From: an uncultured Sphingomonadaceae bacterium
Lineage (GTDB): Bacteria; Pseudomonadota; Alphaproteobacteria; Sphingomonadales; Sphingomonadaceae
DNA: 64,000 nt
Assembly: GCA_913060895.1 (NCBI GenBank)
Contig: CAJXSN010000002.1
Location: 124,001 to 188,000, forward strand
Reading direction: 5' to 3'
Shown here: piece by piece, positions 1 to 64,000 of the stretch
Numbering within the stretch: the stretch's first letter is position 1
Layout: each line of letters opens with the position of its first letter
Position numbers and translations under genes: made by a program
Notes under the pieces: model-generated
What the model was told of the DNA's origin: nothing
What the model saw: the letters and a program-made list of their open reading frames with translations, nothing else
Databases searched by the model: none

Positions 1-46
1 CCCACGGCGAGCGCTATCGCACGGTGGGCAGCTATAAGAAAGGGGG

Positions 47-1435
47 TCAATATGGGGGGCGCTTCAACCGATCCCCGCTATCGTGTGGCTTCGGCATTAT
101 CAAGCCGCAAAGCGCCGCAAATATAACGACAAGCGTCGTGGTACGCAGAGGATAATCGAAACTGCTGTGGATAAGCAAAACGAGTATTGCGAAAACCGCC
201 AGAACAGCGATCCGCTGAGATGTACCGTCACGGCCGATGCCTTGGCGCAGCACCTTGACTGCAGCCCAAGCCAAAATACCCAACCCAGCCAACATCAGAA
301 TAATACCAGGAAGCCCGGCCTCCAAGGCAATCTCCAGATATTCGTTATGCGCACTGTTAATGAATTTTGGCCCAACTTCGGCGAGAGGCTGTTTGGCTTT
401 ATAATAATCGACAAAACTTCCGATGCCGATCCCGAACGGCAACGTTTCACCAATGAAATCGATGGTACGCGGCCATATCAAAAAACGCATTTCGTCGTCG
501 CCTCCGAACCGCGAAAGTGTGGCGGCGAAAATACGATTTCCCGACAGCAAGGCGCCGGAACCTGCGGCGAATAGAAAAGCCACGAAACCAGCAATAATCG
601 CCAGTCCACGCTTCCCGAAATCTCCTACCTGACTGGTCACAATCGCCAACCAGGCCACCAGAGCCAATGCTAGACCTCCGCGTGAACCAGTTGCCAGAAC
701 TGCCAACACAAATACCCCGCTCAGCGCAGCAAGGATGCCCAAACGCATCCCCCGGCCCATGCTACCCATCCGCAAATGAGGTGAGCCCAGAACGGCGGCC
801 GTCGTTAACCAACCGACGATCATCAGATCAGCCTGATGGTTCCTGTTGGAGAAAAATCCAACTCCGAAGCCTCTGTTGGTCGCCGTATACATGTGCAAGG
901 TCGTGGTGCCGCCAGCATACTGCAACAGGCCGAGCACGGCGCTCAAGAGTGCTACCGCGCTTATGCCTAGGGCGATTTTTGCTCTCTGCGTTCCGTCCAT
1001 TCGGACAACAGCAGCAAAAATGGCGACCGGTGGGATCATCAAAAGAAGATTGTCGAACGCTTCATTCGGGACCAGTGTGAAAGGCCGCCAGCCATAGCCT
1101 AGCCCGAGCTCGCTTAGAACTTGCTGAGCCACTGGAACCGGATGCAGGAACTCCCATAGCACAAAAGGGAGCGGCAACAGGTGCAGGATAATCAGGCCAA
1201 ATATGGAAATGATAAGCCAATAAGATGCCCGAATTAACTGATTGCTAGGCGGCTTGCGCGCTTTGAATGTGGCAACAAGCAAAGCAATAGCGGCCAACTG
1301 CACAATCATTTCACGCACCGCACTACCGTTGCCTTGTCCGCCAAATAAAACCGCCAACGCGATAACGAATAAAGAGGCGAACACAGGCCCATCACGTGAG
1401 CCATCGTTACCTTTTGAGAATAATGCCTGATTCAT
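47..1435 (-). CDS. O-antigen ligase-like membrane protein
   Basis: A polytopic inner-membrane protein of about 462 residues with roughly ten hydrophobic segments. The C-terminal half has the sequence ATGSRGG followed, after further membrane spans, by SAHNEYLEIALEAGLPG, the arrangement typical of the O-antigen ligase/Wzy superfamily that joins or polymerises lipid-linked glycans at the periplasmic face. I chose the ATG at 1435 because the upstream in-frame TTG at 1549 would add 38 residues of non-membrane sequence. Members of this family act as lipid A-core ligases, polysaccharide polymerases or protein-O-glycosylases, and sequence alone does not decide which. No glycosyltransferase genes are nearby, so the substrate is unknown. 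Confidence 0.82.
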   Translation of the reverse strand: MNQALFSKGNDGSRDGPVFASLFVIALAVLFGGQGNGSAVREMIVQLAAIALLVATFKARKPPSNQLIRASYWLIISIFGLIILHLLPLPFVLWEFLHPVPVAQQVLSELGLGYGWRPFTLVPNEAFDNLLLMIPPVAIFAAVVRMDGTQRAKIALGISAVALLSAVLGLLQYAGGTTTLHMYTATNRGFGVGFFSNRNHQADLMIVGWLTTAAVLGSPHLRMGSMGRGMRLGILAALSGVFVLAVLATGSRGGLALALVAWLAIVTSQVGDFGKRGLAIIAGFVAFLFAAGSGALLSGNRIFAATLSRFGGDDEMRFLIWPRTIDFIGETLPFGIGIGSFVDYYKAKQPLAEVGPKFINSAHNEYLEIALEAGLPGIILMLAGLGILAWAAVKVLRQGIGRDGTSQRIAVLAVFAILVLLIHSSFDYPLRTTTLVVIFAALCGLIMPKPHDSGDRLKRPPY

Positions 1436-1562
1436 GGGGAGCGCTATAGGATGAGGCTTGTCTTCATGCCAGCACCACGTGCCCTTAAATGCCCGATCTA
1501 TCGTACCATCGGATGGAACGGGAACGATGGTTGGGGATTGAATGGGCAAAGGAACCTAAACC

Positions 1563-1721
1563 ATGCAAATTATCATTTTTATAGCCAGCATTCTCCTTCC
1601 ACCCTTGGGCGTCGCCCTGAAACACGGGCTGGACCGCGATTTTTGGATTAATCTTATCCTCACTATAATTCTCTTCGTGCCCGGCGTAGTTCACGCAATT
1701 TATGTTAACTTTGTTCGCTAA
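1563..1721 (+). CDS. YqaE/Pmp3 family small membrane protein
   Basis: A 52-residue protein beginning MQIIIFIASILLPPLGVALK. It has two hydrophobic hairpin segments with the LLPPLGVALK and LTIILFVPGVVHAIYV signatures of the YqaE/Pmp3 (UPF0057) proteolipid family, which in yeast and plants affects membrane potential and salt tolerance; bacterial roles are poorly defined. An AAGGA ribosome-binding sequence lies about ten bases before the ATG. The stop codon is eight bases before the ABC1-kinase start, so the two genes are probably co-transcribed. Confidence 0.85.
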   Translation: MQIIIFIASILLPPLGVALKHGLDRDFWINLILTIILFVPGVVHAIYVNFVR

Positions 1722-1729
1722 TACGTAAT

Positions 1730-3076
1730 TTGGCTGAACGGGACCGGAAAGATCGCCACCGTGCGGTACCAAGCGGGCGCATTGCCCGGATGGCAGGTTT
1801 TGGCAGGTTGGCTGGCGGCGTGGCCGGATCGGTCTTGGGCGAAGGCGCGCGGCGGATGGCAGCGGGCGATCGGCCCACTATAAACGAATTACTCCTGACA
1901 CCAGCCAATGCTTCTCGCCTTGCCGACCGACTGTCCCACCTACGTGGAGCAGCCATGAAACTGGGCCAGATGATCAGTATGGATGCTGGCGACATGCTCT
2001 CGCCAGAACTTTCGAGTATCTTCGCATCTCTGCGCGACCGGGCCGATTTCATGCCTGCCCGACAGCTGGATAAAGTGCTGGCCGAACAATGGGGCAAGGA
2101 TTGGCGCAAGCAATTCCGCCGCTTCGAACCGCGACCGGTTGCCGCAGCAAGTATCGGGCAGGTCCATCGCGCCCTGACCCGTGACGGACGCAAGCTGGCG
2201 ATCAAAGTGCAATATCCCGGTGTGGCAAACAGCATTGATAGCGATGTGGATAATGTCGCCACATTGCTGAAGGTTTCTGGCCTGCTGCCAAAAGAACTGG
2301 ATATCGCACCTCTACTGGCTGCTGCAAAACAGCAATTGCATGAAGAAGCGGACTATCGGCGAGAAGGCGAACAGATGCAGCTCTATGCGGCGCGTTTGCA
2401 GGGCAACGCTGACTTTATCGTACCCAGGCTTGACAGTGAACTCACGTGTGACCGCATTTTGGCGATGAGTTTCGAGGACGGAATTCCTATCGAAAGCCTT
2501 GTGGACGAACCGCAGGAACTGCGCGATACAGTGTTTGAGCGGTGCATTCGTTTGGTAGCGCGCGAACTGTTTGAATTTCAGGTGATGCAGACAGACCCGA
2601 ATTTTGCGAATTTCAGATACAAGCGCGGGGAGAGTGGGCAACCCGGGCAAGTCGTTCTGCTAGACTTTGGCGCAACACGAGATGTCGCGCCCGATATCGT
2701 TCAGGCATATCGCCGTCTAATGGAAGCCGGGCTATTAAGCGACACCGATGGCATCCGAACAGAAGCAGTAGCGGCCGGCTTCATGAGCTCTGCGGTTATC
2801 GAAAGGCATTCCAACCGAGTTAACAGGATGATCTGTATCATCACCAACGAAATGAGTGCCGATGCTCCCTTCGATTTCGGAGATCGCAGGTTTGTTCCTC
2901 TCCTTAGAAACGAAGGAATGGAAATCGCCAAAGACCGTGCAACCTGGCACCTGCCTCCGGCCGAAACTCTTTTCGTGCAACGAAAAATCAGCGGCACGGC
3001 TTTGCTCGGCGCTCGACTAAAAGCCAAGGCCAACGTTCGCCGCATCATCGAGGAAACATTGCAAAATACGGTGTGA
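1730..3076 (+). CDS. COQ8/ADCK3-type ABC1 family kinase-like protein
   Basis: A 448-residue atypical kinase-fold protein of the ABC1/UbiB family. Visible motifs are the KLGQ motif (residues 77-80), the alanine-rich nucleotide loop VAAASIGQVH (about 137-146), the lysine of LAIKVQYPG (159), the EADY motif (206-209), the catalytic-loop variant QTDPNFANF, and the metal-binding LLDFGATRD. The DPNxxNF form resembles mitochondrial COQ8/ADCK3 more than the HxDxHPGN form of enterobacterial UbiB. Family members support ubiquinone biosynthesis by ATPase activity on the membrane-associated Coq complex. The start is a TTG just downstream of the YqaE-like gene; a later start is possible. Confidence 0.85.
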   Translation: MAERDRKDRHRAVPSGRIARMAGFGRLAGGVAGSVLGEGARRMAAGDRPTINELLLTPANASRLADRLSHLRGAAMKLGQMISMDAGDMLSPELSSIFASLRDRADFMPARQLDKVLAEQWGKDWRKQFRRFEPRPVAAASIGQVHRALTRDGRKLAIKVQYPGVANSIDSDVDNVATLLKVSGLLPKELDIAPLLAAAKQQLHEEADYRREGEQMQLYAARLQGNADFIVPRLDSELTCDRILAMSFEDGIPIESLVDEPQELRDTVFERCIRLVARELFEFQVMQTDPNFANFRYKRGESGQPGQVVLLDFGATRDVAPDIVQAYRRLMEAGLLSDTDGIRTEAVAAGFMSSAVIERHSNRVNRMICIITNEMSADAPFDFGDRRFVPLLRNEGMEIAKDRATWHLPPAETLFVQRKISGTALLGARLKAKANVRRIIEETLQNTV

Positions 3077-3132
3077 CCCGCCAGCAATTTTGTCTAAAAA
3101 CCACCGTTGGACAGCCACATTACGGAACCATC

Positions 3133-3261
3133 ATGACACACAAGACTGTTGCTATTCTCGTTATTAGCGCTGCGCTGGTTACCCTCACCGCTTGCAATAC
3201 GGTAAAAGGCATTGGCCGCGATATTGAGTCGGTTGGCGAAGCAGGCGACCGCGCAATCTGA
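3133..3261 (+). CDS. entericidin A/B-like small lipoprotein
   Basis: A 42-residue secreted lipoprotein. The N-terminus is a short signal sequence ending in the lipobox LTAC, and the mature part NTVKGIGRDIESVGEAGDRA matches the entericidin family pattern (NTVxGxGxDIxxxGxAI). Entericidins are small envelope lipoproteins, some acting as an antidote/bacteriolysis pair in Escherichia coli; in alphaproteobacteria single copies of unknown role are common. The ATG at 3133 was preferred over an upstream in-frame codon because it puts the hydrophobic segment directly at the N-terminus. Confidence 0.8.
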   Translation: MTHKTVAILVISAALVTLTACNTVKGIGRDIESVGEAGDRAI

Positions 3262-3302
3262 AGTATATGCAGCCGCTGTCCACCCTGGCTGCACGAACAG
3301 CT

Positions 3303-3757
3303 TTGCTGCGCAGCAATCCAGTGGTCGATATGCTCCTCTAGCACGTCGAGATGTACCGCGCCATTTTCCAGCGCCGCATCATGGAACGCCCTTAGATCAA
3401 ACTCTGCACCCAATACTTCCTCTGCTCTGGTGCGGAGTTCGCGGATTTTCAGCTACCGATCTCAGCGCCTGCAACCGCCCGATATAGCTTTCGTAATCTG
3501 CTGCGTTGAATAGTGGTGAGCTACTGGGAAGCGAGGCGAGCCATGTGAACCAGCCGCCGCGATTGGTGAAAATCGTATAGCGGTTTTGATCGAAATCGGC
3601 ACCAGCAAGATCGCCCTCAAAGCTGCGATTCAGAATCGCATAATCGACCTGCATGTCGGCGGGCAAACCGGATTCTTCAATTGCCTCCAACCGGGCCCGC
3701 GAGTGCGGGCGGAATTATGGCGGTAGAAAGGGCAAGTGCGGATAGAAAATAGCGCAT
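3303..3757 (-). pseudogene. DUF885 family peptidase-like gene, decayed remnant
   Basis: Three fragments of one DUF885-type secreted protein lie in order on the minus strand. From 3757 a signal peptide (MRYFLSALALSTAIIPPALA) soon meets a stop. From about 3690 another frame gives the family's N-terminal region, including FTNRGGWFTWLASLP and ADYESYIGRLQAL. From about 3452 a third frame gives the extreme C-terminal region, LKIRELRTRAEE and FDLRAFHDAALENG, ending near WIAAQ. Intact members are roughly 600 residues, so most of the catalytic core has been deleted. The C-terminal frame runs into the entericidin-like gene without a clear original stop. Confidence 0.8.
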
Positions 3758-3831
3758 TGGTTATGTCTCCCCGTGTTTGTGTGCCATTGCCCTATTGCGT
3801 GAGGTATGGCCGGTCCAGTATCCGTTCCGTC

Positions 3832-4308
3832 ATGACCCAGCGCCCCGCCGTTCTGTTCGTTTGCCTTGGCAATATCTGTCGTTCTCCTCTGGCCGAGGCT
3901 GCTTTTCGCAAACGGTCCGCAGAGGCTGGCCTGTGTGTCGATGCGGACAGCGCGGGCACAGCCGATTATCATGTCGGCTCACCGCCCGACCCACGCAGCA
4001 TTGCGGAGGCATCTCTGCACGGTGCCGACATTTCAAACTACGCCGGGCGGCAACTTCATATGCGCGACTTTCTGCGCTTCACCCACATTCTGGCGCTGGA
4101 TCATTCCAATCTGGCGGATGTTCAGGCGCTTGCTCCACCTGATGCTACTGCACGCATAGGGTTACTGATGGACGCCGTAGAAGACGGGAAAAATGCAGCA
4201 GTGGCTGATCCGTATCATGGCAATCAAGATGCATTCGCTGAGACGTGGAACGATGTTGATCGCGCGGCTCGGGCGCTTGTGGAGAGATTCATGCGAGCGG
4301 TTATCTAG
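3832..4308 (+). CDS. low-molecular-weight protein-tyrosine phosphatase
   Basis: A 158-residue cytoplasmic phosphatase. The P-loop CLGNICRS (Cys11 to Arg17-Ser18) is at the N-terminus, and the general-acid aspartate lies in ADPYHG (Asp126), the expected arrangement for the LMW-PTP family. Bacterial relatives dephosphorylate tyrosine kinases controlling polysaccharide export or act on other phosphoproteins. No cognate kinase is adjacent. The ATG at 3832 is chosen because the P-loop normally starts within about ten residues of the N-terminus. The stop codon overlaps the recG stop codon on the opposite strand. Confidence 0.92.
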   Translation: MTQRPAVLFVCLGNICRSPLAEAAFRKRSAEAGLCVDADSAGTADYHVGSPPDPRSIAEASLHGADISNYAGRQLHMRDFLRFTHILALDHSNLADVQALAPPDATARIGLLMDAVEDGKNAAVADPYHGNQDAFAETWNDVDRAARALVERFMRAVI

Positions 4309-6368
4309 CCTCCTCGGAGCAGCTGCACTCCCCAGTCACGCTCCATCAAATACAGCAAAGTGCGTGCGGCTTGTCCTCTGGGCGTCGACAACCCGCCATC
4401 GCGCTCAACCAGAAGACGTGCGTCATCGTGGGCGACCGGAAGCCATTTTTGTATCTGATCCAACGTAGCGATGCGGAAGGGTGTATCACCCGATTGCCGC
4501 GTGCCGAGCAGTTCGCCACCGCCACGTAATTCCAGATCTTCCTCGGCAATACGGAAACCGTCCTGCGTTTCGCGCATAAGGGCGAGACGTTTCTTGCTTG
4601 TTTCGGACAAAGTTTCACCACGTAGCAGCAAGCAGACCGATTTCTCACTCCCCCGCCCTACACGTCCGCGCAGCTGGTGCAGCTGAGCTAGCCCAAACCG
4701 CTCTGCCTGCTCTATAACCATCAGCGTGGCGGCAGGCACATCCACCCCTACTTCGATCACAGTTGTCGCAATCAAAAGCTTTGCTTCTCCGCTAGAGAAG
4801 CGTTTCATTGCAGCATCCTTCTGATCGGGAGGCAATTGGCCGTGAACCAGCACCACCGCCTCGCCAAACTGCTTTGTCAGCGCAGCATAACGCGCTTCTG
4901 CGGCGGCGATATCCAGGGTTTCGCTCTCATTTACCATCGGGCAAACCCAATAGGCCTGCTGGCTTGTGTCCAGATGCCGTGCGACGCCGTCTACAACCTC
5001 GTCCATCCGCGCTTGGGGAAACACTCGCGTGTCTATAGCTTGCCTACCTGGAGGTAGCTCGTCCAAACGGCTGACTTCCATCTCGCCATATTGGGCCAGT
5101 GTCAGTGTGCGGGGAATGGGTGTCGCGGTCATGGCAAGAGTATGCGGGGTGGTCTTGCCTTTCTTTGCCAGCATCAACCGCTGGGCGACACCAAAGCGGT
5201 GCTGCTCGTCAATGACCACCAGGCCAAGATCGTTGTAAGTCACCGTATCCTGAAAAATCGCGTGAGTGCCGACAACCATCTGGATAGTGCCATCCATCAG
5301 CCCCATCAAAATACCTTCCCGCCCGCGTCCTTTGTCCCGTCCGGTCAAAAGAGCGATCTCCACACCTGTAGGCGCAAGCATCGTGCGTAATGTTTCGAAA
5401 TGCTGGCGAGCCAGAATTTCCGTCGGCGCCAGTAACGCCGCCTGAGCTCCTGCCTCGACCGCTATCAACATCGCTTCTAGAGCGACCACCGTTTTACCTG
5501 CGCCCACATCCCCCTGAAGCAAACGCAACATCGGCGATATTTGTGCCATATCGCCTGCAATCTCCCGATTGGAGCGTTCCTGCGCTCCAGTCAGAGGGAA
5601 AGGCAATTGCAATCTGTCTCGCAAAGAACCGTCACCCACCAATGCGCGGCCCTTGCGCTGGCGATTGTCAGCCCGGACCAGCATCAGCGCCAGTGAGTTT
5701 GCCAGCAATTCGTCATAAGCGAGCCGGTCACGCGCAACGGCATTGTCGCTTTTATGTCCCAGCTTCAGGGCATCGGCCCATCCCGGCCAACCTTCCCGAT
5801 CAAAAAGTGCAGGCTCAATCCATTCCGCCAAATCCGGCAATTTCGCCAATGACTGAGCCACCAGCCCGGCCACCTTTGGCTGGGTCAGTCCCTCGGCCAA
5901 CGCATAGACCGGTTCGCACAGACGCTGCAGTGTCCCGCCGCCTTCTTCCAAGACATGATCAGGATGCACGATTTGCAACATATCGCCATATCGGTCGAGC
6001 CGGCCTGCCACCCACCGTGTTTCACCCACTGGCAGCAATTTTTTGCCGGTATAAGACGCGCGCCCGAAATAGGTGACGGCGATGATATTACCGGCTGCAT
6101 CCTGCGCTAGAATACGATACGGCCCGCGCCCCTGACTGAACGGCGCTTTATGCTCTGTAGGAGTAAGCTGGAGGATAATCTGCTCGCCTTCACCCGCTTC
6201 GTCCACATTTCCCACTGCGCGCCGCGTTACGAAGCGTTCGGGCAAGTGATAGGCAAGATCGCGCACCCGCGTCAGACCAAGCCGGTCCAGAGGCTTTTTA
6301 AGCTTCGGCCCCACGCCGTCCAACGTGTGAACTTCGGCAAACAAAGGATTGAGTTTATCAGGGCGCAT
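4305..6368 (-). CDS. recG: ATP-dependent DNA helicase RecG
   Basis: A 687-residue superfamily-2 helicase that remodels stalled replication forks and branch-migrates Holliday junctions. Domains in order are an N-terminal HhH-like segment (DGVGPKLKKPLDRLG, 17-31), the OB-fold wedge domain (about 60-145), the Walker A QGDVGAGKT (285-293), the DEQH box (387-390), TATPIPRT (414-421), and a C-terminal helicase lobe with QLRGRVGRG. Length and order match typical RecG. Mfd, a related translocase, is encoded about 400 bases away on the other strand beyond sdhE. Confidence 0.97.
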   Translation of the reverse strand: MRPDKLNPLFAEVHTLDGVGPKLKKPLDRLGLTRVRDLAYHLPERFVTRRAVGNVDEAGEGEQIILQLTPTEHKAPFSQGRGPYRILAQDAAGNIIAVTYFGRASYTGKKLLPVGETRWVAGRLDRYGDMLQIVHPDHVLEEGGGTLQRLCEPVYALAEGLTQPKVAGLVAQSLAKLPDLAEWIEPALFDREGWPGWADALKLGHKSDNAVARDRLAYDELLANSLALMLVRADNRQRKGRALVGDGSLRDRLQLPFPLTGAQERSNREIAGDMAQISPMLRLLQGDVGAGKTVVALEAMLIAVEAGAQAALLAPTEILARQHFETLRTMLAPTGVEIALLTGRDKGRGREGILMGLMDGTIQMVVGTHAIFQDTVTYNDLGLVVIDEQHRFGVAQRLMLAKKGKTTPHTLAMTATPIPRTLTLAQYGEMEVSRLDELPPGRQAIDTRVFPQARMDEVVDGVARHLDTSQQAYWVCPMVNESETLDIAAAEARYAALTKQFGEAVVLVHGQLPPDQKDAAMKRFSSGEAKLLIATTVIEVGVDVPAATLMVIEQAERFGLAQLHQLRGRVGRGSEKSVCLLLRGETLSETSKKRLALMRETQDGFRIAEEDLELRGGGELLGTRQSGDTPFRIATLDQIQKWLPVAHDDARLLVERDGGLSTPRGQAARTLLYLMERDWGVQLLRGG

Positions 6369-6423
6369 AGACCACAGCCTATAGCCTGTTGCGCGAGGTT
6401 TTCGAGTGGCCTAACCGCTGCCC

Positions 6424-6702
6424 ATGGCACAAACCCTTACAACCGAAGCCAGACTGGCCCGAGCAAAGTTCCGCGCTTGGCATCGCGGCACACGTGAAGC
6501 GGATTATATGATCGGCGGCTTTCTGGACTATTATTCCGAAGCGTGGACAGAAGCCGACCTATCTTGGTTCGAGACTTTGCTGGACGAGGACGATGTGGAC
6601 ATCATGGCATGGGCGTTGGGTACGCAGCCCATACCCGATGCCTTTATCGGCCCCCAAATGGACGCCATGCGCAAGCTCGATTACGTTGAAATTCCCCGGT
6701 GA
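6424..6702 (+). CDS. sdhE: FAD assembly factor SdhE
   Basis: A 92-residue protein of the SdhE/Sdh5 (DUF339) family, which promotes covalent attachment of FAD to the flavoprotein subunit of succinate dehydrogenase. The diagnostic RGxxE sequence is present as RGTREAD (21-27), followed by the helical stretch typical of the five-helix bundle. It starts 55 bases from the recG start codon on the opposite strand, so the two share a short divergent promoter region. mfd begins 52 bases downstream on the same strand. Confidence 0.93.
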   Translation: MAQTLTTEARLARAKFRAWHRGTREADYMIGGFLDYYSEAWTEADLSWFETLLDEDDVDIMAWALGTQPIPDAFIGPQMDAMRKLDYVEIPR

Positions 6703-6754
6703 ATATTGCACGGGCAGCGGGAACACTTCCCCCCGTCCTGCGCTAGCTGCAACT

Positions 6755-9700
6755 ATGCCCGATCTCTCCCGTATATTGAAGGCCGATGCCCCCCTCACCC
6801 TCGCCAGCGTAGCTCGCGGGGCGCAGCCACTGGTGATGGCCGATCTTGCGCGCGCAGCCAAAGGGCGCGCTGTTTTCATCGCGCCGGACGAAAATGCCAT
6901 GCGGTCAGTGGCAGAGGCAGCGCGATTTTTCGCCCCGGAATTGCAGGTTCTGGAATTCCCGGCATGGGATTGCCTGCCCTATGACCGGGCCAGCCCTGCC
7001 CTGTCGATCAGCGCTGCCCGGCTGTCCACTCTGCACGATTTGCAGGCAGGCAAGGCCGGGTCCCAACTGATCGTCACTACTGTTAACGCCGCGCTCCAAC
7101 GGGTTCTCACTCCATTCCGCATACGCGAGAGCGTGCGCGAGCTGAAGCCCGGTTTCGAGATAGGTCATGCCAGTCTTTCCTCGCTGCTCAGCAGACAAGG
7201 TTATACCCGGTCGGATACGGTGGTGGATCACGGCGAATACGCCATGCGCGGGTCTATCGTCGATATCTTCCCTTCCGGCCTCGATCAGGGGCTGCGGCTC
7301 GATTTCTTCGGTGACGAACTGGAATCGCTGCGACTGTTCGACCCTTCGACACAGCGGACCACCGGCACGCTGGATCGCTTTCTACTGCTGCCCGCCAGCG
7401 AGGCTTTGCTGGACGACGATAACATTAAGCGTTTCCGCAGCCGTTACCGCGAACAATTTGGCGCCGCTGCTACACAAGATCCTCTTTACGAAGCCGTTAG
7501 CGATGGGCGCCGTCTGGCCGGCATGGAGCATTGGCTGCCGTTGTTCGAAGAGCGATTGGTAACATTGTTCGACCATCTAAGCCCCGACGATGCGATGGTG
7601 ATCGACAACGCTGCGATTCCTGCGGGTGAAGAACGCCTGTCCGATATTGCTGATTACCGCGAAGCCCGGACCAATGCGACGGGTCAGGCGAAAGGTGGCT
7701 ACCGCCCGCTCGACGCAGAGACGTTGTATCTGGGCCAGGCTGAATGGCAGCGCGCGTTGCTTGCCGTCCCAATCCATCGCACCGTTATTTTCGCAGAGCC
7801 GGAGAGCGAGAGCGTTCTTGACTTCGGGTTCAATTCGGCTCGCGATTTTGCGCCCGAGAGGGCTCGCGGAGATAACATCTACGAATCTGCTGCAAAACAT
7901 CTGGGTGCACTGGCCAAAATAAAGAAGCGGTCGATCCTCGCTACATACTCCGAAGGATCACGTAGCCGGATTTCCTCTATTCTGTCAGAAGCAGGTGCGG
8001 AAACCCTGCTTGCCAACAGCTGGCAGGATGCATTGGGCAAGGCCGCGAAAGGTAAGACCGTAGCGCTTGTACTCCCGCTGGAAACCGGTTTCTCCAATGA
8101 AGAGCTGGAGCTTCTGACCGAGCAGGATGTGCTGGGAGACAGGCTGGTTCGGCGCAAGAAACGGCGGAAGGATTCCGATGCGTTTCTGGCTGAAATTCAG
8201 GCGCTCAATCGCGGTGATCTGGTCGTCCATATAGAGCACGGGATCGGCAGATATCTCGGCCTCGAGCCCATCGCCGCAGGCAAGAGCAAACATGACTGTG
8301 TGATGCTGGAATATGCCGGCGCTGATAAGCTGTATATTCCTGTAGAGAATATCGACGTTCTCACCCGTTACGGCAGTAGCGATCAAGCAGTCGCTCTCGA
8401 TCGGCTGGGCGGAGAAGCGTGGCAGCGGCGACGGGCCAAACTGCGTGAACGCATTCAGGCCATCGCCGGCGAATTGATGAAAACGGCAGCTTCGCGCGCC
8501 TTGAGAAAAGCACCTGTGCTGGAGGCTGAAGAGGCAGGCTACAACCAGTTCCTGGACCGCTTTCCATGGGAAGAAACTGAGGATCAAGAACGCGCCATCG
8601 GGGATGTGCTACGCGATCTGGAGAGCGGACGCCCGATGGACCGGCTCGTTTGCGGCGATGTCGGCTTCGGCAAGACCGAAGTTGCTCTGCGCGCCGCGTT
8701 CGTCGCAGCAATGAACGGTCAACAGGTGGCGATAGTTGCACCCACCACCCTGCTCGCTCGCCAGCATTACCAGAATTTCACTGAACGCTTCGCAGGGTTC
8801 CCTCTAAAAATCGGACGCCTGTCACGTCTTGTTCCCTCAACAGAAATGAAGGAAACGCGTGATGCGATCGATAGCGGCGATATCGACATTGTAATTGGCA
8901 CCCATGCAATCCTGTCGAAATCCACCAGCTTCAAAAACCTCGGCCTTGTCATCGTTGACGAAGAGCAAAGGTTTGGCGTCACCCATAAGGAAAAGCTGAA
9001 GCAACTGCGCGCCGATGTGCATATGCTCACGCTAACGGCCACACCAATCCCGCGGACACTGCAAATGGCCATGACCGGTCTGCGTGAACTCAGCACTATC
9101 CAGACCCCGCCTGTCGACCGGCTAGCGGTGCGTACATACGTCATGGAGTGGGACGATATGGTGATGCGCGAGGCACTTTTGCGCGAACATCACCGCGGCG
9201 GGCAAAGCTTCATCGTCGTCCCGCGCATTTCCGACATGGAAATGCTGGAAGACTGGCTACGCGAACACGTGCCGGAAGTTAAAATTGTTACCGCACACGG
9301 CCAGATGGGCGCTGGTCAGGTTGAGGAGCGGATGAGCGCCTTCTACGAAAAGAAATACGATGTGCTTCTTTCGACCACCATTGTGGAAAGCGGGCTGGAT
9401 ATTCCCGCTGCCAACACCATCATCATCCACCGTGCGGACCGCTTTGGCCTTGCCCAGCTGTATCAGCTGAGGGGCCGTGTCGGACGTGCCAAGCTGCGCG
9501 CATACGCCTATCTCACATATGGCGGAGACACCCAGCTTTCCGAAGTGGCCGAGAAACGTTTGAAAGTGCTGGGCGACCTCGACTCGCTGGGCGCAGGGTT
9601 CCAGCTGGCAAGCCACGATCTCGATATCCGCGGTGCTGGTAATCTGGTTGGTGACGAGCAATCGGGCCATATCCGCGAGGTCGGCTTCGAACTTTATCAG

Positions 9701-10249
9701 TCCATGCTTGAAGACGCTATTCTGGCGGCCAAGGCGGGCGAAGCAGGTCTGGAGCGCGATACACGCGACCTTAGCCCGCAGATCACCGTCGACGCACCGA
9801 TCATGATACCGGATGATTACGTGCCCGATCTGGCCGTTCGCATGGCGCTCTATCGTCGCCTCAATCAGGCGCAGGACAAATCCGAGATTGAAGGCATGGC
9901 TGCCGAGATGATCGACCGTTTTGGCCCCCTGCCCGACGCCACCCGCAATCTTGTACGCCTGTTGGAGATCAAGCATCAGGCTATCACCGCCAACATCTCC
10001 AAAATCGATGTGGGTGTGCGTGGAACACTAGTTACTTTTCACAAGGACGACTTCCCCGATGGTCCAGGTCTAATCGCTTATGTCGACAGGCTAGAGGGGA
10101 CCGCGAAATTGCGTCCGGATATGAAGCTGGTGATTAGCCGTGCTTGGAACAGCCCGGAAAGCCGCCTCAATGGATTGTTCCAATTGACAAAGGGCTTGAG
10201 CAGAATAGCTACCAAGGCGCAAAAAAAGAAAGCTAAACAAGCCGCTTAG
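6755..10249 (+). CDS. mfd: transcription-repair coupling factor Mfd
   Basis: A 1164-residue translocase that removes RNA polymerase stalled at DNA lesions and recruits UvrA. The N-terminal part resembles UvrB (PAWDCLPYDRASPA). A CarD-like RNA-polymerase-interaction domain begins near residue 486 (GDLVVHIEHGIGRYLGLEP). It is followed by RecG-type helicase motifs: CGDVGFGKTEVA (about 630), VDEEQRFGV (about 734), TATPIPRTLQ and QLRGRVGRA. A C-terminal TRCF domain completes the protein. I use the ATG at 6755, where similarity to Mfd begins, and not the longer in-frame extension that overlaps sdhE. It ends convergently with the GGDEF/EAL gene, overlapping it by four bases. Confidence 0.97.
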   Translation: MPDLSRILKADAPLTLASVARGAQPLVMADLARAAKGRAVFIAPDENAMRSVAEAARFFAPELQVLEFPAWDCLPYDRASPALSISAARLSTLHDLQAGKAGSQLIVTTVNAALQRVLTPFRIRESVRELKPGFEIGHASLSSLLSRQGYTRSDTVVDHGEYAMRGSIVDIFPSGLDQGLRLDFFGDELESLRLFDPSTQRTTGTLDRFLLLPASEALLDDDNIKRFRSRYREQFGAAATQDPLYEAVSDGRRLAGMEHWLPLFEERLVTLFDHLSPDDAMVIDNAAIPAGEERLSDIADYREARTNATGQAKGGYRPLDAETLYLGQAEWQRALLAVPIHRTVIFAEPESESVLDFGFNSARDFAPERARGDNIYESAAKHLGALAKIKKRSILATYSEGSRSRISSILSEAGAETLLANSWQDALGKAAKGKTVALVLPLETGFSNEELELLTEQDVLGDRLVRRKKRRKDSDAFLAEIQALNRGDLVVHIEHGIGRYLGLEPIAAGKSKHDCVMLEYAGADKLYIPVENIDVLTRYGSSDQAVALDRLGGEAWQRRRAKLRERIQAIAGELMKTAASRALRKAPVLEAEEAGYNQFLDRFPWEETEDQERAIGDVLRDLESGRPMDRLVCGDVGFGKTEVALRAAFVAAMNGQQVAIVAPTTLLARQHYQNFTERFAGFPLKIGRLSRLVPSTEMKETRDAIDSGDIDIVIGTHAILSKSTSFKNLGLVIVDEEQRFGVTHKEKLKQLRADVHMLTLTATPIPRTLQMAMTGLRELSTIQTPPVDRLAVRTYVMEWDDMVMREALLREHHRGGQSFIVVPRISDMEMLEDWLREHVPEVKIVTAHGQMGAGQVEERMSAFYEKKYDVLLSTTIVESGLDIPAANTIIIHRADRFGLAQLYQLRGRVGRAKLRAYAYLTYGGDTQLSEVAEKRLKVLGDLDSLGAGFQLASHDLDIRGAGNLVGDEQSGHIREVGFELYQSMLEDAILAAKAGEAGLERDTRDLSPQITVDAPIMIPDDYVPDLAVRMALYRRLNQAQDKSEIEGMAAEMIDRFGPLPDATRNLVRLLEIKHQAITANISKIDVGVRGTLVTFHKDDFPDGPGLIAYVDRLEGTAKLRPDMKLVISRAWNSPESRLNGLFQLTKGLSRIATKAQKKKAKQAA

Positions 10250-11544
10250 GAGCGCCCCTCCGCCATTCGGATAAATGCGTCTGCCCTCATCGGCTTTGCG
10301 CGCAGAAATCCTTGATAGACCGCGCACCCTTCGTCCTTAACGATCTGCAGCTTGTCTTCGCTGTCTATGCCCTCTGCGACAACCGACAGCCCGATCGCGC
10401 GCGCCATCGCGATAATCCCGCGCAAGACTGCCAGATCGCGGGCGTCGTCCGCGATACCCTCCACCATGCTGCGGTCCAGCTTCAAAGCGCTGAGGGGCAA
10501 CAGTTTAAGATAGCGGAAATTACAAAAGCCCGCACCGAAATCATCCAGCGACAGACCAATTCCGGCAGACTTGATATCTTCCAGAACAAGCGCCGCCATA
10601 TCCAGATCCGCCAGAAGCACCTGCTCTGTAATTTCCAATGTCACGCGGGCAGGATCAAAGCCACTGTCAGCAAGCAAGGTCAAAAAATCCTCGGCAAAGT
10701 TGGGCGATGCCAGATCTGACGGCGTGATGTTTAGCGAGAGGCGCAGGTCGGCAGGCCAGGACGAAGCCATCTTCAACGCACGTTCCGCAACATGACGCGA
10801 AAGAGCTGATGTCTGGTCAGCGCGCCGGGCTATTGCAAACAGCGGGCCCGCTCCGACCAAGCCCAGTACCGGATGCTTCCACCGGGCAAGAGCTTCTGCC
10901 CCGAGCAGGCAGTCTTCCGGTAGTGAGTATTGGGGCTGAAAGCGTACTTCTATCTCATCACGCGCCATCGCGCCCATCAAGTCAGCTTCCAGCTGCGCAC
11001 CACTGATACCGTCAGGGGAATGGCACCGGTCGATCCAGTCGATCCGCCGCCCAGGCTGCCCCTTCATCTCGCCCAGAGATTCCGCCAGACGATCTAACAA
11101 TGCAGCGGTGTTTTCGCCCTGCTCAGCCCGGATCAATGCGATTCGCGGCCAAAGGCGCAGGCTGGCGTCGAGCTCAACAGCAGCAATCGGGAGCGCAACT
11201 GCATCGGCTAGCGCCTCTGCCAACCACTGCCACCGCTCACGGCTGCATTCTTCACGTAGCGCGAGTAGGAACTTTCCCCCTCCAAGACGCGCGGCGAGCC
11301 AGTCCGACAATTCAAACTCATCTTCGCCGAAATGAAGCAGCCGCCGGGCAATTTCCGCCAATGCGCCATCACCAGCAGCTTCGCCGTAAGCAAGATTGAC
11401 CGTCTGGAAACGCCCCAGGCTCAACAACATTGCGTTTAACGGCGGGCCACCTTCCCGCAGCCACAGGTCAAGCCGCTCCAGCGACGCAGCGCGCCCTGGC
11501 AATCCTGTCAGCGCATCCCGTTCCATTGCGACCATTGCATTCAT
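10246..11544 (-). CDS. degenerate GGDEF / EAL domain protein (probable c-di-GMP phosphodiesterase)
   Basis: A 432-residue cytoplasmic protein. Residues about 8-165 form a GGDEF fold in which the signature is GGGKF (88-92) in place of GGDEF, so diguanylate cyclase activity is unlikely. Residues about 185-432 form an EAL domain with the residues normally needed for c-di-GMP hydrolysis: EALAR (217-221), the Asn of SLNIT, the Glu of LEITEQ, LDDFGAGF, the Lys of ALKLDRS, the Glu of VAEGID and the Gln of YQGFL. It may therefore be a phosphodiesterase whose GGDEF part is regulatory. No membrane segment or sensory domain is visible. Confidence 0.88.
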   Translation of the reverse strand: MNAMVAMERDALTGLPGRAASLERLDLWLREGGPPLNAMLLSLGRFQTVNLAYGEAAGDGALAEIARRLLHFGEDEFELSDWLAARLGGGKFLLALREECSRERWQWLAEALADAVALPIAAVELDASLRLWPRIALIRAEQGENTAALLDRLAESLGEMKGQPGRRIDWIDRCHSPDGISGAQLEADLMGAMARDEIEVRFQPQYSLPEDCLLGAEALARWKHPVLGLVGAGPLFAIARRADQTSALSRHVAERALKMASSWPADLRLSLNITPSDLASPNFAEDFLTLLADSGFDPARVTLEITEQVLLADLDMAALVLEDIKSAGIGLSLDDFGAGFCNFRYLKLLPLSALKLDRSMVEGIADDARDLAVLRGIIAMARAIGLSVVAEGIDSEDKLQIVKDEGCAVYQGFLRAKPMRADAFIRMAEGRS

Positions 11545-11645
11545 GACTGTAATCCTAAGCCTATCTGGCTGGGAAGTCTTTGTCCTTTGACGAAGCCGTC
11601 GTCTTATGGGACGGCCTGTCCGGAATGACCCGATCGGAGAAGCAC

Positions 11646-12434
11646 ATGGGCGGTTCGCACAATTTCACGAAGCTGGCGCTGCTTGCTGTCGACACCGACC
11701 ACGCGCAAGCAGCCGGCAACGAGCTTGCTGAGCATTTCGATTTCGTGCCGCAGGATCAGGCCGATGCTGTCGTCGTGCTGGGTGGCGACGGGTTCATGCT
11801 GCAAACCTTGCACAAGATGCTCGACGAAGATCGGGTGAAGCCGGTCTATGGTATCAATATGGGCACTGTCGGTTTTTTGATGAACAAACCCCGCAAGCGG
11901 GGCGATCTACTCGCGGCAGTAAACCGGGCTACAGACCGAGAAATCGCGCCCCTGAGGATGGAGGCGACAACTCAAACCGGCACACAGCACATCCGCTTTG
12001 CCATAAACGAAGTCTCCCTGTTGCGCGAAACTCGGCAGACCGCGAAGATCGAAGTCAGCGTGAGCAACAAGGTACGGATCCAGGAGCTGGTATGCGACGG
12101 CGTGCTTGTGGCAACCCCCGCTGGCTCAACGGCCTACAACCTTTCTGCAAACGGACCGATCCTGCCACTCGATTCGGAACTGATCGCCCTGACGCCGATC
12201 AGCGCGTTTCGCCCCAGACGCTGGCGAGGTGCGATATTGCCGGAGCGTAATGATGTAACTTTCCGGGTGCGCGAACCGGATAAGCGCCCCGTAGCCGTGG
12301 TCGCCGATCAAACTGAATTTCGGGATATTGCCGAGGTCAGTATTTCCATCTCACGCCAGCAGGAACTCACGCTGTTGTTCGACCGCGGGCATTCCTTGGA
12401 CGAGCGGATAGTGGCAGAACAATTCGTTACCTGA
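11646..12434 (+). CDS. nadK: NAD kinase
   Basis: A 262-residue enzyme that phosphorylates NAD to NADP in the cytoplasm. The family motifs are GGDG (46-49), NMGTVGFLMN (71-80), the substrate-binding NE pair (121-122) and TPAGSTAYNLSANGPI (157-172). The ATG at 11646 has a good ribosome-binding sequence (GGAGAAG) six bases upstream, which favours it over codons at 11580 and 11625. It lies head-to-head with the GGDEF/EAL gene and upstream of tRNA-Asn. Confidence 0.95.
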   Translation: MGGSHNFTKLALLAVDTDHAQAAGNELAEHFDFVPQDQADAVVVLGGDGFMLQTLHKMLDEDRVKPVYGINMGTVGFLMNKPRKRGDLLAAVNRATDREIAPLRMEATTQTGTQHIRFAINEVSLLRETRQTAKIEVSVSNKVRIQELVCDGVLVATPAGSTAYNLSANGPILPLDSELIALTPISAFRPRRWRGAILPERNDVTFRVREPDKRPVAVVADQTEFRDIAEVSISISRQQELTLLFDRGHSLDERIVAEQFVT

Positions 12435-12501
12435 AGGGCGCGCGCCGGTGCGCTCTCTTACGGGTTTTCGGTCGTCAGCGAGATTTGCACAAGAACGGGC
12501 C

Positions 12502-12530
12502 TTGCCAAAGGTTTTATCCCCCCATATAGG
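12502..12530 (+). promoter_or_regulatory. candidate promoter of tRNA-Asn
   Basis: TTGCCA (12502-12507) and TATAGG (12525-12530) are separated by 17 bases and lie 24 bases before the mature tRNA-Asn 5' end. The same -35 hexamer and spacing are found upstream of tRNA-Arg in this window. This is pattern matching only. Confidence 0.5.
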
Positions 12531-12553
12531 CCCACCCCTGCCTGGCGGGCTGC

Positions 12554-12628
12554 TCCCCGATAGCTCAGCGGTAGAGTAGGTGACTGTTAATCACTTGGTC
12601 GTTGGTTCGAATCCAACTCGGGGAGCCA
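12554..12628 (+). tRNA. tRNA-Asn (anticodon GTT)
   Basis: A full cloverleaf of 75 nt. The acceptor arms TCCCCGA (12554-12560) and TCGGGGA (12618-12624) pair perfectly, the D-arm contains AGCTCAGCGGTAGAG, the anticodon GTT is at 12586-12588, and the T-arm contains GGTTCGAATCC. The discriminator is G, and the terminal CCA (12626-12628) is encoded in the DNA. Confidence 0.97.
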
Positions 12629-12632
12629 CTTT

Positions 12633-13370
12633 TCAAATAGCCAGCAGCAAACGCCCGCCGACCCAGATGGTCAGCGCGGCGGTTAGTATGCGGACGAGCC
12701 TAGCCGGGAACAGGCGTAGCGCCAGCAGGCTGCCGATCTGTCCGCCGACGACCACGGCAATTAACAATGGCAAGCCGAATGCAGCTGCTTCGCTCAGACG
12801 ATCCCAACCATTTTTCAACAACTGCCCGGTAAGCCCGAAAAGTGAATTCACCAGGATGAACAGGCTGGCTGTGGCAGCAATCGCCCGCGTTTCGTTCCAT
12901 CGCGTTAGATGCAGCATCGGAGCGAGAAAAATTCCTCCGCCGATACCAACCAGGCCCGACAGAAAACCGAGAGGAACTACGGCAAACGGTATCACTTTCG
13001 CCGCACGGGTCGGGGCATCGCCATCACTGCGCTGTGGTGCGAACAAGGCAAGCCCCGCGATAATTAGGCATCCGCCCAGTAGCATGAAGAACGCATCTTC
13101 GCGGATTGGAATCAGTCCACCCAGCAACGCAGCAGGCGCCGCCAGAGCGGTCAGCAGCAGTGCCCCCTTCCACGGAGTTACATCTGCCCGCGCAAAGCGC
13201 ACAGAACTGCCTGCCACCACCACAATGTTACAGCTGAGCGATAGGACTGGCAGCAGCCGGAAATCGAAGCCGGAAAGAGCTAGCAGCGCGCTGTAAGTTG
13301 ACCCCCCGCCGAACCCGACTGAGGCATACAGCAAGGCTGTAACGAGGAAGGCAGCGGCGAGCCAGAACAT
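12633..13370 (-). CDS. TauE/SafE family membrane permease
   Basis: A 245-residue integral membrane protein with seven to eight hydrophobic segments. The N-terminal ASVGFGGGSTYSALLAL and the repeated LVGIGGGIFLAPML are the two glycine-rich signatures of the TauE/SafE (sulfite exporter-like) family, which transports sulfur-containing organic or inorganic anions across the inner membrane. The substrate cannot be read from the sequence, and there are no sulfur-metabolism genes nearby. Its stop codon is four bases past tRNA-Asn, which is on the other strand. Confidence 0.88.
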   Translation of the reverse strand: MFWLAAAFLVTALLYASVGFGGGSTYSALLALSGFDFRLLPVLSLSCNIVVVAGSSVRFARADVTPWKGALLLTALAAPAALLGGLIPIREDAFFMLLGGCLIIAGLALFAPQRSDGDAPTRAAKVIPFAVVPLGFLSGLVGIGGGIFLAPMLHLTRWNETRAIAATASLFILVNSLFGLTGQLLKNGWDRLSEAAAFGLPLLIAVVVGGQIGSLLALRLFPARLVRILTAALTIWVGGRLLLAI

Positions 13371-13393
13371 GGTCTAGCGCGCCGCCTGCAATC

Positions 13394-16135
13394 TTACGCT
13401 AGTGCGCCGTGGCAATGCTTGTACTTATTGCCAGAACCGCAAGGGCACGGTGAATTGCGTGGAACATCTTGTCCGGCATAGGGATTACTGGCCGCACCGC
13501 CGGATGCGGCAGCTGCCTTGGCAGAGCCGGCCAGTGCCCCGAACAGTTCTGCACGCGACGCGGAGCCATCACCATCGTTTGAATTATCGCGGCCTGTCAG
13601 CGGATCGATATGACCAGTCAGGAAATCGGGCAGCTCGGGCAGTTCTTCTGGCGCAGGGGCCGCACGCAATTCACTTTTCATCAAAATGCTGGTGACATCC
13701 TGCCGCAGCGTGTCGAGCAAACCTTCGAACAGGCCGAAAGCCTCCTGCTTGTATTCGTTGATTGGCTGTTTTTGAGCGATCCCACGCATCCAGATCACCT
13801 GACGCAGCGCGTCCAGCGTGGCCAGATGCTCTTTCCAATGGTGGTCTAGCCGGTCGAGAAGAATGCCCTTTTCTACCCGCTTCCAGATCGACGGATCTGT
13901 CGAAGCAATTTTTGCGGCCATCTTTTCATCGGCCATCGCCTGAACACGTTCTTCGATCATTTCCGGCTCGACCTGTTCCTCATCCATCCAGGCGTCGAGA
14001 TCGGGCGCCAAACCGAGCTTTTCAGAAATTTCTTCCTTCAGTCCGCGGATGTCCCATTGTTCGGGGTAGGAGCCGGGAGGACAGGCCGTACTGACTAGAG
14101 CGTTAATGGTATCGCGCCGCATATCGATGACCACATCATCGACTGCTTCGCTGTCCATGATGTCGGCACGCTGTTCATAAATGACCGTACGCTGATCGTT
14201 CATCACGTCATCATATTCGACAACCTGCTTACGCACATCGTAATTGCGCGCTTCGACCTTCTTCTGTGCGGTTTCGATGGCCTTGCTCAGCCATTTAGAG
14301 CCAATTGCCTCTCCGTCTTCCAGATTGGAATTCATCATTCGGGAGAACAGCGTGTCAGGCCCGAAAATACGCAGCAAATCATCTTCGAGACACAGGTAGA
14401 ACCGCGACAGGCCGGGATCGCCCTGACGGCCGGAACGCCCGCGTAACTGGTTGTCGATCCGGCGGCTTTCATGGCGTTCCGTGCCCAGAACGAACAATCC
14501 GCCAGCCTCCAGCACCTGCTCGCGCTCTGCCGCAACCTCTTCCTTGATCTTGGCCAGAGCCGCATCGCGTGCCGCGCCTTCGGGCATATCCTTCAGTTCA
14601 TCGTCGACCCGGAAATCGACATTACCGCCCAGCTGAATATCGGTGCCGCGCCCGGCCATGTTGGTCGCAATCGTCACCGCGCCCATCCGGCCGGCCTGCG
14701 CCACGATGTGCGCTTCGCTTTCATGGAAACGGGCGTTGAGAACGGAGTGCTTCACGCCTTCCTCGTCGAGGAATTTGCTGAGCATCTCGGACTTCTCGAT
14801 CGAAACCGTGCCGACCAGCGTTGGCTGACCGATCTCACTCTTCTCGGCAATAGCTTTCGCGATGGCCTTGAATTTGTCGACGGTGTTTTTGTAAAACTCG
14901 TCGTCTTCATCAATCCGGCTGACGGGAACGTTGGTGGGGATTTCCACCACATTCATTTTATAGATATCCCAGAATTCGCTAGCCTCCGTGGCAGCGGTAC
15001 CGGTCATGCCGGACAGTTTCGGATACATACGGAAATAGTTTTGGAATGTGATCGAGGCCATCGTCTGATTCTCGGGCTCGATTTTAACGCCTTCTTTCGC
15101 TTCCACTGCCTGATGAAGTCCGTTGGACCAGCGGCGGCCATCCATCATACGTCCGGTGAATTCGTCGATAATGACGACCTTTTCTTCTTTCACGATGTAA
15201 TCGGTATCGACCTTGAACATAATGTTCGCTTTGAGCGCCTGATCCAGATGGTGGACGACCTGACTGTTCTCGACATCATACAGATTGTCGGTCGCCAGCA
15301 CGCCTGAGTCTGCCAGCAATTGCTCAATCGCTTCGGCACCGTCCTCGGTCCAGCTTATGTTCTTGGTCTTCTCGTCCGCCTCGTACCATTCGGGATCGAC
15401 CTGCTTCACAATGGCATCGATCGTCACATAAAGGTCGGTTTTGTCTTCGGTCGGGCCAGAGATAATCAGCGGGGTTCGCGCTTCGTCGATCAGGATGGAG
15501 TCGACTTCATCGACTATGGCGAAATTGAACGGCCGGTGTACCATCTGGCTGCGCTCGTGCTTCATATTATCGCGTAGATAGTCGAAGCCGAATTCGTTGT
15601 TCGTGCCGTATGTAATGTCCGCTTCGTAAGCCGCGCGGCGATCCGGTTCCGGTATATTGGGCACGATCACACCAACGGTCAGACCCAGCCATGTGTACAG
15701 CTGCCCCATCCATTCCGCATCGCGGCCGGCGAGGTAATCGTTGACGGTCACGACATGGACACCCTTGCCCTCGATCGCATTGAGATAAGTCGCCAGCGTC
15801 GCCACCAGCGTCTTACCCTCGCCCGTCCGCATTTCGGCAATTTCACCCCGGTGAAGCACAATGCCGCCGATCATCTGCACATCGAAGTGCCGCATACCTA
15901 GCACGCGGGTAGATGCCTCGCGGACGGTGGCGAAGGCTTCTGGCAGAATATCATCCAGCGTCTTGCCGTCTTGCAGCAGACCGCGAAACTTGTCCGTCTG
16001 GGCCTGCAGTTCGGCATCGCTCAGTGCCTGAACATCGGGCTCCAGCGCGTTGATCTGGCCGACCAGCTTGCCGATGGATTTAACATAGCGGTCGTTGGAA
16101 GAACCGAAGAACGATTTTGCGATACCTTTAAACAT
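13394..16135 (-). CDS. secA: preprotein translocase ATPase SecA
   Basis: A 913-residue motor ATPase that drives unfolded preproteins through SecYEG. It starts [16 protein letters not shown], has the Walker [20 protein letters not shown] near residue 105, [15 protein letters not shown] as the DEAD-like box, and [11 protein letters not shown] in the second motor lobe. The C-terminus is the SEC-C zinc-binding tail [14 protein letters not shown], used for SecB and phospholipid contact. The ATG at 16135 follows an AGGTGG sequence. An in-frame GTG four codons earlier is the alternative start. Confidence 0.98.
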
Positions 16136-16234
16136 GACAGTGGCCACCTTGGCATTGAATTCTGGAATGGTTTTATGAAACGCGCGCCCGTCCTCTGGCG
16201 GACAGCGCGGCTGAAATTTTCGGCGATGGACGGC

Positions 16235-16507
16235 TTATTCGCGCGCCCGGTCGATCCGAATATAAATGGGTGCAGGTGCCGGAGCAGACCACTCGGCAAG
16301 GCGCACACCTGAAAAAACGGCATTCTGGCGGGGCCCAACAGCTATGGCCTGGGCCAGCTCTGCAGGAGTGGCGCAGAGGGCCGCTGCCGATTGCGCAAAG
16401 GTTTCGCACATCGTCGCAGCACTTTGCGATGGCTGGGCCTGCACAGGCTCACCTATGACGGCAAAGCCAGTCAATACAGCGAGCAGAGTGAGAAGGCGGC
16501 GCATCAT
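16235..16507 (-). CDS. small secreted hypothetical protein
   Basis: A 90-residue protein not assigned to a family. It starts with two consecutive ATG codons (16507 and 16504), followed by a clear signal peptide, RRLLTLLAVLTGFAVIGEPVQAQ, with a likely cleavage site after AQA or AQ. The mature part is alanine-rich and contains two cysteines (TMCETF and ALCATP) that could form a disulfide in the periplasm. It lies about 100 bases upstream of secA on the same strand and 97 bases from the divergent argJ start. Confidence 0.65.
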   Translation of the reverse strand: MMRRLLTLLAVLTGFAVIGEPVQAQPSQSAATMCETFAQSAAALCATPAELAQAIAVGPRQNAVFSGVRLAEWSAPAPAPIYIRIDRARE

Positions 16508-16603
16508 CGTGCCGTCCAGATAGGATGCCTTGCTTAACAAGTCCATCCAAGCAGTCCGCCAGCTCTGGAAAAATGGTCAACTCTGGCATAGGCGCTACTG
16601 ATT

Positions 16604-17830
16604 ATGGACCTTACCCCCTCTCCGCTCGCCCGCCCATTTCCGGCTTTGCCTGACATCGCAGGGGTCACCGTGCGCACGGTCCGTGCGGGATACAAGGACT
16701 GGCGCCGCGCCGATCTGACTTTGGTCGAATTGTCCAAGGGGACAACCGTGGCCGGCGTTTTTACCCAGAGCGCCTGCGCGTCCAGCGAAGTAGAACTGGG
16801 CCGCGAGCAGGTTCAATCCGGCTCTGCCCGCGCTCTGGTGGTGAATGCGGGAAATGCTAACGCCTTCACCGGCTATCGTGGGCGCGAGGCGGTTGAGGCG
16901 ATAATGGCTCAGGTCGCGGAAGGAATAGGCTGCGATCGCCATGAAGTGTTCGTATCCTCGACCGGCGTTATCGGCGTACCGCTACCTATGGATATCGCCC
17001 GCGCAGGTGTGGATGCCGCCTTGGATGCGGAACCGACGAGTTGGGAAAGCGCCGCGAAGGCAATCGGCACGACTGACACCTTTCCCAAAGGGGCAGGCGC
17101 TTCCGCTATGGTTGGGGGTGTCCGGGTGGAACTGGCGGGTATTATCAAAGGCAGCGGCATGATTGCGCCCGACATGGCTACCATGCTGGGTTATATTTTC
17201 ACCGATGCGGCAGTAGATCCAGTCTTCCTCCAAAGTCTGCTGAACGGGATAAATGCCCGGACCTATTCTTGTATCACCGTGGACGGCGATACCTCGACCA
17301 GCGATACCGTACTGGCGTTTGCCACCGGTCAGGCGGGCAACGCAGTCATAGCCTCGTTTGACGATCCCGGCGCGGATGCATTTGCCGCTGCGTTGGAACA
17401 GGTGTGCCGTGATCTGGCCCATCTGGTGGTGCGCGATGGCGAGGGGGCGAGCAAATTTATCGAAGTTTCGGTGTCTGGGGCCTCTTCCAACGACAGCGCC
17501 CGCCGCGTCGGGCTGTCTATCGCGAACTCGCCGCTCGTAAAAACAGCGATTGCCGGGGAGGATGCCAATTGGGGCCGCGTGGTAATGGCAGTGGGCAAGG
17601 CTGGCGAACCGGCGGATCGCGATAAACTGTCCATAGGGTTCGGCGGACATTGGGCCGCGCGAGATGGACAGCCAATCGAAGATTTCGACGAAACCCCGCT
17701 GACCGAGCACCTGAAAACCCAAGACATCACAGTAGAAGTCGAGATGGGCATCGGCACCGGGCGCGCTACAGTGTGGACCTGCGATCTCACCCACGGATAC
17801 ATCGAAATCAATGCGGATTATCGCTCTTGA
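16604..17830 (+). CDS. argJ: bifunctional ornithine acetyltransferase / N-acetylglutamate synthase
   Basis: A 408-residue ArgJ, which transfers the acetyl group from N-acetylornithine to glutamate in the cyclic arginine pathway and may also use acetyl-CoA. The autocleavage site is in GMIAPDMATMLGY, with the nucleophilic Thr at residue 193, so the precursor should split into alpha and beta chains between Ala192 and Thr193. NAGNANAFTG (81-90) and the C-terminal AGEDANWGRVVMAVG are family signatures. The stop codon overlaps the next start as TTGA, which indicates translational coupling to the IMPase-family gene. Confidence 0.96.
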   Translation: MDLTPSPLARPFPALPDIAGVTVRTVRAGYKDWRRADLTLVELSKGTTVAGVFTQSACASSEVELGREQVQSGSARALVVNAGNANAFTGYRGREAVEAIMAQVAEGIGCDRHEVFVSSTGVIGVPLPMDIARAGVDAALDAEPTSWESAAKAIGTTDTFPKGAGASAMVGGVRVELAGIIKGSGMIAPDMATMLGYIFTDAAVDPVFLQSLLNGINARTYSCITVDGDTSTSDTVLAFATGQAGNAVIASFDDPGADAFAAALEQVCRDLAHLVVRDGEGASKFIEVSVSGASSNDSARRVGLSIANSPLVKTAIAGEDANWGRVVMAVGKAGEPADRDKLSIGFGGHWAARDGQPIEDFDETPLTEHLKTQDITVEVEMGIGTGRATVWTCDLTHGYIEINADYRS

Positions 17831-18642
17831 GTGCATCTGCCGATGAAATCGACCGCCGGATCGAGGCATTGATGAAGCGTGTTACGCAGGAAATTATCCT
17901 GCCTCGTTTTCAAAACCTGGCAGCGTGCGAGATCATCGACAAAGCGGCTGACGATCTGGTTACTATTGCCGATCGCGAGGCAGAGACGGCGCTTGCCGAA
18001 AGCCTTGCTTTGATCGATGCAGACTCTGCCATCGTGGGGGAGGAGGCGGCCCACGCCGACCCATCGATTATGGACGCACTCTCTGGCGATTGCTGGATTG
18101 TCGATCCCATAGACGGGACGCATAATTTCGCGCACGGTCAGCCACCATTTGGGGTTATTATCGCCAAAGCGTCAGGCGGTGTTTGCCAGTCGGGTTGGAT
18201 ACTGGATTGTCTGTCGGGACGATTTTGCTCGGCCCATCTGGGTAAAGGCGCGCGCATCAATGGGGAAGAGATCACTTCATCGCCAACCGGCTGCGCAAAA
18301 CCCGTGGCAGCGGTGTCGATGATGTTTTTGACCGAAGACCAGCGTGTTTCGGTCACCCAGAACATTGCCCCGTATTATGAAATTGTGGAAATTCCACGCT
18401 GCGCAGCCGAACAATATCCGCGGCTCGCGCTGGGTGAAAACGACGTTTCCAGCTTCAAACGCACGCTGCCCTGGGATCACGCCGCAGGTATCTTGTGGCT
18501 CAATGAGGCTGGCGGAAAGGCAGCCCGGCTAGATGGCAGCGCCTACCGGGTGGACGACGCCGACAAGACAGGTCTCGTCGGCGCATCCTCACCGCGGATT
18601 TGGGAAGAATTTGTCGCCCGAACGCAGGCGAATGCCTCCTAG
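17827..18642 (+). CDS. inositol-monophosphatase family phosphatase
   Basis: A 271-residue Mg-dependent phosphatase. Signatures are GEEAA, the metal-binding WIVDPIDGTHNFAHG, and the C-terminal WDHAAGILWLNEAGG. This superfamily includes inositol monophosphatase, 3'(2'),5'-bisphosphate nucleotidase (CysQ) and histidinol phosphatase (HisN), and sequence alone does not decide between them. The TTG start at 17827 overlaps the argJ stop and gives MSASADEIDRRIEALMKRV. Upstream in-frame sequence is argJ shadow. Coupling to argJ hints at an amino-acid biosynthetic role, but this is inference. Confidence 0.85.
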   Translation: MSASADEIDRRIEALMKRVTQEIILPRFQNLAACEIIDKAADDLVTIADREAETALAESLALIDADSAIVGEEAAHADPSIMDALSGDCWIVDPIDGTHNFAHGQPPFGVIIAKASGGVCQSGWILDCLSGRFCSAHLGKGARINGEEITSSPTGCAKPVAAVSMMFLTEDQRVSVTQNIAPYYEIVEIPRCAAEQYPRLALGENDVSSFKRTLPWDHAAGILWLNEAGGKAARLDGSAYRVDDADKTGLVGASSPRIWEEFVARTQANAS

Positions 18643-18646
18643 CGAA

Positions 18647-18967
18647 TCAAAGCTGCTGTTCGATCCACGATTTCAGCTGGTTCTTTGGCGCCGCGCCCGT
18701 CATTTCAGCGATTTTTTCGCCGCCTTTATACAGCGCAAGATAAGGAATGCCGCGCACGCCAAGCTGGCTTGGCGTGTCGGTGTTCTCCATAATGTCCATC
18801 TTGGTAATCTTGATCTTGTCACCCAATTCGTCGCTGATCTCTTCCAGCGAGGGGCCGATCATCTTGCACGGCCCACACCATTCGGCCCAGAAATCGACCA
18901 GAACGGGGGTATCGCTTTCCAACACATCGGACTGGAAGCTGGCGTCGGTTACAGCAGTGGTTGCCAT
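18647..18967 (-). CDS. trxA: thioredoxin 1
   Basis: A 106-residue cytoplasmic thioredoxin with the redox motif WCGPCK (Cys31 and Cys34) in FWAEWCGPCKMIGP and the conserved cis-proline region VRGIPYLALYK. It is the last gene of the leftward cluster, 47 bases after addA, and could be read from the operon or from its own promoter. It converges with the IMPase-family gene with only four bases between stop codons. Confidence 0.97.
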   Translation of the reverse strand: MATTAVTDASFQSDVLESDTPVLVDFWAEWCGPCKMIGPSLEEISDELGDKIKITKMDIMENTDTPSQLGVRGIPYLALYKGGEKIAEMTGAAPKNQLKSWIEQQL

Positions 18968-19014
18968 GAGTATTTCTCCTGATTTGTCGCACCCTACTTA
19001 GGGCGCGTCGTCTG

Positions 19015-22000
19015 TTACTCAACGGTAGCGGCAGCAAAGCTTTCCTGCGGGACCTGCAAAGCCATTTTGTGCGGGGCAAGCACAGCATCATCCAAAAGGA
19101 ATAATTGCGGTGTTTGGGTGAACAGCACTCCGGCCTGTACGCTGCGCCCGGGATAAATTACCTCCAGCACGCAAACGTAAGCCGCCATCTGGGCGAGTAT
19201 CGAACGCGAGATCGCATCGGCGGTGGCGGGCGGACGGCGCGCAGTTTTGTAGTCGACCACCAGAATGCGCTCCTGCGTTATCAACAGGCGGTCGGCAGTG
19301 CCGTTGACCACTTTGCCGCCGACAATCGCCGCCAGTGGCACTTCGGCCAACGATTCCGGACTGAACAATGCTGCAAAAATTGGATCGTCCAGCACATCCA
19401 TTGCAGCGCGTATCATCTCTGCCTGCCCTTCGGAGTCGAAATCAGTAGCCTGCCGCGCCAGCCACAGGCGCGCTGCTTCTTCGCGTTTCTCGGCAGCGAT
19501 ATCGGGCAATCTCTCCAGCAACCCGTGGATGACTGTACCGCGCCGGGCGGCCTCAGCAGCGAATTCTGGTGGCAATGGAGGATCAACGCCGCGTTCGTCC
19601 CCGGCAGAGGAAGGCGCGAGAGGGCGCGGCGGGCGCGGTTCCGGGCCAACGGGGGTTATTGCCCATGTCGGCAAAACCGGCAGTGCAGATGCTCCAACGC
19701 TCTGCGATGCCGCACTGTCGGCGTTAATCGGCTTTTCGGGCAGACTGCCATAGCCGGCACTCGCGCCCCATATATCGTTTTCGCCAAACTCATCACCCAT
19801 CAGAGGCTCCAGCTTGGCGTACCAGCTGTCTTCGTTGGGCACTTCTTCACGCAGACCCAGAGCCCCGCCAATATACAGTGCTTCTTCCGCCCGTGTCATC
19901 GCGACATACATCAATCGCCAATGCTCCTGCAGTTCCGCTGCGCTGCGCTTTTCTTCCTCATCAGCCAGAGGGCCCAATCTGTCATCCTTCCCAATGGGCG
20001 GCAGGGGTAGCGGCGCGGCATCACTGCCTTCCTGAGCCAGCGAGAGACCAGAGGTACGGGCTGCGTGCGGATTGCCGGTGGCATCGGCTAGTATCACGAT
20101 TGGCGACTGCAGCCCCTTCGATCCATGCACGGTCATCACCCGTACCAGACCGTCGCTGCCGCCCGCGTCGCGCTTCAATTCGCCCTCGCCGGCGTCGAAC
20201 CATTGCAGGAAACCCGCCAGGCTGGCTGTGTGTGTAGAGGAATAGGCGAAGGCGGCATTCAGCAACTCGTCGATCGGATCGTTGGCTTCAGTACCCAGCC
20301 TGCCGATCAGTTTCTTTCGGCCCTGCCACGGCCCTGCCAGCATCCAGTGCAACAAAGCTTCCGGCAGCTCGAAATCAACCTGAGCCAGCAAATCGCGCAG
20401 CTTTGCCACTGTCTCTTTTACAAGAGGAGCCTCGCTGCGTCTCAGATGTTCCCACAGTGCCTGGCTTTTCGGTCTGTGGCCATGCTCCAGCAAATCCTTC
20501 TGCGACCATCCACCCAGCGGTGAAACGAGCACGTGAGCAAGGTTGAGATCGTCCAGCGGGTTGACTGCGAACCGCAGGGCAGCGGTCAGATCTTTCACGG
20601 CAAGAGGTGCTCCCAGTCGCAGCCGATCGATACCTGCCACCGGCACTCCCGCAGCGTGAAGTCGTGCGACGATCAGCCCTGCCAGTTCTTTGCGTTTTCG
20701 CACCAGCACCATGATATCGCCAGGGCCGGCTAATCGTGCATCGCCCTTCTCCAGCGGATGCCCCTGATCGAGCCACAGGCGCACCTGCTGTGCAATTCTG
20801 TCGGCCATTCGCCGCTCCGGTCCCGGTAGCCAGCTGTCATCGGGGGCAGCTTCTTCGGCTTCTACCCGGTCCTCTGCCTTGACGCTGACGGGACGCCATA
20901 GCTCGACATACCCCGCCTGCGTTGCCCCGCGATGCAAGCTGGGCGGGTTTTGCAAGCCAAGCTTTTGCCAACCCACAGCGCCGATTGCTGCATCGACAAA
21001 ATCGAGCACCGGTTGCGTGGTGCGAAAGCTTCGGTCCAGATCCAGATCCTGCAAATCGCGCAAGGCAACTGGAGGATCGCTGCGGTTTTCACGTGCAAAT
21101 TCGCGCGCGCCGGCAGCCGCTTTCGCAATTTGTTTGCGATACGCCTCCTTCGCCGCCGCGAAATTTTCCGGGCTGGTCCCCTGAAACCCAAAGATCGCCT
21201 GCTTGTAATCGCCCACGACGAAGATGGTCCGCAGCTTCCCGTCACGCTGGCCAATGCCGGTGAAGAAATCCTCGGTCAAAGCATCGATTATGGACCACTG
21301 CGCCGCGTTTGTATCCTGTGCCTCGTCCACCAGAATATGGTCGAACTGCCGGTCCAGTTTATACCGAATCCATCCCGCCATGTCCTTGTCAGACAGCAGC
21401 TCTGCTGCGCGGCGGATCTGATCGTCGAAATCGATGAGCCCTTCGCGGGTCTTCGCCTCTTCCCAGGCAAGAGCAAAAGAGCGCCCCAGTTCCAATGCCG
21501 GGGCAAGCCATTGAGCCAGCGCCAGCAACCGCGATTGCTGTTCGATTGAAGCAAGGTTTTCGCGCACGCGTTCGACTGGGACGCAGTAGTCTGGATCGAT
21601 TTTGAGAAGGCTCTTGAGGCTCTTCGGATCGCCCTTCTGAGTATACAAGGTGCCCGAAAACCGGTTCATTGTCTGATAGCGAACAGCAGGGTCGGAGCTA
21701 AGCCATTGATCGATGAAATCGCTTGCTTCACGCCCCGTCTTAGTACCCCATGTTGCCTGAGCATCCCGGCAGCGGCGCAGCGAGGCGACATCGAACATAT
21801 CGTCGCTGCAGGCACGCGCAATCGTGGCTTCATCCAGATCAGGCGACAGACCAAACAATTGCAGCAACCGTCCCTGCATCGGCGGCATCCATGCCGCAGG
21901 CCCCAGCCATGCCGCCCGGGCACCAGCGCATTGCATCAACCAGCCCAGCGTTCCGTCTGGCCCAAGCCTGACGCTCAGGTCTGCCAGCGCCTCCATCTCC

Positions 22001-22515
22001 CGCGCTGTCCCCGTCTCTATCACGCGGGTCAGCACTTCACGCGACAGCAATACGCGGTTACGGTCCTCCATCGCGCGCGTTCCGGGCAGCAGGTCCGCTT
22101 CTTCCGGAAAAGCGGCTAGCAGATATTGCGAAAAAGCATGGATCGTATCGATCCTGAGGCCGCCGCCGGGGCAATCGAGAACCTGCGCGAAAAGCGTGCG
22201 GGCGCGGCGTAATGTTTCGGGATTGGCCGGAGCGCCGATATCTCCTAGCTCGGCTGCCAGCTTCACCTCGTCCAATCGCACCCAGCGGGCCAGCACATCG
22301 TTGACCCGCGTAGCCATCTCTGCGGCGCCCGCCTTGGTAAAAGTCAGGCACAGAAGGCTCTCTGGCCGACAATCCTCTTGAAGCAATAATCGCAAAACTC
22401 TGGCAGACAGGACCTGCGTTTTACCAGTCCCGGCGCTGGCCGAAAGCCAAACACTGTCAGCCGGGTTTACTGCATCGGCCTGACTACCCTCCAGCCTATA
22501 GACTTCACCGCTCAT
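19015..22515 (-). CDS. addA: double-strand-break repair helicase/nuclease AddA
   Basis: A 1166-residue UvrD-like helicase with a C-terminal nuclease, the partner of AddB in resecting broken DNA ends for RecA. The Walker A ASAGTGKT is at 26-33, motif II is ILVDEAQDTNAAQW, TVHGSKGLQSPIVIL is motif V, and VAMTRAEEALY is motif VI. The C-terminal nuclease motif LVVDYKTARRP belongs to the PD-(D/E)XK class. It overlaps the addB stop by four bases. This is the alphaproteobacterial counterpart of RecBCD. Confidence 0.96.
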   Translation of the reverse strand: MSGEVYRLEGSQADAVNPADSVWLSASAGTGKTQVLSARVLRLLLQEDCRPESLLCLTFTKAGAAEMATRVNDVLARWVRLDEVKLAAELGDIGAPANPETLRRARTLFAQVLDCPGGGLRIDTIHAFSQYLLAAFPEEADLLPGTRAMEDRNRVLLSREVLTRVIETGTAREMEALADLSVRLGPDGTLGWLMQCAGARAAWLGPAAWMPPMQGRLLQLFGLSPDLDEATIARACSDDMFDVASLRRCRDAQATWGTKTGREASDFIDQWLSSDPAVRYQTMNRFSGTLYTQKGDPKSLKSLLKIDPDYCVPVERVRENLASIEQQSRLLALAQWLAPALELGRSFALAWEEAKTREGLIDFDDQIRRAAELLSDKDMAGWIRYKLDRQFDHILVDEAQDTNAAQWSIIDALTEDFFTGIGQRDGKLRTIFVVGDYKQAIFGFQGTSPENFAAAKEAYRKQIAKAAAGAREFARENRSDPPVALRDLQDLDLDRSFRTTQPVLDFVDAAIGAVGWQKLGLQNPPSLHRGATQAGYVELWRPVSVKAEDRVEAEEAAPDDSWLPGPERRMADRIAQQVRLWLDQGHPLEKGDARLAGPGDIMVLVRKRKELAGLIVARLHAAGVPVAGIDRLRLGAPLAVKDLTAALRFAVNPLDDLNLAHVLVSPLGGWSQKDLLEHGHRPKSQALWEHLRRSEAPLVKETVAKLRDLLAQVDFELPEALLHWMLAGPWQGRKKLIGRLGTEANDPIDELLNAAFAYSSTHTASLAGFLQWFDAGEGELKRDAGGSDGLVRVMTVHGSKGLQSPIVILADATGNPHAARTSGLSLAQEGSDAAPLPLPPIGKDDRLGPLADEEEKRSAAELQEHWRLMYVAMTRAEEALYIGGALGLREEVPNEDSWYAKLEPLMGDEFGENDIWGASAGYGSLPEKPINADSAASQSVGASALPVLPTWAITPVGPEPRPPRPLAPSSAGDERGVDPPLPPEFAAEAARRGTVIHGLLERLPDIAAEKREEAARLWLARQATDFDSEGQAEMIRAAMDVLDDPIFAALFSPESLAEVPLAAIVGGKVVNGTADRLLITQERILVVDYKTARRPPATADAISRSILAQMAAYVCVLEVIYPGRSVQAGVLFTQTPQLFLLDDAVLAPHKMALQVPQESFAAATVE

Positions 22516-25487
22516 GACGCTTCGCCGTCAACATCACGGCCCTGCCATTCATCGAGCCGCATCAACTGGTCATAAGTATCATAGCCTGGCGCATCGGGAT
22601 TGAGCCGGGCCGTAAACGGGTCCTGCCCTAGAATATAGGCATCTAACGCCTGATCCAGAAACTTACGCACGGTGGGCATGAAGTCTTCCGGCGGGATTCC
22701 GCTACGCTTATTGCCGGTTCTCAGAGGCGTCTGGATAGAGCCGAAGCCTGTCGCACTATCCTTATTCTTGGCCAGTGACCAATATTCAAATGCCGCAGCC
22801 GTGCCCTCACGCGCACCAAAACCGCCCTCTTCCACCATAATGCCCAGCGTACCCAATTGCAGCGCATAACCCGCCTCGACCTGAGAGCCGGAAGGCGCAC
22901 TGCCGGTCTTGTAATCCACCACAGCAAAGGTTCCATCGGCCAGGCGGTCAAGACGATCTATGCGTCCTTTGATAGTCACGCCTTTGCGAATGATCTCGCC
23001 CTTTTCCTCGAACAGAACCGGCTCACGCCCTTCTTCCCATCCGATGGCTTCCTGTACCCATTCGAGAGCGCGCAGCAGGCGCGGTTCCCACAAACGGCGC
23101 GTAAGCGGGTGAGCATTCATCTGGTCCAGCTGTTTCAGGGCAATATCGCGCAGATCGCCCTCGCCCTTATGCCATCGCTCCAAAATATCGTGCGCCAGTG
23201 TACCCTGCCATGCAGGCGTCGGTTCGGCATCCAGGCCATCCCAATCATTCAGGCCCATAATCTGGCTGGCATAGAACTGATACGGATCGGACCGCAACCG
23301 GTCGAGCGCGGTGACGGACACCGGCACCAAGCGCTGCTTGGCAGATGGCATCGGCTGCGGCCGGATAGCCGGGATGACTTCCCCCGGTCGGTCTAAAGCC
23401 GCAGCCAAAGCTGGCATGATCTTCTCCGCATGGCCCGCGCCCAGATCACCGCCCAGCAGCGCTTTTACACGAAGCCAAAACCGCGATGCTATCGCAGGCC
23501 CGTCGACATCGCGCAGGGAGCGGCTCAGGACCACTTCCGGCGCGCCCAGAGCGCCTGCCAAATCGTGCGCCGCAAGGCCAATACGAAACTCTGACGCTGG
23601 CACGCCCAAAGCACGCAGCACCGCGGGGGCGAGCAACGGTTCTGCGCACGTTCGCGCGGGCCAGATGCCTTCGTTCAAACCAGCGCAAATCACCAAATCA
23701 GCGCGGTTCATGCGGGCTTCCAACAGGCCGTAAATCGCGATGCGGGAATGGCCGCCATAGGGTGGGCGCACATCGATCTGGTCCAGCGCATCCAGCAACA
23801 CACTGTGCAGGTCGCGCGGGTCGAGCGAGAAGTCCGCCTCTCGGGCTCGCATTCGCCAGTCATCGATGAAGGAAGACAGGGCACGGCCATCCTCCTGTGC
23901 CCACAGATGCTCTCCACACAGCGTCTCGCCAGCTGTCACCAACAGGTCAAGCGCATTGGATAGCGGCTCCATCTCACCCATATTCAGCAAGGGCGAAAGA
24001 ACGTCCGACAAGTCGCTCCACCACAGCGCCACATCCGCTTTGGCTGCGATAGGCGCAAGCGGGGCAAGGCCCCCTGCCGGACGCGGACCGCGCAAGCGTT
24101 TATCGAAGGCACGCAATAACCGCAGATGATCGCCCCGGTCGTTCCCGCGCCGCACCAGTGGATGTCCGAGCAGCGCCATTAAAGGCACAGGCGCGGCTTC
24201 CTCTGCAAGCACTTCTGCAAGCAACAGCAACAAACGCCCTGCAGGTGTCTGTGATAGAGCGCGGCCTGCGCTATCATCGGCTTCGATATTCCACCGGCGC
24301 AGATGATGGACAACCCGCCTTGCGAGGCCCGGGTCCGGGGTGACAATAGCAACACGCCGCTCCGGTGTCTCCAGCGCCTCACGCGCAAGCAAAGCAATAG
24401 CCTGCGCTTCGTCCTCCGGCGCAGCGCATTCCATCAGACGCACGCCAGACAAACGCCGCTTGTCTGCCGGCATGTCGATCCACCGCGTACTCGCCTGTGG
24501 AGGCAGGAACAGCGCGCCGATAGCGTGGCTGCGTTCTGGCGGTGCAGCAGTCATACCTTTGCGGTGCCAGGGGCGTACTTCGGCCCGCGCAATGCCCATA
24601 CGGTTCAGCAGAAGCTTCAAGTGGTATTGCGGATGAGTGACAGCATCGTCTTTCGCAAATGGAGCGTCGCCCGGCTCAGGAGGCGCGCCTGCGCGGCCCA
24701 ACTCGGCCCATACTTCGCTTTCCATCGTCAGATCGAGATCGGGCAGTATGACCGCGCCCTGCGGCAATTCGCTGACCACTTTCAGCAGCCGCGCAAGCGA
24801 AGGCGAGGCGCTGGTTATACCGGCCGCGACAATCGGAGTTTCGGGAGGGTTCGTTTTCCACGCTCTGGCCGTTCCGTCGAACAGCAAATTGCGCCGCGTA
24901 GCCGCATCTACCACCCCGCGGCGCTCCAGCTCTGCCAGCCAAAGCCGTTGGACCGTAGCAAAGCGATGCAGGCTGTTCTGCCAATGGCCAGCCAGATCGC
25001 CAAACAGCGCCAGCACGCGATCGGACAACAGTTCTTCCGGAGTGACCTCCTCCACCAAGAGGCGATCCATCGTCTGGCCAAAATCGCGCGCCATTCTAAG
25101 AATGGCGGGCGCTGGCGGAGCATCATCGCCCATCTCCGAACGAAGGATATCGGCCAGAACAAACAGCCGCTCCGTCGCATCCACGGCGGAGGGGGTGTCT
25201 GTAAAGCCCAGTGGATCAAGCAGAGGCCCGAGCGCCTCGTCGAGATCCAGATCGCCCACCACCGCCATCCGCGGCAGAAGCATTCCGGCACTGCCGCTTT
25301 CACCAAGCAAGCGGATAAACGCCTCTGTTACAGTACGTGCAGCCCGCGAACTTGGAAGCAGAAGGGTCAGCCGCGCAAGGCCAAAATCATCCTGCGAATA
25401 CCGCGGCAAAAGACCGGCAACCAATGCATCGGCAAAGCCGCGATGGGCGGCGATCGAGTAAACATCCGGTCCGGCTCTGTCAGCCAT
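22512..25487 (-). CDS. addB: double-strand-break repair protein AddB
   Basis: A 991-residue subunit of the AddAB helicase-nuclease. The N-terminal helicase-like part has a degenerate nucleotide loop (LLPSSRAARTV), VICAGLNEGIWPA lies in the middle, and the C-terminal nuclease has the FAVVDYKTGSAPSG motif. I see no cysteines in the C-terminal nuclease region, so the iron-sulfur staple known from Bacillus AddB appears absent. The ATG at 25487 is where similarity starts. Earlier in-frame sequence overlaps murU. The gene starts eight bases inside murU. Confidence 0.94.
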   Translation of the reverse strand: MADRAGPDVYSIAAHRGFADALVAGLLPRYSQDDFGLARLTLLLPSSRAARTVTEAFIRLLGESGSAGMLLPRMAVVGDLDLDEALGPLLDPLGFTDTPSAVDATERLFVLADILRSEMGDDAPPAPAILRMARDFGQTMDRLLVEEVTPEELLSDRVLALFGDLAGHWQNSLHRFATVQRLWLAELERRGVVDAATRRNLLFDGTARAWKTNPPETPIVAAGITSASPSLARLLKVVSELPQGAVILPDLDLTMESEVWAELGRAGAPPEPGDAPFAKDDAVTHPQYHLKLLLNRMGIARAEVRPWHRKGMTAAPPERSHAIGALFLPPQASTRWIDMPADKRRLSGVRLMECAAPEDEAQAIALLAREALETPERRVAIVTPDPGLARRVVHHLRRWNIEADDSAGRALSQTPAGRLLLLLAEVLAEEAAPVPLMALLGHPLVRRGNDRGDHLRLLRAFDKRLRGPRPAGGLAPLAPIAAKADVALWWSDLSDVLSPLLNMGEMEPLSNALDLLVTAGETLCGEHLWAQEDGRALSSFIDDWRMRAREADFSLDPRDLHSVLLDALDQIDVRPPYGGHSRIAIYGLLEARMNRADLVICAGLNEGIWPARTCAEPLLAPAVLRALGVPASEFRIGLAAHDLAGALGAPEVVLSRSLRDVDGPAIASRFWLRVKALLGGDLGAGHAEKIMPALAAALDRPGEVIPAIRPQPMPSAKQRLVPVSVTALDRLRSDPYQFYASQIMGLNDWDGLDAEPTPAWQGTLAHDILERWHKGEGDLRDIALKQLDQMNAHPLTRRLWEPRLLRALEWVQEAIGWEEGREPVLFEEKGEIIRKGVTIKGRIDRLDRLADGTFAVVDYKTGSAPSGSQVEAGYALQLGTLGIMVEEGGFGAREGTAAAFEYWSLAKNKDSATGFGSIQTPLRTGNKRSGIPPEDFMPTVRKFLDQALDAYILGQDPFTARLNPDAPGYDTYDQLMRLDEWQGRDVDGEAS

Positions 25488-26217
25488 GCTGCAACGCGTT
25501 TTCGGTTGGTTTGATAGATTGCGGCGTCCCGACTTCGAACCATGTTCCGGTAAACGGCACTGCGAACAGGCGGCCCTCTCCGGCCGCACGGTTCCATAAT
25601 GTGTTGGTAGAAAATTTTTCGGGTTTCGAATCGCGCAGCAAGCGATGCGATACAATCTGGATACCGGTAAAGATAAAGGGCGCAATCCGTTCTGCCGACC
25701 GCCGCGTCACCCGCCCTTCCCCGTCAAGATGAAAGTCGCCGTGTCCGTTGAAATTTACTGCGCGCGAATGCGGGACCACCAGCAGCAGAGCATCCATCTG
25801 GTCAGGATCCCACCGGCCTGACAAATCCGCAAATGCGTTTTGCGGTCCGTCGAGCCAGATGTTGTCCGAGTTGAGGCAAAAGAAGGGATCCGGCAGCAGG
25901 CCTTCTGACTGCGCCTTGATCATTCCGCCGCCCGTCTCCAGCAATTCAGCACGCTCGTCCGAAATGGTAACTGTCGGCGACTTTCGCTCCACGAGGTGCG
26001 CTTCGAGCGAATCTGCCAGATAATGCACGTTCACCACCGCTTTACTCACACCAGCTTCGGCCAAGCGGTCCAGCGTGTGATCGATAAGCGGCTTTCCCGC
26101 GACCCGAACCATCGGTTTGGGTTGGCTGGCAGTCAGCGGACGCATCCGCTTGCCCATACCCGCCGCCATTACCATCGCAGTGTCGCTGGCCAAATCGTGG
26201 TGGGAACGCTGGCTCAT
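25480..26217 (-). CDS. murU: N-acetylmuramate-1-phosphate uridylyltransferase (MurU-like)
   Basis: A 245-residue nucleotidyltransferase. The N-terminal signature VMAAGMGKRMRPLTASQPKP is the sugar-1-phosphate NTP-transferase motif, and LNSDNIWLDG holds the metal-binding aspartate. Alone it could be a GlmU-, GalU- or MurU-type enzyme. Its position directly after an AmgK-like sugar kinase, overlapping by four bases, supports MurU, which makes UDP-MurNAc from MurNAc-1-phosphate in the peptidoglycan recycling route that bypasses de novo synthesis and fosfomycin inhibition. Confidence 0.85.
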   Translation of the reverse strand: MSQRSHHDLASDTAMVMAAGMGKRMRPLTASQPKPMVRVAGKPLIDHTLDRLAEAGVSKAVVNVHYLADSLEAHLVERKSPTVTISDERAELLETGGGMIKAQSEGLLPDPFFCLNSDNIWLDGPQNAFADLSGRWDPDQMDALLLVVPHSRAVNFNGHGDFHLDGEGRVTRRSAERIAPFIFTGIQIVSHRLLRDSKPEKFSTNTLWNRAAGEGRLFAVPFTGTWFEVGTPQSIKPTENALQHG

Positions 26218-27203
26218 GCGATAGTCCCGCCCGAGGATTCGCGCGTGATGGCGGGAATATTGGCGTTGAACCAGGCCGCGACCGGGGCCAATGCCGGGTG
26301 TTTCAGATCACGCTCCATCGCGTCCCAAACGCGCGGGATAAAATCAAGATAGCGCGACTTGCCATCACGCTTGTGCAAGCGCGTGAAGATACCGACGATT
26401 TTCGCATTGCGCTGCGCGCCCAGCACAGCATAATCCGCGTGGAAATACTCATCTGCACCGCTGGCGCGAACATACCGGTCCAGCATTTTCGCTTCCAGAT
26501 CGACCGGAACCTCGCGGCGGGCATCCTGCAGCAGCGAGACCAGATCATAGGCGGGATGGCCAACCAAGGCGTCCTGAAAATCGATTAACCCCTGCTCTGC
26601 GCTGCCATCGGGCGCAGGGCCCAGCAGCATGATATTTTCGGCATGATAGTCGCGCAAGACCGTCACTCCGGGGGACTGGCGCGCGATCAGAGGAGCAAGC
26701 GTTTCCTCCCATGCTGTATCGAAACCATCGACATCGGCTTGCAGGCCGACAGCGGGGCAATACCATTCGGTGAACAGCCGCGCTTCGCGCTGGTAAGTCG
26801 GCATATCGTATGGCCCGAACGGACCGGGATCCCTGCGATGAAGGCTTACGAGAGCATCGATTGCGGCGGTATAGGCGTTCTCTTCACCCTGCGGATTGCT
26901 ATCCAGCCAGTCGCGCATCCTGTCATTACCGAAATCTTCGGTCAGCACCCATCCTGCAGCTGCATCCTCGGCTATGATCTGCGGCCCGCGCTGACCATTG
27001 GCGCTCAGCCATTTTGCTACCTGAAGAAATGGCGCAGGGTCTTCTTCGGGCGGGGGGGCAAACATCAGCATTGCCCGCTCGGCACCTTTCACAATGCGGA
27101 AGTACCGTCGGAAGGACGCATCACCGGCCAGCGGTGCGATATCAGCGCCCGCCCATCCAGCAGCATCCAGAAACTTCTCAATTCCATCCGGCAAATCAGT
27201 CAT
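26214..27203 (-). CDS. amgK: N-acetylmuramate/N-acetylglucosamine kinase (AmgK-like)
   Basis: A 329-residue protein of the aminoglycoside-phosphotransferase fold. The catalytic loop reads LRDYHAENIMLLG and the metal-binding region is LIDFQDALVGHPAYDLVSLL, both characteristic of AmgK, which phosphorylates the anomeric hydroxyl of MurNAc and GlcNAc. It overlaps tsaE by eight bases upstream and murU by four bases downstream, matching the AmgK-MurU gene pair of cell-wall recycling. A different sugar kinase specificity is possible but less likely. Confidence 0.86.
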   Translation of the reverse strand: MTDLPDGIEKFLDAAGWAGADIAPLAGDASFRRYFRIVKGAERAMLMFAPPPEEDPAPFLQVAKWLSANGQRGPQIIAEDAAAGWVLTEDFGNDRMRDWLDSNPQGEENAYTAAIDALVSLHRRDPGPFGPYDMPTYQREARLFTEWYCPAVGLQADVDGFDTAWEETLAPLIARQSPGVTVLRDYHAENIMLLGPAPDGSAEQGLIDFQDALVGHPAYDLVSLLQDARREVPVDLEAKMLDRYVRASGADEYFHADYAVLGAQRNAKIVGIFTRLHKRDGKSRYLDFIPRVWDAMERDLKHPALAPVAAWFNANIPAITRESSGGTIA

Positions 27204-27636
27204 TCAATCGCCCTAGCCAATCGGCACCGCGGGTAACAGCCGCGCTGCGCCCTTCACCAACAACTTCCAGTCTGATTGTCAGGCACCCTGCTTCATGTGC
27301 AAAGCCGCCTGCATGATCCGGCCATTCGGCGAGCAAGACGGCGCCCTCGCGGTAATCGTCCAATCCGATCTCTTCCGCTTCGGACGGCTGCTTCAGCCGG
27401 TAAAAATCGGCGTGAACGACCCGAGGGTCCAGTTCGTCATATGTCTGGATGATTTGGAAAGTTGGCGAAGGCACTTCGCTGCTATGCCCCAAAGCCGCCA
27501 GAATCGCGCGGGCAACGGTGGTTTTTCCAGTCCCCAGCCCGCCTTCGAGAGCGACGACATCGCCTGCGCGCAGTTGAGCCGCGATGCGCCTGCCGAACGC
27601 GTCCATTGCCGCAATGTCAGGCAGGTCTATGTTCAC
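27196..27636 (-). CDS. tsaE: tRNA threonylcarbamoyladenosine biosynthesis ATPase TsaE
   Basis: A 146-residue P-loop ATPase required, with TsaB, TsaC and TsaD, for t6A37 modification of ANN-decoding tRNAs. The Walker A GGLGTGKT is at 32-39, preceded by ALEGG, and VVHADFYRL is the typical HxDxYR sequence of the family. Four-base overlap with divL upstream and eight-base overlap with amgK downstream place it inside the operon. Confidence 0.95.
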   Translation of the reverse strand: MNIDLPDIAAMDAFGRRIAAQLRAGDVVALEGGLGTGKTTVARAILAALGHSSEVPSPTFQIIQTYDELDPRVVHADFYRLKQPSEAEEIGLDDYREGAVLLAEWPDHAGGFAHEAGCLTIRLEVVGEGRSAAVTRGADWLGRLND

Positions 27637-29975
27637 GGCAGATGGATCATTGCAGTGGTCCCGACATCGCGCTCGGAATGGATTTCCAATGTCCCGCCAT
27701 GCAGCTCCACCAATTGCCGGGCGAGCGGAATGCCCAGTCCCTGACGCCGCTCCATTCCGCCACCGTTTCCGGCGGGGCGCAGACCGTCCATCGCGCGCGA
27801 CAGCTCCTCCGCCGTCATCCCCCGCCCATTGTCCGAGATCACAATACGCACGCCGTCTTTCTTACGTGACAAGTCCACCAGCAGCTTGCCACCTTTGGGT
27901 GTGGCTTCAAGAGCATTGTCGAGCAACTGCCCGACCGCCCGGCTAAGCTGGCGCGGATCAGCCTCCAGCTTTGCCGCCTGCGAACCGCGCAGATCCAGCG
28001 ACAGGCCTTTGTCCAGAATTGCCTGCTCCCGTTCACGGACGATGCCAGTTATGAAAGGCTGTAATTCCAGCTTCTGTTTGGCAATCGGCAGCAAGCCAGC
28101 CTCGCCTTGCGAGAGATCCAGCACATTCTCCACCTGCTCTGTCAGCCGCGCGACCGAATCGATGATGGCTTGCGTGTACTCGCGGGCCTGCGGCGTCAGC
28201 TCGCCTGCCACTCCGCCATCCAGTAGTTCGGCAAAGCCGCCAATAGAGGTGAGCGGTGTGCGGAACTCATAGGACATATTGGCCAGGAAACGCGTCTTGA
28301 CCTGATCCGCTGCCTCCAGCGCCTGATTGCGTTCGCGGAGGGCGGTCTCCGCCTGCTCATTCGCGGTAACGTCCAGGGCTGTCAGCAAGCCGTTGCCATC
28401 GGGTAACGGGACGCCTGCAAATTCCAGTGTCCGGCCATCAGCCATAGACAGCCGCCCTGCACGTTCTTTCCGGTCGAGGGTAGCGGAACGGATAGTCTCG
28501 CCTACGCTGCTGGCGCGGCGCGGCCGGGAGAGGTTCGGCGCAATCGCCTCCACCAGCTTGTCTGCACCCGGATGGGTGTCGAGCAATTCCTCCGTCACGC
28601 CCCAAGTGGCTGCAAAAGTCCTGTTCCAGACTTGCAATTTCCCATCGGGCGCGAACACCGCCAGCGCTTCGAACAGACTGTCGAAAGTGGCTGTGCGGGT
28701 GCGCAACATGGTATCGCGGGTGGCGGACAGAGCCAGATGTTCGGTGCGGTCTTCCGCGATCAGCATCAGTCCACCGTCGGGCATCGGTTGGGCGATGATC
28801 TGCAGGTGCGTACCATCTGGCAGGGGCCAGTTTTCATCCATAGCCTGGCCGCCAGAAAACCATGCGCTATGCTCTGTCCGCCATGCCGGAAAGTCGCGCA
28901 CTTCAGGGGTACGGCCTTCGTCGCGCGCTTCACTCAACCAGCGCTCGAACGCCATGCCCTGTGACCCACTGCCAGGACGAATTGAGAAAATACGGCGGAA
29001 AGGCTGATTGGCAAAAACGAGTTTCCGCTCTCCGTCGAACTGCGCCACACCCACCGAAAGGCGGTCCAGCATGGAACGCTGGGCCTGCGAATAGGCACGG
29101 TAATTGCGGGCCTGTTCCTCCATCTCCTGAATATCAACCGCGTAGCCGGCCACGCCTTCGCCCTGCACCGGCAAATCGCTCACTCGCAGGGCACGGCGTG
29201 TCCCGTCTATGGTCGCTTGGACCACCCGCTCTATCGGCTGGGATTGCTGCGCCGATTGTCCGGCGATTTGCGCGGCTGTCAGGCCGTCTACGGACTCGAT
29301 CAGCTCGATCTGGCGTTCGATCACGTCTTCCGCATTGCCGCCATCGACCGCTTCGACATAGGCCGTGTTCACCAGTCTCAGCCGCGTATCGGATCCCCTG
29401 AACCACATGGGCATCGGGGCCGCTTCGATCAGATTGACCAGCGCGGCAAAATCGCCTTTCGCGCGGCTCGTTTCCTCTCTCATTCGGGCAAGTTCAGTCT
29501 CGCCTTCGCTGAAGTCGAAGACCCATACGATCGCTGCCCCGCCCGGTGAAATTTGCGCATCGGCGAGGGTTCCGCGCAGGGCCAGACTGCGCTGTGATCC
29601 CGGCACGCTTAATTCCATCCGAAACGGCGCCGCTGTTTTCTGCGCGCGGCGGACGTGACCGGTCAGCTCTTCCAGCTGCTCGGTCGACAGTCCGGTCTCC
29701 TCGTCCTTGTGAAGTTCGCTAAGAAATTCAGGCAGTTCCGGCAAACCCAGCCAATGCGCCAGACGGTCCGAACCCTCGATCCGTCCGTCGCTTCGCACCA
29801 GCAGCGGAATTGCCGGAGCTTCATCGATCATCCGGGCCAGTCGCCGCGCAGCATGGCGGCTTGCCTCTGCCTGCCGATTCCGGCTGCCTGCTGTAATCAG
29901 CAACCCCGCCGCCGCCGCGGTCCACGCAGCCATCAGCAGGGCAAGGAAAACCATAGCGGTGGGCGATAAAGTCAT
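27633..29975 (-). CDS. divL: DivL-like PAS sensor pseudo-histidine kinase with Tyr in the H-box
   Basis: A 780-residue membrane-anchored signalling protein. One transmembrane segment (about 8-29) is followed by several PAS-like regions (about 45-155, 175-290, 300-410, 430-540), a HisKA dimerisation domain and a HATPase domain. The H-box reads MSYEFRTPLTSIGGF: the phospho-acceptor histidine is replaced by Tyr569. The ATPase boxes look intact (QLLDNALEA, ISDNGRGM, RQGLGIPLARQL). Caulobacter DivL also has a tyrosine at this site and controls CckA and CtrA. Size and the tsaE neighbour also fit. I chose the ATG at 29975, which places the membrane anchor at the N-terminus. Confidence 0.87.
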   Translation of the reverse strand: MTLSPTAMVFLALLMAAWTAAAAGLLITAGSRNRQAEASRHAARRLARMIDEAPAIPLLVRSDGRIEGSDRLAHWLGLPELPEFLSELHKDEETGLSTEQLEELTGHVRRAQKTAAPFRMELSVPGSQRSLALRGTLADAQISPGGAAIVWVFDFSEGETELARMREETSRAKGDFAALVNLIEAAPMPMWFRGSDTRLRLVNTAYVEAVDGGNAEDVIERQIELIESVDGLTAAQIAGQSAQQSQPIERVVQATIDGTRRALRVSDLPVQGEGVAGYAVDIQEMEEQARNYRAYSQAQRSMLDRLSVGVAQFDGERKLVFANQPFRRIFSIRPGSGSQGMAFERWLSEARDEGRTPEVRDFPAWRTEHSAWFSGGQAMDENWPLPDGTHLQIIAQPMPDGGLMLIAEDRTEHLALSATRDTMLRTRTATFDSLFEALAVFAPDGKLQVWNRTFAATWGVTEELLDTHPGADKLVEAIAPNLSRPRRASSVGETIRSATLDRKERAGRLSMADGRTLEFAGVPLPDGNGLLTALDVTANEQAETALRERNQALEAADQVKTRFLANMSYEFRTPLTSIGGFAELLDGGVAGELTPQAREYTQAIIDSVARLTEQVENVLDLSQGEAGLLPIAKQKLELQPFITGIVREREQAILDKGLSLDLRGSQAAKLEADPRQLSRAVGQLLDNALEATPKGGKLLVDLSRKKDGVRIVISDNGRGMTAEELSRAMDGLRPAGNGGGMERRQGLGIPLARQLVELHGGTLEIHSERDVGTTAMIHLP

Positions 29976-30028
29976 TGGGTTCCAGCTATGCGGGCAGCCA
30001 GCCCGATGCAACGGCTGCGCAAATGAAA

Positions 30029-30052
30029 AGCCCCCGCCAATCGGCAGGGGCT
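30029..30052 (-). terminator. rho-independent terminator after ahcY
   Basis: Read on the minus strand, a GC-rich stem of eight pairs with one mismatch (arms GCCCC.GCC and GGC.GGGGC) around a GATT loop is followed by TTTTC. It lies 66 bases past the ahcY stop codon and before the divL start. Confidence 0.75.
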
Positions 30053-30117
30053 CCTCTTTTAGCGAAAAAGTGCAACTACAGAAGCATAACCTTCTGTCTG
30101 CGACCAGTCGCGCTCTA

Positions 30118-31536
30118 TCAGTACCGGTAATGATCCGGTTTGAACGGGCCTTCCTGCGGCACACCGATGTAATCGGCCTGCTTGTTCGAAAGCTGGGTCA
30201 GCATCACGCCAAGCTTTTCAAGATGCAAGGCAGCGACCTTTTCATCAAGATGCTTGGGCAGAACATAGACATCGTTCTCGTACTGCTCGGGGTTCGTGTA
30301 CAACTCGATCTGGGCCAGCGTCTGGTTGGTGAAGCTGGCGCTCATCACGAAGCTGGGATGGCCGGTGCCGCAGCCCAGATTGACGAGACGGCCCTTGGCA
30401 AGAACCAGCAGGCTCTTGCCATCGGGGAAGGTGACCAGATCGGTGCCTTCCTTGATTTCCTTCCAGTCGTAATTGTCGAGCGCGGAAATCTGGATCTCGC
30501 TGTCGAAGTGGCCGATATTGCACACGATGGCCATGTTTTTCATCGCCTTCATGTGCTCGGCAGTGATGACGTCTTCGTTGCCGGTCGCGGTGCAGAAGAT
30601 GTCGGCGCGCTTCACGCCCTCTTCCATCGTCACGACTTCAAAGCCGTCCATCGCAGCCTGCAGTGCGCAGATCGGATCGATTTCGGTTACCATTACGCGG
30701 GCGCCGCCATCGCGCAGCGACGCAGCCGAACCCTTGCCGACGTCTCCGTAACCGGCAACGCAGGCGACCTTGCCGGCCAGCATCACATCGGTGGCGCGGC
30801 GGATGGCGTCGACCAGCGATTCCTTGCAACCATACAGATTGTCGAACTTCGACTTGGTCACGGAATCGTTCACGTTGATCGCGGGGAACGGCAGCTTGCC
30901 CTGCTTCGCAATCTGGTAAAGGCGCATCACGCCCGTGGTCGTTTCCTCGGACACGCCCTTGATATTCTGGACGCTCTTGGTGAGATAACCGGGCTTTTTC
31001 GCGACGTAAGCCTTCAACGCCTTCTGCATTTCGATTTCTTCGGCGTTCTGCGGATCGGGCATGGTTTCGCCCGCTTCCAGACGTGCGCCCCACAGCGCGA
31101 ACATGGTTGCATCGCCGCCATCGTCCAAAATCATATTGGCCGTCTGATCGGCGTCGTCTTCGGTCGACCAGTCGAAAATGCGGCCCACATAATCCCAGTA
31201 ATCCGCCAGCGTTTCGCCCTTGATGGCGAACACCGGAATGCCCTGATCGGCAATCGCTGCGGCGGCGTGATCCTGGGTGGAAAAAATGTTGCAGGTGGCC
31301 CAGCGGACTTCTGCGCCCAGTGCGGTCAGCGTTTCGATCAACACGGCGGTCTGGATCGTCATATGCAGCGAACCGGTGACGCGGGCACCCTTCAGCGGCT
31401 GCGCTGCGCCATATTCTTCGCGCAGGGCCATCAGGCCGGGCATTTCCGTTTCGGCAATCGCAATTTCGTCACGCCCATATTGGGCAAGGCCGATGTCTTT
31501 GATGATGTAGTCTTTGTCTGCAGTTGCAGTGGCCAT
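30118..31536 (-). CDS. ahcY: adenosylhomocysteinase
   Basis: A 472-residue NAD-dependent enzyme that hydrolyses S-adenosylhomocysteine to homocysteine and adenosine, regenerating the methyl cycle. Family signatures are [16 protein letters not shown] near the N-terminus, [17 protein letters not shown], the NAD-binding [11 protein letters not shown], and the C-terminal PDHYRY. The ATG at 31536 has a strong AAGGAG site eight bases upstream, so the longer in-frame extension is rejected. The 5' region holds an operator-like palindrome and alternative hairpins, listed separately. Confidence 0.97.
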
Positions 31537-31561
31537 AATATGCTCCTTAGGGAATGGCGCG

Positions 31562-31593
31562 GCCCGCGATGCGGGCTGCAAAATGTTGCCCGC
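31562..31593 (-). promoter_or_regulatory. ahcY leader with mutually exclusive hairpins
   Basis: Three six-base segments lie just upstream of the ahcY ribosome-binding site. On the minus strand they read GCGGGC (31593-31588), GCCCGC (31576-31571) and GCGGGC (31567-31562). The central segment can pair with either flank but not both: with the distal one across an 11-base loop, or with the proximal one across a 3-base loop. This is an arrangement seen in attenuators. It matches no riboswitch family I can recognise. Confidence 0.4.
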
Positions 31594-31622
31594 GCAATAG
31601 CGGGGTGACTGCCCAAGAGCAA

Positions 31623-31642
31623 ATATAAAGATATCCTTATAT
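31623..31642. promoter_or_regulatory. palindromic operator upstream of ahcY
   Basis: The 20-base near-perfect palindrome ATATAAAGATATCCTTATAT, with one mismatched pair, lies 87-106 bases before the ahcY ATG. It resembles the operator I associate with the ArsR-family S-adenosylhomocysteine regulator SahR and its relatives in proteobacteria, but that recall is uncertain. No regulator gene is adjacent. Confidence 0.55.
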
Positions 31643-31744
31643 CGTGAATTCAACCTCTACGCCGTGTCCGCATTTTCCTTGCGCGCCGGGTGGTTGCAAC
31701 GCCGCTAATCTTGCGCCCGAAAAATCTACCGCCTTCGCCTCGTC

Positions 31745-31772
31745 TTGCAACCAAAGTGCGGCGACCTATGTT
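31745..31772 (+). promoter_or_regulatory. candidate promoter of the peroxiredoxin gene
   Basis: TTGCAA (31745-31750) and TATGTT (31767-31772) are separated by 16 bases and lie 47 bases upstream of the peroxiredoxin ATG. Apart from this, the ahcY leader and the operator, I see nothing in the 282-base gap between the two genes. Confidence 0.3.
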
Positions 31773-31818
31773 CTAGGTTCACCTCCCCGCCCCCTCCATT
31801 CAAGGATTTTCAACCGAC

Positions 31819-32298
31819 ATGACTATCTCCAAAGGCGACACCCTCCCCGACGTAAAAATGACGAAAGCCACCGATGCTGGCCCCGAAGCGGTACAGTCTT
31901 CGGAATTTTTCGCTGGCCGCAAGGTAGCGCTGTTCGCGGTGCCCGGCGCGTTCACGCCGACCTGCTCTGCCAAGCACCTGCCAGGCTATGTCGATAAATC
32001 TGCAGAACTGAAGGCCAAGGGCGTGGATGAAATCGTCTGCACATCGGTCAACGATCCATTCGTCATGGGCGCATGGAACAAGGCAGATGGCGGAGAAGAC
32101 ATCACCATGCTGGCAGACGGCAATGGGGATTTCGCAGAAGCTATCGGCCTGACGATGGACGGCAGCGGCTTTGGCCTTGGCCAGCGCAGCCAGCGTTATT
32201 CGATGATTGTCGATGACGGGAAAGTCGTCGAACTGAATGTCGAAGAGCCCGGCGATTTCTCCGTTTCAAGTGCGGAGCACCTGCTCGGCCAGCTTTAG
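31819..32298 (+). CDS. peroxiredoxin (Prx5-type redoxin)
   Basis: A 159-residue thiol peroxidase. The peroxidatic cysteine is in VPGAFTPTCSAKHLPGY (Thr-Pro-Thr-Cys), and SVNDPFVMGAW and LGQRSQRYSMIVDDG are typical of the Prx5/AhpE-like redoxin family, which reduces hydrogen peroxide and alkyl hydroperoxides using thioredoxin or glutathione. It starts 282 bases from the divergent ahcY and is closed by a strong terminator. Confidence 0.93.
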   Translation: MTISKGDTLPDVKMTKATDAGPEAVQSSEFFAGRKVALFAVPGAFTPTCSAKHLPGYVDKSAELKAKGVDEIVCTSVNDPFVMGAWNKADGGEDITMLADGNGDFAEAIGLTMDGSGFGLGQRSQRYSMIVDDGKVVELNVEEPGDFSVSSAEHLLGQL

Positions 32299-32321
32299 TA
32301 CGCGGCAATTCAGACGATACG

Positions 32322-32349
32322 AAAGGGCGCCCTTTGCGGCGCCCTTTTT
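32322..32349 (+). terminator. rho-independent terminator after the peroxiredoxin gene
   Basis: A perfect ten-base stem AAAGGGCGCC / GGCGCCCTTT encloses a six-base loop (CTTTGC) and runs into TTTTT. It lies 24 bases after the peroxiredoxin stop and 17 bases before the convergent folE stop, so it may serve both directions. Confidence 0.85.
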
Positions 32350-32365
32350 GTATCGGAAACGCCTT

Positions 32366-32974
32366 TTAGTATCCCATCAGGCTCAGCACTTCCTTGCGGC
32401 TGCGCTGGTCTTCCAGAAACGTACCCATCATGCGGCTGGTGACCATTGAAACGCCGGGCGTGCGGACCCCGCGAGCAGTCATGCAGGCATGGCTGGCATC
32501 GATCACCACGGCGACGCCGCGCGGCTCCAGATGTTGCCAGATGCATTCGGCCACTTCGGCAGTCAGGCGTTCCTGGATCTGCAAGCGCCGGGCATAGCCG
32601 TGCAATACGCGGGCCAGCTTCGAAATGCCGACCACCTTGTCCGTCGGCAGATAGGCGATCGCGGCCTTGCCGATTATCGGGGCCATGTGATGTTCGCAGT
32701 GGCTTTGAAACGGAATGTCTTTCAGCAGCACGATTTCTTCGTAACCGCCCACTTCTTCGAACACGCGGGACAGATGCACTGCCGGGTCATGTTCGTACCC
32801 CTGGCAGTATTCCTTCCACGCGCGGGCAACCCGTTTCGGGGTGTCCAGCAGACCTTCGCGTTCCGGATCGTCGCCTGTCCATTTGATCAGTGTGCGAATT
32901 GCGTCCTGCACATCCTGTGGCACATCGGGTTTGCCCAACGGGTTGTCTTCATCAGGGCCGACAAGACTGCTCAT
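32366..32974 (-). CDS. folE: GTP cyclohydrolase I
   Basis: A 202-residue enzyme converting GTP to 7,8-dihydroneopterin triphosphate, the first step of folate synthesis. The zinc-site region is FQSHCEHHMAPIIGKAAIAY, and ISKLARVLHGYARRLQIQE and the later CMTARGVRTPG (second zinc cysteine) are family signatures, so this is the canonical zinc type FolE. The start overlaps the stop of the upstream phospholipase-D-like gene by four bases, indicating co-translation. Confidence 0.96.
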   Translation of the reverse strand: MSSLVGPDEDNPLGKPDVPQDVQDAIRTLIKWTGDDPEREGLLDTPKRVARAWKEYCQGYEHDPAVHLSRVFEEVGGYEEIVLLKDIPFQSHCEHHMAPIIGKAAIAYLPTDKVVGISKLARVLHGYARRLQIQERLTAEVAECIWQHLEPRGVAVVIDASHACMTARGVRTPGVSMVTSRMMGTFLEDQRSRKEVLSLMGY

Positions 32975-34554
32975 GTTTTCTTCCTCTTCAATCGATCCCG
33001 CAGCCGCGCAAGACGGCTACCTTCGCGGAACAGCCCCCCGTGGGCATACGGTTCGAACATATCGTCCGGATTTTCAGGGTCCAGAAACTGGGCTTCGGCC
33101 AGGGTTTCCTCCGTCTTCCCCAGCTCGGGTATCACGAAGGGGCGCAGTTGCCGAATGCCGTCCTGTCCCAGACGCTCTATTGCCTGATGCATCGATCCCA
33201 GTGAACCGGTCACTTCGGCCATAGTTTCCTCGCTCACCCCGCAATGTTCGGCCAGCAGCGAAAACCGCAGGTTCTTGATGGTATCTTCGAAACCCCGTTC
33301 GCGATTGGCTTTCCGCCCGCAATCGACGAAGACATCGCATTCGCTATCCAGCCCCATCGACCGATTGTTGAGATTGGCCGATCCAATCCGCAAGATGCGG
33401 TCGTCCACGATCATCAGCTTGGCGTGAATGTAGATCGACTTTTCACCCGACCATGCAACATACAGCTTGAACCTGTCTTTCGTATCGGCTTCTTCGATCA
33501 GCCTTGCGATGGCAGAGCGGGCGTGATCCATCGCCTGCATTTCCAGCCAGCCTTCCGCGTGCTCGGGATGGACCAGCACGATTTCTGGAGGATCATCCTC
33601 TCGCAGTCTTGAGATAATGGCGTCGGCAATCTTGCGCGATGTGAAATACTGGTTTTCAATGTAGATGAACCGCTTCGCCCCGGCGATCTGGTTCAGCATC
33701 AGCGTTTCGATTTCGGCGATTGCGGACACGTCTTCATATTCAGCGCGCGTCCGGGCGATACCGATTTCCACATCCTCGAACTCGACAGCCAGTTTATCGG
33801 GCCAGAGGCTTGTTTCGGCCGGCACCAGATTTTCCAGCGGATCGGCGCCGGCCCGCTCCCACCGGGCACGGCACAGGCCTGAAAGCACTTCGGCAACCTC
33901 GCCTTCCATCATGAAGGTCACGTCGTGCCACGGGCCGTAAGGCTGGCCCCGTGGCCGCTTACGCTTTGGCTCGATCTCCGTATGTGCGCGGGTGTCCCAG
34001 CGATCATGCGTCAGATCGATGCCGCCGCACACGGCCAGCTTCTCGTCCAGAACGGCCAGTTTCTGATGATGCGTGCAACCGACCGGATGTTTGGTATCGA
34101 ATTTGAAATTGATCTGCCGTTTCGGCCACATCCGTACCAGATCCAGCACCATCGAACCGCGCGTGCTCAGCTGGAATATCGAAAGACCCCATTTCAGGAT
34201 ATTGATCTGCAAATCATCGCGATTGCGCGTGAGCCACAGCAGAAACCCTCCCAGTCGCGCTGGGTAGGATGCGTCCACCGGTCTTTCATACCAGCGCCTG
34301 CCCTGCGTCAGGTGAATGCGGGTGTCGAAATCCCAACCGATCAGCATGATCCGCCGCCGGGCATTCAGCATCGCCTGCTGCATATGGGCGAAATAACCCT
34401 CGGCATCGATGATAACCGATGCGCGCTCTGCCGTGGCATAACGCCAGACGCCCGGCTCGACAGATGTGTCGAGGCCGGGCGCGTCGCTATTCGTATCGGT
34501 ATCGTCTTTGCCGCTTTTCACTGCAGCGGGCCTAGCAGTCTTATTCCTTGGCAT
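32971..34554 (-). CDS. phospholipase D / cardiolipin synthase-like protein
   Basis: A 527-residue protein with two HKD motifs: HHQKLAVLD (His163, Lys165, Asp170) and HAKLMIVDD (His377, Lys379, Asp384), each followed by a conserved GS/GG-N region (RIGSANLNNRSMGLDSECD). This architecture supports phosphatidyltransferase or phosphodiesterase activity. Unlike classical cardiolipin synthases it lacks N-terminal membrane helices, so it may be a soluble or peripheral PLD. It overlaps the hemerythrin-like gene by 14 bases and folE by four. Confidence 0.85.
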   Translation of the reverse strand: MPRNKTARPAAVKSGKDDTDTNSDAPGLDTSVEPGVWRYATAERASVIIDAEGYFAHMQQAMLNARRRIMLIGWDFDTRIHLTQGRRWYERPVDASYPARLGGFLLWLTRNRDDLQINILKWGLSIFQLSTRGSMVLDLVRMWPKRQINFKFDTKHPVGCTHHQKLAVLDEKLAVCGGIDLTHDRWDTRAHTEIEPKRKRPRGQPYGPWHDVTFMMEGEVAEVLSGLCRARWERAGADPLENLVPAETSLWPDKLAVEFEDVEIGIARTRAEYEDVSAIAEIETLMLNQIAGAKRFIYIENQYFTSRKIADAIISRLREDDPPEIVLVHPEHAEGWLEMQAMDHARSAIARLIEEADTKDRFKLYVAWSGEKSIYIHAKLMIVDDRILRIGSANLNNRSMGLDSECDVFVDCGRKANRERGFEDTIKNLRFSLLAEHCGVSEETMAEVTGSLGSMHQAIERLGQDGIRQLRPFVIPELGKTEETLAEAQFLDPENPDDMFEPYAHGGLFREGSRLARLRDRLKRKKT

Positions 34555-35032
34555 CGCCCTTTTTTTCCGGGGTCACTTCGGCGCTCTCTTGCTCTTCTTC
34601 TTTTCGGCGGTCGAACACCTTTTCCATATGGGCAATGTCGTCATCGTTCAGATGCTTTTCAAAATCGGGGAAGTGATCCTCTTCCTCTTCATTGATGTGA
34701 TGCCGGTAGTCGTGATCCAGTTGTTTGAACTTGGCCATCCACGCAGAAGAGGACATGTCCGTGGCCGCCAGATCGTTCAGTGCCTCGTTCAGCTCGTGAT
34801 GCTCGGCAACGGAGTGGCGCGTTTCATCCGTGGTCGGCGGCTTGCGAAGCATGGTCGAATAAAGCGCCTGCTCTTCTGCAGCGGCGTGGCTTTTCACTTC
34901 CTTGGTGAATTTTTCCAGCAGATCCTTGCGGCGGTCGGTCTCGCCGGAGGTGTCGGCCATTTCGTCGAGCAGCTTGCGATGATCGTCGTGGTCTTCTTTC
35001 AGGCGGGCGAAAATGCCTTCTGCATTGGACAT
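34541..35032 (-). CDS. hemerythrin HHE-domain protein
   Basis: A 163-residue acidic, mostly helical protein. Metal-ligand positions of the HHE family are visible in KEDHDDHRKLLDEM (N-terminal His pair), SHAAAEEQALY, VAEHHELNEAL and LDHDYRHHINEEEEDHFP. Such domains carry a di-iron centre and sense or bind oxygen or nitric oxide; the role here is unknown. The ATG at 35032 follows a good AAAGGA site. The in-frame extension to 35107 reads through the leader and is rejected. Confidence 0.88.
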   Translation of the reverse strand: MSNAEGIFARLKEDHDDHRKLLDEMADTSGETDRRKDLLEKFTKEVKSHAAAEEQALYSTMLRKPPTTDETRHSVAEHHELNEALNDLAATDMSSSAWMAKFKQLDHDYRHHINEEEEDHFPDFEKHLNDDDIAHMEKVFDRRKEEEQESAEVTPEKKGDAKE

Positions 35033-35105
35033 GGAATTTCCTTTCAAGGTGTTTGCTAGCTTAACACTGCGAAAGGCTTGAAAGTTCCACCTGCGCGCAA
35101 GAACC

Positions 35106-35143
35106 AAAAAAGGGACCGGCCCTGTCGGACCGGTCCCTTTTTA
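35106..35143 (-). terminator. bidirectional terminator after tRNA-Arg
   Basis: AAAAAGGGACCGG and CCGGTCCCTTTTT form a 13-base perfect stem around a ten-base loop. On the minus strand it starts immediately after the tRNA-Arg CCA end and separates the tRNA from the hemerythrin-like gene. Confidence 0.85.
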
Positions 35144-35220
35144 TGGTGCACCCGGAAGGATTCGAACCTCCGGCCCCCTGATTCGTAGTCAGGTACTCTA
35201 TCCAGCTGAGCTACGGGTGC
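35144..35220 (-). tRNA. tRNA-Arg (anticodon ACG)
   Basis: A 77-nt cloverleaf on the minus strand, with acceptor arms GCACCCG (35220-35214) and CGGGTGC (35154-35148). The D-arm contains AGCTCAGCTGGATAGAG, the anticodon loop CTACGAA has ACG at 35186-35184, the T-arm contains GGTTCGAATCC, the discriminator is A, and CCA is encoded at 35146-35144. The A34 anticodon would need deamination to inosine by TadA, which is not in this window. Confidence 0.97.
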
Positions 35221-35234
35221 GCATTGGAGGTGGG

Positions 35235-35263
35235 CACATACGGGCGCTCTACTGCGTTGGCAA
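35235..35263 (-). promoter_or_regulatory. candidate promoter of tRNA-Arg
   Basis: On the minus strand TTGCCA (35263-35258) and TATGTG (35240-35235) are 17 bases apart, 14 bases before the tRNA 5' end. It overlaps the 3' end of mutT. The -35 hexamer and spacer length equal those before tRNA-Asn. Confidence 0.45.
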
Positions 35264-35713
35264 TCCCCTTTCCCCTGTAATCATGCGTTCGCGGGCAATC
35301 ATTGCATCAAGCAATTCACGATCAAGCGGCGACATGGCGAGGCGCGCTGCCGTGCAGGGCGAAAACCAGTCCCACTTGCCGCCTTCCAGCGACTGCGGAG
35401 TTCCGCCGAATTCCGACGTGGTGAAGAGGAGCAGGAGAATTTCTCGCTCGCCGTCGCCGGCCTTGCGCGCGGCCTTCCCCACGGCAAATGATAGCGGCGC
35501 CAACGACGCGGCGCTCAGGGCGAGTCCGCATTCTTCGCTGATTTCACGCACCAGTGCCGAACGCGCGTCTTCGCCGAGCTCCACCTTGCCACCGGGAAAT
35601 TCCCACAGACCGGCGTGATCACCGCCCTCCGGGCGGCAATGCAGCAGAACCGAGCCATTTGCGCGGGTGATGGCTGCAGCCACAACCACAAGAGGTGTCA
35701 GGTTTTTTTCCAT
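35249..35713 (-). CDS. mutT: NUDIX hydrolase, MutT-type 8-oxo-dGTP diphosphatase
   Basis: A 154-residue protein with a complete Nudix box spanning residues 41-64 (GGKVELGEDARSALVREISE and the following ECGL), matching GX5EX7REUXEEXGU. LLHCRPEGGDHAGLWEFPGG is the MutT-like approach to the box. MutT removes oxidised dGTP from the nucleotide pool. Other Nudix substrates cannot be excluded. The ATG at 35713 is 80 bases from the start of the first pilin gene on the other strand. Confidence 0.88.
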   Translation of the reverse strand: MEKNLTPLVVVAAAITRANGSVLLHCRPEGGDHAGLWEFPGGKVELGEDARSALVREISEECGLALSAASLAPLSFAVGKAARKAGDGEREILLLLFTTSEFGGTPQSLEGGKWDWFSPCTAARLAMSPLDRELLDAMIARERMITGERGLPTQ

Positions 35714-35792
35714 ATGCTCCCGCCATTTTTACACATTCTTTACGCTGACACCCGATTTAGCCGCCTATCTAGGGCAATTCACAGGTGGCCAT

Positions 35793-35972
35793 ATGCGCAA
35801 TTATCTAAAAGCAATTCTGGCCGATACGTCGGGGGCGACCGCTATCGAATACGGTCTGATCCTCGCGCTGGTCTTTCTGGCTGTCATCGCTGCGGTGGCC
35901 GGGGTCGGGACAGAAACCATAGTATTGTGGGACACAGTTTCGGCCAAGATGGTCGAGGCAGGCGGGTCCTGA
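35793..35972 (+). CDS. Flp/Fap pilin component (copy 1)
   Basis: A 59-residue type IVb pilin of the Flp family. A short basic leader (MRNYLKAILADTSG) is followed by ATAIEYGLILALVFLAVIAA: the predicted prepilin-peptidase site is after Gly14, the mature chain carries the conserved Glu-Tyr pair, and a single hydrophobic helix follows. Flp pilins form adhesive tad pili, but no tad secretion gene is in the window. The ATG at 35793 places the leader correctly. Confidence 0.92.
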   Translation: MRNYLKAILADTSGATAIEYGLILALVFLAVIAAVAGVGTETIVLWDTVSAKMVEAGGS

Positions 35973-36110
35973 CGCTCTACCTGACGGCAGGGCTTACAAA
36001 TGTTTCGTCGTCTTAGGATTTTGTCAACGGATTGAACCTAGAAACCAAATCACTCGCTGCGGACCATCTGCAACGGGTCGGGTAACGAAGACTGAACTTG
36101 GAGACTATAT

Positions 36111-36296
36111 ATGAAATTTCTGAAAAATCTCGTCCGTGACGAACAGGGCGCCACCGCAATCGAATACGGCCTGATCGCTGCACTGATCGCCGTTGCTGCA
36201 ATGGGTGCCATGAGCACTCTTGGTACTGAACTTGAAGGCACATTTGGTGACGTGGAGACCAGCCTGGCAGCTGGTCGCGCTGCTGGCGCCGAATAA
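36111..36296 (+). CDS. Flp/Fap pilin component (copy 2)
   Basis: A 61-residue Flp pilin with leader MKFLKNLVRDEQG, predicted cleavage after Gly13, mature start ATAIEYGLIAALIAVAAMGA, and a polar C-terminal tail (TLGTELEGTFGDVETSLAAG). It shares the ATAIEYGLI core with the upstream copy, but the tails differ. A 138-base gap with no other gene separates the two, and a terminator closes the second. Confidence 0.95.
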   Translation: MKFLKNLVRDEQGATAIEYGLIAALIAVAAMGAMSTLGTELEGTFGDVETSLAAGRAAGAE

Positions 36297-36317
36297 GCCA
36301 AACCACAGACTACAAAG

Positions 36318-36349
36318 AAGGGCGGCAGGGAAACCTGCCGCCCTTTTTA
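36318..36349 (+). terminator. rho-independent terminator after the Flp pilins
   Basis: The 12-base perfect stem AAGGGCGGCAGG / CCTGCCGCCCTT has a GAAA tetraloop and continues into T-rich sequence. It lies between the second pilin and the convergent M48 peptidase gene. Confidence 0.88.
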
Positions 36350-36369
36350 TTTCTAGATCCGATACAGGA

Positions 36370-37848
36370 TCATGTCCCCCGCACGACTATCTTCACCTTC
36401 TGGCCCGCACGAAGCGTCTCGTCATTGGTAAGACCGTTCAGAACACGGAAGCGTGTTTCCTGCGCATTGGTAAAGGCCATCCGGTTCGCCAGCGAGGCAA
36501 CCGTATCGCCGGAACGCACCGTAACCACATCCAGTTTGCGCGGAACGACATTATCCGCTTCGCTCTGCGAAATGAGGCGCATCGACTGGAACATTGACGA
36601 AAATGCGTTCGACTTGCCAGCCTGCGTAATGGCCTGGAAGTGATACGCCCGGTCGTTCGAAAATTCATAGGCGAAAACGACAACGTCCACCTGTCCACTG
36701 CCCGAATTCACACGGGCCGTGCCGTACACCGCCGGTAGTCCGTTGACAGTGGTCTGCTGGAGGCTCGACGGAGCGACCGTCTGCCCTTCCCCCGCCAGAT
36801 CGGAGAAAACCTTGTTCACATAAGTGTTCAGGTTTCCATTATACGGGGCCAGCGTCATCTGCGCCTTGCCGCTTTGCCCGTTGATGGACACGGCGCGGGT
36901 GCCATTGACCATATAATACCCATCGGGCGCGGTGAATGACAGGCGCAGCTCAGGGTGAATGAACTGCCGGCCGTCAACAATGCCCTGCTCCGGATCATCG
37001 CCGTACATCATGCCGTCGATTTTCGTCAGGAACGTATCGCGATTGGTGACGCTTCCGGCCAGACCCTGCGCCTTCGATTCAGCGGTCTGTACGCGGCTGG
37101 CAGGATCGGGGTGGGTCGATGCCCATGCGGGGATGGTCGCATTCCGGCCCTCTACCTGCGCGTCCAGATTGTTCTGCAAGGCAAGGCTGCGCAGCACGGT
37201 GGACATTGCCATCGGATCATATCCGGCCTTTGTCAGATACTGGATGCCCAGTGCATCGGCCTCCAGCTCCTGACTGCGCGAGAATTTCAGGGTCAGCAAT
37301 TGCGAACCCTGCAGGATGCCCCGGCTCAGCGTATCCCCGATACCGCTGTCGCCCAGCAGCACGCCCGATAGAATCGCGCCCGCCGCACCCAGAATGGAAT
37401 TGCGTTGGGCGGTCTGCTGGCGGCGCTGCGAATGGCGCGCCGCGACATGGGCGACTTCGTGGCCCAATACTCCGGCCAGTTCGGCCTCATTATTCATCAG
37501 GGTAACCAGCTGGCGCGTTGTATAAACATAGCCGCCGGGTATGGCGAAGGCGTTGTTTACAGGGCTGTTTACCAGCGAAACCGTAAAGGAACTGCGGGCA
37601 TTGCCGAGGCCCGACTGGACCGCGATATTCTGGCCAACCTGCTCGACATATTGCGCGTAAGGGCCGGTCATCGCCCCGCCGAATTCGGCCAGCAATTGCG
37701 GATGCGCTTCTGCGCCCTGTTGTGCTTCGCTCTGCGTGATAGGCGCAGACGCGCTCGGAACGGCACCTCCACCTGCGGCTGCGCAGCCTGAAAGGGCCAA
37801 TGCCATTCCGGCAGTCGACATAAGGGCGGCGAGTTTTCTGCTTATCAT
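36370..37848 (-). CDS. M48 family metalloprotease lipoprotein with C-terminal LysM-like domain
   Basis: A 492-residue exported lipoprotein. The signal peptide ends in the lipobox ALSGC, so the mature protein is probably attached to the outer membrane. The zinc motif HEVAHVAARH and the downstream ELEADALGIQYLTKAG (third ligand) are typical of BepA/LoiP-like M48 peptidases that act in outer-membrane protein quality control. The C-terminal 55 residues, TVRSGDTVASLANRM to LRAGQKVKIV, look like a LysM peptidoglycan-binding repeat. The ATG at 37848 was chosen to begin at the signal peptide. Confidence 0.92.
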   Translation of the reverse strand: MISRKLAALMSTAGMALALSGCAAAGGGAVPSASAPITQSEAQQGAEAHPQLLAEFGGAMTGPYAQYVEQVGQNIAVQSGLGNARSSFTVSLVNSPVNNAFAIPGGYVYTTRQLVTLMNNEAELAGVLGHEVAHVAARHSQRRQQTAQRNSILGAAGAILSGVLLGDSGIGDTLSRGILQGSQLLTLKFSRSQELEADALGIQYLTKAGYDPMAMSTVLRSLALQNNLDAQVEGRNATIPAWASTHPDPASRVQTAESKAQGLAGSVTNRDTFLTKIDGMMYGDDPEQGIVDGRQFIHPELRLSFTAPDGYYMVNGTRAVSINGQSGKAQMTLAPYNGNLNTYVNKVFSDLAGEGQTVAPSSLQQTTVNGLPAVYGTARVNSGSGQVDVVVFAYEFSNDRAYHFQAITQAGKSNAFSSMFQSMRLISQSEADNVVPRKLDVVTVRSGDTVASLANRMAFTNAQETRFRVLNGLTNDETLRAGQKVKIVVRGT

Positions 37849-37951
37849 ACTGTAAAGGTCCCCGTGTGATGTGATGCGCGCGCATTCCACCATTCGCGGC
37901 GCCGTTAACACAAACCTAAGCGTATGAAGCGGGAACAGGTTCCCTACAGCG

Positions 37952-38896
37952 TTATCCCGCCATTTGCAGGAAGCGGTCTTCGCGCAGCTTCTGCAATTCG
38001 GCTGTAGACATTGCTGTAAGGTTCTTCAGCTCCTCCGAAATGGCGTCCGCCAGACTGGCGCAGGCGGCTTCCGGATCGCGGTGAGCGCCGCCAACAGGTT
38101 CGGGCACGATACGGTCGATTACGCCCAGACCTTGCAGATCCTTGGCAGTGATCTTCATTGCGCCGGCTGCATCGGGAGCCTTTTCTGCGGTGCGCCACAG
38201 GATCGATGCGCAACCTTCGGGAGAGATTACCGAATAGACTGCGTTCTGGAACATCAGCACCCGTTCGGCGCTGGCCAGAGCGACTGCGCCGCCCGACCCG
38301 CCTTCACCGACAATGGTGGCAACCATCGGCACCGGCAGAGAAAGACACGCCTCGGTCGCGCGGGCGATGGCTTCTGCCTGTCCGCGTTCCTCCGCCTCTA
38401 CGCCGGGAAACGCCCCTGACGTGTCCACCAATGTCACCACCGGCAGCCCGAAACGCCCGGCCATTTCCATCAGGCGGATTGCCTTGCGATACCCCTCCGG
38501 TTTGCCCATGCCGAAATTATGCCGCAGACGGCTCTCGGTATCATGGCCTTTCTCATGCCCGATCAGCATAATCCGGCGGCCGCGCAATTTGGCAAAGCCG
38601 CCGAGAATGGCTTCGTCCTCACCGAAATTCCGATCACCGCCAAGCGGCACGAAATCTTCAAACGCCAACCGCACGAAATCGCGGAAATGCGGGCGCTGCG
38701 GATGGCGCGCAACCTGCGTTTTCTGCCACGGCGTCAGCGATTTGTAGATACTCGCTACAAGATCGGCGCTTTTAAGCTCCAGCCGTTGCAGTTCCTGGGA
38801 GATATCCACATCGTCGCCTTCCGCTGCGGCACGCAGTTCGGCAATGCGCGCTTCCAGCTGGGCAACAGGTTTTTCGAAATCGAGATAGGAATTCAT
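37952..38896 (-). CDS. accA: acetyl-CoA carboxylase carboxyltransferase subunit alpha
   Basis: A 314-residue subunit that, with AccD, transfers the carboxyl group from biotin to acetyl-CoA to form malonyl-CoA. The N-terminus MNSYLDFEKPVAQLEARIAE and the crotonase-like core with GEGGSGGAVALA and NAVYSVISPEGCASILW are family signatures. The chosen ATG at 38896 matches the usual AccA N-terminus. It lies downstream of xerD on the same strand with a 48-base gap. AccB, AccC and AccD are not in this window. Confidence 0.97.
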   Translation of the reverse strand: MNSYLDFEKPVAQLEARIAELRAAAEGDDVDISQELQRLELKSADLVASIYKSLTPWQKTQVARHPQRPHFRDFVRLAFEDFVPLGGDRNFGEDEAILGGFAKLRGRRIMLIGHEKGHDTESRLRHNFGMGKPEGYRKAIRLMEMAGRFGLPVVTLVDTSGAFPGVEAEERGQAEAIARATEACLSLPVPMVATIVGEGGSGGAVALASAERVLMFQNAVYSVISPEGCASILWRTAEKAPDAAGAMKITAKDLQGLGVIDRIVPEPVGGAHRDPEAACASLADAISEELKNLTAMSTAELQKLREDRFLQMAG

Positions 38897-38944
38897 CAGG
38901 AGGTCGCTACTCCGCTCCCCCTTCGTTCGCAAGCATCGTGCGCG

Positions 38945-39850
38945 CTAGCTGGTGGAGGCCTTCGCCAGCGGATGCCGTTCGTTCACCAGAGCAACCAGAC
39001 GTGAGGCGTCAACATGGGTGTAAATTTGTGTGGTCGCGATGTCCGCATGGCCGAGCAATGTTTGCAGGACACGCAGGTCCGCCCCGCCTTCCAGCAGATG
39101 CGTGGCGAAGGCATGGCGCAGAACATGGGGGCTGATTTTTGCCGGGTCCAAACCTGCCCTGCCCGCCAGCCCCTTGATCAACTGGAACAATCGGACGCGC
39201 GTAATATGGCCGGTGCGCGAAGGAAACAGATGGGGCGAGTCGTCCGTGCGAACAGCCACCCAGCGGGCCAGCGCAGCTTTCGCCCTTCGGCTGACAGGCA
39301 CCATCCGCGCCTGCCCGCCCTTGCCCGTTACTGTCAGGAACGGTGCGTCCCGGGGCACGGCAGCCAAGGGCAGCGACACCAGCTCCGTCGCGCGCAGGCC
39401 CGAACCGTACAGCATTTCGAGCAGCGCCAACGTGCGGACTGCCAGCGGCGTCTCATCGCTTGCCTCGTCCTCGGCAAGCGCAAACAGCGCCGCGATGTCG
39501 GTGTGGGAAAGGATTTTTGGCAGCGGCCGCCGCGTTGCGGGGCGCGGCAACGCATCGGATGGATCGTCGTCGCGCAGTCCCTCATCCTGAAGAAAAGCGT
39601 AAAACTGGCGCAGAGCCGAAGCTTTTCGGGCAACGGTAGAAGGGGCAAGCGACGACCAGTCTGCGCCAAGAGCTTGCAGGTCGCTTCGCTCTGCCACGGC
39701 GAGCGGGCCGACCAATTCCTCCGCCCCTTCCAAATCTCGGCGGTACGCAGCCAGAGTATTTGCTGCTGCACCACGCTCCGCAGCCATCATCGCCAGAAAT
39801 TCTTCGATTGCGCTTGCCGCGCTGCCCGCATTTGACGCGGGCGATATCAT
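38945..39850 (-). CDS. xerD: site-specific tyrosine recombinase XerD
   Basis: A 301-residue recombinase that resolves chromosome dimers at dif with XerC. The catalytic set is complete: Arg153 (GSGLRATEL), Lys177 (TGKGGQARMV), His242 and Arg245 (HVLRHAFATH), His268 (LLGHADIATT) and Tyr277. The N-terminal SAM-like DNA-binding domain covers about residues 12-95. Assignment to XerD rather than XerC rests on overall length and the ATHLLEGGADLR context. The start overlaps the stop of the preceding gene by four bases. Confidence 0.93.
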   Translation of the reverse strand: MISPASNAGSAASAIEEFLAMMAAERGAAANTLAAYRRDLEGAEELVGPLAVAERSDLQALGADWSSLAPSTVARKASALRQFYAFLQDEGLRDDDPSDALPRPATRRPLPKILSHTDIAALFALAEDEASDETPLAVRTLALLEMLYGSGLRATELVSLPLAAVPRDAPFLTVTGKGGQARMVPVSRRAKAALARWVAVRTDDSPHLFPSRTGHITRVRLFQLIKGLAGRAGLDPAKISPHVLRHAFATHLLEGGADLRVLQTLLGHADIATTQIYTHVDASRLVALVNERHPLAKASTS

Positions 39851-41751
39851 CCTCGAGCGACTGCTTCTGCAGCGATCATCCGTGCCTCTGCCGCCAGGCC
39901 GGACTGGTTGAGCGCGCGGACGATAAAGTACAGGTGGCGCGGGGTCATTTTTTCCCAGCTTTCGCCTTGCATTCCCAGCCCGGCCAGCATGGCGACCAGC
40001 GCTGCATTGCGCGCTTCCCCCGCCTGCGAGATTGCTCTGCTCCAGGCGGTCTCGCGGCCGAAGCGCAGGCCGAGGTCATTGTTGAAATCATTTACTGCAT
40101 CGTCTTCCAGACGGCCCAGCCCGGCAAGACCGGCAACCAGAAAACCTGATTTGCGCCGCCCCGCGCTTGCGTCATCACTCAGGAACGTATCGACAGCGCC
40201 TCCGTCCACCGGATTCGCCCGGCGCGGCTGCGCCAGTACCAGCAGCGCCCAGCCCTGACTCCCTTCGGAAACCACCGATGCCCATTGCAGAGCATCGCGG
40301 TCCAGCCCTGCGGTAAGCATGGACGTTATCAAATCGGCCGCATCATCCTCGAAACCCGTATTTGGCGGAATGCGCGCTGCTGCGTAAGCGGTCAGAACCT
40401 GCCGTGCGTAATCGGGCCGGGCGGCATTCCCCCCCCATAAATTGCGAAGGGCCGAAATTCGCTGCGCCGGTTCTTTGTTCACATACGCAACCCGCAGCTG
40501 CAACGCATCGCTTCCGATATCGCCTTCACGGCCGGACACCGCGTAATATTGCGAATACAGATCGACCAGCGCCTCGCTCGATAAAATGCCGTCCACCGCG
40601 GCAACCCCGGCCGCCGACATCCGTTGTTCGAAAGGCAGCATCGGCATGGTTGCCGCAATCCTCTGGTAATACGGGCCTGCCCCATCCAGCAATTTGGCAG
40701 GTATTTCCGCGCCCAGCGCATTGGCCATCGCAAACCGCCACGGGGTCAATTCCTCGACCTCATCCCATTCCAGATTGACTGCGCTGCGCCCGCTACCTGC
40801 TGCACCGGCATAACGCTGAGCCAGCAACGCGTCGATCACCGGAACATCGCCGGAGGACCGCATATTGCCAATGTCCCGGCGGGCCCGGCCAGTTTCACCG
40901 GCAAAAGACGCGCAGATCGCCCTCAGCAGATTCCATTGCCCGCCTTCGCGCACTTCGCCGCGAAATCTTGCCATCGGGCAGATGCCGGTAATGTCCGCAG
41001 TGCCGATATACGCATTGATTGCACTTCCGGCGAGGGCATTGTTCCAGTCCTCCGTATCGATGTCCTGCACGATTGCGCGGGCGGCGGCATGCTCTCCCAT
41101 CCGGTTGAGCAGGCGGGCGCGCAGGGCAGCGAACGTAACAGGGTTCATCCCCTCCGGCGCAGTGAGGCGGCTGGCCAGGGCGCGGCGCAACATGATGTGC
41201 CCCCAGCGCGAAACCAGCTTTCCATCGGTGCCGGCCAATGCCGCGCGGACCAGCGGAGCGGGTTGCTGCGCGAGCGAAGCGGTGGGCAAGCCGCCCTCGC
41301 TTTCATCGAGAATGCCGACCTGTTCCAGCGAGCGCCGGGCGGCCGGTGGAATGTCCGTACGGGGACGCAGGCCCAACAGCGCATCCAGCTCGTCTGTTTC
41401 AAGCCGCTCGAGCTCTGCCAGAGAGGGCAATGAATCCGTTACTCTTGCGGTTCCTCCCGAAGGTGCGCCTGAAGCGGGAGAATCCGATCCCCCCCCATTG
41501 CCGGGCAGAGGCTGCACTACGGGCGTTCCCTGTGGACGCGGCGTAGAGCCGGGTGCAGGCGAAGGCGCAGGGCGTGATGTGGGTGCAGAGCTCGGAGCTG
41601 GCGTAGGTCGCGGTGCCGGAGTGGGCGCCGGATCGTCGAACCCCGGTGGCAGCAGGCTTTCGGGCGCATCCTGCGCGCCAGCAAAATTACCGGTTCCAAA
41701 GGGGACAATCAGTGCCAGCGCCGCTGCACCAGCCAACAAACCACGCTTCAT
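39847..41751 (-). CDS. secreted Pro-rich protein of unknown function
   Basis: A 634-residue exported protein. A signal peptide (MKRGLLAGAAALALIVPFGT) is followed by a long low-complexity Pro/Ala/Ser region at about 28-100 with repeated TPAPRPTPAP-like units, then a mainly helical domain with regularly spaced Ala/Leu patterns suggesting TPR-like or solenoid helices. I do not recognise a catalytic motif. Relatives in sphingomonads are sometimes labelled 'antifreeze' from the Pro-rich stretch, which is not a functional assignment. It sits between a small membrane protein, overlapping by four bases, and xerD. Confidence 0.8.
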   Translation of the reverse strand: MKRGLLAGAAALALIVPFGTGNFAGAQDAPESLLPPGFDDPAPTPAPRPTPAPSSAPTSRPAPSPAPGSTPRPQGTPVVQPLPGNGGGSDSPASGAPSGGTARVTDSLPSLAELERLETDELDALLGLRPRTDIPPAARRSLEQVGILDESEGGLPTASLAQQPAPLVRAALAGTDGKLVSRWGHIMLRRALASRLTAPEGMNPVTFAALRARLLNRMGEHAAARAIVQDIDTEDWNNALAGSAINAYIGTADITGICPMARFRGEVREGGQWNLLRAICASFAGETGRARRDIGNMRSSGDVPVIDALLAQRYAGAAGSGRSAVNLEWDEVEELTPWRFAMANALGAEIPAKLLDGAGPYYQRIAATMPMLPFEQRMSAAGVAAVDGILSSEALVDLYSQYYAVSGREGDIGSDALQLRVAYVNKEPAQRISALRNLWGGNAARPDYARQVLTAYAAARIPPNTGFEDDAADLITSMLTAGLDRDALQWASVVSEGSQGWALLVLAQPRRANPVDGGAVDTFLSDDASAGRRKSGFLVAGLAGLGRLEDDAVNDFNNDLGLRFGRETAWSRAISQAGEARNAALVAMLAGLGMQGESWEKMTPRHLYFIVRALNQSGLAAEARMIAAEAVARG

Positions 41752-41939
41752 TCCTGGCCCTCCGCCAAATCAATCGGGAGTTCGACTGGCTCTACAATCT
41801 GATCGAGCGGCTGCTCGCCGCCATCCCACCATGCCCAAACCAGAATTGCGACCAGTATAATAGCCACAATCAATCCGGCCTTACGCTTTCCGCCTGTGCC
41901 GCGCACACCCAATGTCAAACCCGTTACCTTGAAAATCAT
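41748..41939 (-). CDS. small single-span membrane protein, unknown
   Basis: A 63-residue protein with a basic N-terminus (MIFKVTGLTLGVRGTGGKRK), one hydrophobic helix (AGLIVAIILVAILVWAWW), then an acidic C-terminal tail. It is probably an inner-membrane protein. No family was recognised. Its stop overlaps the start of the Pro-rich secreted protein by four bases, implying joint translation, and it is divergent from aroK with 59 bases between. Confidence 0.72.
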   Translation of the reverse strand: MIFKVTGLTLGVRGTGGKRKAGLIVAIILVAILVWAWWDGGEQPLDQIVEPVELPIDLAEGQE

Positions 41940-41998
41940 GCGGGCACGCTGCGCCCCTTGGTTGCCACCGCCCTAGCCTATCTCTAGGCCCCGCAGCA

Positions 41999-42568
41999 AT
42001 GGAAACGCAGGCCGAAACCTTGAACAAAGCGGAGATCGCCGCCATTTCCCGACGGATCAAGCGGCCTGTGGTTCTGGTTGGCCTGATGGGCGTCGGGAAA
42101 TCCACTGTCGGCCGCAAACTTGCAGAACTGACCGATCGTACATTCGTCGATGCCGATACTGCCATCGAAGATGCCGCGCAGTTATCCGTCTCCGAGATAT
42201 TCAAGACGTATGGAGAAGCCGTTTTCCGCGATGGAGAGCGACGGGTCATTGCCCGTCTTATCGAGGAACGCCACGGAGTTATCGCCACTGGCGGCGGTGC
42301 ATTTGTGGATCCGGAAACGCGCGCGCTGATTCTGGACAAAGCCATCGGGGTGTGGATCGATTGCGACATAGCAACGCTGGTGGAGCGCACGAGCCGCCGC
42401 AAGACGAGGCCACTGCTCAATCAGGGCGACCCGGCCGAAACACTTGAACGCCTGCACCGCGAACGGGCACCCTTCTATGAACAAGCGCCGGTTAGGATAG
42501 TGAGCATGAACGGCCCCCATATCCAGACTGCTACAATGATCCTGGAGGCGATCGACCGATGGCTGTAA
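41999..42568 (+). CDS. aroK: shikimate kinase
   Basis: A 189-residue kinase that makes shikimate-3-phosphate in the aromatic amino-acid pathway. The Walker A GLMGVGKS is at 28-35, the shikimate-binding FVDADTAIED follows, ATGGGAFVDPETR is the GGG motif, and TSRRKTRPLL is in the lid region. About 20 extra residues precede the P-loop compared with E. coli AroK, as is common in alphaproteobacteria. It overlaps aroB by ten bases. Confidence 0.95.
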   Translation: METQAETLNKAEIAAISRRIKRPVVLVGLMGVGKSTVGRKLAELTDRTFVDADTAIEDAAQLSVSEIFKTYGEAVFRDGERRVIARLIEERHGVIATGGGAFVDPETRALILDKAIGVWIDCDIATLVERTSRRKTRPLLNQGDPAETLERLHRERAPFYEQAPVRIVSMNGPHIQTATMILEAIDRWL

Positions 42569-43668
42569 TTCCTGTCGCACTGGCTGGCCGCAGTTACGAA
42601 GTGATGGTCGCCCCCGGGCTGCTGGGTGAATTCGCCCGGCATGCAGAGCCGTTTTTGCGCAAAACAACAGTGCCCATCGTGGCAGACCGCAACGCATGGG
42701 ATCCGCATGGCCGCACACTGCTTCAATCCCTTGAAACCGCTGGCAAGGAACACGCCCTGTTTCTGGTAGAACCCGGCGAAGGATCGAAAAGCTGGACCGG
42801 ATTGCAGACTCTGATCGACTGGCTGCTGGAACAGGGCGTTGAACGCGGCGATCATGTGCTGGCGCTGGGCGGCGGCGTGGTTGGCGATCTGACCGGATTT
42901 GCCTGCGCGGTCTTGAAACGCGGCTGCGGGTTTATCCAGCTGCCCACCACGCTTCTTGCGCAGGTCGACAGCTCGGTTGGCGGAAAGACGGCGATCAACA
43001 CGTCTGCGGGCAAAAATCTTGTCGGAGCGTTTCACCAGCCCTCGCTGGTATTGGCCGACATGGACGCCCTCTGCACGCTGCCAGAGAGAGAAATGCGTGC
43101 CGGTTATGCCGAAGTTCTGAAATACGGCGTGCTCGGCGATGCGGATTTTTTTGCTTGGCTGGCGCAGCATGGTTCCAGCGTTCTGGCGCTTGAAAGCGGC
43201 TTTCTGGAAGAAGCCGTCGCTCGCAGTGTCGCGGCCAAAGCGCGGATCGTGGCAGAGGACGAGCGCGAGACGAGCGGAGCGCGCGCGTTGCTCAATCTGG
43301 GCCACACGTTCGGTCATGCTCTGGAAGCTGAAACGGGCTTCTCCCACAGCCTTCTTCATGGTGAAGGCGTTGCGCTCGGAATGGTGCTGGCTGCAAGGTA
43401 TTCCGCCCGTCTCGGCGAAATTGGCAGTGAGGAAGCAGAGCAGGTGACTGCAGCAGTCGCTGCGGCAGGACTGCCATCGGAAATTGCAGCACTAGGCCTT
43501 GAATGCACTGGCGAAACGCTTGCCAATCATATGCTGCACGACAAAAAAATGGACGCAGGAAGCCTGCCCTTCATCCTGCTGCGCGGTATCGGCGGCGCGT
43601 ATCTGGCCCGCAATGTCGATATGGCCGATATCGCAGCATTCCTGACTGAACAATTGCAGGCGCACTGA
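42559..43668 (+). CDS. aroB: 3-dehydroquinate synthase
   Basis: A 369-residue NAD- and metal-dependent enzyme converting DAHP to 3-dehydroquinate, the second step of the shikimate pathway. Signatures include ALGGGVVGDLTGFACA for NAD binding, QLPTTLLAQVDSSVGGKTA, and the metal ligands in HTFGHALEAETGF. It is translationally coupled to aroK in the usual aroKB arrangement. It ends 30 bases before the convergent csaA stop. Confidence 0.97.
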   Translation: MAVIPVALAGRSYEVMVAPGLLGEFARHAEPFLRKTTVPIVADRNAWDPHGRTLLQSLETAGKEHALFLVEPGEGSKSWTGLQTLIDWLLEQGVERGDHVLALGGGVVGDLTGFACAVLKRGCGFIQLPTTLLAQVDSSVGGKTAINTSAGKNLVGAFHQPSLVLADMDALCTLPEREMRAGYAEVLKYGVLGDADFFAWLAQHGSSVLALESGFLEEAVARSVAAKARIVAEDERETSGARALLNLGHTFGHALEAETGFSHSLLHGEGVALGMVLAARYSARLGEIGSEEAEQVTAAVAAAGLPSEIAALGLECTGETLANHMLHDKKMDAGSLPFILLRGIGGAYLARNVDMADIAAFLTEQLQAH

Positions 43669-43698
43669 ACCTTCAGGACACGGCGCGGCGAACGTCGA

Positions 43699-44070
43699 TC
43701 AGAACAAACGCGACCCGTTGGGAACGGGAAAATCGGGCGAGAACAACACCACTTCGCCCGCTTCGTCGGCAAAGCCCAGGGTGAGCACTTCGGACATGGC
43801 CGGCCCGATTTGGCGCGGCGGGAAATTGACCACCGCCGCGACCTGACGGCCGACCAGTTCATCACGCTTATAATTGGCGACGATCTGCGCGCAGCTTTTC
43901 TTCTCGCCGATTGCTGGACCAAAATCGATCAGCAGCCGGTAGGACGGCTTGCGCGCTTCGGGGAAATCCTCTGCGGCCAGTATCGTGCCAACGCGAATGT
44001 CGGATTTGAGAAATGTCTCGAAATCCGTTTCATCCGCCGCCGGGGCATCGGGTGCGTGGGTCAGATGCAT
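43699..44070 (-). CDS. csaA: CsaA-like tRNA-binding-domain protein
   Basis: A 123-residue protein with an EMAPII/Trbp111-type OB fold. DIRVGTILAAEDFPEARKPS, the lysine-serine-cysteine region EKKSCAQIVANY, VVNFPPRQIGPAMSEVL and the C-terminal PNGSRLF are the CsaA pattern. Homologues are proposed to be export chaperones or tRNA-binding proteins. It begins immediately after the pccA stop codon, so it is the last gene of the propionate operon; the functional link is unknown. Confidence 0.9.
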   Translation of the reverse strand: MHLTHAPDAPAADETDFETFLKSDIRVGTILAAEDFPEARKPSYRLLIDFGPAIGEKKSCAQIVANYKRDELVGRQVAAVVNFPPRQIGPAMSEVLTLGFADEAGEVVLFSPDFPVPNGSRLF

Positions 44071-46107
44071 TTATTCCAGTTCCAGAATGACGGCATCCAC
44101 CGCCAGACTGGCACCCTCGTCGGCGTTGATCTTGGCAATCGTGCCTTCTTTTTCGGCACGCAGAATATTCTCCATCTTCATCGCCTCCACTGTCGCCAGT
44201 GGCTGGCCGGGCTGAACGTCTTCACCCTCTGTAACGTGCAGTTTCACCAGCAGCCCGGGCATCGGGCAAATCAGCATTTTGGACAGATCGGGCGGCGTCT
44301 TCTCGATCATGTGTTTCGTCAGGTGGGCGATGCGCTGCGGCAGAATGCGCAAGTGATGCGTGCGCCCGCGCGTGGTGATCGCGTAACCTGTTCTGGTGGG
44401 GGCCAGTTGAATGGTCATGGCCTCGCCCTCCAGCTCCAGATCGACCACGGTTTCACCCGGAGTGTAATCGAAGCTGACATTGACCGGATCGCCGTCGACA
44501 AGGATCGCGTCTTCATCCAGCCTGACTTCATAGGAAGTTGAGCCTTCTTCACGCTCACCGATCCGCACCGCCCAATCGCCCGGCGCATACAGATCGCCGC
44601 TCAGCTGCTGGTCGATCCGCCGTGCGCGGTCCGCATCGACAGTAGCAATCACGCCGCCAATTGCCGCAAGCCCGCGTTTCAAGCCGTCAGAAGCCGCAGC
44701 ACCGGTAAAACCGTCGGGATATTCCTCGGCAATAAAGCCCGTGGTGAGCTCGCCCGAACGGAAGCGCGGGTGTTGCATCAGAGCGGACAGAAAATCGACA
44801 TTATGGCCCAGCCCTTCGATCCGGAATGCGTCGAGCGCCTGAATTTGCAGGTCTGCTGCTTCGTCGCGCGTCTCCCCCCAAGTCACCAGCTTGGCGATCA
44901 TAGGGTCGTAAAACATCGACACCTCGCCGCCTTCGTACACGCCGTCATCCACGCGCACACCGTCGACGCCGCGCCGTCCGTTGGCGCTGCCATCGTCGGT
45001 CCAGCCTTCCAGCGGCGGCTGATATTCCACCAGCCTGCCGGTACTGGGCAGGAATCCGCGATACGGGTCTTCGGCATACACGCGGTTCTCTATCGACCAG
45101 CCATCGATGCCGATATTGTCCTGTGTCATGTCAAGTTTTTCGCCCGCAGCAACGCGGATCATCTGCTCGACCAGATCGATGCCGGTGATCGCTTCGGTAA
45201 CGGGATGCTCGACCTGCAAACGCGTATTCATTTCAAGGAAATAGAAGCTCTCGCCGCTCGGGTCCGCTCCGCTTACGATCAGTTCGACCGTGCCGGCGCT
45301 ATAATACCCGACCGCAGCCGACAGGGCGACGCATTGTTCGCCCATGGCTTTCCGCATTTTCGGCGTAACGAAGGGTGACGGCGCTTCCTCCACCACTTTC
45401 TGGTGGCGGCGCTGGATGCTGCATTCGCGTTCGTTGAGGTAAAGGATATTGCCGTGCTTATCGCCCAGGATCTGGATTTCGATATGGCGCGGGTTGAGAA
45501 TGAATTTCTCGATGAAAACCCGGTCATCGCCAAAGGAATTCAGCCCTTCCCGCTTGGTTGCCTCGAACCCTTCGCGCACATCCTGCTCGGAATAGGCAAG
45601 CCGCATTCCCTTGCCGCCACCACCTGCACTGGCTTTCATCATCACCGGGTAGCCGATCTCTTCCGAAATCCGCACCGCGTGTTCGGTGTCCTCGATCTCG
45701 CCGACGAAACCGGGCACCACGTTCACGCCCGCTTCCATCGCCAGTTTCTTGGATTCAATCTTGTCGCCCATAGCGGCAATCGCGTTCACCGGGGGGCCGA
45801 TGAATTCAATGCCTTCTTTCGCCAGTGCTTCGGCAAAGCTGGTGCGTTCGGACAGGAAACCATAGCCCGGATGGACCGCATCGGCGCCCGTCTGCTTGGC
45901 CGCAGCAATAATCTTGTCTGCTATCAGATAGCTTTCGGCAGCGGGCGAGGGGCCAATATGCACCGCTTCGTCCGCCATCCTCACAAACGGCGCACGCGCA
46001 TCGGCGTCGGAATAAACCGCGACAGTTGCGATGCCCATTCTCCGCGCAGTCTTGATAACACGGCAAGCGATCTCGCCGCGATTGGCGATCAGGATTTTCT
46101 TGAACAT
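44071..46107 (-). CDS. pccA: propionyl-CoA carboxylase biotin-containing alpha subunit
   Basis: A 678-residue subunit with a biotin carboxylase domain (starting FKKILIANRGEIACRVIKTA, with ATP-grasp region KASAGGGGKGMRLA and EMNTRLQVEHPVTE), a linker domain, and a C-terminal biotin carrier domain with EAMKMEN (Lys644 biotinylated). With PccB it makes (S)-methylmalonyl-CoA from propionyl-CoA. The ATG at 46107 fits the family N-terminus and overlaps the stop of the LprI-like gene as TGATG. Methylcrotonyl-CoA carboxylase is the alternative, but the scpA and mce neighbours argue for propionyl. Confidence 0.95.
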   Translation of the reverse strand: MFKKILIANRGEIACRVIKTARRMGIATVAVYSDADARAPFVRMADEAVHIGPSPAAESYLIADKIIAAAKQTGADAVHPGYGFLSERTSFAEALAKEGIEFIGPPVNAIAAMGDKIESKKLAMEAGVNVVPGFVGEIEDTEHAVRISEEIGYPVMMKASAGGGGKGMRLAYSEQDVREGFEATKREGLNSFGDDRVFIEKFILNPRHIEIQILGDKHGNILYLNERECSIQRRHQKVVEEAPSPFVTPKMRKAMGEQCVALSAAVGYYSAGTVELIVSGADPSGESFYFLEMNTRLQVEHPVTEAITGIDLVEQMIRVAAGEKLDMTQDNIGIDGWSIENRVYAEDPYRGFLPSTGRLVEYQPPLEGWTDDGSANGRRGVDGVRVDDGVYEGGEVSMFYDPMIAKLVTWGETRDEAADLQIQALDAFRIEGLGHNVDFLSALMQHPRFRSGELTTGFIAEEYPDGFTGAAASDGLKRGLAAIGGVIATVDADRARRIDQQLSGDLYAPGDWAVRIGEREEGSTSYEVRLDEDAILVDGDPVNVSFDYTPGETVVDLELEGEAMTIQLAPTRTGYAITTRGRTHHLRILPQRIAHLTKHMIEKTPPDLSKMLICPMPGLLVKLHVTEGEDVQPGQPLATVEAMKMENILRAEKEGTIAKINADEGASLAVDAVILELE

Positions 46108-46544
46108 CAGTATTCCTGTTCCATATATGCCCGCAACGCTGCCGTGCGGTTCTTCGTCATTTGTGCCATGCATGCCGAATACGCCATGGGCCGCATGGAG
46201 CCGTTGCGATAATGATCGGCCGCGATCGTGCAGCTCGTATCACGGTATTTCAGCCAGGCGCGCTGCTGTTCCAGCAGATTGGCGAAATAGCGCCCATCGT
46301 CTTCTTTTTCGAAAAATGCGCTATCGCGATACCGGGTATCCTTGGACTTGGCGAATTCTCGGGCCTCGTTCCACGTTGCGTTCAGCCGGTCGTCTTCCGC
46401 TTCGTGCTCTCGCCATGCGCAGATGTTCATTTCAATCTGAATGCCGCGGTCCGCCGCCGCCTGATCGCACTCTGCCCCGTTATAAGGCTCGTCATGATAG
46501 GCAGAGGACTGAAGCATCATGGCGGCGAGCAATAGCGCGCTCAT
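46107..46544 (-). CDS. LprI/DUF1311-like secreted protein
   Basis: A 145-residue protein with a short N-terminal hydrophobic leader ([15 protein letters not shown]) and paired cysteines. The pattern [24 protein letters not shown] followed by [13 protein letters not shown] is the DUF1311/LprI-type lysozyme-inhibitor-like fold. It is probably periplasmic. It overlaps both bioB and pccA by one to four bases, so it is translated within the operon although no metabolic role is evident. Confidence 0.78.
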
Positions 46545-47605
46545 TCAGCAGCTTCCATTTCCGATATATCGGATCTGTCGCCGTTCGCGGCATTCCTCAT
46601 CGGCTCTTCCCCCTTCAACGGGGTCAACCCCAGCTTGGCAAACAAAGCGCCGTCTCTGTCATCACCCGCATTCGTCGCAGTTAACAGCTTGTCCCCTGTG
46701 AAGATGCTGTTCGCTCCCGCCATGAAACAAAGTGCCTGTGTGGCCTCGCTCATGCTTTCACGGCCAGCGCTCATCCGGACCATACTCATCGGCATGGTGA
46801 TGCGTGCCACTGCTATGGTGCGAACAAACTCGATATCGTCCAACTTGGCTAGCGGTGTGTCGGCCAGCATATCGCCCAGCACAGTGCCCTTCACCGGTAT
46901 CAGGGCGTTGACCGGCACGCTTTCGGGATGTTGCGGCAAGGTGGCTAGAGTGTGGACGAAGCCCACCCGGTCCTCGCGCGTTTCGCCCATGCCCACGATG
47001 CCGCCGCTGCACACATTGATGCCCGCGCTTCGCACGTGATCCAGCGTTTCGATCCGCTCCTCGAATTTACGTGTGCTGATAACGCGCTCGTAATATTCCG
47101 GGCTGCTGTCGATGTTGTGGTTGTAATAATCCAGGCCCGCTTCGGCCAGCATATCGGCCTGTTTGGGCGTCAGCATGCCCAGCGTCATGCAGGTTTCCAT
47201 GCCCATGCTGGCCACGCCCTTCACGATATCGACAATCGCGGGCATGTCGCGGTCTTTCGGATTGCGCCACGCCGCGCCCATGCAGAACCGCTGGGAGCCT
47301 GCATCCTTCGCCTGAGCCGCCGATTGCAGCACGGCGCGCACATCCATCAGCTTGGTCGCCTCGACGCCGCTATCGGCATGGACCGACTGGCTGCAATAGC
47401 CGCAATCCTCGGGGCACCCGCCCGTCTTGATGCTGAGCAGCGTACACATCTGCACCTGTTCCGGCGGATGGTTCTCGCGGTGGATGGAGGCGGCCTGAAA
47501 CAGCAGCTCGGTGAAAGGGAGGTTGAAGAGGCCTGCGATTTCTTCGCGGGTCCAGTCGGTGCGGATTTGGGTCAATTTGAGTCCTTTTTCTGCCGAACGA
47601 GCCAT
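46541..47605 (-). CDS. bioB: biotin synthase
   Basis: A 354-residue radical-SAM enzyme inserting sulfur into dethiobiotin. The SAM-cluster cysteines are in CPEDCGYC (Cys64, Cys68, Cys71), and [22 protein letters not shown] and [16 protein letters not shown] are family signatures. No other biotin genes (bioA, bioF, bioD) are in the window. Its place in the operon with pccA and pccB suggests local supply for the biotin-dependent carboxylase. It starts inside the preceding small membrane-protein gene, overlapping by 34 bases. Confidence 0.97.
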
Positions 47606-47796
47606 CCGAAGAATGCCATCGCGACAATGATATACGAGGCCAGCGCTGAGATCGTGGCCACTACGGTTCGAAGCAACTGTTCGCTATCATCGAGCATCAT
47701 GGGAACAACAAACGGCAAAAGCTGGCCCACAAACCACCAGTAAAGTCCCGATGCAAAAGCGAAGAATAGCGCTATCGTGATATTCCTTCCGCTCAC
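47572..47796 (-). CDS. small two-span membrane protein, unknown
   Basis: A 74-residue protein with two hydrophobic segments ([19 protein letters not shown] and [18 protein letters not shown]) and a basic C-terminus (RQKKDSN). No family was recognised. It overlaps scpA by four bases upstream and bioB by 34 bases downstream. It may stabilise or locate an enzyme of the operon, but nothing in the sequence shows this. Confidence 0.7.
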
Positions 47797-49946
47797 TCCG
47801 CCGCCTCGTCCATGTCTTCACCGGCAGGCGGCATGTTGTGGCCCAGCAGGCGCAGCATGTCTGCGCCGCATTCAACCACGTTGCTGCCCGGGCCGTAGAT
47901 GCCCTGTACTCCTGCATCGCGCAGAAATTCGTAATCCTGCGGCGGGATCACGCCGCCGGCGACCACTTTGATGTCGGGGCGTCCGGCCTCTTTCAGCTTC
48001 GTGATGAGTTCCGGGATCAGCGTCTTGTGCCCTGCCGCCAGACTGCTCGCGCCGATGGCATCGACATCGTGTTCCAGCGCCATCGCCACGGTTTCGTCAG
48101 GGGTCTGGAACAGCGGCCCGCTGACCACTTCGAAGCCCATATCGGCAAAGGCGGAGGCGATCACATTCGCGCCGCGGTCGTGGCCGTCCTGGCCCATTTT
48201 GGCGACCATGATCACCGGCTTGCGGCCAAGGCGGCGTTCCACTGCCTCCACGCCGTCTGTCACCTGTTTCCACCGGCGGTCGAATTCATACGCGGTGGCG
48301 TACACGCCGCTGACCGGTTTGGGCGTCGCGTCGTGGCGACCGAACACCGTTTCCATTGCAGAGGAAATTTCGCCCAGTGTTGCGTCATGCCGCGCAGCGT
48401 CCACGGCCAGGGCAAGCGTATTGCCGCCCTCTTCGCAACCCTTGGTCAACGCCTTCAGAGCCGCCTGACACGCGGCCTCGTCGCGCTTGCTGCGCACTTT
48501 CTCCAATCGTGCAATCTGGCTCTTGCGCACCGCGTGGTTGTCGATGTCCAGCGTGTCCATCGCGTCTTCTGTTTCGCGGCGGTATTTGTTTACACCGACA
48601 ATCACCGCTTCGCCTTTATCCACGCTTGCCTGTTTATGCGCAGCGGCGCGTTCGATAGCGGCCTTCGGCTTGCCGGTCGCGACATAGGCGGTCATCCCGC
48701 CTTCCGCCTCTACATCAGCCAGCACCTTGCGCGCTTCATCCACCAGAGCGGCCGTCAGCGACTCTACATAATAGCTGCCGCCCAGCGGATCCGCGACATT
48801 GCAGATGCCGGTTTCTTCCTGCAGCACCAGCTGCGTGTTGCGGGCAATCCGCGCGCTGAAATCGGTTGGCAAGGCAATTGCTTCGTCCAGTGCATTGGTG
48901 TGGAGCGACTGCGTGCCGCCCAGTACCGCCGCCATCGCTTCCACCGTGGTTCGGATGACATTGTTGTAAGGGTCCTGCTCTTGCAAGCTGACACCCGAAG
49001 TCTGGCAATGGGTGCGCAGCATCTTGGACTTGGGATTTTGCGCGCCCAACCCGTCCATCACATCGTGCCACAATGCACGCGCGGCGCGCATCTTGGCGAC
49101 TTCCATGAAGAAGTTCATGCCGATGCCCCAGAAGAAGGACAGGCGCGGTGCGAAGGCGTCGATATCCAGCCCCGCCTCCATCGCGCGCTTGGCGTATTCC
49201 TTGCCATCCGCAATCGTGAAGGCCAGTTCCTGCACCGCCGTCGCTCCGGCCTCGTGCATATGGTAGCCCGAAATCGAAATGCTGTTGAATTTCGGCATGT
49301 TGGCCGAGGTATATCCGATGATATTACTGACAATCCGCATGCTGGGTTCGGGTGGGTAGATATAGGTATTGCGGACCATGAACTCTTTGAGAATGTCGTT
49401 CTGGATGGTGCCGGACAGCTTGGCCGTGTCGATCCCCTGCCGCTCGCCCGCGACGATGTAGAACGCCAGGATGGGGATGACCGCACCGTTCATGGTCATG
49501 GAGACGCTCATGGTGTCGAGCGGGATCTGGTCGAACAGGATTTCCATGTCCGCCACGGTGTCGATCGCGACGCCCGCCTTACCCACATCCCCGACAACCC
49601 GCGGATGATCGCTGTCATAACCGCGATGGGTGGCGAGGTCGAACGCAACGCTCAGTCCCTTCTGCCCGGCGGCCAGATTGCGGCGGTAGAATGCGTTGGA
49701 TTCCTCGGCGGTGGAGAAGCCCGCATATTGCCGGATGGTCCACGGGCGACCGGTGTACATGCTGGCATAGGGCCCGCGCGTGAACGGCGCGATGCCGGGG
49801 ACGCCGGGATCGATGTCCGCCGTATCCTCACCGGTATAAAGCGGCTTGATCGCGATGCCCTCGGGCGTGTTCCACGTCAGGTCGCGCCCCTTCACTTCCT
49901 TGTCAGCAAGGGGTTTCCAGTCGGCGTAGGTGGGTTTGTCAGTCAT
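47793..49946 (-). CDS. scpA: methylmalonyl-CoA mutase
   Basis: A 717-residue single-chain mutase that rearranges (R)-methylmalonyl-CoA to succinyl-CoA using adenosylcobalamin. The catalytic TIM-barrel domain contains [20 protein letters not shown] and [15 protein letters not shown]. The C-terminal cobalamin domain has [10 protein letters not shown] with Asp587, His589 and Gly592 of the DxHxxG motif. It follows mce with no spacing. The G-protein chaperone MeaB is not in this window. Confidence 0.97.
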
Positions 49947-50384
49947 TCAGTGCGCTTCTTTCGGCGTTTCCATAATTTCGGTCAGCTGGCCCATCATATC
50001 CTTGGGGTGGAGGAAAAAGATCGGCGTGCCATGCGCACCAATGCGCGTGGGGCCGAGGATGCGTTTGCCCAGCCCCTCGAACCACGTGCGGGCCTCGCCG
50101 ATATTCTCAACCTCGTAACAGACATGATGCTGCCCGCCCGCCGGGTTCTTGGCGAGGAAGCCGTTGATTGGGGAGCTCTCGTCGAACGGCTCGATCAGCT
50201 CGATCTGGGTGCCGTTCATCCCGCTATCTGTGGGCGTATCGACGAAGCAGACCTTCACCCCCTGCTCGGGCAGATCGAAGGGTTCGGTGATCTGGACCGC
50301 GCCCATCACGTCGCGGTAATAGCGGATCGATTCCGCAATGGACGGCGTTGCGACGCCGATGTGGTTGAGACGGCCTAGCTTCAT
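49947..50384 (-). CDS. mce: methylmalonyl-CoA epimerase
   Basis: A 145-residue vicinal-oxygen-chelate enzyme interconverting (S)- and (R)-methylmalonyl-CoA. It starts MKLGRLNHIGVATPSIAESI with the first metal histidine; GGQHHVCYEVENI and PTRIGAHGTPIFFLHPKDM supply the others. The ATG at 50384 is chosen because upstream in-frame residues overlap the preceding gene. It lies exactly between PccB and ScpA steps in both gene order and pathway. Confidence 0.95.
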   Translation of the reverse strand: MKLGRLNHIGVATPSIAESIRYYRDVMGAVQITEPFDLPEQGVKVCFVDTPTDSGMNGTQIELIEPFDESSPINGFLAKNPAGGQHHVCYEVENIGEARTWFEGLGKRILGPTRIGAHGTPIFFLHPKDMMGQLTEIMETPKEAH

Positions 50385-50617
50385 GAAATTTGCTTCCAAA
50401 ACTGAAGTCCAAAGAAAGTCATTGCAACGATAACGACCAAACCGACCAATCGCATCGATTGGATCATCTTATATTCGAACGGTTTTTCCTCTCTCGAGAA
50501 CTTGTAGTGAAAATAAACGGTTGCGACGCCCGTCCTATTCCCCTCACGCCACCATTGGAACTGCCAGTACGCAGCGAAGGCAACGAGGGCCGTCCAGAGA
50601 AACTCAAACCAGTCCAT
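50381..50617 (-). CDS. small membrane protein, unknown
   Basis: A 78-residue protein with an N-terminal hydrophobic segment (FEFLWTALVAFAAYWQFQWW) and a C-terminal one (SMRLVGLVVIVAMTFFGLQFW) separated by a charged loop. No family was recognised. It starts one base inside the pccB stop and overlaps mce by four bases. It is the second small membrane protein in this operon. Confidence 0.72.
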   Translation of the reverse strand: MDWFEFLWTALVAFAAYWQFQWWREGNRTGVATVYFHYKFSREEKPFEYKMIQSMRLVGLVVIVAMTFFGLQFWKQIS

Positions 50618-52149
50618 TACAGAGGAATATTGTCATGCTTCTTCCACGGGTTCTCAAGCACCTTCCCGCGTAGCTTCCGCAGGCCCAGAGCGATCCGCCG
50701 CCGGGTCGAGTGCGGATAAATCACCTCGTCGATATACCCCCGCGATGCCGCTACAAAGGGGTTAGCGAAGCGGTCTTCGTATTCCTTGGTTTTCTCGGCG
50801 ATCTTTTCTGCATCGCCGCGGTCCTGGCGGAAGATGATCTCCACCGCGCCCTTGGCGCCCATCACCGCGATCTCGGCGGTCGGCCAAGCGTAGTTCAGAT
50901 CGCCGCGCAAATGCTTGGACGCCATAACGTCATAGGCGCCGCCATAGGCCTTGCGGGTGATCACGGTGATCTTGGGCACGGTCGCTTCGGCATAGGCGAA
51001 CAGCAGTTTCGCGCCGTGTTTGATGATGCCGTTATGCTCTTGGCTCGTGCCCGGCAGGAAGCCGGGCACATCCACGAAGGTCAGGATCGGGATATCGAAC
51101 GCATCGCAGAACCGCACAAAGCGCGCCGCCTTCTTCGATGAATTGATGTCGAGCACACCCGCCAGCACCATCGGCTGGTTAGCGACCACGCCCACGGTGC
51201 GCCCTTCGATGCGGCCAAAGCCGCACAGAATGTTACCTGCATGGGCGGGCTGAACCTCGAAGAAATCGCCTTCGTCCATAACCTTACGAATGACTTCATG
51301 CATATCGTAAGGCTGGTTGGCATTGTCGGGGATCAGCGTGTCGAGGCTCGGCTCTTCGCGGTCCCATGCATCATCGGTCGGGCGCTCCGGCACGGATTCG
51401 CGGTTGCTGAGCGGCAGGAAGTCGACGAAATTGCGCGTCGCGAGCAGGGTTTCGATGTCGTTTTCAAACGCGATATCGGCAACGCTGGTCTTGGTCGTAT
51501 GCGTTACCGCCCCGCCCAGTTCCTCCTGCGTTACTTCTTCGTTGGTAACGGTTTTCACCACGTCCGGCCCGGTTACGAACATGTAGCTGCTGTCCTTCAC
51601 CATAAAGATGAAGTCGGTCATTGCGGGGGAGTACACCGCCCCGCCCGCGCACGGCCCCATGATCAGGCTGATCTGCGGGACCACGCCCGATGCCAGCACA
51701 TTGCGCTGGAACACCTCGGCATAACCGCCAAGGCTGGCCACGCCTTCCTGAATGCGCGCACCGCCGCTGTCGTTCATCCCGATAACGGGCGCGCCCACCT
51801 TCAGCGCGGTGTCCATCACCTTGCAGATTTTCTCCGCATGGCGTTTCGACAGGCTGCCTCCAAACACAGTGAAATCCTGGCTGAACACATAGACCAGCCG
51901 CCCGTTGATCGTGCCGCTGCCGGTGACCACCCCGTCACCGGTAATCTTCTGCGTTTCCATCCCGAAATCAGTGCAGTCATGCTCGACATAAGTGTCGAGC
52001 TCTTCAAAGCTGCCTTCGTCCAGCAGCACGTCGATCCGCTCGCGCGCGGTCAGTTTGCCTTTGGCGTGCTGCGCGTCGATCCGCTTCTGGCCACCGCCCA
52101 TGCGAGCGGCTTCACGGCGGCGTTCCATTTCGGCGATATTGGCGGACAT
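50617..52149 (-). CDS. pccB: propionyl-CoA carboxylase carboxyltransferase beta subunit
   Basis: A 510-residue carboxyltransferase with the two crotonase-like halves of the acyl-CoA carboxylase beta family. [20 protein letters not shown] and [20 protein letters not shown] contain the oxyanion-hole glycines, and [16 protein letters not shown] is a family signature. It begins the leftward operon. The ATG at 52149 matches the usual N-terminus ([20 protein letters not shown]). A 72-base gap separates it from the SDR gene upstream. Confidence 0.96.
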
Positions 52150-52221
52150 AGTTTTGTGCAGCACCCCTGATTTCCTGATTTGTCAGGTCCGATGCCGCAC
52201 ATGCAACGGGTCGTCAACGTA

Positions 52222-52944
52222 TCAAAAACGCAGCATTACCGTGCGTGCCAGTGCAGGAGAGGCAGATTCGACGGCGCGCAATACCTTTGTCATGCCGATA
52301 TTCGCTTCCTCACGATCCTTGGCGATGGCTTCCACAATCGCCCGCGCGCAATCGGCGGCGGACATTTTTTTCAGATCGTTATCCGCATTCATCTGTGTGT
52401 CGACGACCGGCGGCAGAGCCTCGATCACGGTAATAGGTGTTTTTGCCAATTGCCCGCGCAAGGCAAGCGTGAAGCTACGCAGGCCAGCCTTGGTCGCGCA
52501 ATAAACCGGGGTGCGGGTGGCAGGCGCAATGGCCAGCCCCGATGTAACATTGACGATCGCTGCCGATGACCTATCCCTCAATCGCGGGACGAGGGCCGAT
52601 ACCAAGCGGATCGGCGCATTGAGATTGGCGTAAATGCAATTATCCACCTCGTCGCTGTCGGGGGCAGCCGCGCGCAGGTCGTAATCGACCAGCTGACCGG
52701 CATTGTTGATCAGGACATCGATCGGCCGCTCACCCCATTCAGACAACAGCGCGTCGACGCCAGCCGCATTGGACAGATCGGCAGAGATCGTCTCGATCTT
52801 CTCGCCCTGCATGATCTCCCGCCTGTCCGGATTGCGTCCGGTAATTGTCACCTTCGCGCCGGCATCGCGCAATTGCAGTGCCATCTCGCGGCCGATGCCC
52901 GCGCTACCTCCGGTCAGAAGAATATGTTTGCCGGTGACTTCCAT
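52222..52944 (-). CDS. short-chain dehydrogenase/reductase (DltE-like)
   Basis: A 240-residue classical SDR. Visible are the nucleotide-binding TGGSAGIGREMA, LINNAGQL, the serine of IVNVTSGLA, and the active-site YCATKAGL (YxxxK). The overall sequence resembles the DltE group of oxidoreductases, whose substrates are mostly unknown. It is followed on the same strand by pccB after 72 bases and preceded by the epimerase-like gene after seven bases, so the two SDR-type genes are probably co-transcribed. Confidence 0.9.
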   Translation of the reverse strand: MEVTGKHILLTGGSAGIGREMALQLRDAGAKVTITGRNPDRREIMQGEKIETISADLSNAAGVDALLSEWGERPIDVLINNAGQLVDYDLRAAAPDSDEVDNCIYANLNAPIRLVSALVPRLRDRSSAAIVNVTSGLAIAPATRTPVYCATKAGLRSFTLALRGQLAKTPITVIEALPPVVDTQMNADNDLKKMSAADCARAIVEAIAKDREEANIGMTKVLRAVESASPALARTVMLRF

Positions 52945-52951
52945 CGTGCCC

Positions 52952-53968
52952 TCAGATCAATCCATGTTTCTTGAGACTGCGCGCGGTATCTTCCAGACAT
53001 TGCGCTGCGGGAATGAAGTCCATGCCCAGCACGTCCTTCGTATTGCTGCTGTCCACATCGCGCACCCGGCCCAGCTCACCCCTGATTTGCTTCATTTCCT
53101 TCACAACCGGCGCGAGCGTCTTGACCATGAAGTTCGGCATTTTCCTCTTCGCAACCTTACGGGCCAGATCGGGAACACGCTCGCGCAGGATATCGCCAAT
53201 TTCGCGCATCCACAAGAATTCGTCCTGTACAGGGAAGCGTCCGCCGCGAATGGTATCGGGGTCAGCCATGATGGCCAGCACATGGGCCCGCGCCACGTCG
53301 CGCACATCGATCACGCCAATGCCCATATCGGGCATCAGGGGGATCGACCCGTTCATCATCATTTTTATGATAAGGATGGAAGTCGACAGATCGTCATTCT
53401 CCACAGGGCCAAATACAGCCACCGGATTGACCGAGCAGAACGCCATATCCGGCGCGTTTTTTTCCGCCCAGTCGCGAGCCTCCAACTCGGCGATGGTTTT
53501 GGACTTATGATAGGGTGGCACGTTGTCGCCGTTTACATTCGTCCAGTCGGTGTGGTCGAAATTCGTCTGCCCTTTCTGACCATAGGCGATGGCAGCGGCC
53601 GAGCTGGTCAGGACGAAAGTGGTAACCCCCGCCTCATGCGCAAACCGCAGCGCACGCAAGGCCCCGTCGCGTGCAGGCACAATAAGTTCGTCTTCATGGT
53701 CAGGAACCTCGACCGGGAACGGGCTGGCAACATGGGCCACGGCATCGCACCCGGCAGTAGCATGACCCCACCCTGCGTCGTTTTCGAGATCGGCCTGAAA
53801 GACATACAGCCGGTCACCCGCATCGGGCCAGCGGTTCCGGAGGCGCGGCTCGCTCCTGGCAGAATCGCGCACTGTCGTGTGGACCGTATGGCCGCCTGCC
53901 AGAAGCTGGTCGATCAGCTCTCCGCCGATATAGCCTGTGCCACCTGTTACCAGAACCGTCTTCGCCAT
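52952..53968 (-). CDS. NAD-dependent epimerase / dihydroflavonol-reductase-like SDR
   Basis: A 338-residue extended SDR with the Rossmann motif TGGTGYIGGELIDQLL at the N-terminus, a threonine/serine active region FVLTSSAAAIAYG and the catalytic YHKSKTIAE (YxxxK). The overall sequence is closest to dihydroflavonol-4-reductase/cinnamoyl-CoA-reductase-like proteins, which in bacteria reduce ketones or aldehydes of unknown identity. No biosynthetic cluster accompanies it. Confidence 0.88.
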   Translation of the reverse strand: MAKTVLVTGGTGYIGGELIDQLLAGGHTVHTTVRDSARSEPRLRNRWPDAGDRLYVFQADLENDAGWGHATAGCDAVAHVASPFPVEVPDHEDELIVPARDGALRALRFAHEAGVTTFVLTSSAAAIAYGQKGQTNFDHTDWTNVNGDNVPPYHKSKTIAELEARDWAEKNAPDMAFCSVNPVAVFGPVENDDLSTSILIIKMMMNGSIPLMPDMGIGVIDVRDVARAHVLAIMADPDTIRGGRFPVQDEFLWMREIGDILRERVPDLARKVAKRKMPNFMVKTLAPVVKEMKQIRGELGRVRDVDSSNTKDVLGMDFIPAAQCLEDTARSLKKHGLI

Positions 53969-53994
53969 TATCTCTCTCCCATCAAGAATATCTG

Positions 53995-55344
<1,350 letters not shown>

Positions 55345-55451
55345 GAAATTCTCCTGTTGTCCGGCGATATGGCGGGACACACGCCCGTTGCCAACCACTG
55401 GGCCAACCACCGAACTCTAAAGAGGTTTCTCCGACTCCTGATCAGAAGCTG

Positions 55452-56855
55452 CTAGTCCTGCGAAGTCCGGCCTCCACCGCCGCCACCGCTGCGCCGGCGA
55501 TTGCCGCCACCGGAGCGACCGCCGCCAGACCGGCCACCACCCCCTTGGCCGCCGCTCTGACCGCCGCCTTGGCCGCCGCGGTTTGGCCGGCCGGCGCGTG
55601 ATGTGTGCTTGCGCTTGGGCGCGCCGTTCTTTGGCTTGGCCTGAACACGGCCGCGCTGCTGCTTGGGCGCAGGTTTGGTCGGGCCGACACCTTCCACAAC
55701 CGCGCGGAAATTTTCCGGCAAAGGCAGACGCTCGAACTCGGCATCCGTGGTCTTGTTGATGTCTTTCAGATACTGACGCTCGTCCTCGGCACAGAACGCA
55801 ATCGCGATCCCGTCCTTACCGGCACGCGCGGTGCGCCCGATACGGTGGACATATTGCTCCGGCACATTGGGCAGTTCGTAATTCAGCACATGGCTGACAC
55901 CCGGAATATCGATCCCGCGTGCAGCGACATCCGTCGCCACCAGAACCTTGACCCGGGCGCTTTTGAAATCATCCAGAGCGCGCTGGCGCTGTGGCTGGCT
56001 CTTATTACCGTGAATGGCGTTGGCGCTGATATTGGCCTGCGCCAGCTTCTTCACGATCCGGTCGCAACCATGCTTCGTGCGGGCAAACACCAGCACACGC
56101 TCCAGCTTACCGGGCGTTTCGTACCGGCCCGACAGGACCATCTCCAGCAGCGACTGCTTTTCGTCCTGCTGGACCATTATCAGATACTGGTCGATGCGCT
56201 CTGCGGTGGAGGCCGCAGGCGTGACGGAGACCTGCACCGGATTGGTCAGATAGTTCTTCGAGAGATCCTTGATGCTGGTCGGCATGGTGGCGCTGAACAG
56301 CAGGGTCTGGCGATCGGCGGGCAGCATCGGAACGATGCGCTTCAATGCATGGATAAAGCCGAGGTCGAGCATTTGATCCGCCTCGTCCAGCACCAGAATT
56401 TCCACGCTGCCAAGATTGAATGCCTTCTGGTCGATCAGATCGAGCAGACGGCCCGGTGTCGCCACCAGAATATCGGTGCCGCGGTGCAGCTTGTTCCGGT
56501 CCTTACCCACGGACGTGCCGCCGACGATGGACTGGACCTTCAGGCCCGCCATCGCGCCGTATTCACGGCTGCTTTCGGCAATCTGACCCGCCAGTTCACG
56601 GGTTGGGGCCAGCACCAGCATGCGGCAGGATTTGAACGGTGTCTGATTGTCCGCATCGCGCAGATTGTCGATGCTGGGCAGCATAAACGCCGCGGTTTTA
56701 CCGGTGCCGGTCTGGGCAATGCCCAGCAGATCGCGGCCCTCCAGCAGATGCGGGATCGACTGCTCCTGAATAGGGGTCGGCGTGGTGTAGCCCTTGAGAT
56801 CCAGCGCCTGACGGACAGGCTGCGACAGACCGAGCTGGTCGAATGTTTTTGTCAT
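55452..56855 (-). CDS. rhlE: DEAD-box RNA helicase (RhlE type)
   Basis: A 467-residue RNA helicase with the Q motif in YTTPTPIQEQSIP, Walker A AQTGTGKT (47-54), PTRELAGQ, DEAD (157-160), SAT (188-190) and HRIGRTARAG. The C-terminal 90 residues are basic and Gly/Arg/Ser-rich with repeated RSGGG units, suggesting non-specific RNA binding and a role in ribosome assembly, mRNA turnover or cold adaptation. The ATG at 56855 is where similarity begins. The upstream region carries a palindrome, listed separately. Confidence 0.93.
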   Translation of the reverse strand: MTKTFDQLGLSQPVRQALDLKGYTTPTPIQEQSIPHLLEGRDLLGIAQTGTGKTAAFMLPSIDNLRDADNQTPFKSCRMLVLAPTRELAGQIAESSREYGAMAGLKVQSIVGGTSVGKDRNKLHRGTDILVATPGRLLDLIDQKAFNLGSVEILVLDEADQMLDLGFIHALKRIVPMLPADRQTLLFSATMPTSIKDLSKNYLTNPVQVSVTPAASTAERIDQYLIMVQQDEKQSLLEMVLSGRYETPGKLERVLVFARTKHGCDRIVKKLAQANISANAIHGNKSQPQRQRALDDFKSARVKVLVATDVAARGIDIPGVSHVLNYELPNVPEQYVHRIGRTARAGKDGIAIAFCAEDERQYLKDINKTTDAEFERLPLPENFRAVVEGVGPTKPAPKQQRGRVQAKPKNGAPKRKHTSRAGRPNRGGQGGGQSGGQGGGGRSGGGRSGGGNRRRSGGGGGGRTSQD

Positions 56856-56942
56856 GATATGTGTATTGAACTCGCAATATAGATGCGGCGCGCTAGCGGC
56901 GATCCAACACGGATTCCGGGCGCGGCGCGGGGGTAAGGGCAA

Positions 56943-56967
56943 CCCATGAAAGTATTACTTTCATGGG
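56943..56967. repeat. perfect 11-bp-arm palindrome upstream of rhlE
   Basis: CCCATGAAAGT, ATT, then ACTTTCATGGG form an exact inverted repeat, 88-112 bases before the rhlE start. It could be a protein operator or a hairpin in the rhlE leader RNA. No T-run follows on the rhlE strand, so it is not a plain terminator there. Confidence 0.7.
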
Positions 56968-57133
56968 ACCCGAAGGATAACCACCCGCGTGAAAAGGGAA
57001 GTCTGGGAAAATAGAACCGAGAGGCTGCCGGGGCTTGTAGCGTGTCTCGCTACCGCCGCTTCACGCTGGCGGGCGTCTCGATAGTTGGCATATGGTGCAA
57101 TGCAGCGGGAAAGTCAAAGGAACCCTACTTTGC

Positions 57134-57220
57134 TTGACACTTTTGACACTGTGTCAACCAAGATATTCGGCTTACATATCTGATATCACTTGAAATAGCT
57201 CTGATGGATTTAATTGACAC
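57134..57220. promoter_or_regulatory. cluster of TTGACAC boxes including a perfect palindrome
   Basis: TTGACAC occurs at 57134-57140, 57143-57149 and 57214-57220, and its complement GTGTCAA at 57151-57157. The second and third sites form the perfect palindrome TTGACACTGTGTCAA (57143-57157), the size and symmetry of a TetR-type operator. The TTGACA also equals a -35 hexamer, but I see no convincing -10. The regulated gene is unclear: rhlE lies 279 bases leftward and the hairpin region lies to the right. Confidence 0.45.
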
Positions 57221-57224
57221 ATTC

Positions 57225-57350
57225 TCTCTCCGATGGCCTGCGGGAGCTGCAGAAAGGCATCGGCCCGATCGGGTTCGTTATATCCCAGACACCGCTCTGT
57301 AGGACAGCGAAACCCGGTTTCAGGCGCTTACGGTGCCGAACGGTTTTTCC
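57225..57350 (+). ncRNA. candidate structured RNA ending in a terminator, family unknown
   Basis: Consecutive hairpins lie on the plus strand with no supported reading frame: CCGATGGCCT pairing with AGGCATCGG (57230-57263), the self-complementary CCCGATCGGG (57264-57273), CGCT.TGT pairing with ACAGCG (57293-57309), and a terminal stem followed by TTTTT. This suggests a small RNA of roughly 125 nt. I compared it by eye with 6S RNA, SRP RNA, tmRNA and RNase P features and found no match. The 5' end and promoter are not defined. Confidence 0.3.
57314..57348 (+). terminator. terminator-like hairpin in the long intergenic region
   Basis: CCGGTTTCAGGCGC and GTGCCGAACGG form an imperfect stem with core GGCGC/GTGCC and loop TTACG, followed by TTTTT (57344-57348). 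The T-run is only on the plus strand. Confidence 0.5.
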
Positions 57351-57420
57351 CTTCTATTCCAAGACCAAGAATTACGGGACTCAAACGCCCACCTATTGGG
57401 CCGGGAGACCAGTCACCCAC

Positions 57421-57453
57421 CACCGTTCGTCCTGAGCTTGTCGAAGGACGCGC
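57421..57453. repeat. left inverted repeat flanking the GIY-YIG pseudogene (REP-like)
   Basis: CACCGTTCGTCCTGAGCTTG and the following TCGAAGGACGCGC form the left arm. Its complement matches the right copy at 57770-57803 with one substitution and one inserted G. Each copy also contains an internal imperfect palindrome (CGTCCT...AGGACG), like REP elements. The repeat is of the type scattered through sphingomonad genomes. Confidence 0.75.
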
Positions 57454-57474
57454 ACCAACGGTAGAACCAAGAGA

Positions 57475-57762
57475 ATGGCCTTCCACACCTACATACTGAG
57501 ATGCAATGACGGCTCTTACTACACTGGCCACAGCGAGAATTTCGAACTGCGCATAGCCCAGCACTAGGCCGGAGGAACCGGAGGCTACACCGCCGTTCGC
57601 CGCCCGGTGACGCTGGTGTGGTCAGACAGCTTCCCTACCCGCGAGGAAGCGTTGTCCGCAGAACGCCGTATCAAAGGCTGGACCCGCGCCAAGAAGGAAG
57701 CGCTGATACGCGGCGACTGGGAGGAAATCCGGCGTTTATCCAGGAACCGGCAAAGTGACTAA
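57475..57762 (+). pseudogene. GIY-YIG nuclease family gene with premature amber codon
   Basis: A 96-codon frame with one internal TAG at 57565-57567. It encodes MAFHTYILRCNDGSYYTGHS (the Y-[IL] and Y-[YT]-G pair of the GIY-YIG fold) and, after the stop, AGGTGGYTAVRRPVTLVWSD and EALSAERRIKGWTRAKKEAL, the conserved second half of UvrC-like/YhbQ small nucleases. Relatives have Gln or Glu after AQH, so CAG to TAG is the simplest explanation. It lies wholly between the inverted repeats at 57421 and 57770. A sequencing error or stop readthrough is possible. Confidence 0.82.
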
Positions 57763-57769
57763 AGTCAGC

Positions 57770-57803
57770 GCGCGTCCTTCGACAGGCTCAGGACGAACGG
57801 GTG
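57770..57803. repeat. right inverted repeat flanking the GIY-YIG pseudogene (REP-like)
   Basis: GCGCGTCCTTCGACAGGCTC and the following AGGACGAACGGGTG form the right arm, seven bases past the pseudogene's final stop. It is inverted relative to the left copy. Together the arms and the enclosed frame form a cassette of about 380 bases. The remaining 72 bases to the pgi stop hold nothing recognisable. Confidence 0.75.
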
Positions 57804-57875
57804 TTGTGGGCCCAGCCGCTTTGATCACTTGGCGCATCCTCTGATCAGCTGAGCGTTGTGATGGCTCGTCCTCTG

Positions 57876-59417
57876 TTACCCCAACCCAGCCGCTTCCAAC
57901 AGCGCCCGCGTGCTCGCATCGAACTCCGCCTCACCGCCCTCAATGTCGTTCGCCATCTTCTTCCCCAGCTCCACGCCGAACTGATCGAACGGATTGATCC
58001 CCAGCAGCACGGCGTTCGCAAATGTCCGGTGCTCGTGGAAGGCGATCAGGGCGCCAAGGGCAGCGGCGTCCAGATCATCCGCCAGCATGGCGGCGCTGGG
58101 GCGGTTGCCGGGGAAGGCGCGGGCGGGGTCTTTTCCGTCTGATGCCATATTGCCGCCGGCCATCAGCGCGGCGCCCTGGGCGAAGCAATTGGTCAGCAGG
58201 ATGCGGTGGTGGACAGGGTCCAGTTCGTCGCCCGGCGCGATGCTGGCGATGAAGTCCACCGGGATCAGATGCGTGCCCTGATGCAGCAGCTGGAACACGG
58301 CGTGCTGGGCATCTGTGCCCACCCCGCCCCATGTGATCGCAGCGGTTGGGCCTTCGACCGGTTCGCCCTCCACCGTCACGCGCTTGCCGTTGGATTCCAT
58401 CTCCAGCTGCTGGAGGTAGCTGGGGAACAGGCCGAACCGTTCGTCATAGGCGAACACGGCCCGCGTCTGGCAGCCGCGCACACGGCTGTAATACTGATCG
58501 GCAAAGGCAGCGCGCAGCGGCAGGTTCGCGCGGCCTTCGGTTTCGGCAAAATGCGCATCGACCGCCGCAGCGCCCGCCAGCATCGCCTCGAATTCATCCC
58601 AGCCTGCGCCCAGCGCCACCGGAAATCCGATGCTGGACCACAGCGAATACCGCCCGCCGACCGTTTCCATAAACGGCAGGATGCGGGTTTCATCGACGCC
58701 CCATTCTACTGCCTTTTCAGGATTAGCGGTCAACGCCACCACGCGGCCACCGGGATCGTCCACTCCATTATCGCCCAACCATTTCAGCGCGCTGGTAGCG
58801 TTGGTCATCGTCTCGATAGTGGTGAAGGTCTTGCTGGCGACAGCAATCATCGTGGTCGCAGGGTCGCATGCAGCAAACGCCTGCTCCAGCGCCACGCCGT
58901 CGATATTCGACACCACTTGGACATCCACCAGTGCCAGATCGCGGGTCAGCGCATCCACCGCCAGCGCCGGGCCTAGCGCGCTGCCGCCTATGCCGATATG
59001 GATCAGGTGCTTTACCTCGCCCAGCGCGCCCTGATGGATTGCCTCCACCAGCAGCTTCATTCGCAGAAGCAGCGCCTGCGCTTCTTCCACGCTCGCTTCC
59101 GCTCCGGTGCCGCGCGTTGCGGTGTGCTCCGCCGCACGGCCTTCGGTGACATTGATCGTCGCACCCGACAGCAGCTCGGCACGTCTTGCGGCAAACCCGC
59201 GCGCTTCGGCCAGCATCTCGAACCCGTCCAGCAGGCCATCATCAAGATGTGTCTTCGACCAATCGAACAGAATGCCGCCTGCCGTCAGCTCCTCCCCCCA
59301 TTCGATCCGGCCCGAAAATTTCGCCACTCGCGCGTCATCGGCTGCAAACAGCGCCTCCAGCGTGTGCTGTTCCCGGGCCTTGATGTCCGCCCATGCCTGA
59401 TCGATGTTGGAAGCCAT
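57876..59417 (-). CDS. pgi: glucose-6-phosphate isomerase
   Basis: A 513-residue enzyme interconverting glucose-6-phosphate and fructose-6-phosphate. Signatures are IGIGGSALGPALAVDALT, VASKTFTTIETMTNA for the phosphate site, GGRYSLWSSIGFPVAL and the C-terminal GINPFDQFGVELGKKMA. The ATG at 59417 gives the usual N-terminus, and the in-frame extension to 59501 overlaps the divergent lepB start region. The pgi and lepB starts are 53 bases apart. Confidence 0.96.
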   Translation of the reverse strand: MASNIDQAWADIKAREQHTLEALFAADDARVAKFSGRIEWGEELTAGGILFDWSKTHLDDGLLDGFEMLAEARGFAARRAELLSGATINVTEGRAAEHTATRGTGAEASVEEAQALLLRMKLLVEAIHQGALGEVKHLIHIGIGGSALGPALAVDALTRDLALVDVQVVSNIDGVALEQAFAACDPATTMIAVASKTFTTIETMTNATSALKWLGDNGVDDPGGRVVALTANPEKAVEWGVDETRILPFMETVGGRYSLWSSIGFPVALGAGWDEFEAMLAGAAAVDAHFAETEGRANLPLRAAFADQYYSRVRGCQTRAVFAYDERFGLFPSYLQQLEMESNGKRVTVEGEPVEGPTAAITWGGVGTDAQHAVFQLLHQGTHLIPVDFIASIAPGDELDPVHHRILLTNCFAQGAALMAGGNMASDGKDPARAFPGNRPSAAMLADDLDAAALGALIAFHEHRTFANAVLLGINPFDQFGVELGKKMANDIEGGEAEFDASTRALLEAAGLG

Positions 59418-59470
59418 ATTCTGACGTTTTCCTTTTGCCGCTGGTCCCGCCTCGCCTAAAGACCCCATCA

Positions 59471-60301
59471 ATGGTTGAAAAGACGCAAAACCCAGAAGCA
59501 TCGTCCGGTCAGAAGCCTGAGAAGCAGGAAACCGCGGGCAGTTTTTTGCGTTTCATCCTGCTGGTCGCGCTGGGCGCCCTCGCCTTTCGCAGCTTTGCCT
59601 TTTCGCTGTTCAACATTCCGAGCGAGAGCATGCTGCCGCGCCTGATGAACGGCGATTATCTGATCGCGTCGAAATGGCCGTACGGGTTTACCAGCAATTC
59701 CCTGCCCTTCGACCTGCCGCTGATACCGGGCCGTTGGTTTGCCAGCCAGCCCGAACGTGGCGATATCGTTATCTTCAAGCATCCGGTCGACGGAACGGAT
59801 TACGTAAAGCGCGCCATCGGCCTGCCCGGCGATACGGTGGAACTGCGGAACGGGCGGGTCATCCTGAACGGGAAACGCCTGCCGCGCGAAAAGCTGGATG
59901 ATTTTCTCATCCCCGTATCTGCCAATACGCGCTGTTCGTGGGGTGCGAAGAGCGAGCACCAGCCCGATGGCCGTATCATGTGCCGATATACCCGCTATCA
60001 AGAACGCCTGCCCAGCGGCCGCACGTACGAAACGCTCGATTTTGGTCGCCTGCCGCAGGATGACTTTCCCGAAATCACCGTGCCCGCCGGGAATATGTTC
60101 CTTATGGGCGACAACCGCGACAATTCGCAGGACAGCCGCTTCATGCCCACCGCTGGCGGGGGCGTCGGGCTGGTTCCGCAAGGGTTGCTGGTGGGCCGCG
60201 CAGAGACGATCGTTTTCTCCACCGATGGCGGCGCGGAATTGCTGCGCCCCGGTTCGTGGTTTTCTGCAACACGCTGGCAGCGTATGGGGGACGGGTTATG
60301 A
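59471..60301 (+). CDS. lepB: signal peptidase I
   Basis: A 276-residue membrane protease that removes signal peptides. One N-terminal transmembrane helix (about 24-46) precedes the catalytic Ser53 in IPSESMLP. The general-base lysine is Lys113 in DYVKRAIGLPGD, and MGDNRDNSQDSR is box E. The ATG at 59471 is taken because the family N-terminus is short and charged. The stop overlaps the rnc start as ATGA. Confidence 0.95.
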   Translation: MVEKTQNPEASSGQKPEKQETAGSFLRFILLVALGALAFRSFAFSLFNIPSESMLPRLMNGDYLIASKWPYGFTSNSLPFDLPLIPGRWFASQPERGDIVIFKHPVDGTDYVKRAIGLPGDTVELRNGRVILNGKRLPREKLDDFLIPVSANTRCSWGAKSEHQPDGRIMCRYTRYQERLPSGRTYETLDFGRLPQDDFPEITVPAGNMFLMGDNRDNSQDSRFMPTAGGGVGLVPQGLLVGRAETIVFSTDGGAELLRPGSWFSATRWQRMGDGL

Positions 60302-60981
60302 TCAAGCCCACCACCGAACTGGCCGCGCGAACACGGCAATGGCTGATTGAAAACGGCTTCACTGTGAAGGACGATGCCCTGTGGCTGGCCGCCCTCACCC
60401 ACGGCAGTACAGGTGCGAAACGCGATTATCAGCGGCTGGAATTCCTGGGCGACCGGGTGTTGGGGCTGACCGTTGCCGACTGGCTGTTCGAGCGGAACCC
60501 GGGCGCGGAAGGCCAGCTGGCGCAGCGCCTAAACGTCCTCGTCAGCAAGGGCAATTGTGCCGCGGTGGCCCGCGAACTGGGCGCAAGCGAGCATATCCTG
60601 CTGGGTAAACAAGCCCGGGAAGATGGCGCTGCCAACAGCAACAATGTGCTGGGCGATGTTACAGAATCCTTGCTGGGCGCGAATTTCCTCGATGCGGGCT
60701 TCGACGCGACCCGCACACTGATCCACGCGCTGTGGAACAACCAGCTGGAAGGCGACACCGGGCGTTCCAAACACCCCAAAAGCGCGCTGCAAGAATGGGC
60801 CGCCGGCAACCAGCATCGCGGGCCTGAATACGAACTGGTCGACCGTTCCGGCCCCGACCATTCCCTGCGCTTCACCGTCCGGGTAACTGTGCCGAAGGTG
60901 GGCCACGCAGAGGCCACTGAAGCCAGCAAGCGCGAAGCGGAAACCTCCGCTGCCAAAGCCTTTATGAAGCAATACGGATAA
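60298..60981 (+). CDS. rnc: ribonuclease III
   Basis: A 227-residue double-strand-specific endoribonuclease that processes rRNA and regulatory RNAs. The signature DYQRLEFLGDRVLGL (43-57) and the second metal-binding helix DVTESLLGANFLDAG form the catalytic domain, and a double-stranded RNA-binding domain begins near KSALQEWAAG and ends EAETSAAKAFMKQYG. The start overlaps the lepB stop by four bases. Together with era this is the conserved lepB-rnc-era operon. Confidence 0.96.
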   Translation: MIKPTTELAARTRQWLIENGFTVKDDALWLAALTHGSTGAKRDYQRLEFLGDRVLGLTVADWLFERNPGAEGQLAQRLNVLVSKGNCAAVARELGASEHILLGKQAREDGAANSNNVLGDVTESLLGANFLDAGFDATRTLIHALWNNQLEGDTGRSKHPKSALQEWAAGNQHRGPEYELVDRSGPDHSLRFTVRVTVPKVGHAEATEASKREAETSAAKAFMKQYG

Positions 60982-61023
60982 TCATCCGCACCCCTTGAAC
61001 GCCCGACCAGAACGGAAAACTGC

Positions 61024-61938
61024 ATGTCTGAAACCACAACGAAATGCGGCGTAGTCGCCGTGATCGGTGCGCCCAATGCGGGCAAGTCCACGCTGGTCAA
61101 CCAGCTGGTCGGCCAGAAAGTCGCAATCACCAGCGCCAAGGCACAGACCACCCGCGCCCGGATGCTGGGCATAGCCTTGCACGGAAGCGCGGGGGGCAAG
61201 ACCCAGATGATCCTGGTCGACACACCCGGCATTTTTGCGCCCAAGCGCAAGCTGGACCGCGCGATGGTGACGGCGGCATGGGACGGTACGCAGAGCGCCG
61301 ATGCGGTGTTGCTGCTAGTCGATCCTATCAAGCAGCGGCGGCACGAACTGGAACCGCTGGTAGAGGCGCTGGCCAAGCGGCCCGAGCGAAAGATCCTCGT
61401 TCTGAACAAGGTGGACAAGGCCAAGAAAGAACCGCTGCTGGCGCTGGCCGAAGACCTGAACGCGAAGGCCGAATTTACCGAGATTTACTTCATCAGTGCG
61501 CTTACCGGTGACGGGGTGCCGGAATTGAAAGACGCGCTCTCCGCGATGATGCCCGAGGCCGAGTGGATGTATCCCGAGGATCAGGTCAGCGACGCGTCGG
61601 AGCGCCTGCTGGCCACCGAAATTACTCGCGAGCAACTTTACCAACAGCTGCATGACGAACTGCCCTACGACAGCGCCGTGCGCCCCGAAAGCTACACCCA
61701 GCGGCCCGACGGCAGCGTGGAAATCCGCCAGCAAATCGTAATCGGCCGCGACAGCCAGAAACCTATTGTGCTGGGCAAAGGCGGCAGCATGATCAAGAGC
61801 ATCGGCGAGGCCGCGCGCAAGGAATTGTCAGAGATGCTGGGCGTGAAGGTCCACCTGTTCCTGCACGTCAAAGTCGACGAGAAATGGGACGAGGATAAGG
61901 AAGTTTACGAAGAAATCGGCTTGGAGTGGAAGGGGTAG
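61024..61938 (+). CDS. era: GTPase Era
   Basis: A 304-residue GTPase for 16S rRNA maturation and small-subunit assembly. The G1 loop GAPNAGKS is at 15-22, DTPGI is G3 and NKVDK is G4. The C-terminal KH domain has VLGKGGSMIKSIGEAARKEL, which binds the 3' end of 16S rRNA. It follows rnc after 42 bases. It ends directly against the convergent small basic-protein gene. Confidence 0.97.
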   Translation: MSETTTKCGVVAVIGAPNAGKSTLVNQLVGQKVAITSAKAQTTRARMLGIALHGSAGGKTQMILVDTPGIFAPKRKLDRAMVTAAWDGTQSADAVLLLVDPIKQRRHELEPLVEALAKRPERKILVLNKVDKAKKEPLLALAEDLNAKAEFTEIYFISALTGDGVPELKDALSAMMPEAEWMYPEDQVSDASERLLATEITREQLYQQLHDELPYDSAVRPESYTQRPDGSVEIRQQIVIGRDSQKPIVLGKGGSMIKSIGEAARKELSEMLGVKVHLFLHVKVDEKWDEDKEVYEEIGLEWKG

Positions 61939-62121
61939 TTACCGCTTCTTAGCAATCGCGATCTTCTGCTGCTTGGCGAAGGTCTTGGTGGATTCCTCGC
62001 TACGGTTCAGGGCCTTGGCGATTTGTTTGATGCCTTGGCCCTTACCGGCGAGGAGCTTGAGCTTGCCCGCTTCCTCGCCGGTCCAGGGTTGTTTGTGCCG
62101 CTCGAAGCGTTCTTTACCCAT
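61939..62121 (-). CDS. small basic helix-turn-helix-like protein
   Basis: A 60-residue lysine-rich protein. KQPWTGEEAGKLKLLAGKGQ followed by IKQIAKALNRSEESTKTFAK resembles a SANT/Myb or sigma-like helix-turn-helix (W-T-xxE, then QIAKALNRSxxS), suggesting DNA binding. No named family was assigned. Its start codon shares one base with the topA stop (TGATG), so it is probably translated by coupling to topA. Confidence 0.7.
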   Translation of the reverse strand: MGKERFERHKQPWTGEEAGKLKLLAGKGQGIKQIAKALNRSEESTKTFAKQQKIAIAKKR

Positions 62122-64000
62122 CAGTCATCCTTGGCCGCAGGGGCCTTTTTCTTCGTTGCTGGCTTCTTGGGTGCTGGCTTCTTCTTTGCCGCCGCCTTCT
62201 TGGCCGGAGCCTTCTTTGCTGCTGGTTTCTTCGCAGCGGGCTTCTTCTTCGGCGCGGCCTTCTTCTTAGCGCGCTTCTTCGGCGGACCTTTGGCAATCCG
62301 TGCGTCGATCAACTCGATCGCCTGGGCCTCGGTCACGTCCTCCGGCTTAATGTCCTTCGGGATCGTGGCGTTGTTTGTGCCATCGGTAACGTAGGGGCCA
62401 TAGCGACCCGGCAGGACCTTCATTTCGCCGCCGCTGGTCGGGTGCTCCTTGAACGTCTGTATCGGCTCGGCCTTCTGCCTGCCTCCCCCCTTGCGGTTGG
62501 CAGCCTCGGCCAGCAGCGACACCGCCGCATTCATACCCGTTTCAAACACATCGACCGTGCTGGTTAGCTTGGCGTATTTGCCATCGTGCCGCAGATATGG
62601 GCCGTAACGCCCTATGGCTGCTTCGATTTCCTTGCCTGTTTCGGGATGCTCGCCAACGATGCGCGGCAGGTCGATCAGCTTGATCGCCCATTCCAGATCG
62701 AACCCGTCGAGATCCTTGGGAATGCTTGCGCGTTTGGCCTCCTTGCCTTCACCCATCTGTACGTAAGGCCCGAAGCGGCCCGACTTGCGCTCGATGGGCA
62801 GACCCGTGATGGGGTGTTCGCCCAGCACGGCATCTTCAACTGCATCCTCCCCATCCGCGCCCGGCTGGGCAAAGCGGCGAGTGAACTTGCATTCGGGGTA
62901 GTTGGCGCAGGCAACAAACGCGCCGTAGCGCCCGCCGCGCAATGCCAGACGGCCACCCTCGCGGCCTTCTTTCTCGCATAGCGGGCAAAAGCGCGCATCC
63001 TTGCCATCTTCGCGTTCGGGAAACAGGAAGTCGGACAGATATTCGTCCAGAACTTCAGTTACTTCGGACGGTAACTTCTCCATGACCTCATCGGCCTTGG
63101 GCTTGAAATCCTGCCAGAATTTGGCGAGCAGCGTCTTGTATTCCTCGCGTCCGTCGGAGACGACATCCAGCTCGTCCTCCATTCCCGCGGTGAAGTCATA
63201 CGCCACATAAGTGGGGAAGAACCGCTCCAGAAATGCGGTGAGAAGACGCCCCGATTCCTCTGCAAAGAAACGGTTTTTCTCCATCCGCACGTAATCGCGG
63301 TCGCGCACGGTCTGGATGGTGCTGGCATAGGTGGACGGCCGCCCGATGCCCAGTTCCTCCAGCCGTTTGACCAGGCTGGCTTCGGAGAAACGCGGCGGAG
63401 GCTGGGTGAAGTGCTGGTTAGCCTCTACGTCTTTCTTCGCCGGGGCATCACCCTTGCGCATGGTCGGCAGCAGGCCCTCCTCGTCATCCTCGCGGTCGTC
63501 GAAGCCTTCCTGATAAACAGCAAGAAAGCCGGGGAATTTTACAACCTGTCCGGTTGCCCGCAGCTCGTGCTGGCCGGTCGCATCACGCATGGTGATGGTC
63601 GTCCGCTCCAGCTGAGCAGTGGACATCTGGCTGGCCATTGCGCGCTTGAAAATCAAATCATACAGGCGGCCATCATCGCCCGCACCGGCGGATTTCTTGA
63701 GGAAACTGGTGGGGCGGATTGCCTCATGCGCTTCCTGAGTATTCTTGGCCTTCGTACTGTAAAAACGTGGTTTTTCCGGGCGATAGTCTTCGCTGTACCG
63801 GTCCACGATGGCATCGCGCGCGGCCATGATGGCCGACATATCCATTTGCACGCCGTCGGTCCGCATATAGGTGATCGCGCCTGCCTCGTACAAAGATTGC
63901 GCGCACCGCATGGTGTGACTAGCGGAAAAGCCCAGCTTACGCGCGGCCTCCTGCTGCAATGTGGAGGTCGTGAATGGCGGCGAGGGATTGCGTTTGAGCG
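62121..64000 (-). CDS. topA: DNA topoisomerase I (partial, N-terminus outside window)
   Basis: The C-terminal 625 or so residues of a type IA topoisomerase. FTTSTLQQEAARKLGF and the active-site Tyr in ITYMRTDG are near the window edge, so most of the Toprim domain lies to the right. EEAYE-like AHEAIRPTS and GIGRPSTYASTI follow. The tail has one four-cysteine zinc ribbon (CPLCEKEG to CANYPEC), several Topo_C repeats (PEDVTEAQAIELIDARIAKG and relatives), and ends in a 50-residue Lys/Ala/Pro-rich histone-H1-like stretch. The frame is open to position 64000. Confidence 0.97.
   Translation of the reverse strand, partial: LKRNPSPPFTTSTLQQEAARKLGFSASHTMRCAQSLYEAGAITYMRTDGVQMDMSAIMAARDAIVDRYSEDYRPEKPRFYSTKAKNTQEAHEAIRPTSFLKKSAGAGDDGRLYDLIFKRAMASQMSTAQLERTTITMRDATGQHELRATGQVVKFPGFLAVYQEGFDDREDDEEGLLPTMRKGDAPAKKDVEANQHFTQPPPRFSEASLVKRLEELGIGRPSTYASTIQTVRDRDYVRMEKNRFFAEESGRLLTAFLERFFPTYVAYDFTAGMEDELDVVSDGREEYKTLLAKFWQDFKPKADEVMEKLPSEVTEVLDEYLSDFLFPEREDGKDARFCPLCEKEGREGGRLALRGGRYGAFVACANYPECKFTRRFAQPGADGEDAVEDAVLGEHPITGLPIERKSGRFGPYVQMGEGKEAKRASIPKDLDGFDLEWAIKLIDLPRIVGEHPETGKEIEAAIGRYGPYLRHDGKYAKLTSTVDVFETGMNAAVSLLAEAANRKGGGRQKAEPIQTFKEHPTSGGEMKVLPGRYGPYVTDGTNNATIPKDIKPEDVTEAQAIELIDARIAKGPPKKRAKKKAAPKKKPAAKKPAAKKAPAKKAAAKKKPAPKKPATKKKAPAAKDD

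Follow-up and report, generated by a model that had tools for sequence, protein, structure and literature searches.

Two inverted copies of a 31-base repeat enclose a reading frame of the GIY-YIG nuclease superfamily at this locus (Table 1; coordinates are those of the window, meaning the whole 64-kb stretch of DNA that was analysed). An earlier note made from the sequence had described a GIY-YIG frame between inverted REP-like repeats, and both arms and a Pfam match were indeed found. The core of the repeat, GTCCTTCGACARGCTCAGGAC, is present with 0 mismatches on the reverse strand in the left arm and on the forward strand in the right arm; the scan of the 64-kb window gave no third site with up to 3 mismatches allowed, and none appeared in 100 shuffles. 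An inverted-repeat search extends the arms to 57423-57464 and 57759-57800, which are 86% complementary. The frame scores 67.5 bits against Pfam GIY-YIG (with the internal stop taken as X), and no further domain was found in its 95 residues at E values up to 1. Its best homologues from other genera show 64-70% identity, and for its homologue L014 the only solved chains matched were the UPF0213 structures 1zg2 and 1ywl. The frame comprises 95 codons, internal stop included, plus a TAA; as the in-frame TAG falls at codon 31, the 96 codons claimed earlier do not represent an intact gene, and this copy is a pseudogene. The TAG may be an error of the draft sequence.

Table 1. Features of the locus, in window coordinates
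Feature	Position	Strand	Remarks
Left REP arm	57423..57453	+	Tag CCGTTC outward; core GTCCTGAGCTTGTCGAAGGAC at 57429-57449
Right REP arm, inverted	57770..57800	-	Tag outward; core at 57774-57794
GIY-YIG nuclease pseudogene, Slx1-like/UPF0213-like	57475..57762	+	Pfam PF01541 match; homologues
In-frame TAG	57565..57567	+	Breaks the window copy

The full core occurs at 5 places in the 2.7 Mb draft genome (up to 3 mismatches): two at the window locus, two that form an inverted pair on contig C13, and a single one on C3. The inverted partner of the C3 copy, at a distance of 44 bases, has the inner core in common with it but not the outer stem. All three pairs have their tags oriented outward. Few repeats thus remain in this genome, and the nuclease frame is broken. 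A second GIY-YIG gene (L002; G000 contig C2:189233-189499, minus strand) lies about 1.2 kb past the end of the window; the match is without stops, belongs to the CGTC-associated subfamily and has inverted CGTC REPs on both sides (inverted-repeat score 25). The third small GIY-YIG gene of the genome (L004) has an inverted-repeat score of 9. A further match (L003) was left out as a control because it lies within a 668-residue frame and its flanks are therefore coding.

A search of the two genus mates for a clean empty site of the window copy gave none. At the corresponding site G002 has a compact intergenic region with neither gene nor REP, and G001 has REPs and another gene but no GIY-YIG. Window positions 56836-57346, upstream of the locus, align with G001 (L194) only as far as a gene that by eye is tspO-like, the 3' end of which was seemingly left in the window. 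A perfect 12-base inverted repeat with 1 base between its arms is present at 56943-56967, just upstream of a helicase gene.

Pairing of small GIY-YIG genes with inverted repeats

For the pairing test, the 180 bases to the left of each match were aligned to the reverse complement of the 180 bases to its right, with a threshold score of at least 20. Inverted repeats on both sides were found by this measure at 99 of 133 Sphingomonadales GIY-YIG loci (27 + 26 + 80, excluding 18 weak or fragmentary matches, some with stops), vs. 0/528 control positions shifted by 750 or 900 bases at the same loci and 0/399 shuffled flanks. The shifted positions are often in coding DNA, and cspA was added as a small-gene control, with 30 loci from 30 genomes, nearly all of which have a GIY-YIG gene and repeats; one locus was too near a contig end, and none of the 29 testable ones reached even 18. 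The fair part of this control is the 17 matches in frames of at most 149 codons, whose flanks are mostly intergenic; the other 12 are in longer frames, so that, given also the coding shifted positions, the totals overstate the number of controls that represent small intergenic genes. The enrichment of repeats beside GIY-YIG genes, which the earlier note had proposed as a check, is thus evident. Eleven genomes contributed further GIY-YIG loci (30 fetched of 39 matches), of which 28 scored at least 20 with 250-base flanks, mostly with CGTC-tagged REPs; two of these 28 are pieces of one broken gene (G270), and the repeat at L145 does not look REP-like.

An in-frame stop is present in 3 of the 133 Sphingomonadales matches, the window copy included, and numerous other bacteria have the gene intact. 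Residues Y6, Y16, G18, R26, H30 and E63 are conserved in at least 98% of the 123-130 covering rows, and the tyrosines of GIY and YIG and the active-site Arg and Glu that characterize the GIY-YIG superfamily are all present.

The same arrangement recurs well beyond the order. A scan of GTDB genomes included 80 named loci among the matches listed, five of them too near contig ends; of the 75 testable ones 49 scored at least 20 and 26 fell below, vs. 4/573 shifted control positions. Those that pass come from alpha-, beta-, gamma- and deltaproteobacteria, Planctomycetes and Nitrospira; CGTCATTCCCGCGAAGGCGGGAATCCAG is one example of an arm. When Pseudomonadota genomes were drawn evenly, 81/299 had a relative of the gene at E 1e-10, and 21 of 27 testable loci from this draw pass with 250-base flanks (3 of 30 being too near contig ends); these loci include several sphingomonads, one of which (L326) is already in the Sphingomonadales count. 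From a plasmid collection, 12 of 33 records were examined with 300-base flanks and 10 reached 20, including those of Azospirillum lipoferum, Sinorhizobium meliloti, Novosphingobium aromaticivorans and Neisseria gonorrhoeae; the arms in Planktothrix and Spirosoma are less typical, and Photobacterium sp. GJ3 (8) and Rhizobium tumorigenes (9) fail. Control positions in the plasmid records reached 20 in 5 of 72 cases, all in the Neisseria and Photobacterium records. The earlier suggestion of a repeat-associated class in sphingomonads therefore stands as to the pairing, while its confinement to that group does not, as several phyla are involved.

Most repeats beside genes outside the window subfamily are CGTC-tagged REPs in the literal sense, and those of the distant relatives have the features by which such REPs are defined, namely a CGTC tag, perfect stem, short loop and CCA tail, with the tags outward. 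A scan for CGTC hairpins (stems 7-9, loops 3-6) gave 205 with a CCA tail in 159 loci vs. 4 hairpins with any tail in shuffled loci. These more distant GIY-YIG relatives are presumably COG2827-like.

Repeat types, hairpins and copy numbers

Typed by loop and stem, the repeats of the 133 loci are type A, as in the window (58 loci), type B (32), CGTC-like types C and D (6) or others (11), with none at 26. Types A and B have a common plan of outer 5-bp stem, GA, loop, TC and bulged GA, and the window arm, with its bulged stem, can be written as CCGTTC-GTCCT-GA-GCYTG-TC-GA-AGGAC. In 81 distinct hairpins the outer stem averages 4.12 of 5 Watson-Crick pairs vs. 2.31 when the 3' halves are shuffled, the largest value in 1000 shuffles being 2.72; since pairing exceeds the shuffles while the letters change, the hairpin is maintained. 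The arms had been described as imperfect palindromes, and this covariation over many copies is where the palindromy is visible, not in the folding energy of the present copy: each window arm alone is a weak hairpin (z-scores of -0.36 and 0.13, as DNA), an unremarkable result that was set aside as support. Nested REPs, in which the loop of one hairpin contains a second hairpin (CCGTTCGTCCTGAGTAGCC...GGCGTATCGAAGGA), were seen by eye at L057, L069, L074, L077 and L092.

Repeat type follows protein clade. On a tree of 132 rows the A and B labels require 7 changes over 90 rows, and all six repeat groups require 34, vs. a shuffled mean of 65.1 (0/200 shuffles as low). One clade of 23 rows is type B throughout, and six loci of a divergent clade of family f8 are without such repeats. 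The CGTC types, labelled by pattern for 105 of 149 rows with a few apparently misassigned, require 16 changes vs. 37.7 shuffled, the lowest of 200 shuffles being 31. By their neighbours, 117 close-family loci form 44 clusters, eight of which have two or more loci; 27 of the 32 type B loci are in one cluster of 30 with common neighbours and the trmJ-adjacent group forms a cluster of 26, so part of the agreement between clade and repeat reflects descent of one locus. With one locus taken per neighbourhood (39 typed loci of 44 contexts, the subtype labels having been chosen after seeing the data), 8 changes are required vs. 15.3 shuffled, with 0/500 shuffles as low. Paralogues within one genome differ in repeat type (G016, G018 and G156). 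In the REPINs of G018 and G016 the spacer ends resemble, by eye, the inner ends of units that bear a gene and belong to the same subtype.

A motif search placed a trmJ-like gene just downstream of 22 of the 117 close-family loci, L018, L020, L054 and L074 among them, and in some such cases the two form one long open frame. A GIY-YIG to SPOUT methyltransferase fusion reported in Erythrobacter (PMC1564403, available in part) is probably this same neighbourhood. That paper also mentions a GIY-YIG insertion in HsdR of Methylococcus.

Counts of the inner core CTTCGACARGCTCAG in 297 genomes gave at least one copy in 169; a reversed control pattern gave 4 matches altogether in all listed genomes. The most copies in a REP-rich genome is 290. 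The median is 39 copies in genomes where an A-flanked gene is present (n=46) and 0 in genomes where the gene has no close relative (n=218); at least 10 copies are present in 55/79 genomes with a close relative vs. 32/218 without, though the genomes are related and P values are nominal. The anticipated relation between repeat number and gene presence thus holds in that genomes with the gene have more copies, with those 32 as exceptions. The 12 richest of them were examined for GIY-YIG matches: in G270 the A-type gene is broken into two pieces, which lie between A-type repeats; in ten the GIY-YIG genes are distant ones only, almost always next to repeats of other types; and the genus mate G001, with 83 core copies, has no match at E 0.001. 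For such repeat-rich genomes lost genes must be assumed.

RAYT was considered as a general driver of these repeats and rejected, since Y1 (RAYT-type) genes are present in only 4 of 20 REP-rich genomes and five tested of ten Y1 matches have no such repeats beside them. The nuclease gene itself is present in a few copies per genome and the dispersed repeats are numerous, often as inverted pairs (REPINs), so the term REPtron fits better than the "small mobile cassette" first suggested.

Sites with and without the gene-repeat unit

In A. lipoferum the GIY-YIG gene lies between sufB and sufC with a CGTC REPIN on either side; in A. ramasamyi, A. oryzae and Azospirillum sp. B510, sufB and sufC have neither gene nor REPIN between them. 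Sphingobium TomMM7A has a gene-repeat unit between fnrL and a response regulator; at this site one fused palindrome is present in TomTYG64 and in TomTYG74, and TomTYG72 has neither unit nor palindrome. The unit of S. meliloti Ak57 adjoins, by eye, an internally deleted copy in which the two repeat ends persist, an illustration of how REP pairs without a gene can come about; in Sinorhizobium C101 a fused palindrome occupies the site of this unit (also by eye). The gene type of one further locus (G301) has a different position in six of the 58 other genomes of its genus, in five of them on another contig of a draft; among the 59 genomes of the genus, G301 included, the locus is whole in only one other (G604), with flanks too divergent for exact ends. 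The expectation that the position would vary between relatives, with some sites lacking the unit, was thus confirmed in Azospirillum, Sphingobium and Sinorhizobium and within one genus.

As to target-site duplications and precise ends, three presence/absence sites were compared, and the ends are hidden by intergenic divergence. Fused double-tagged palindromes were considered as excision footprints and not retained: perfect ones are rare (4 strand-wise matches at two sites, vs. 205 CCA-tailed hairpins in 159 loci), and since the palindromic stems make the arms direct repeats of about 20 bp, ordinary deletion explains the fused sites equally well.

The GIY-YIG nuclease as a candidate REP-mobilising enzyme

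The best reading of the gene-repeat pairing, the clade specificity, the stem covariation, the conserved catalytic residues, the repeat numbers and the presence or absence of the unit at given sites appears to be a REPtron in which an Slx1-like GIY-YIG nuclease stands in place of RAYT, with cleavage and mobilisation as activities that we infer. We would assign a probability of about 0.7 to the view that the window locus belongs, in decayed form, to a widespread system of two parts, an Slx1-like GIY-YIG gene and the REP/REPIN, and it seems quite likely that the enzyme drives the spread of these repeats. The system would consist of a stand-alone nuclease gene between two outward-tagged REPIN arms, and further REPs and REPINs of matching type would lie scattered through the genome. 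The nuclease would recognise, and nick or cut, REP hairpins that match its own type. GIY-YIG enzymes hydrolyse DNA without a covalent intermediate, which would leave joining to the repair or replication systems of the host; the simplest route would be for a REPIN to be copied into the break, and REPINs would be the non-autonomous form. The idea in the earlier note that a GIY-YIG enzyme mobilises the repeats holds for the arrangement; mobility of gene or repeat is still presumptive, and the window copy is broken.

The resemblance to RAYT REPtrons is close, as the earlier note had recognised, and recurs in many genomes beyond the level of the controls. There, as here, a small nuclease gene with one or few copies is flanked by inverted REPs and many REPs are dispersed, with type-specific pairing and patchy distribution (PMC3733652, PMC6006769, in their available portions). 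Inverted REPs flanking a low-copy nuclease gene and matching dispersed REPINs, by which a REPtron is recognised, were both found. The RAYT enzyme is a Y1 HUH protein (TnpA-REP), whereas the GIY-YIG enzyme is not expected to use tyrosine chemistry, and the tag is GTAG there and CGTC or CCGTTC/CCGCTC here. The CGTC REPs, which include Neisseria dRS3 and Rickettsia RPE-4/6, have the same form as the repeats flanking the distant relatives; the window repeat, with its CCGTTC tag and bulged stem, is not literally CGTC. Di Nocera et al. (2013; PMC3733652) described CGTC REPs in five phyla, and the part of that paper available associates no transposase gene with them, apparently leaving them without a dedicated enzyme; here a GIY-YIG gene lies between them.

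Prokaryotic Slx1-like GIY-YIG proteins (UPF0213), which we take to be COG2827 as well, are a minimal GIY-YIG domain, as is the window frame. Slightly favoured, on balance, is the broader proposal that these nucleases are the missing mobilising enzymes of CGTC REPs and the related CCGYTC-tagged sphingomonad REPs, forming a second, independently evolved class of REPtron that works by structure-specific cutting and host repair.

A different view would make the gene a homing-type parasite, a selfish GIY-YIG gene that invades REPINs spread by other means, with the REP as its homing site; gene and REP type could then match without the gene causing the spread. Homing endonucleases with this catalytic domain family are known as mobile genes (PMC1564403, in part), the gene occupies the position of a REPIN spacer, the nested REPs of L057, L069 and L074 look by eye like a REP inside a REP loop, and some sites have one fused palindrome where the unit stands elsewhere. 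Perfect fused palindromes are too rare to resemble a standing target, however, and no other carrier of the REPs was found, the Y1 genes being as sparse as described above. Known homing endonucleases lie in an intron or intein and have an extra DNA-binding domain of the NUMOD type; the window frame has PF01541 only and is flanked by hairpin repeats. We regard this explanation as unlikely.

It is quite unlikely that the gene instead has a host function, as a repair-type nuclease processing REP cruciforms, with the adjacent repeats acting as terminators, insulators or in autoregulation. Prokaryotic Slx1-like proteins have been predicted to act in repair (PMC1564403, in part), the subset before trmJ (22/117) would fit such a role and so would the low gene copy number, but the 44 different contexts of the close family, the paralogues bearing different REP types within one genome and the presence or absence of the gene inside the Azospirillum sufB-sufC operon all argue otherwise. 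Chance proximity, whereby any small gene may have a REP on each side where REPs are common between genes, gains a little from genomes with up to 290 core copies and from the few high-scoring shifted controls (4/573 and 5/72), yet it is ruled out, within the limits of those controls, by the shifted positions (0/528), the named relatives and cspA (0/29, or 0/17 in short frames), and the score of only 9 for L004 in the window genome also opposes it.

The nuclease is thus a candidate for the agent spreading a whole class of bacterial repeats. A link between GIY-YIG proteins and REPs was not found in the titles and abstract beginnings of the papers listed from the literature covered (preprints and most subscription journals lie outside it), nor in the available parts of PMC6006769, PMC1564403, PMC5082802 and PMC12306157; Slx1-like GIY-YIG proteins had been predicted to be related to repair, restriction or RNA, with no REP link in the available part of that account (PMC1564403). 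With a specific candidate enzyme, and a matching repeat type for each protein clade, the question of the CGTC transposase becomes testable. If the proposal is correct, it would represent a case of convergence on the RAYT-REPIN system, would extend to orphan repeats known for a long time, among them Neisseria dRS3, and would define a REPtron class whose gene has relatives in 81/299 sampled Pseudomonadota genomes and in other phyla. It would also point to a role for a common family whose annotation goes no further than 'GIY-YIG nuclease family protein' or 'excinuclease ABC subunit C'.

At one locus (L013, in G028), five type A repeats in the same direction lie about 65 bases apart beside the GIY-YIG gene, with two on the opposite side. 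The gene frames at L015, L016, L017, L021 and L024 continue into the repeats, with tails including GPSTSSG, LRQAQDER, RPSTSLGT and PFDKLRV, and database proteins may carry such REP-coded ends.
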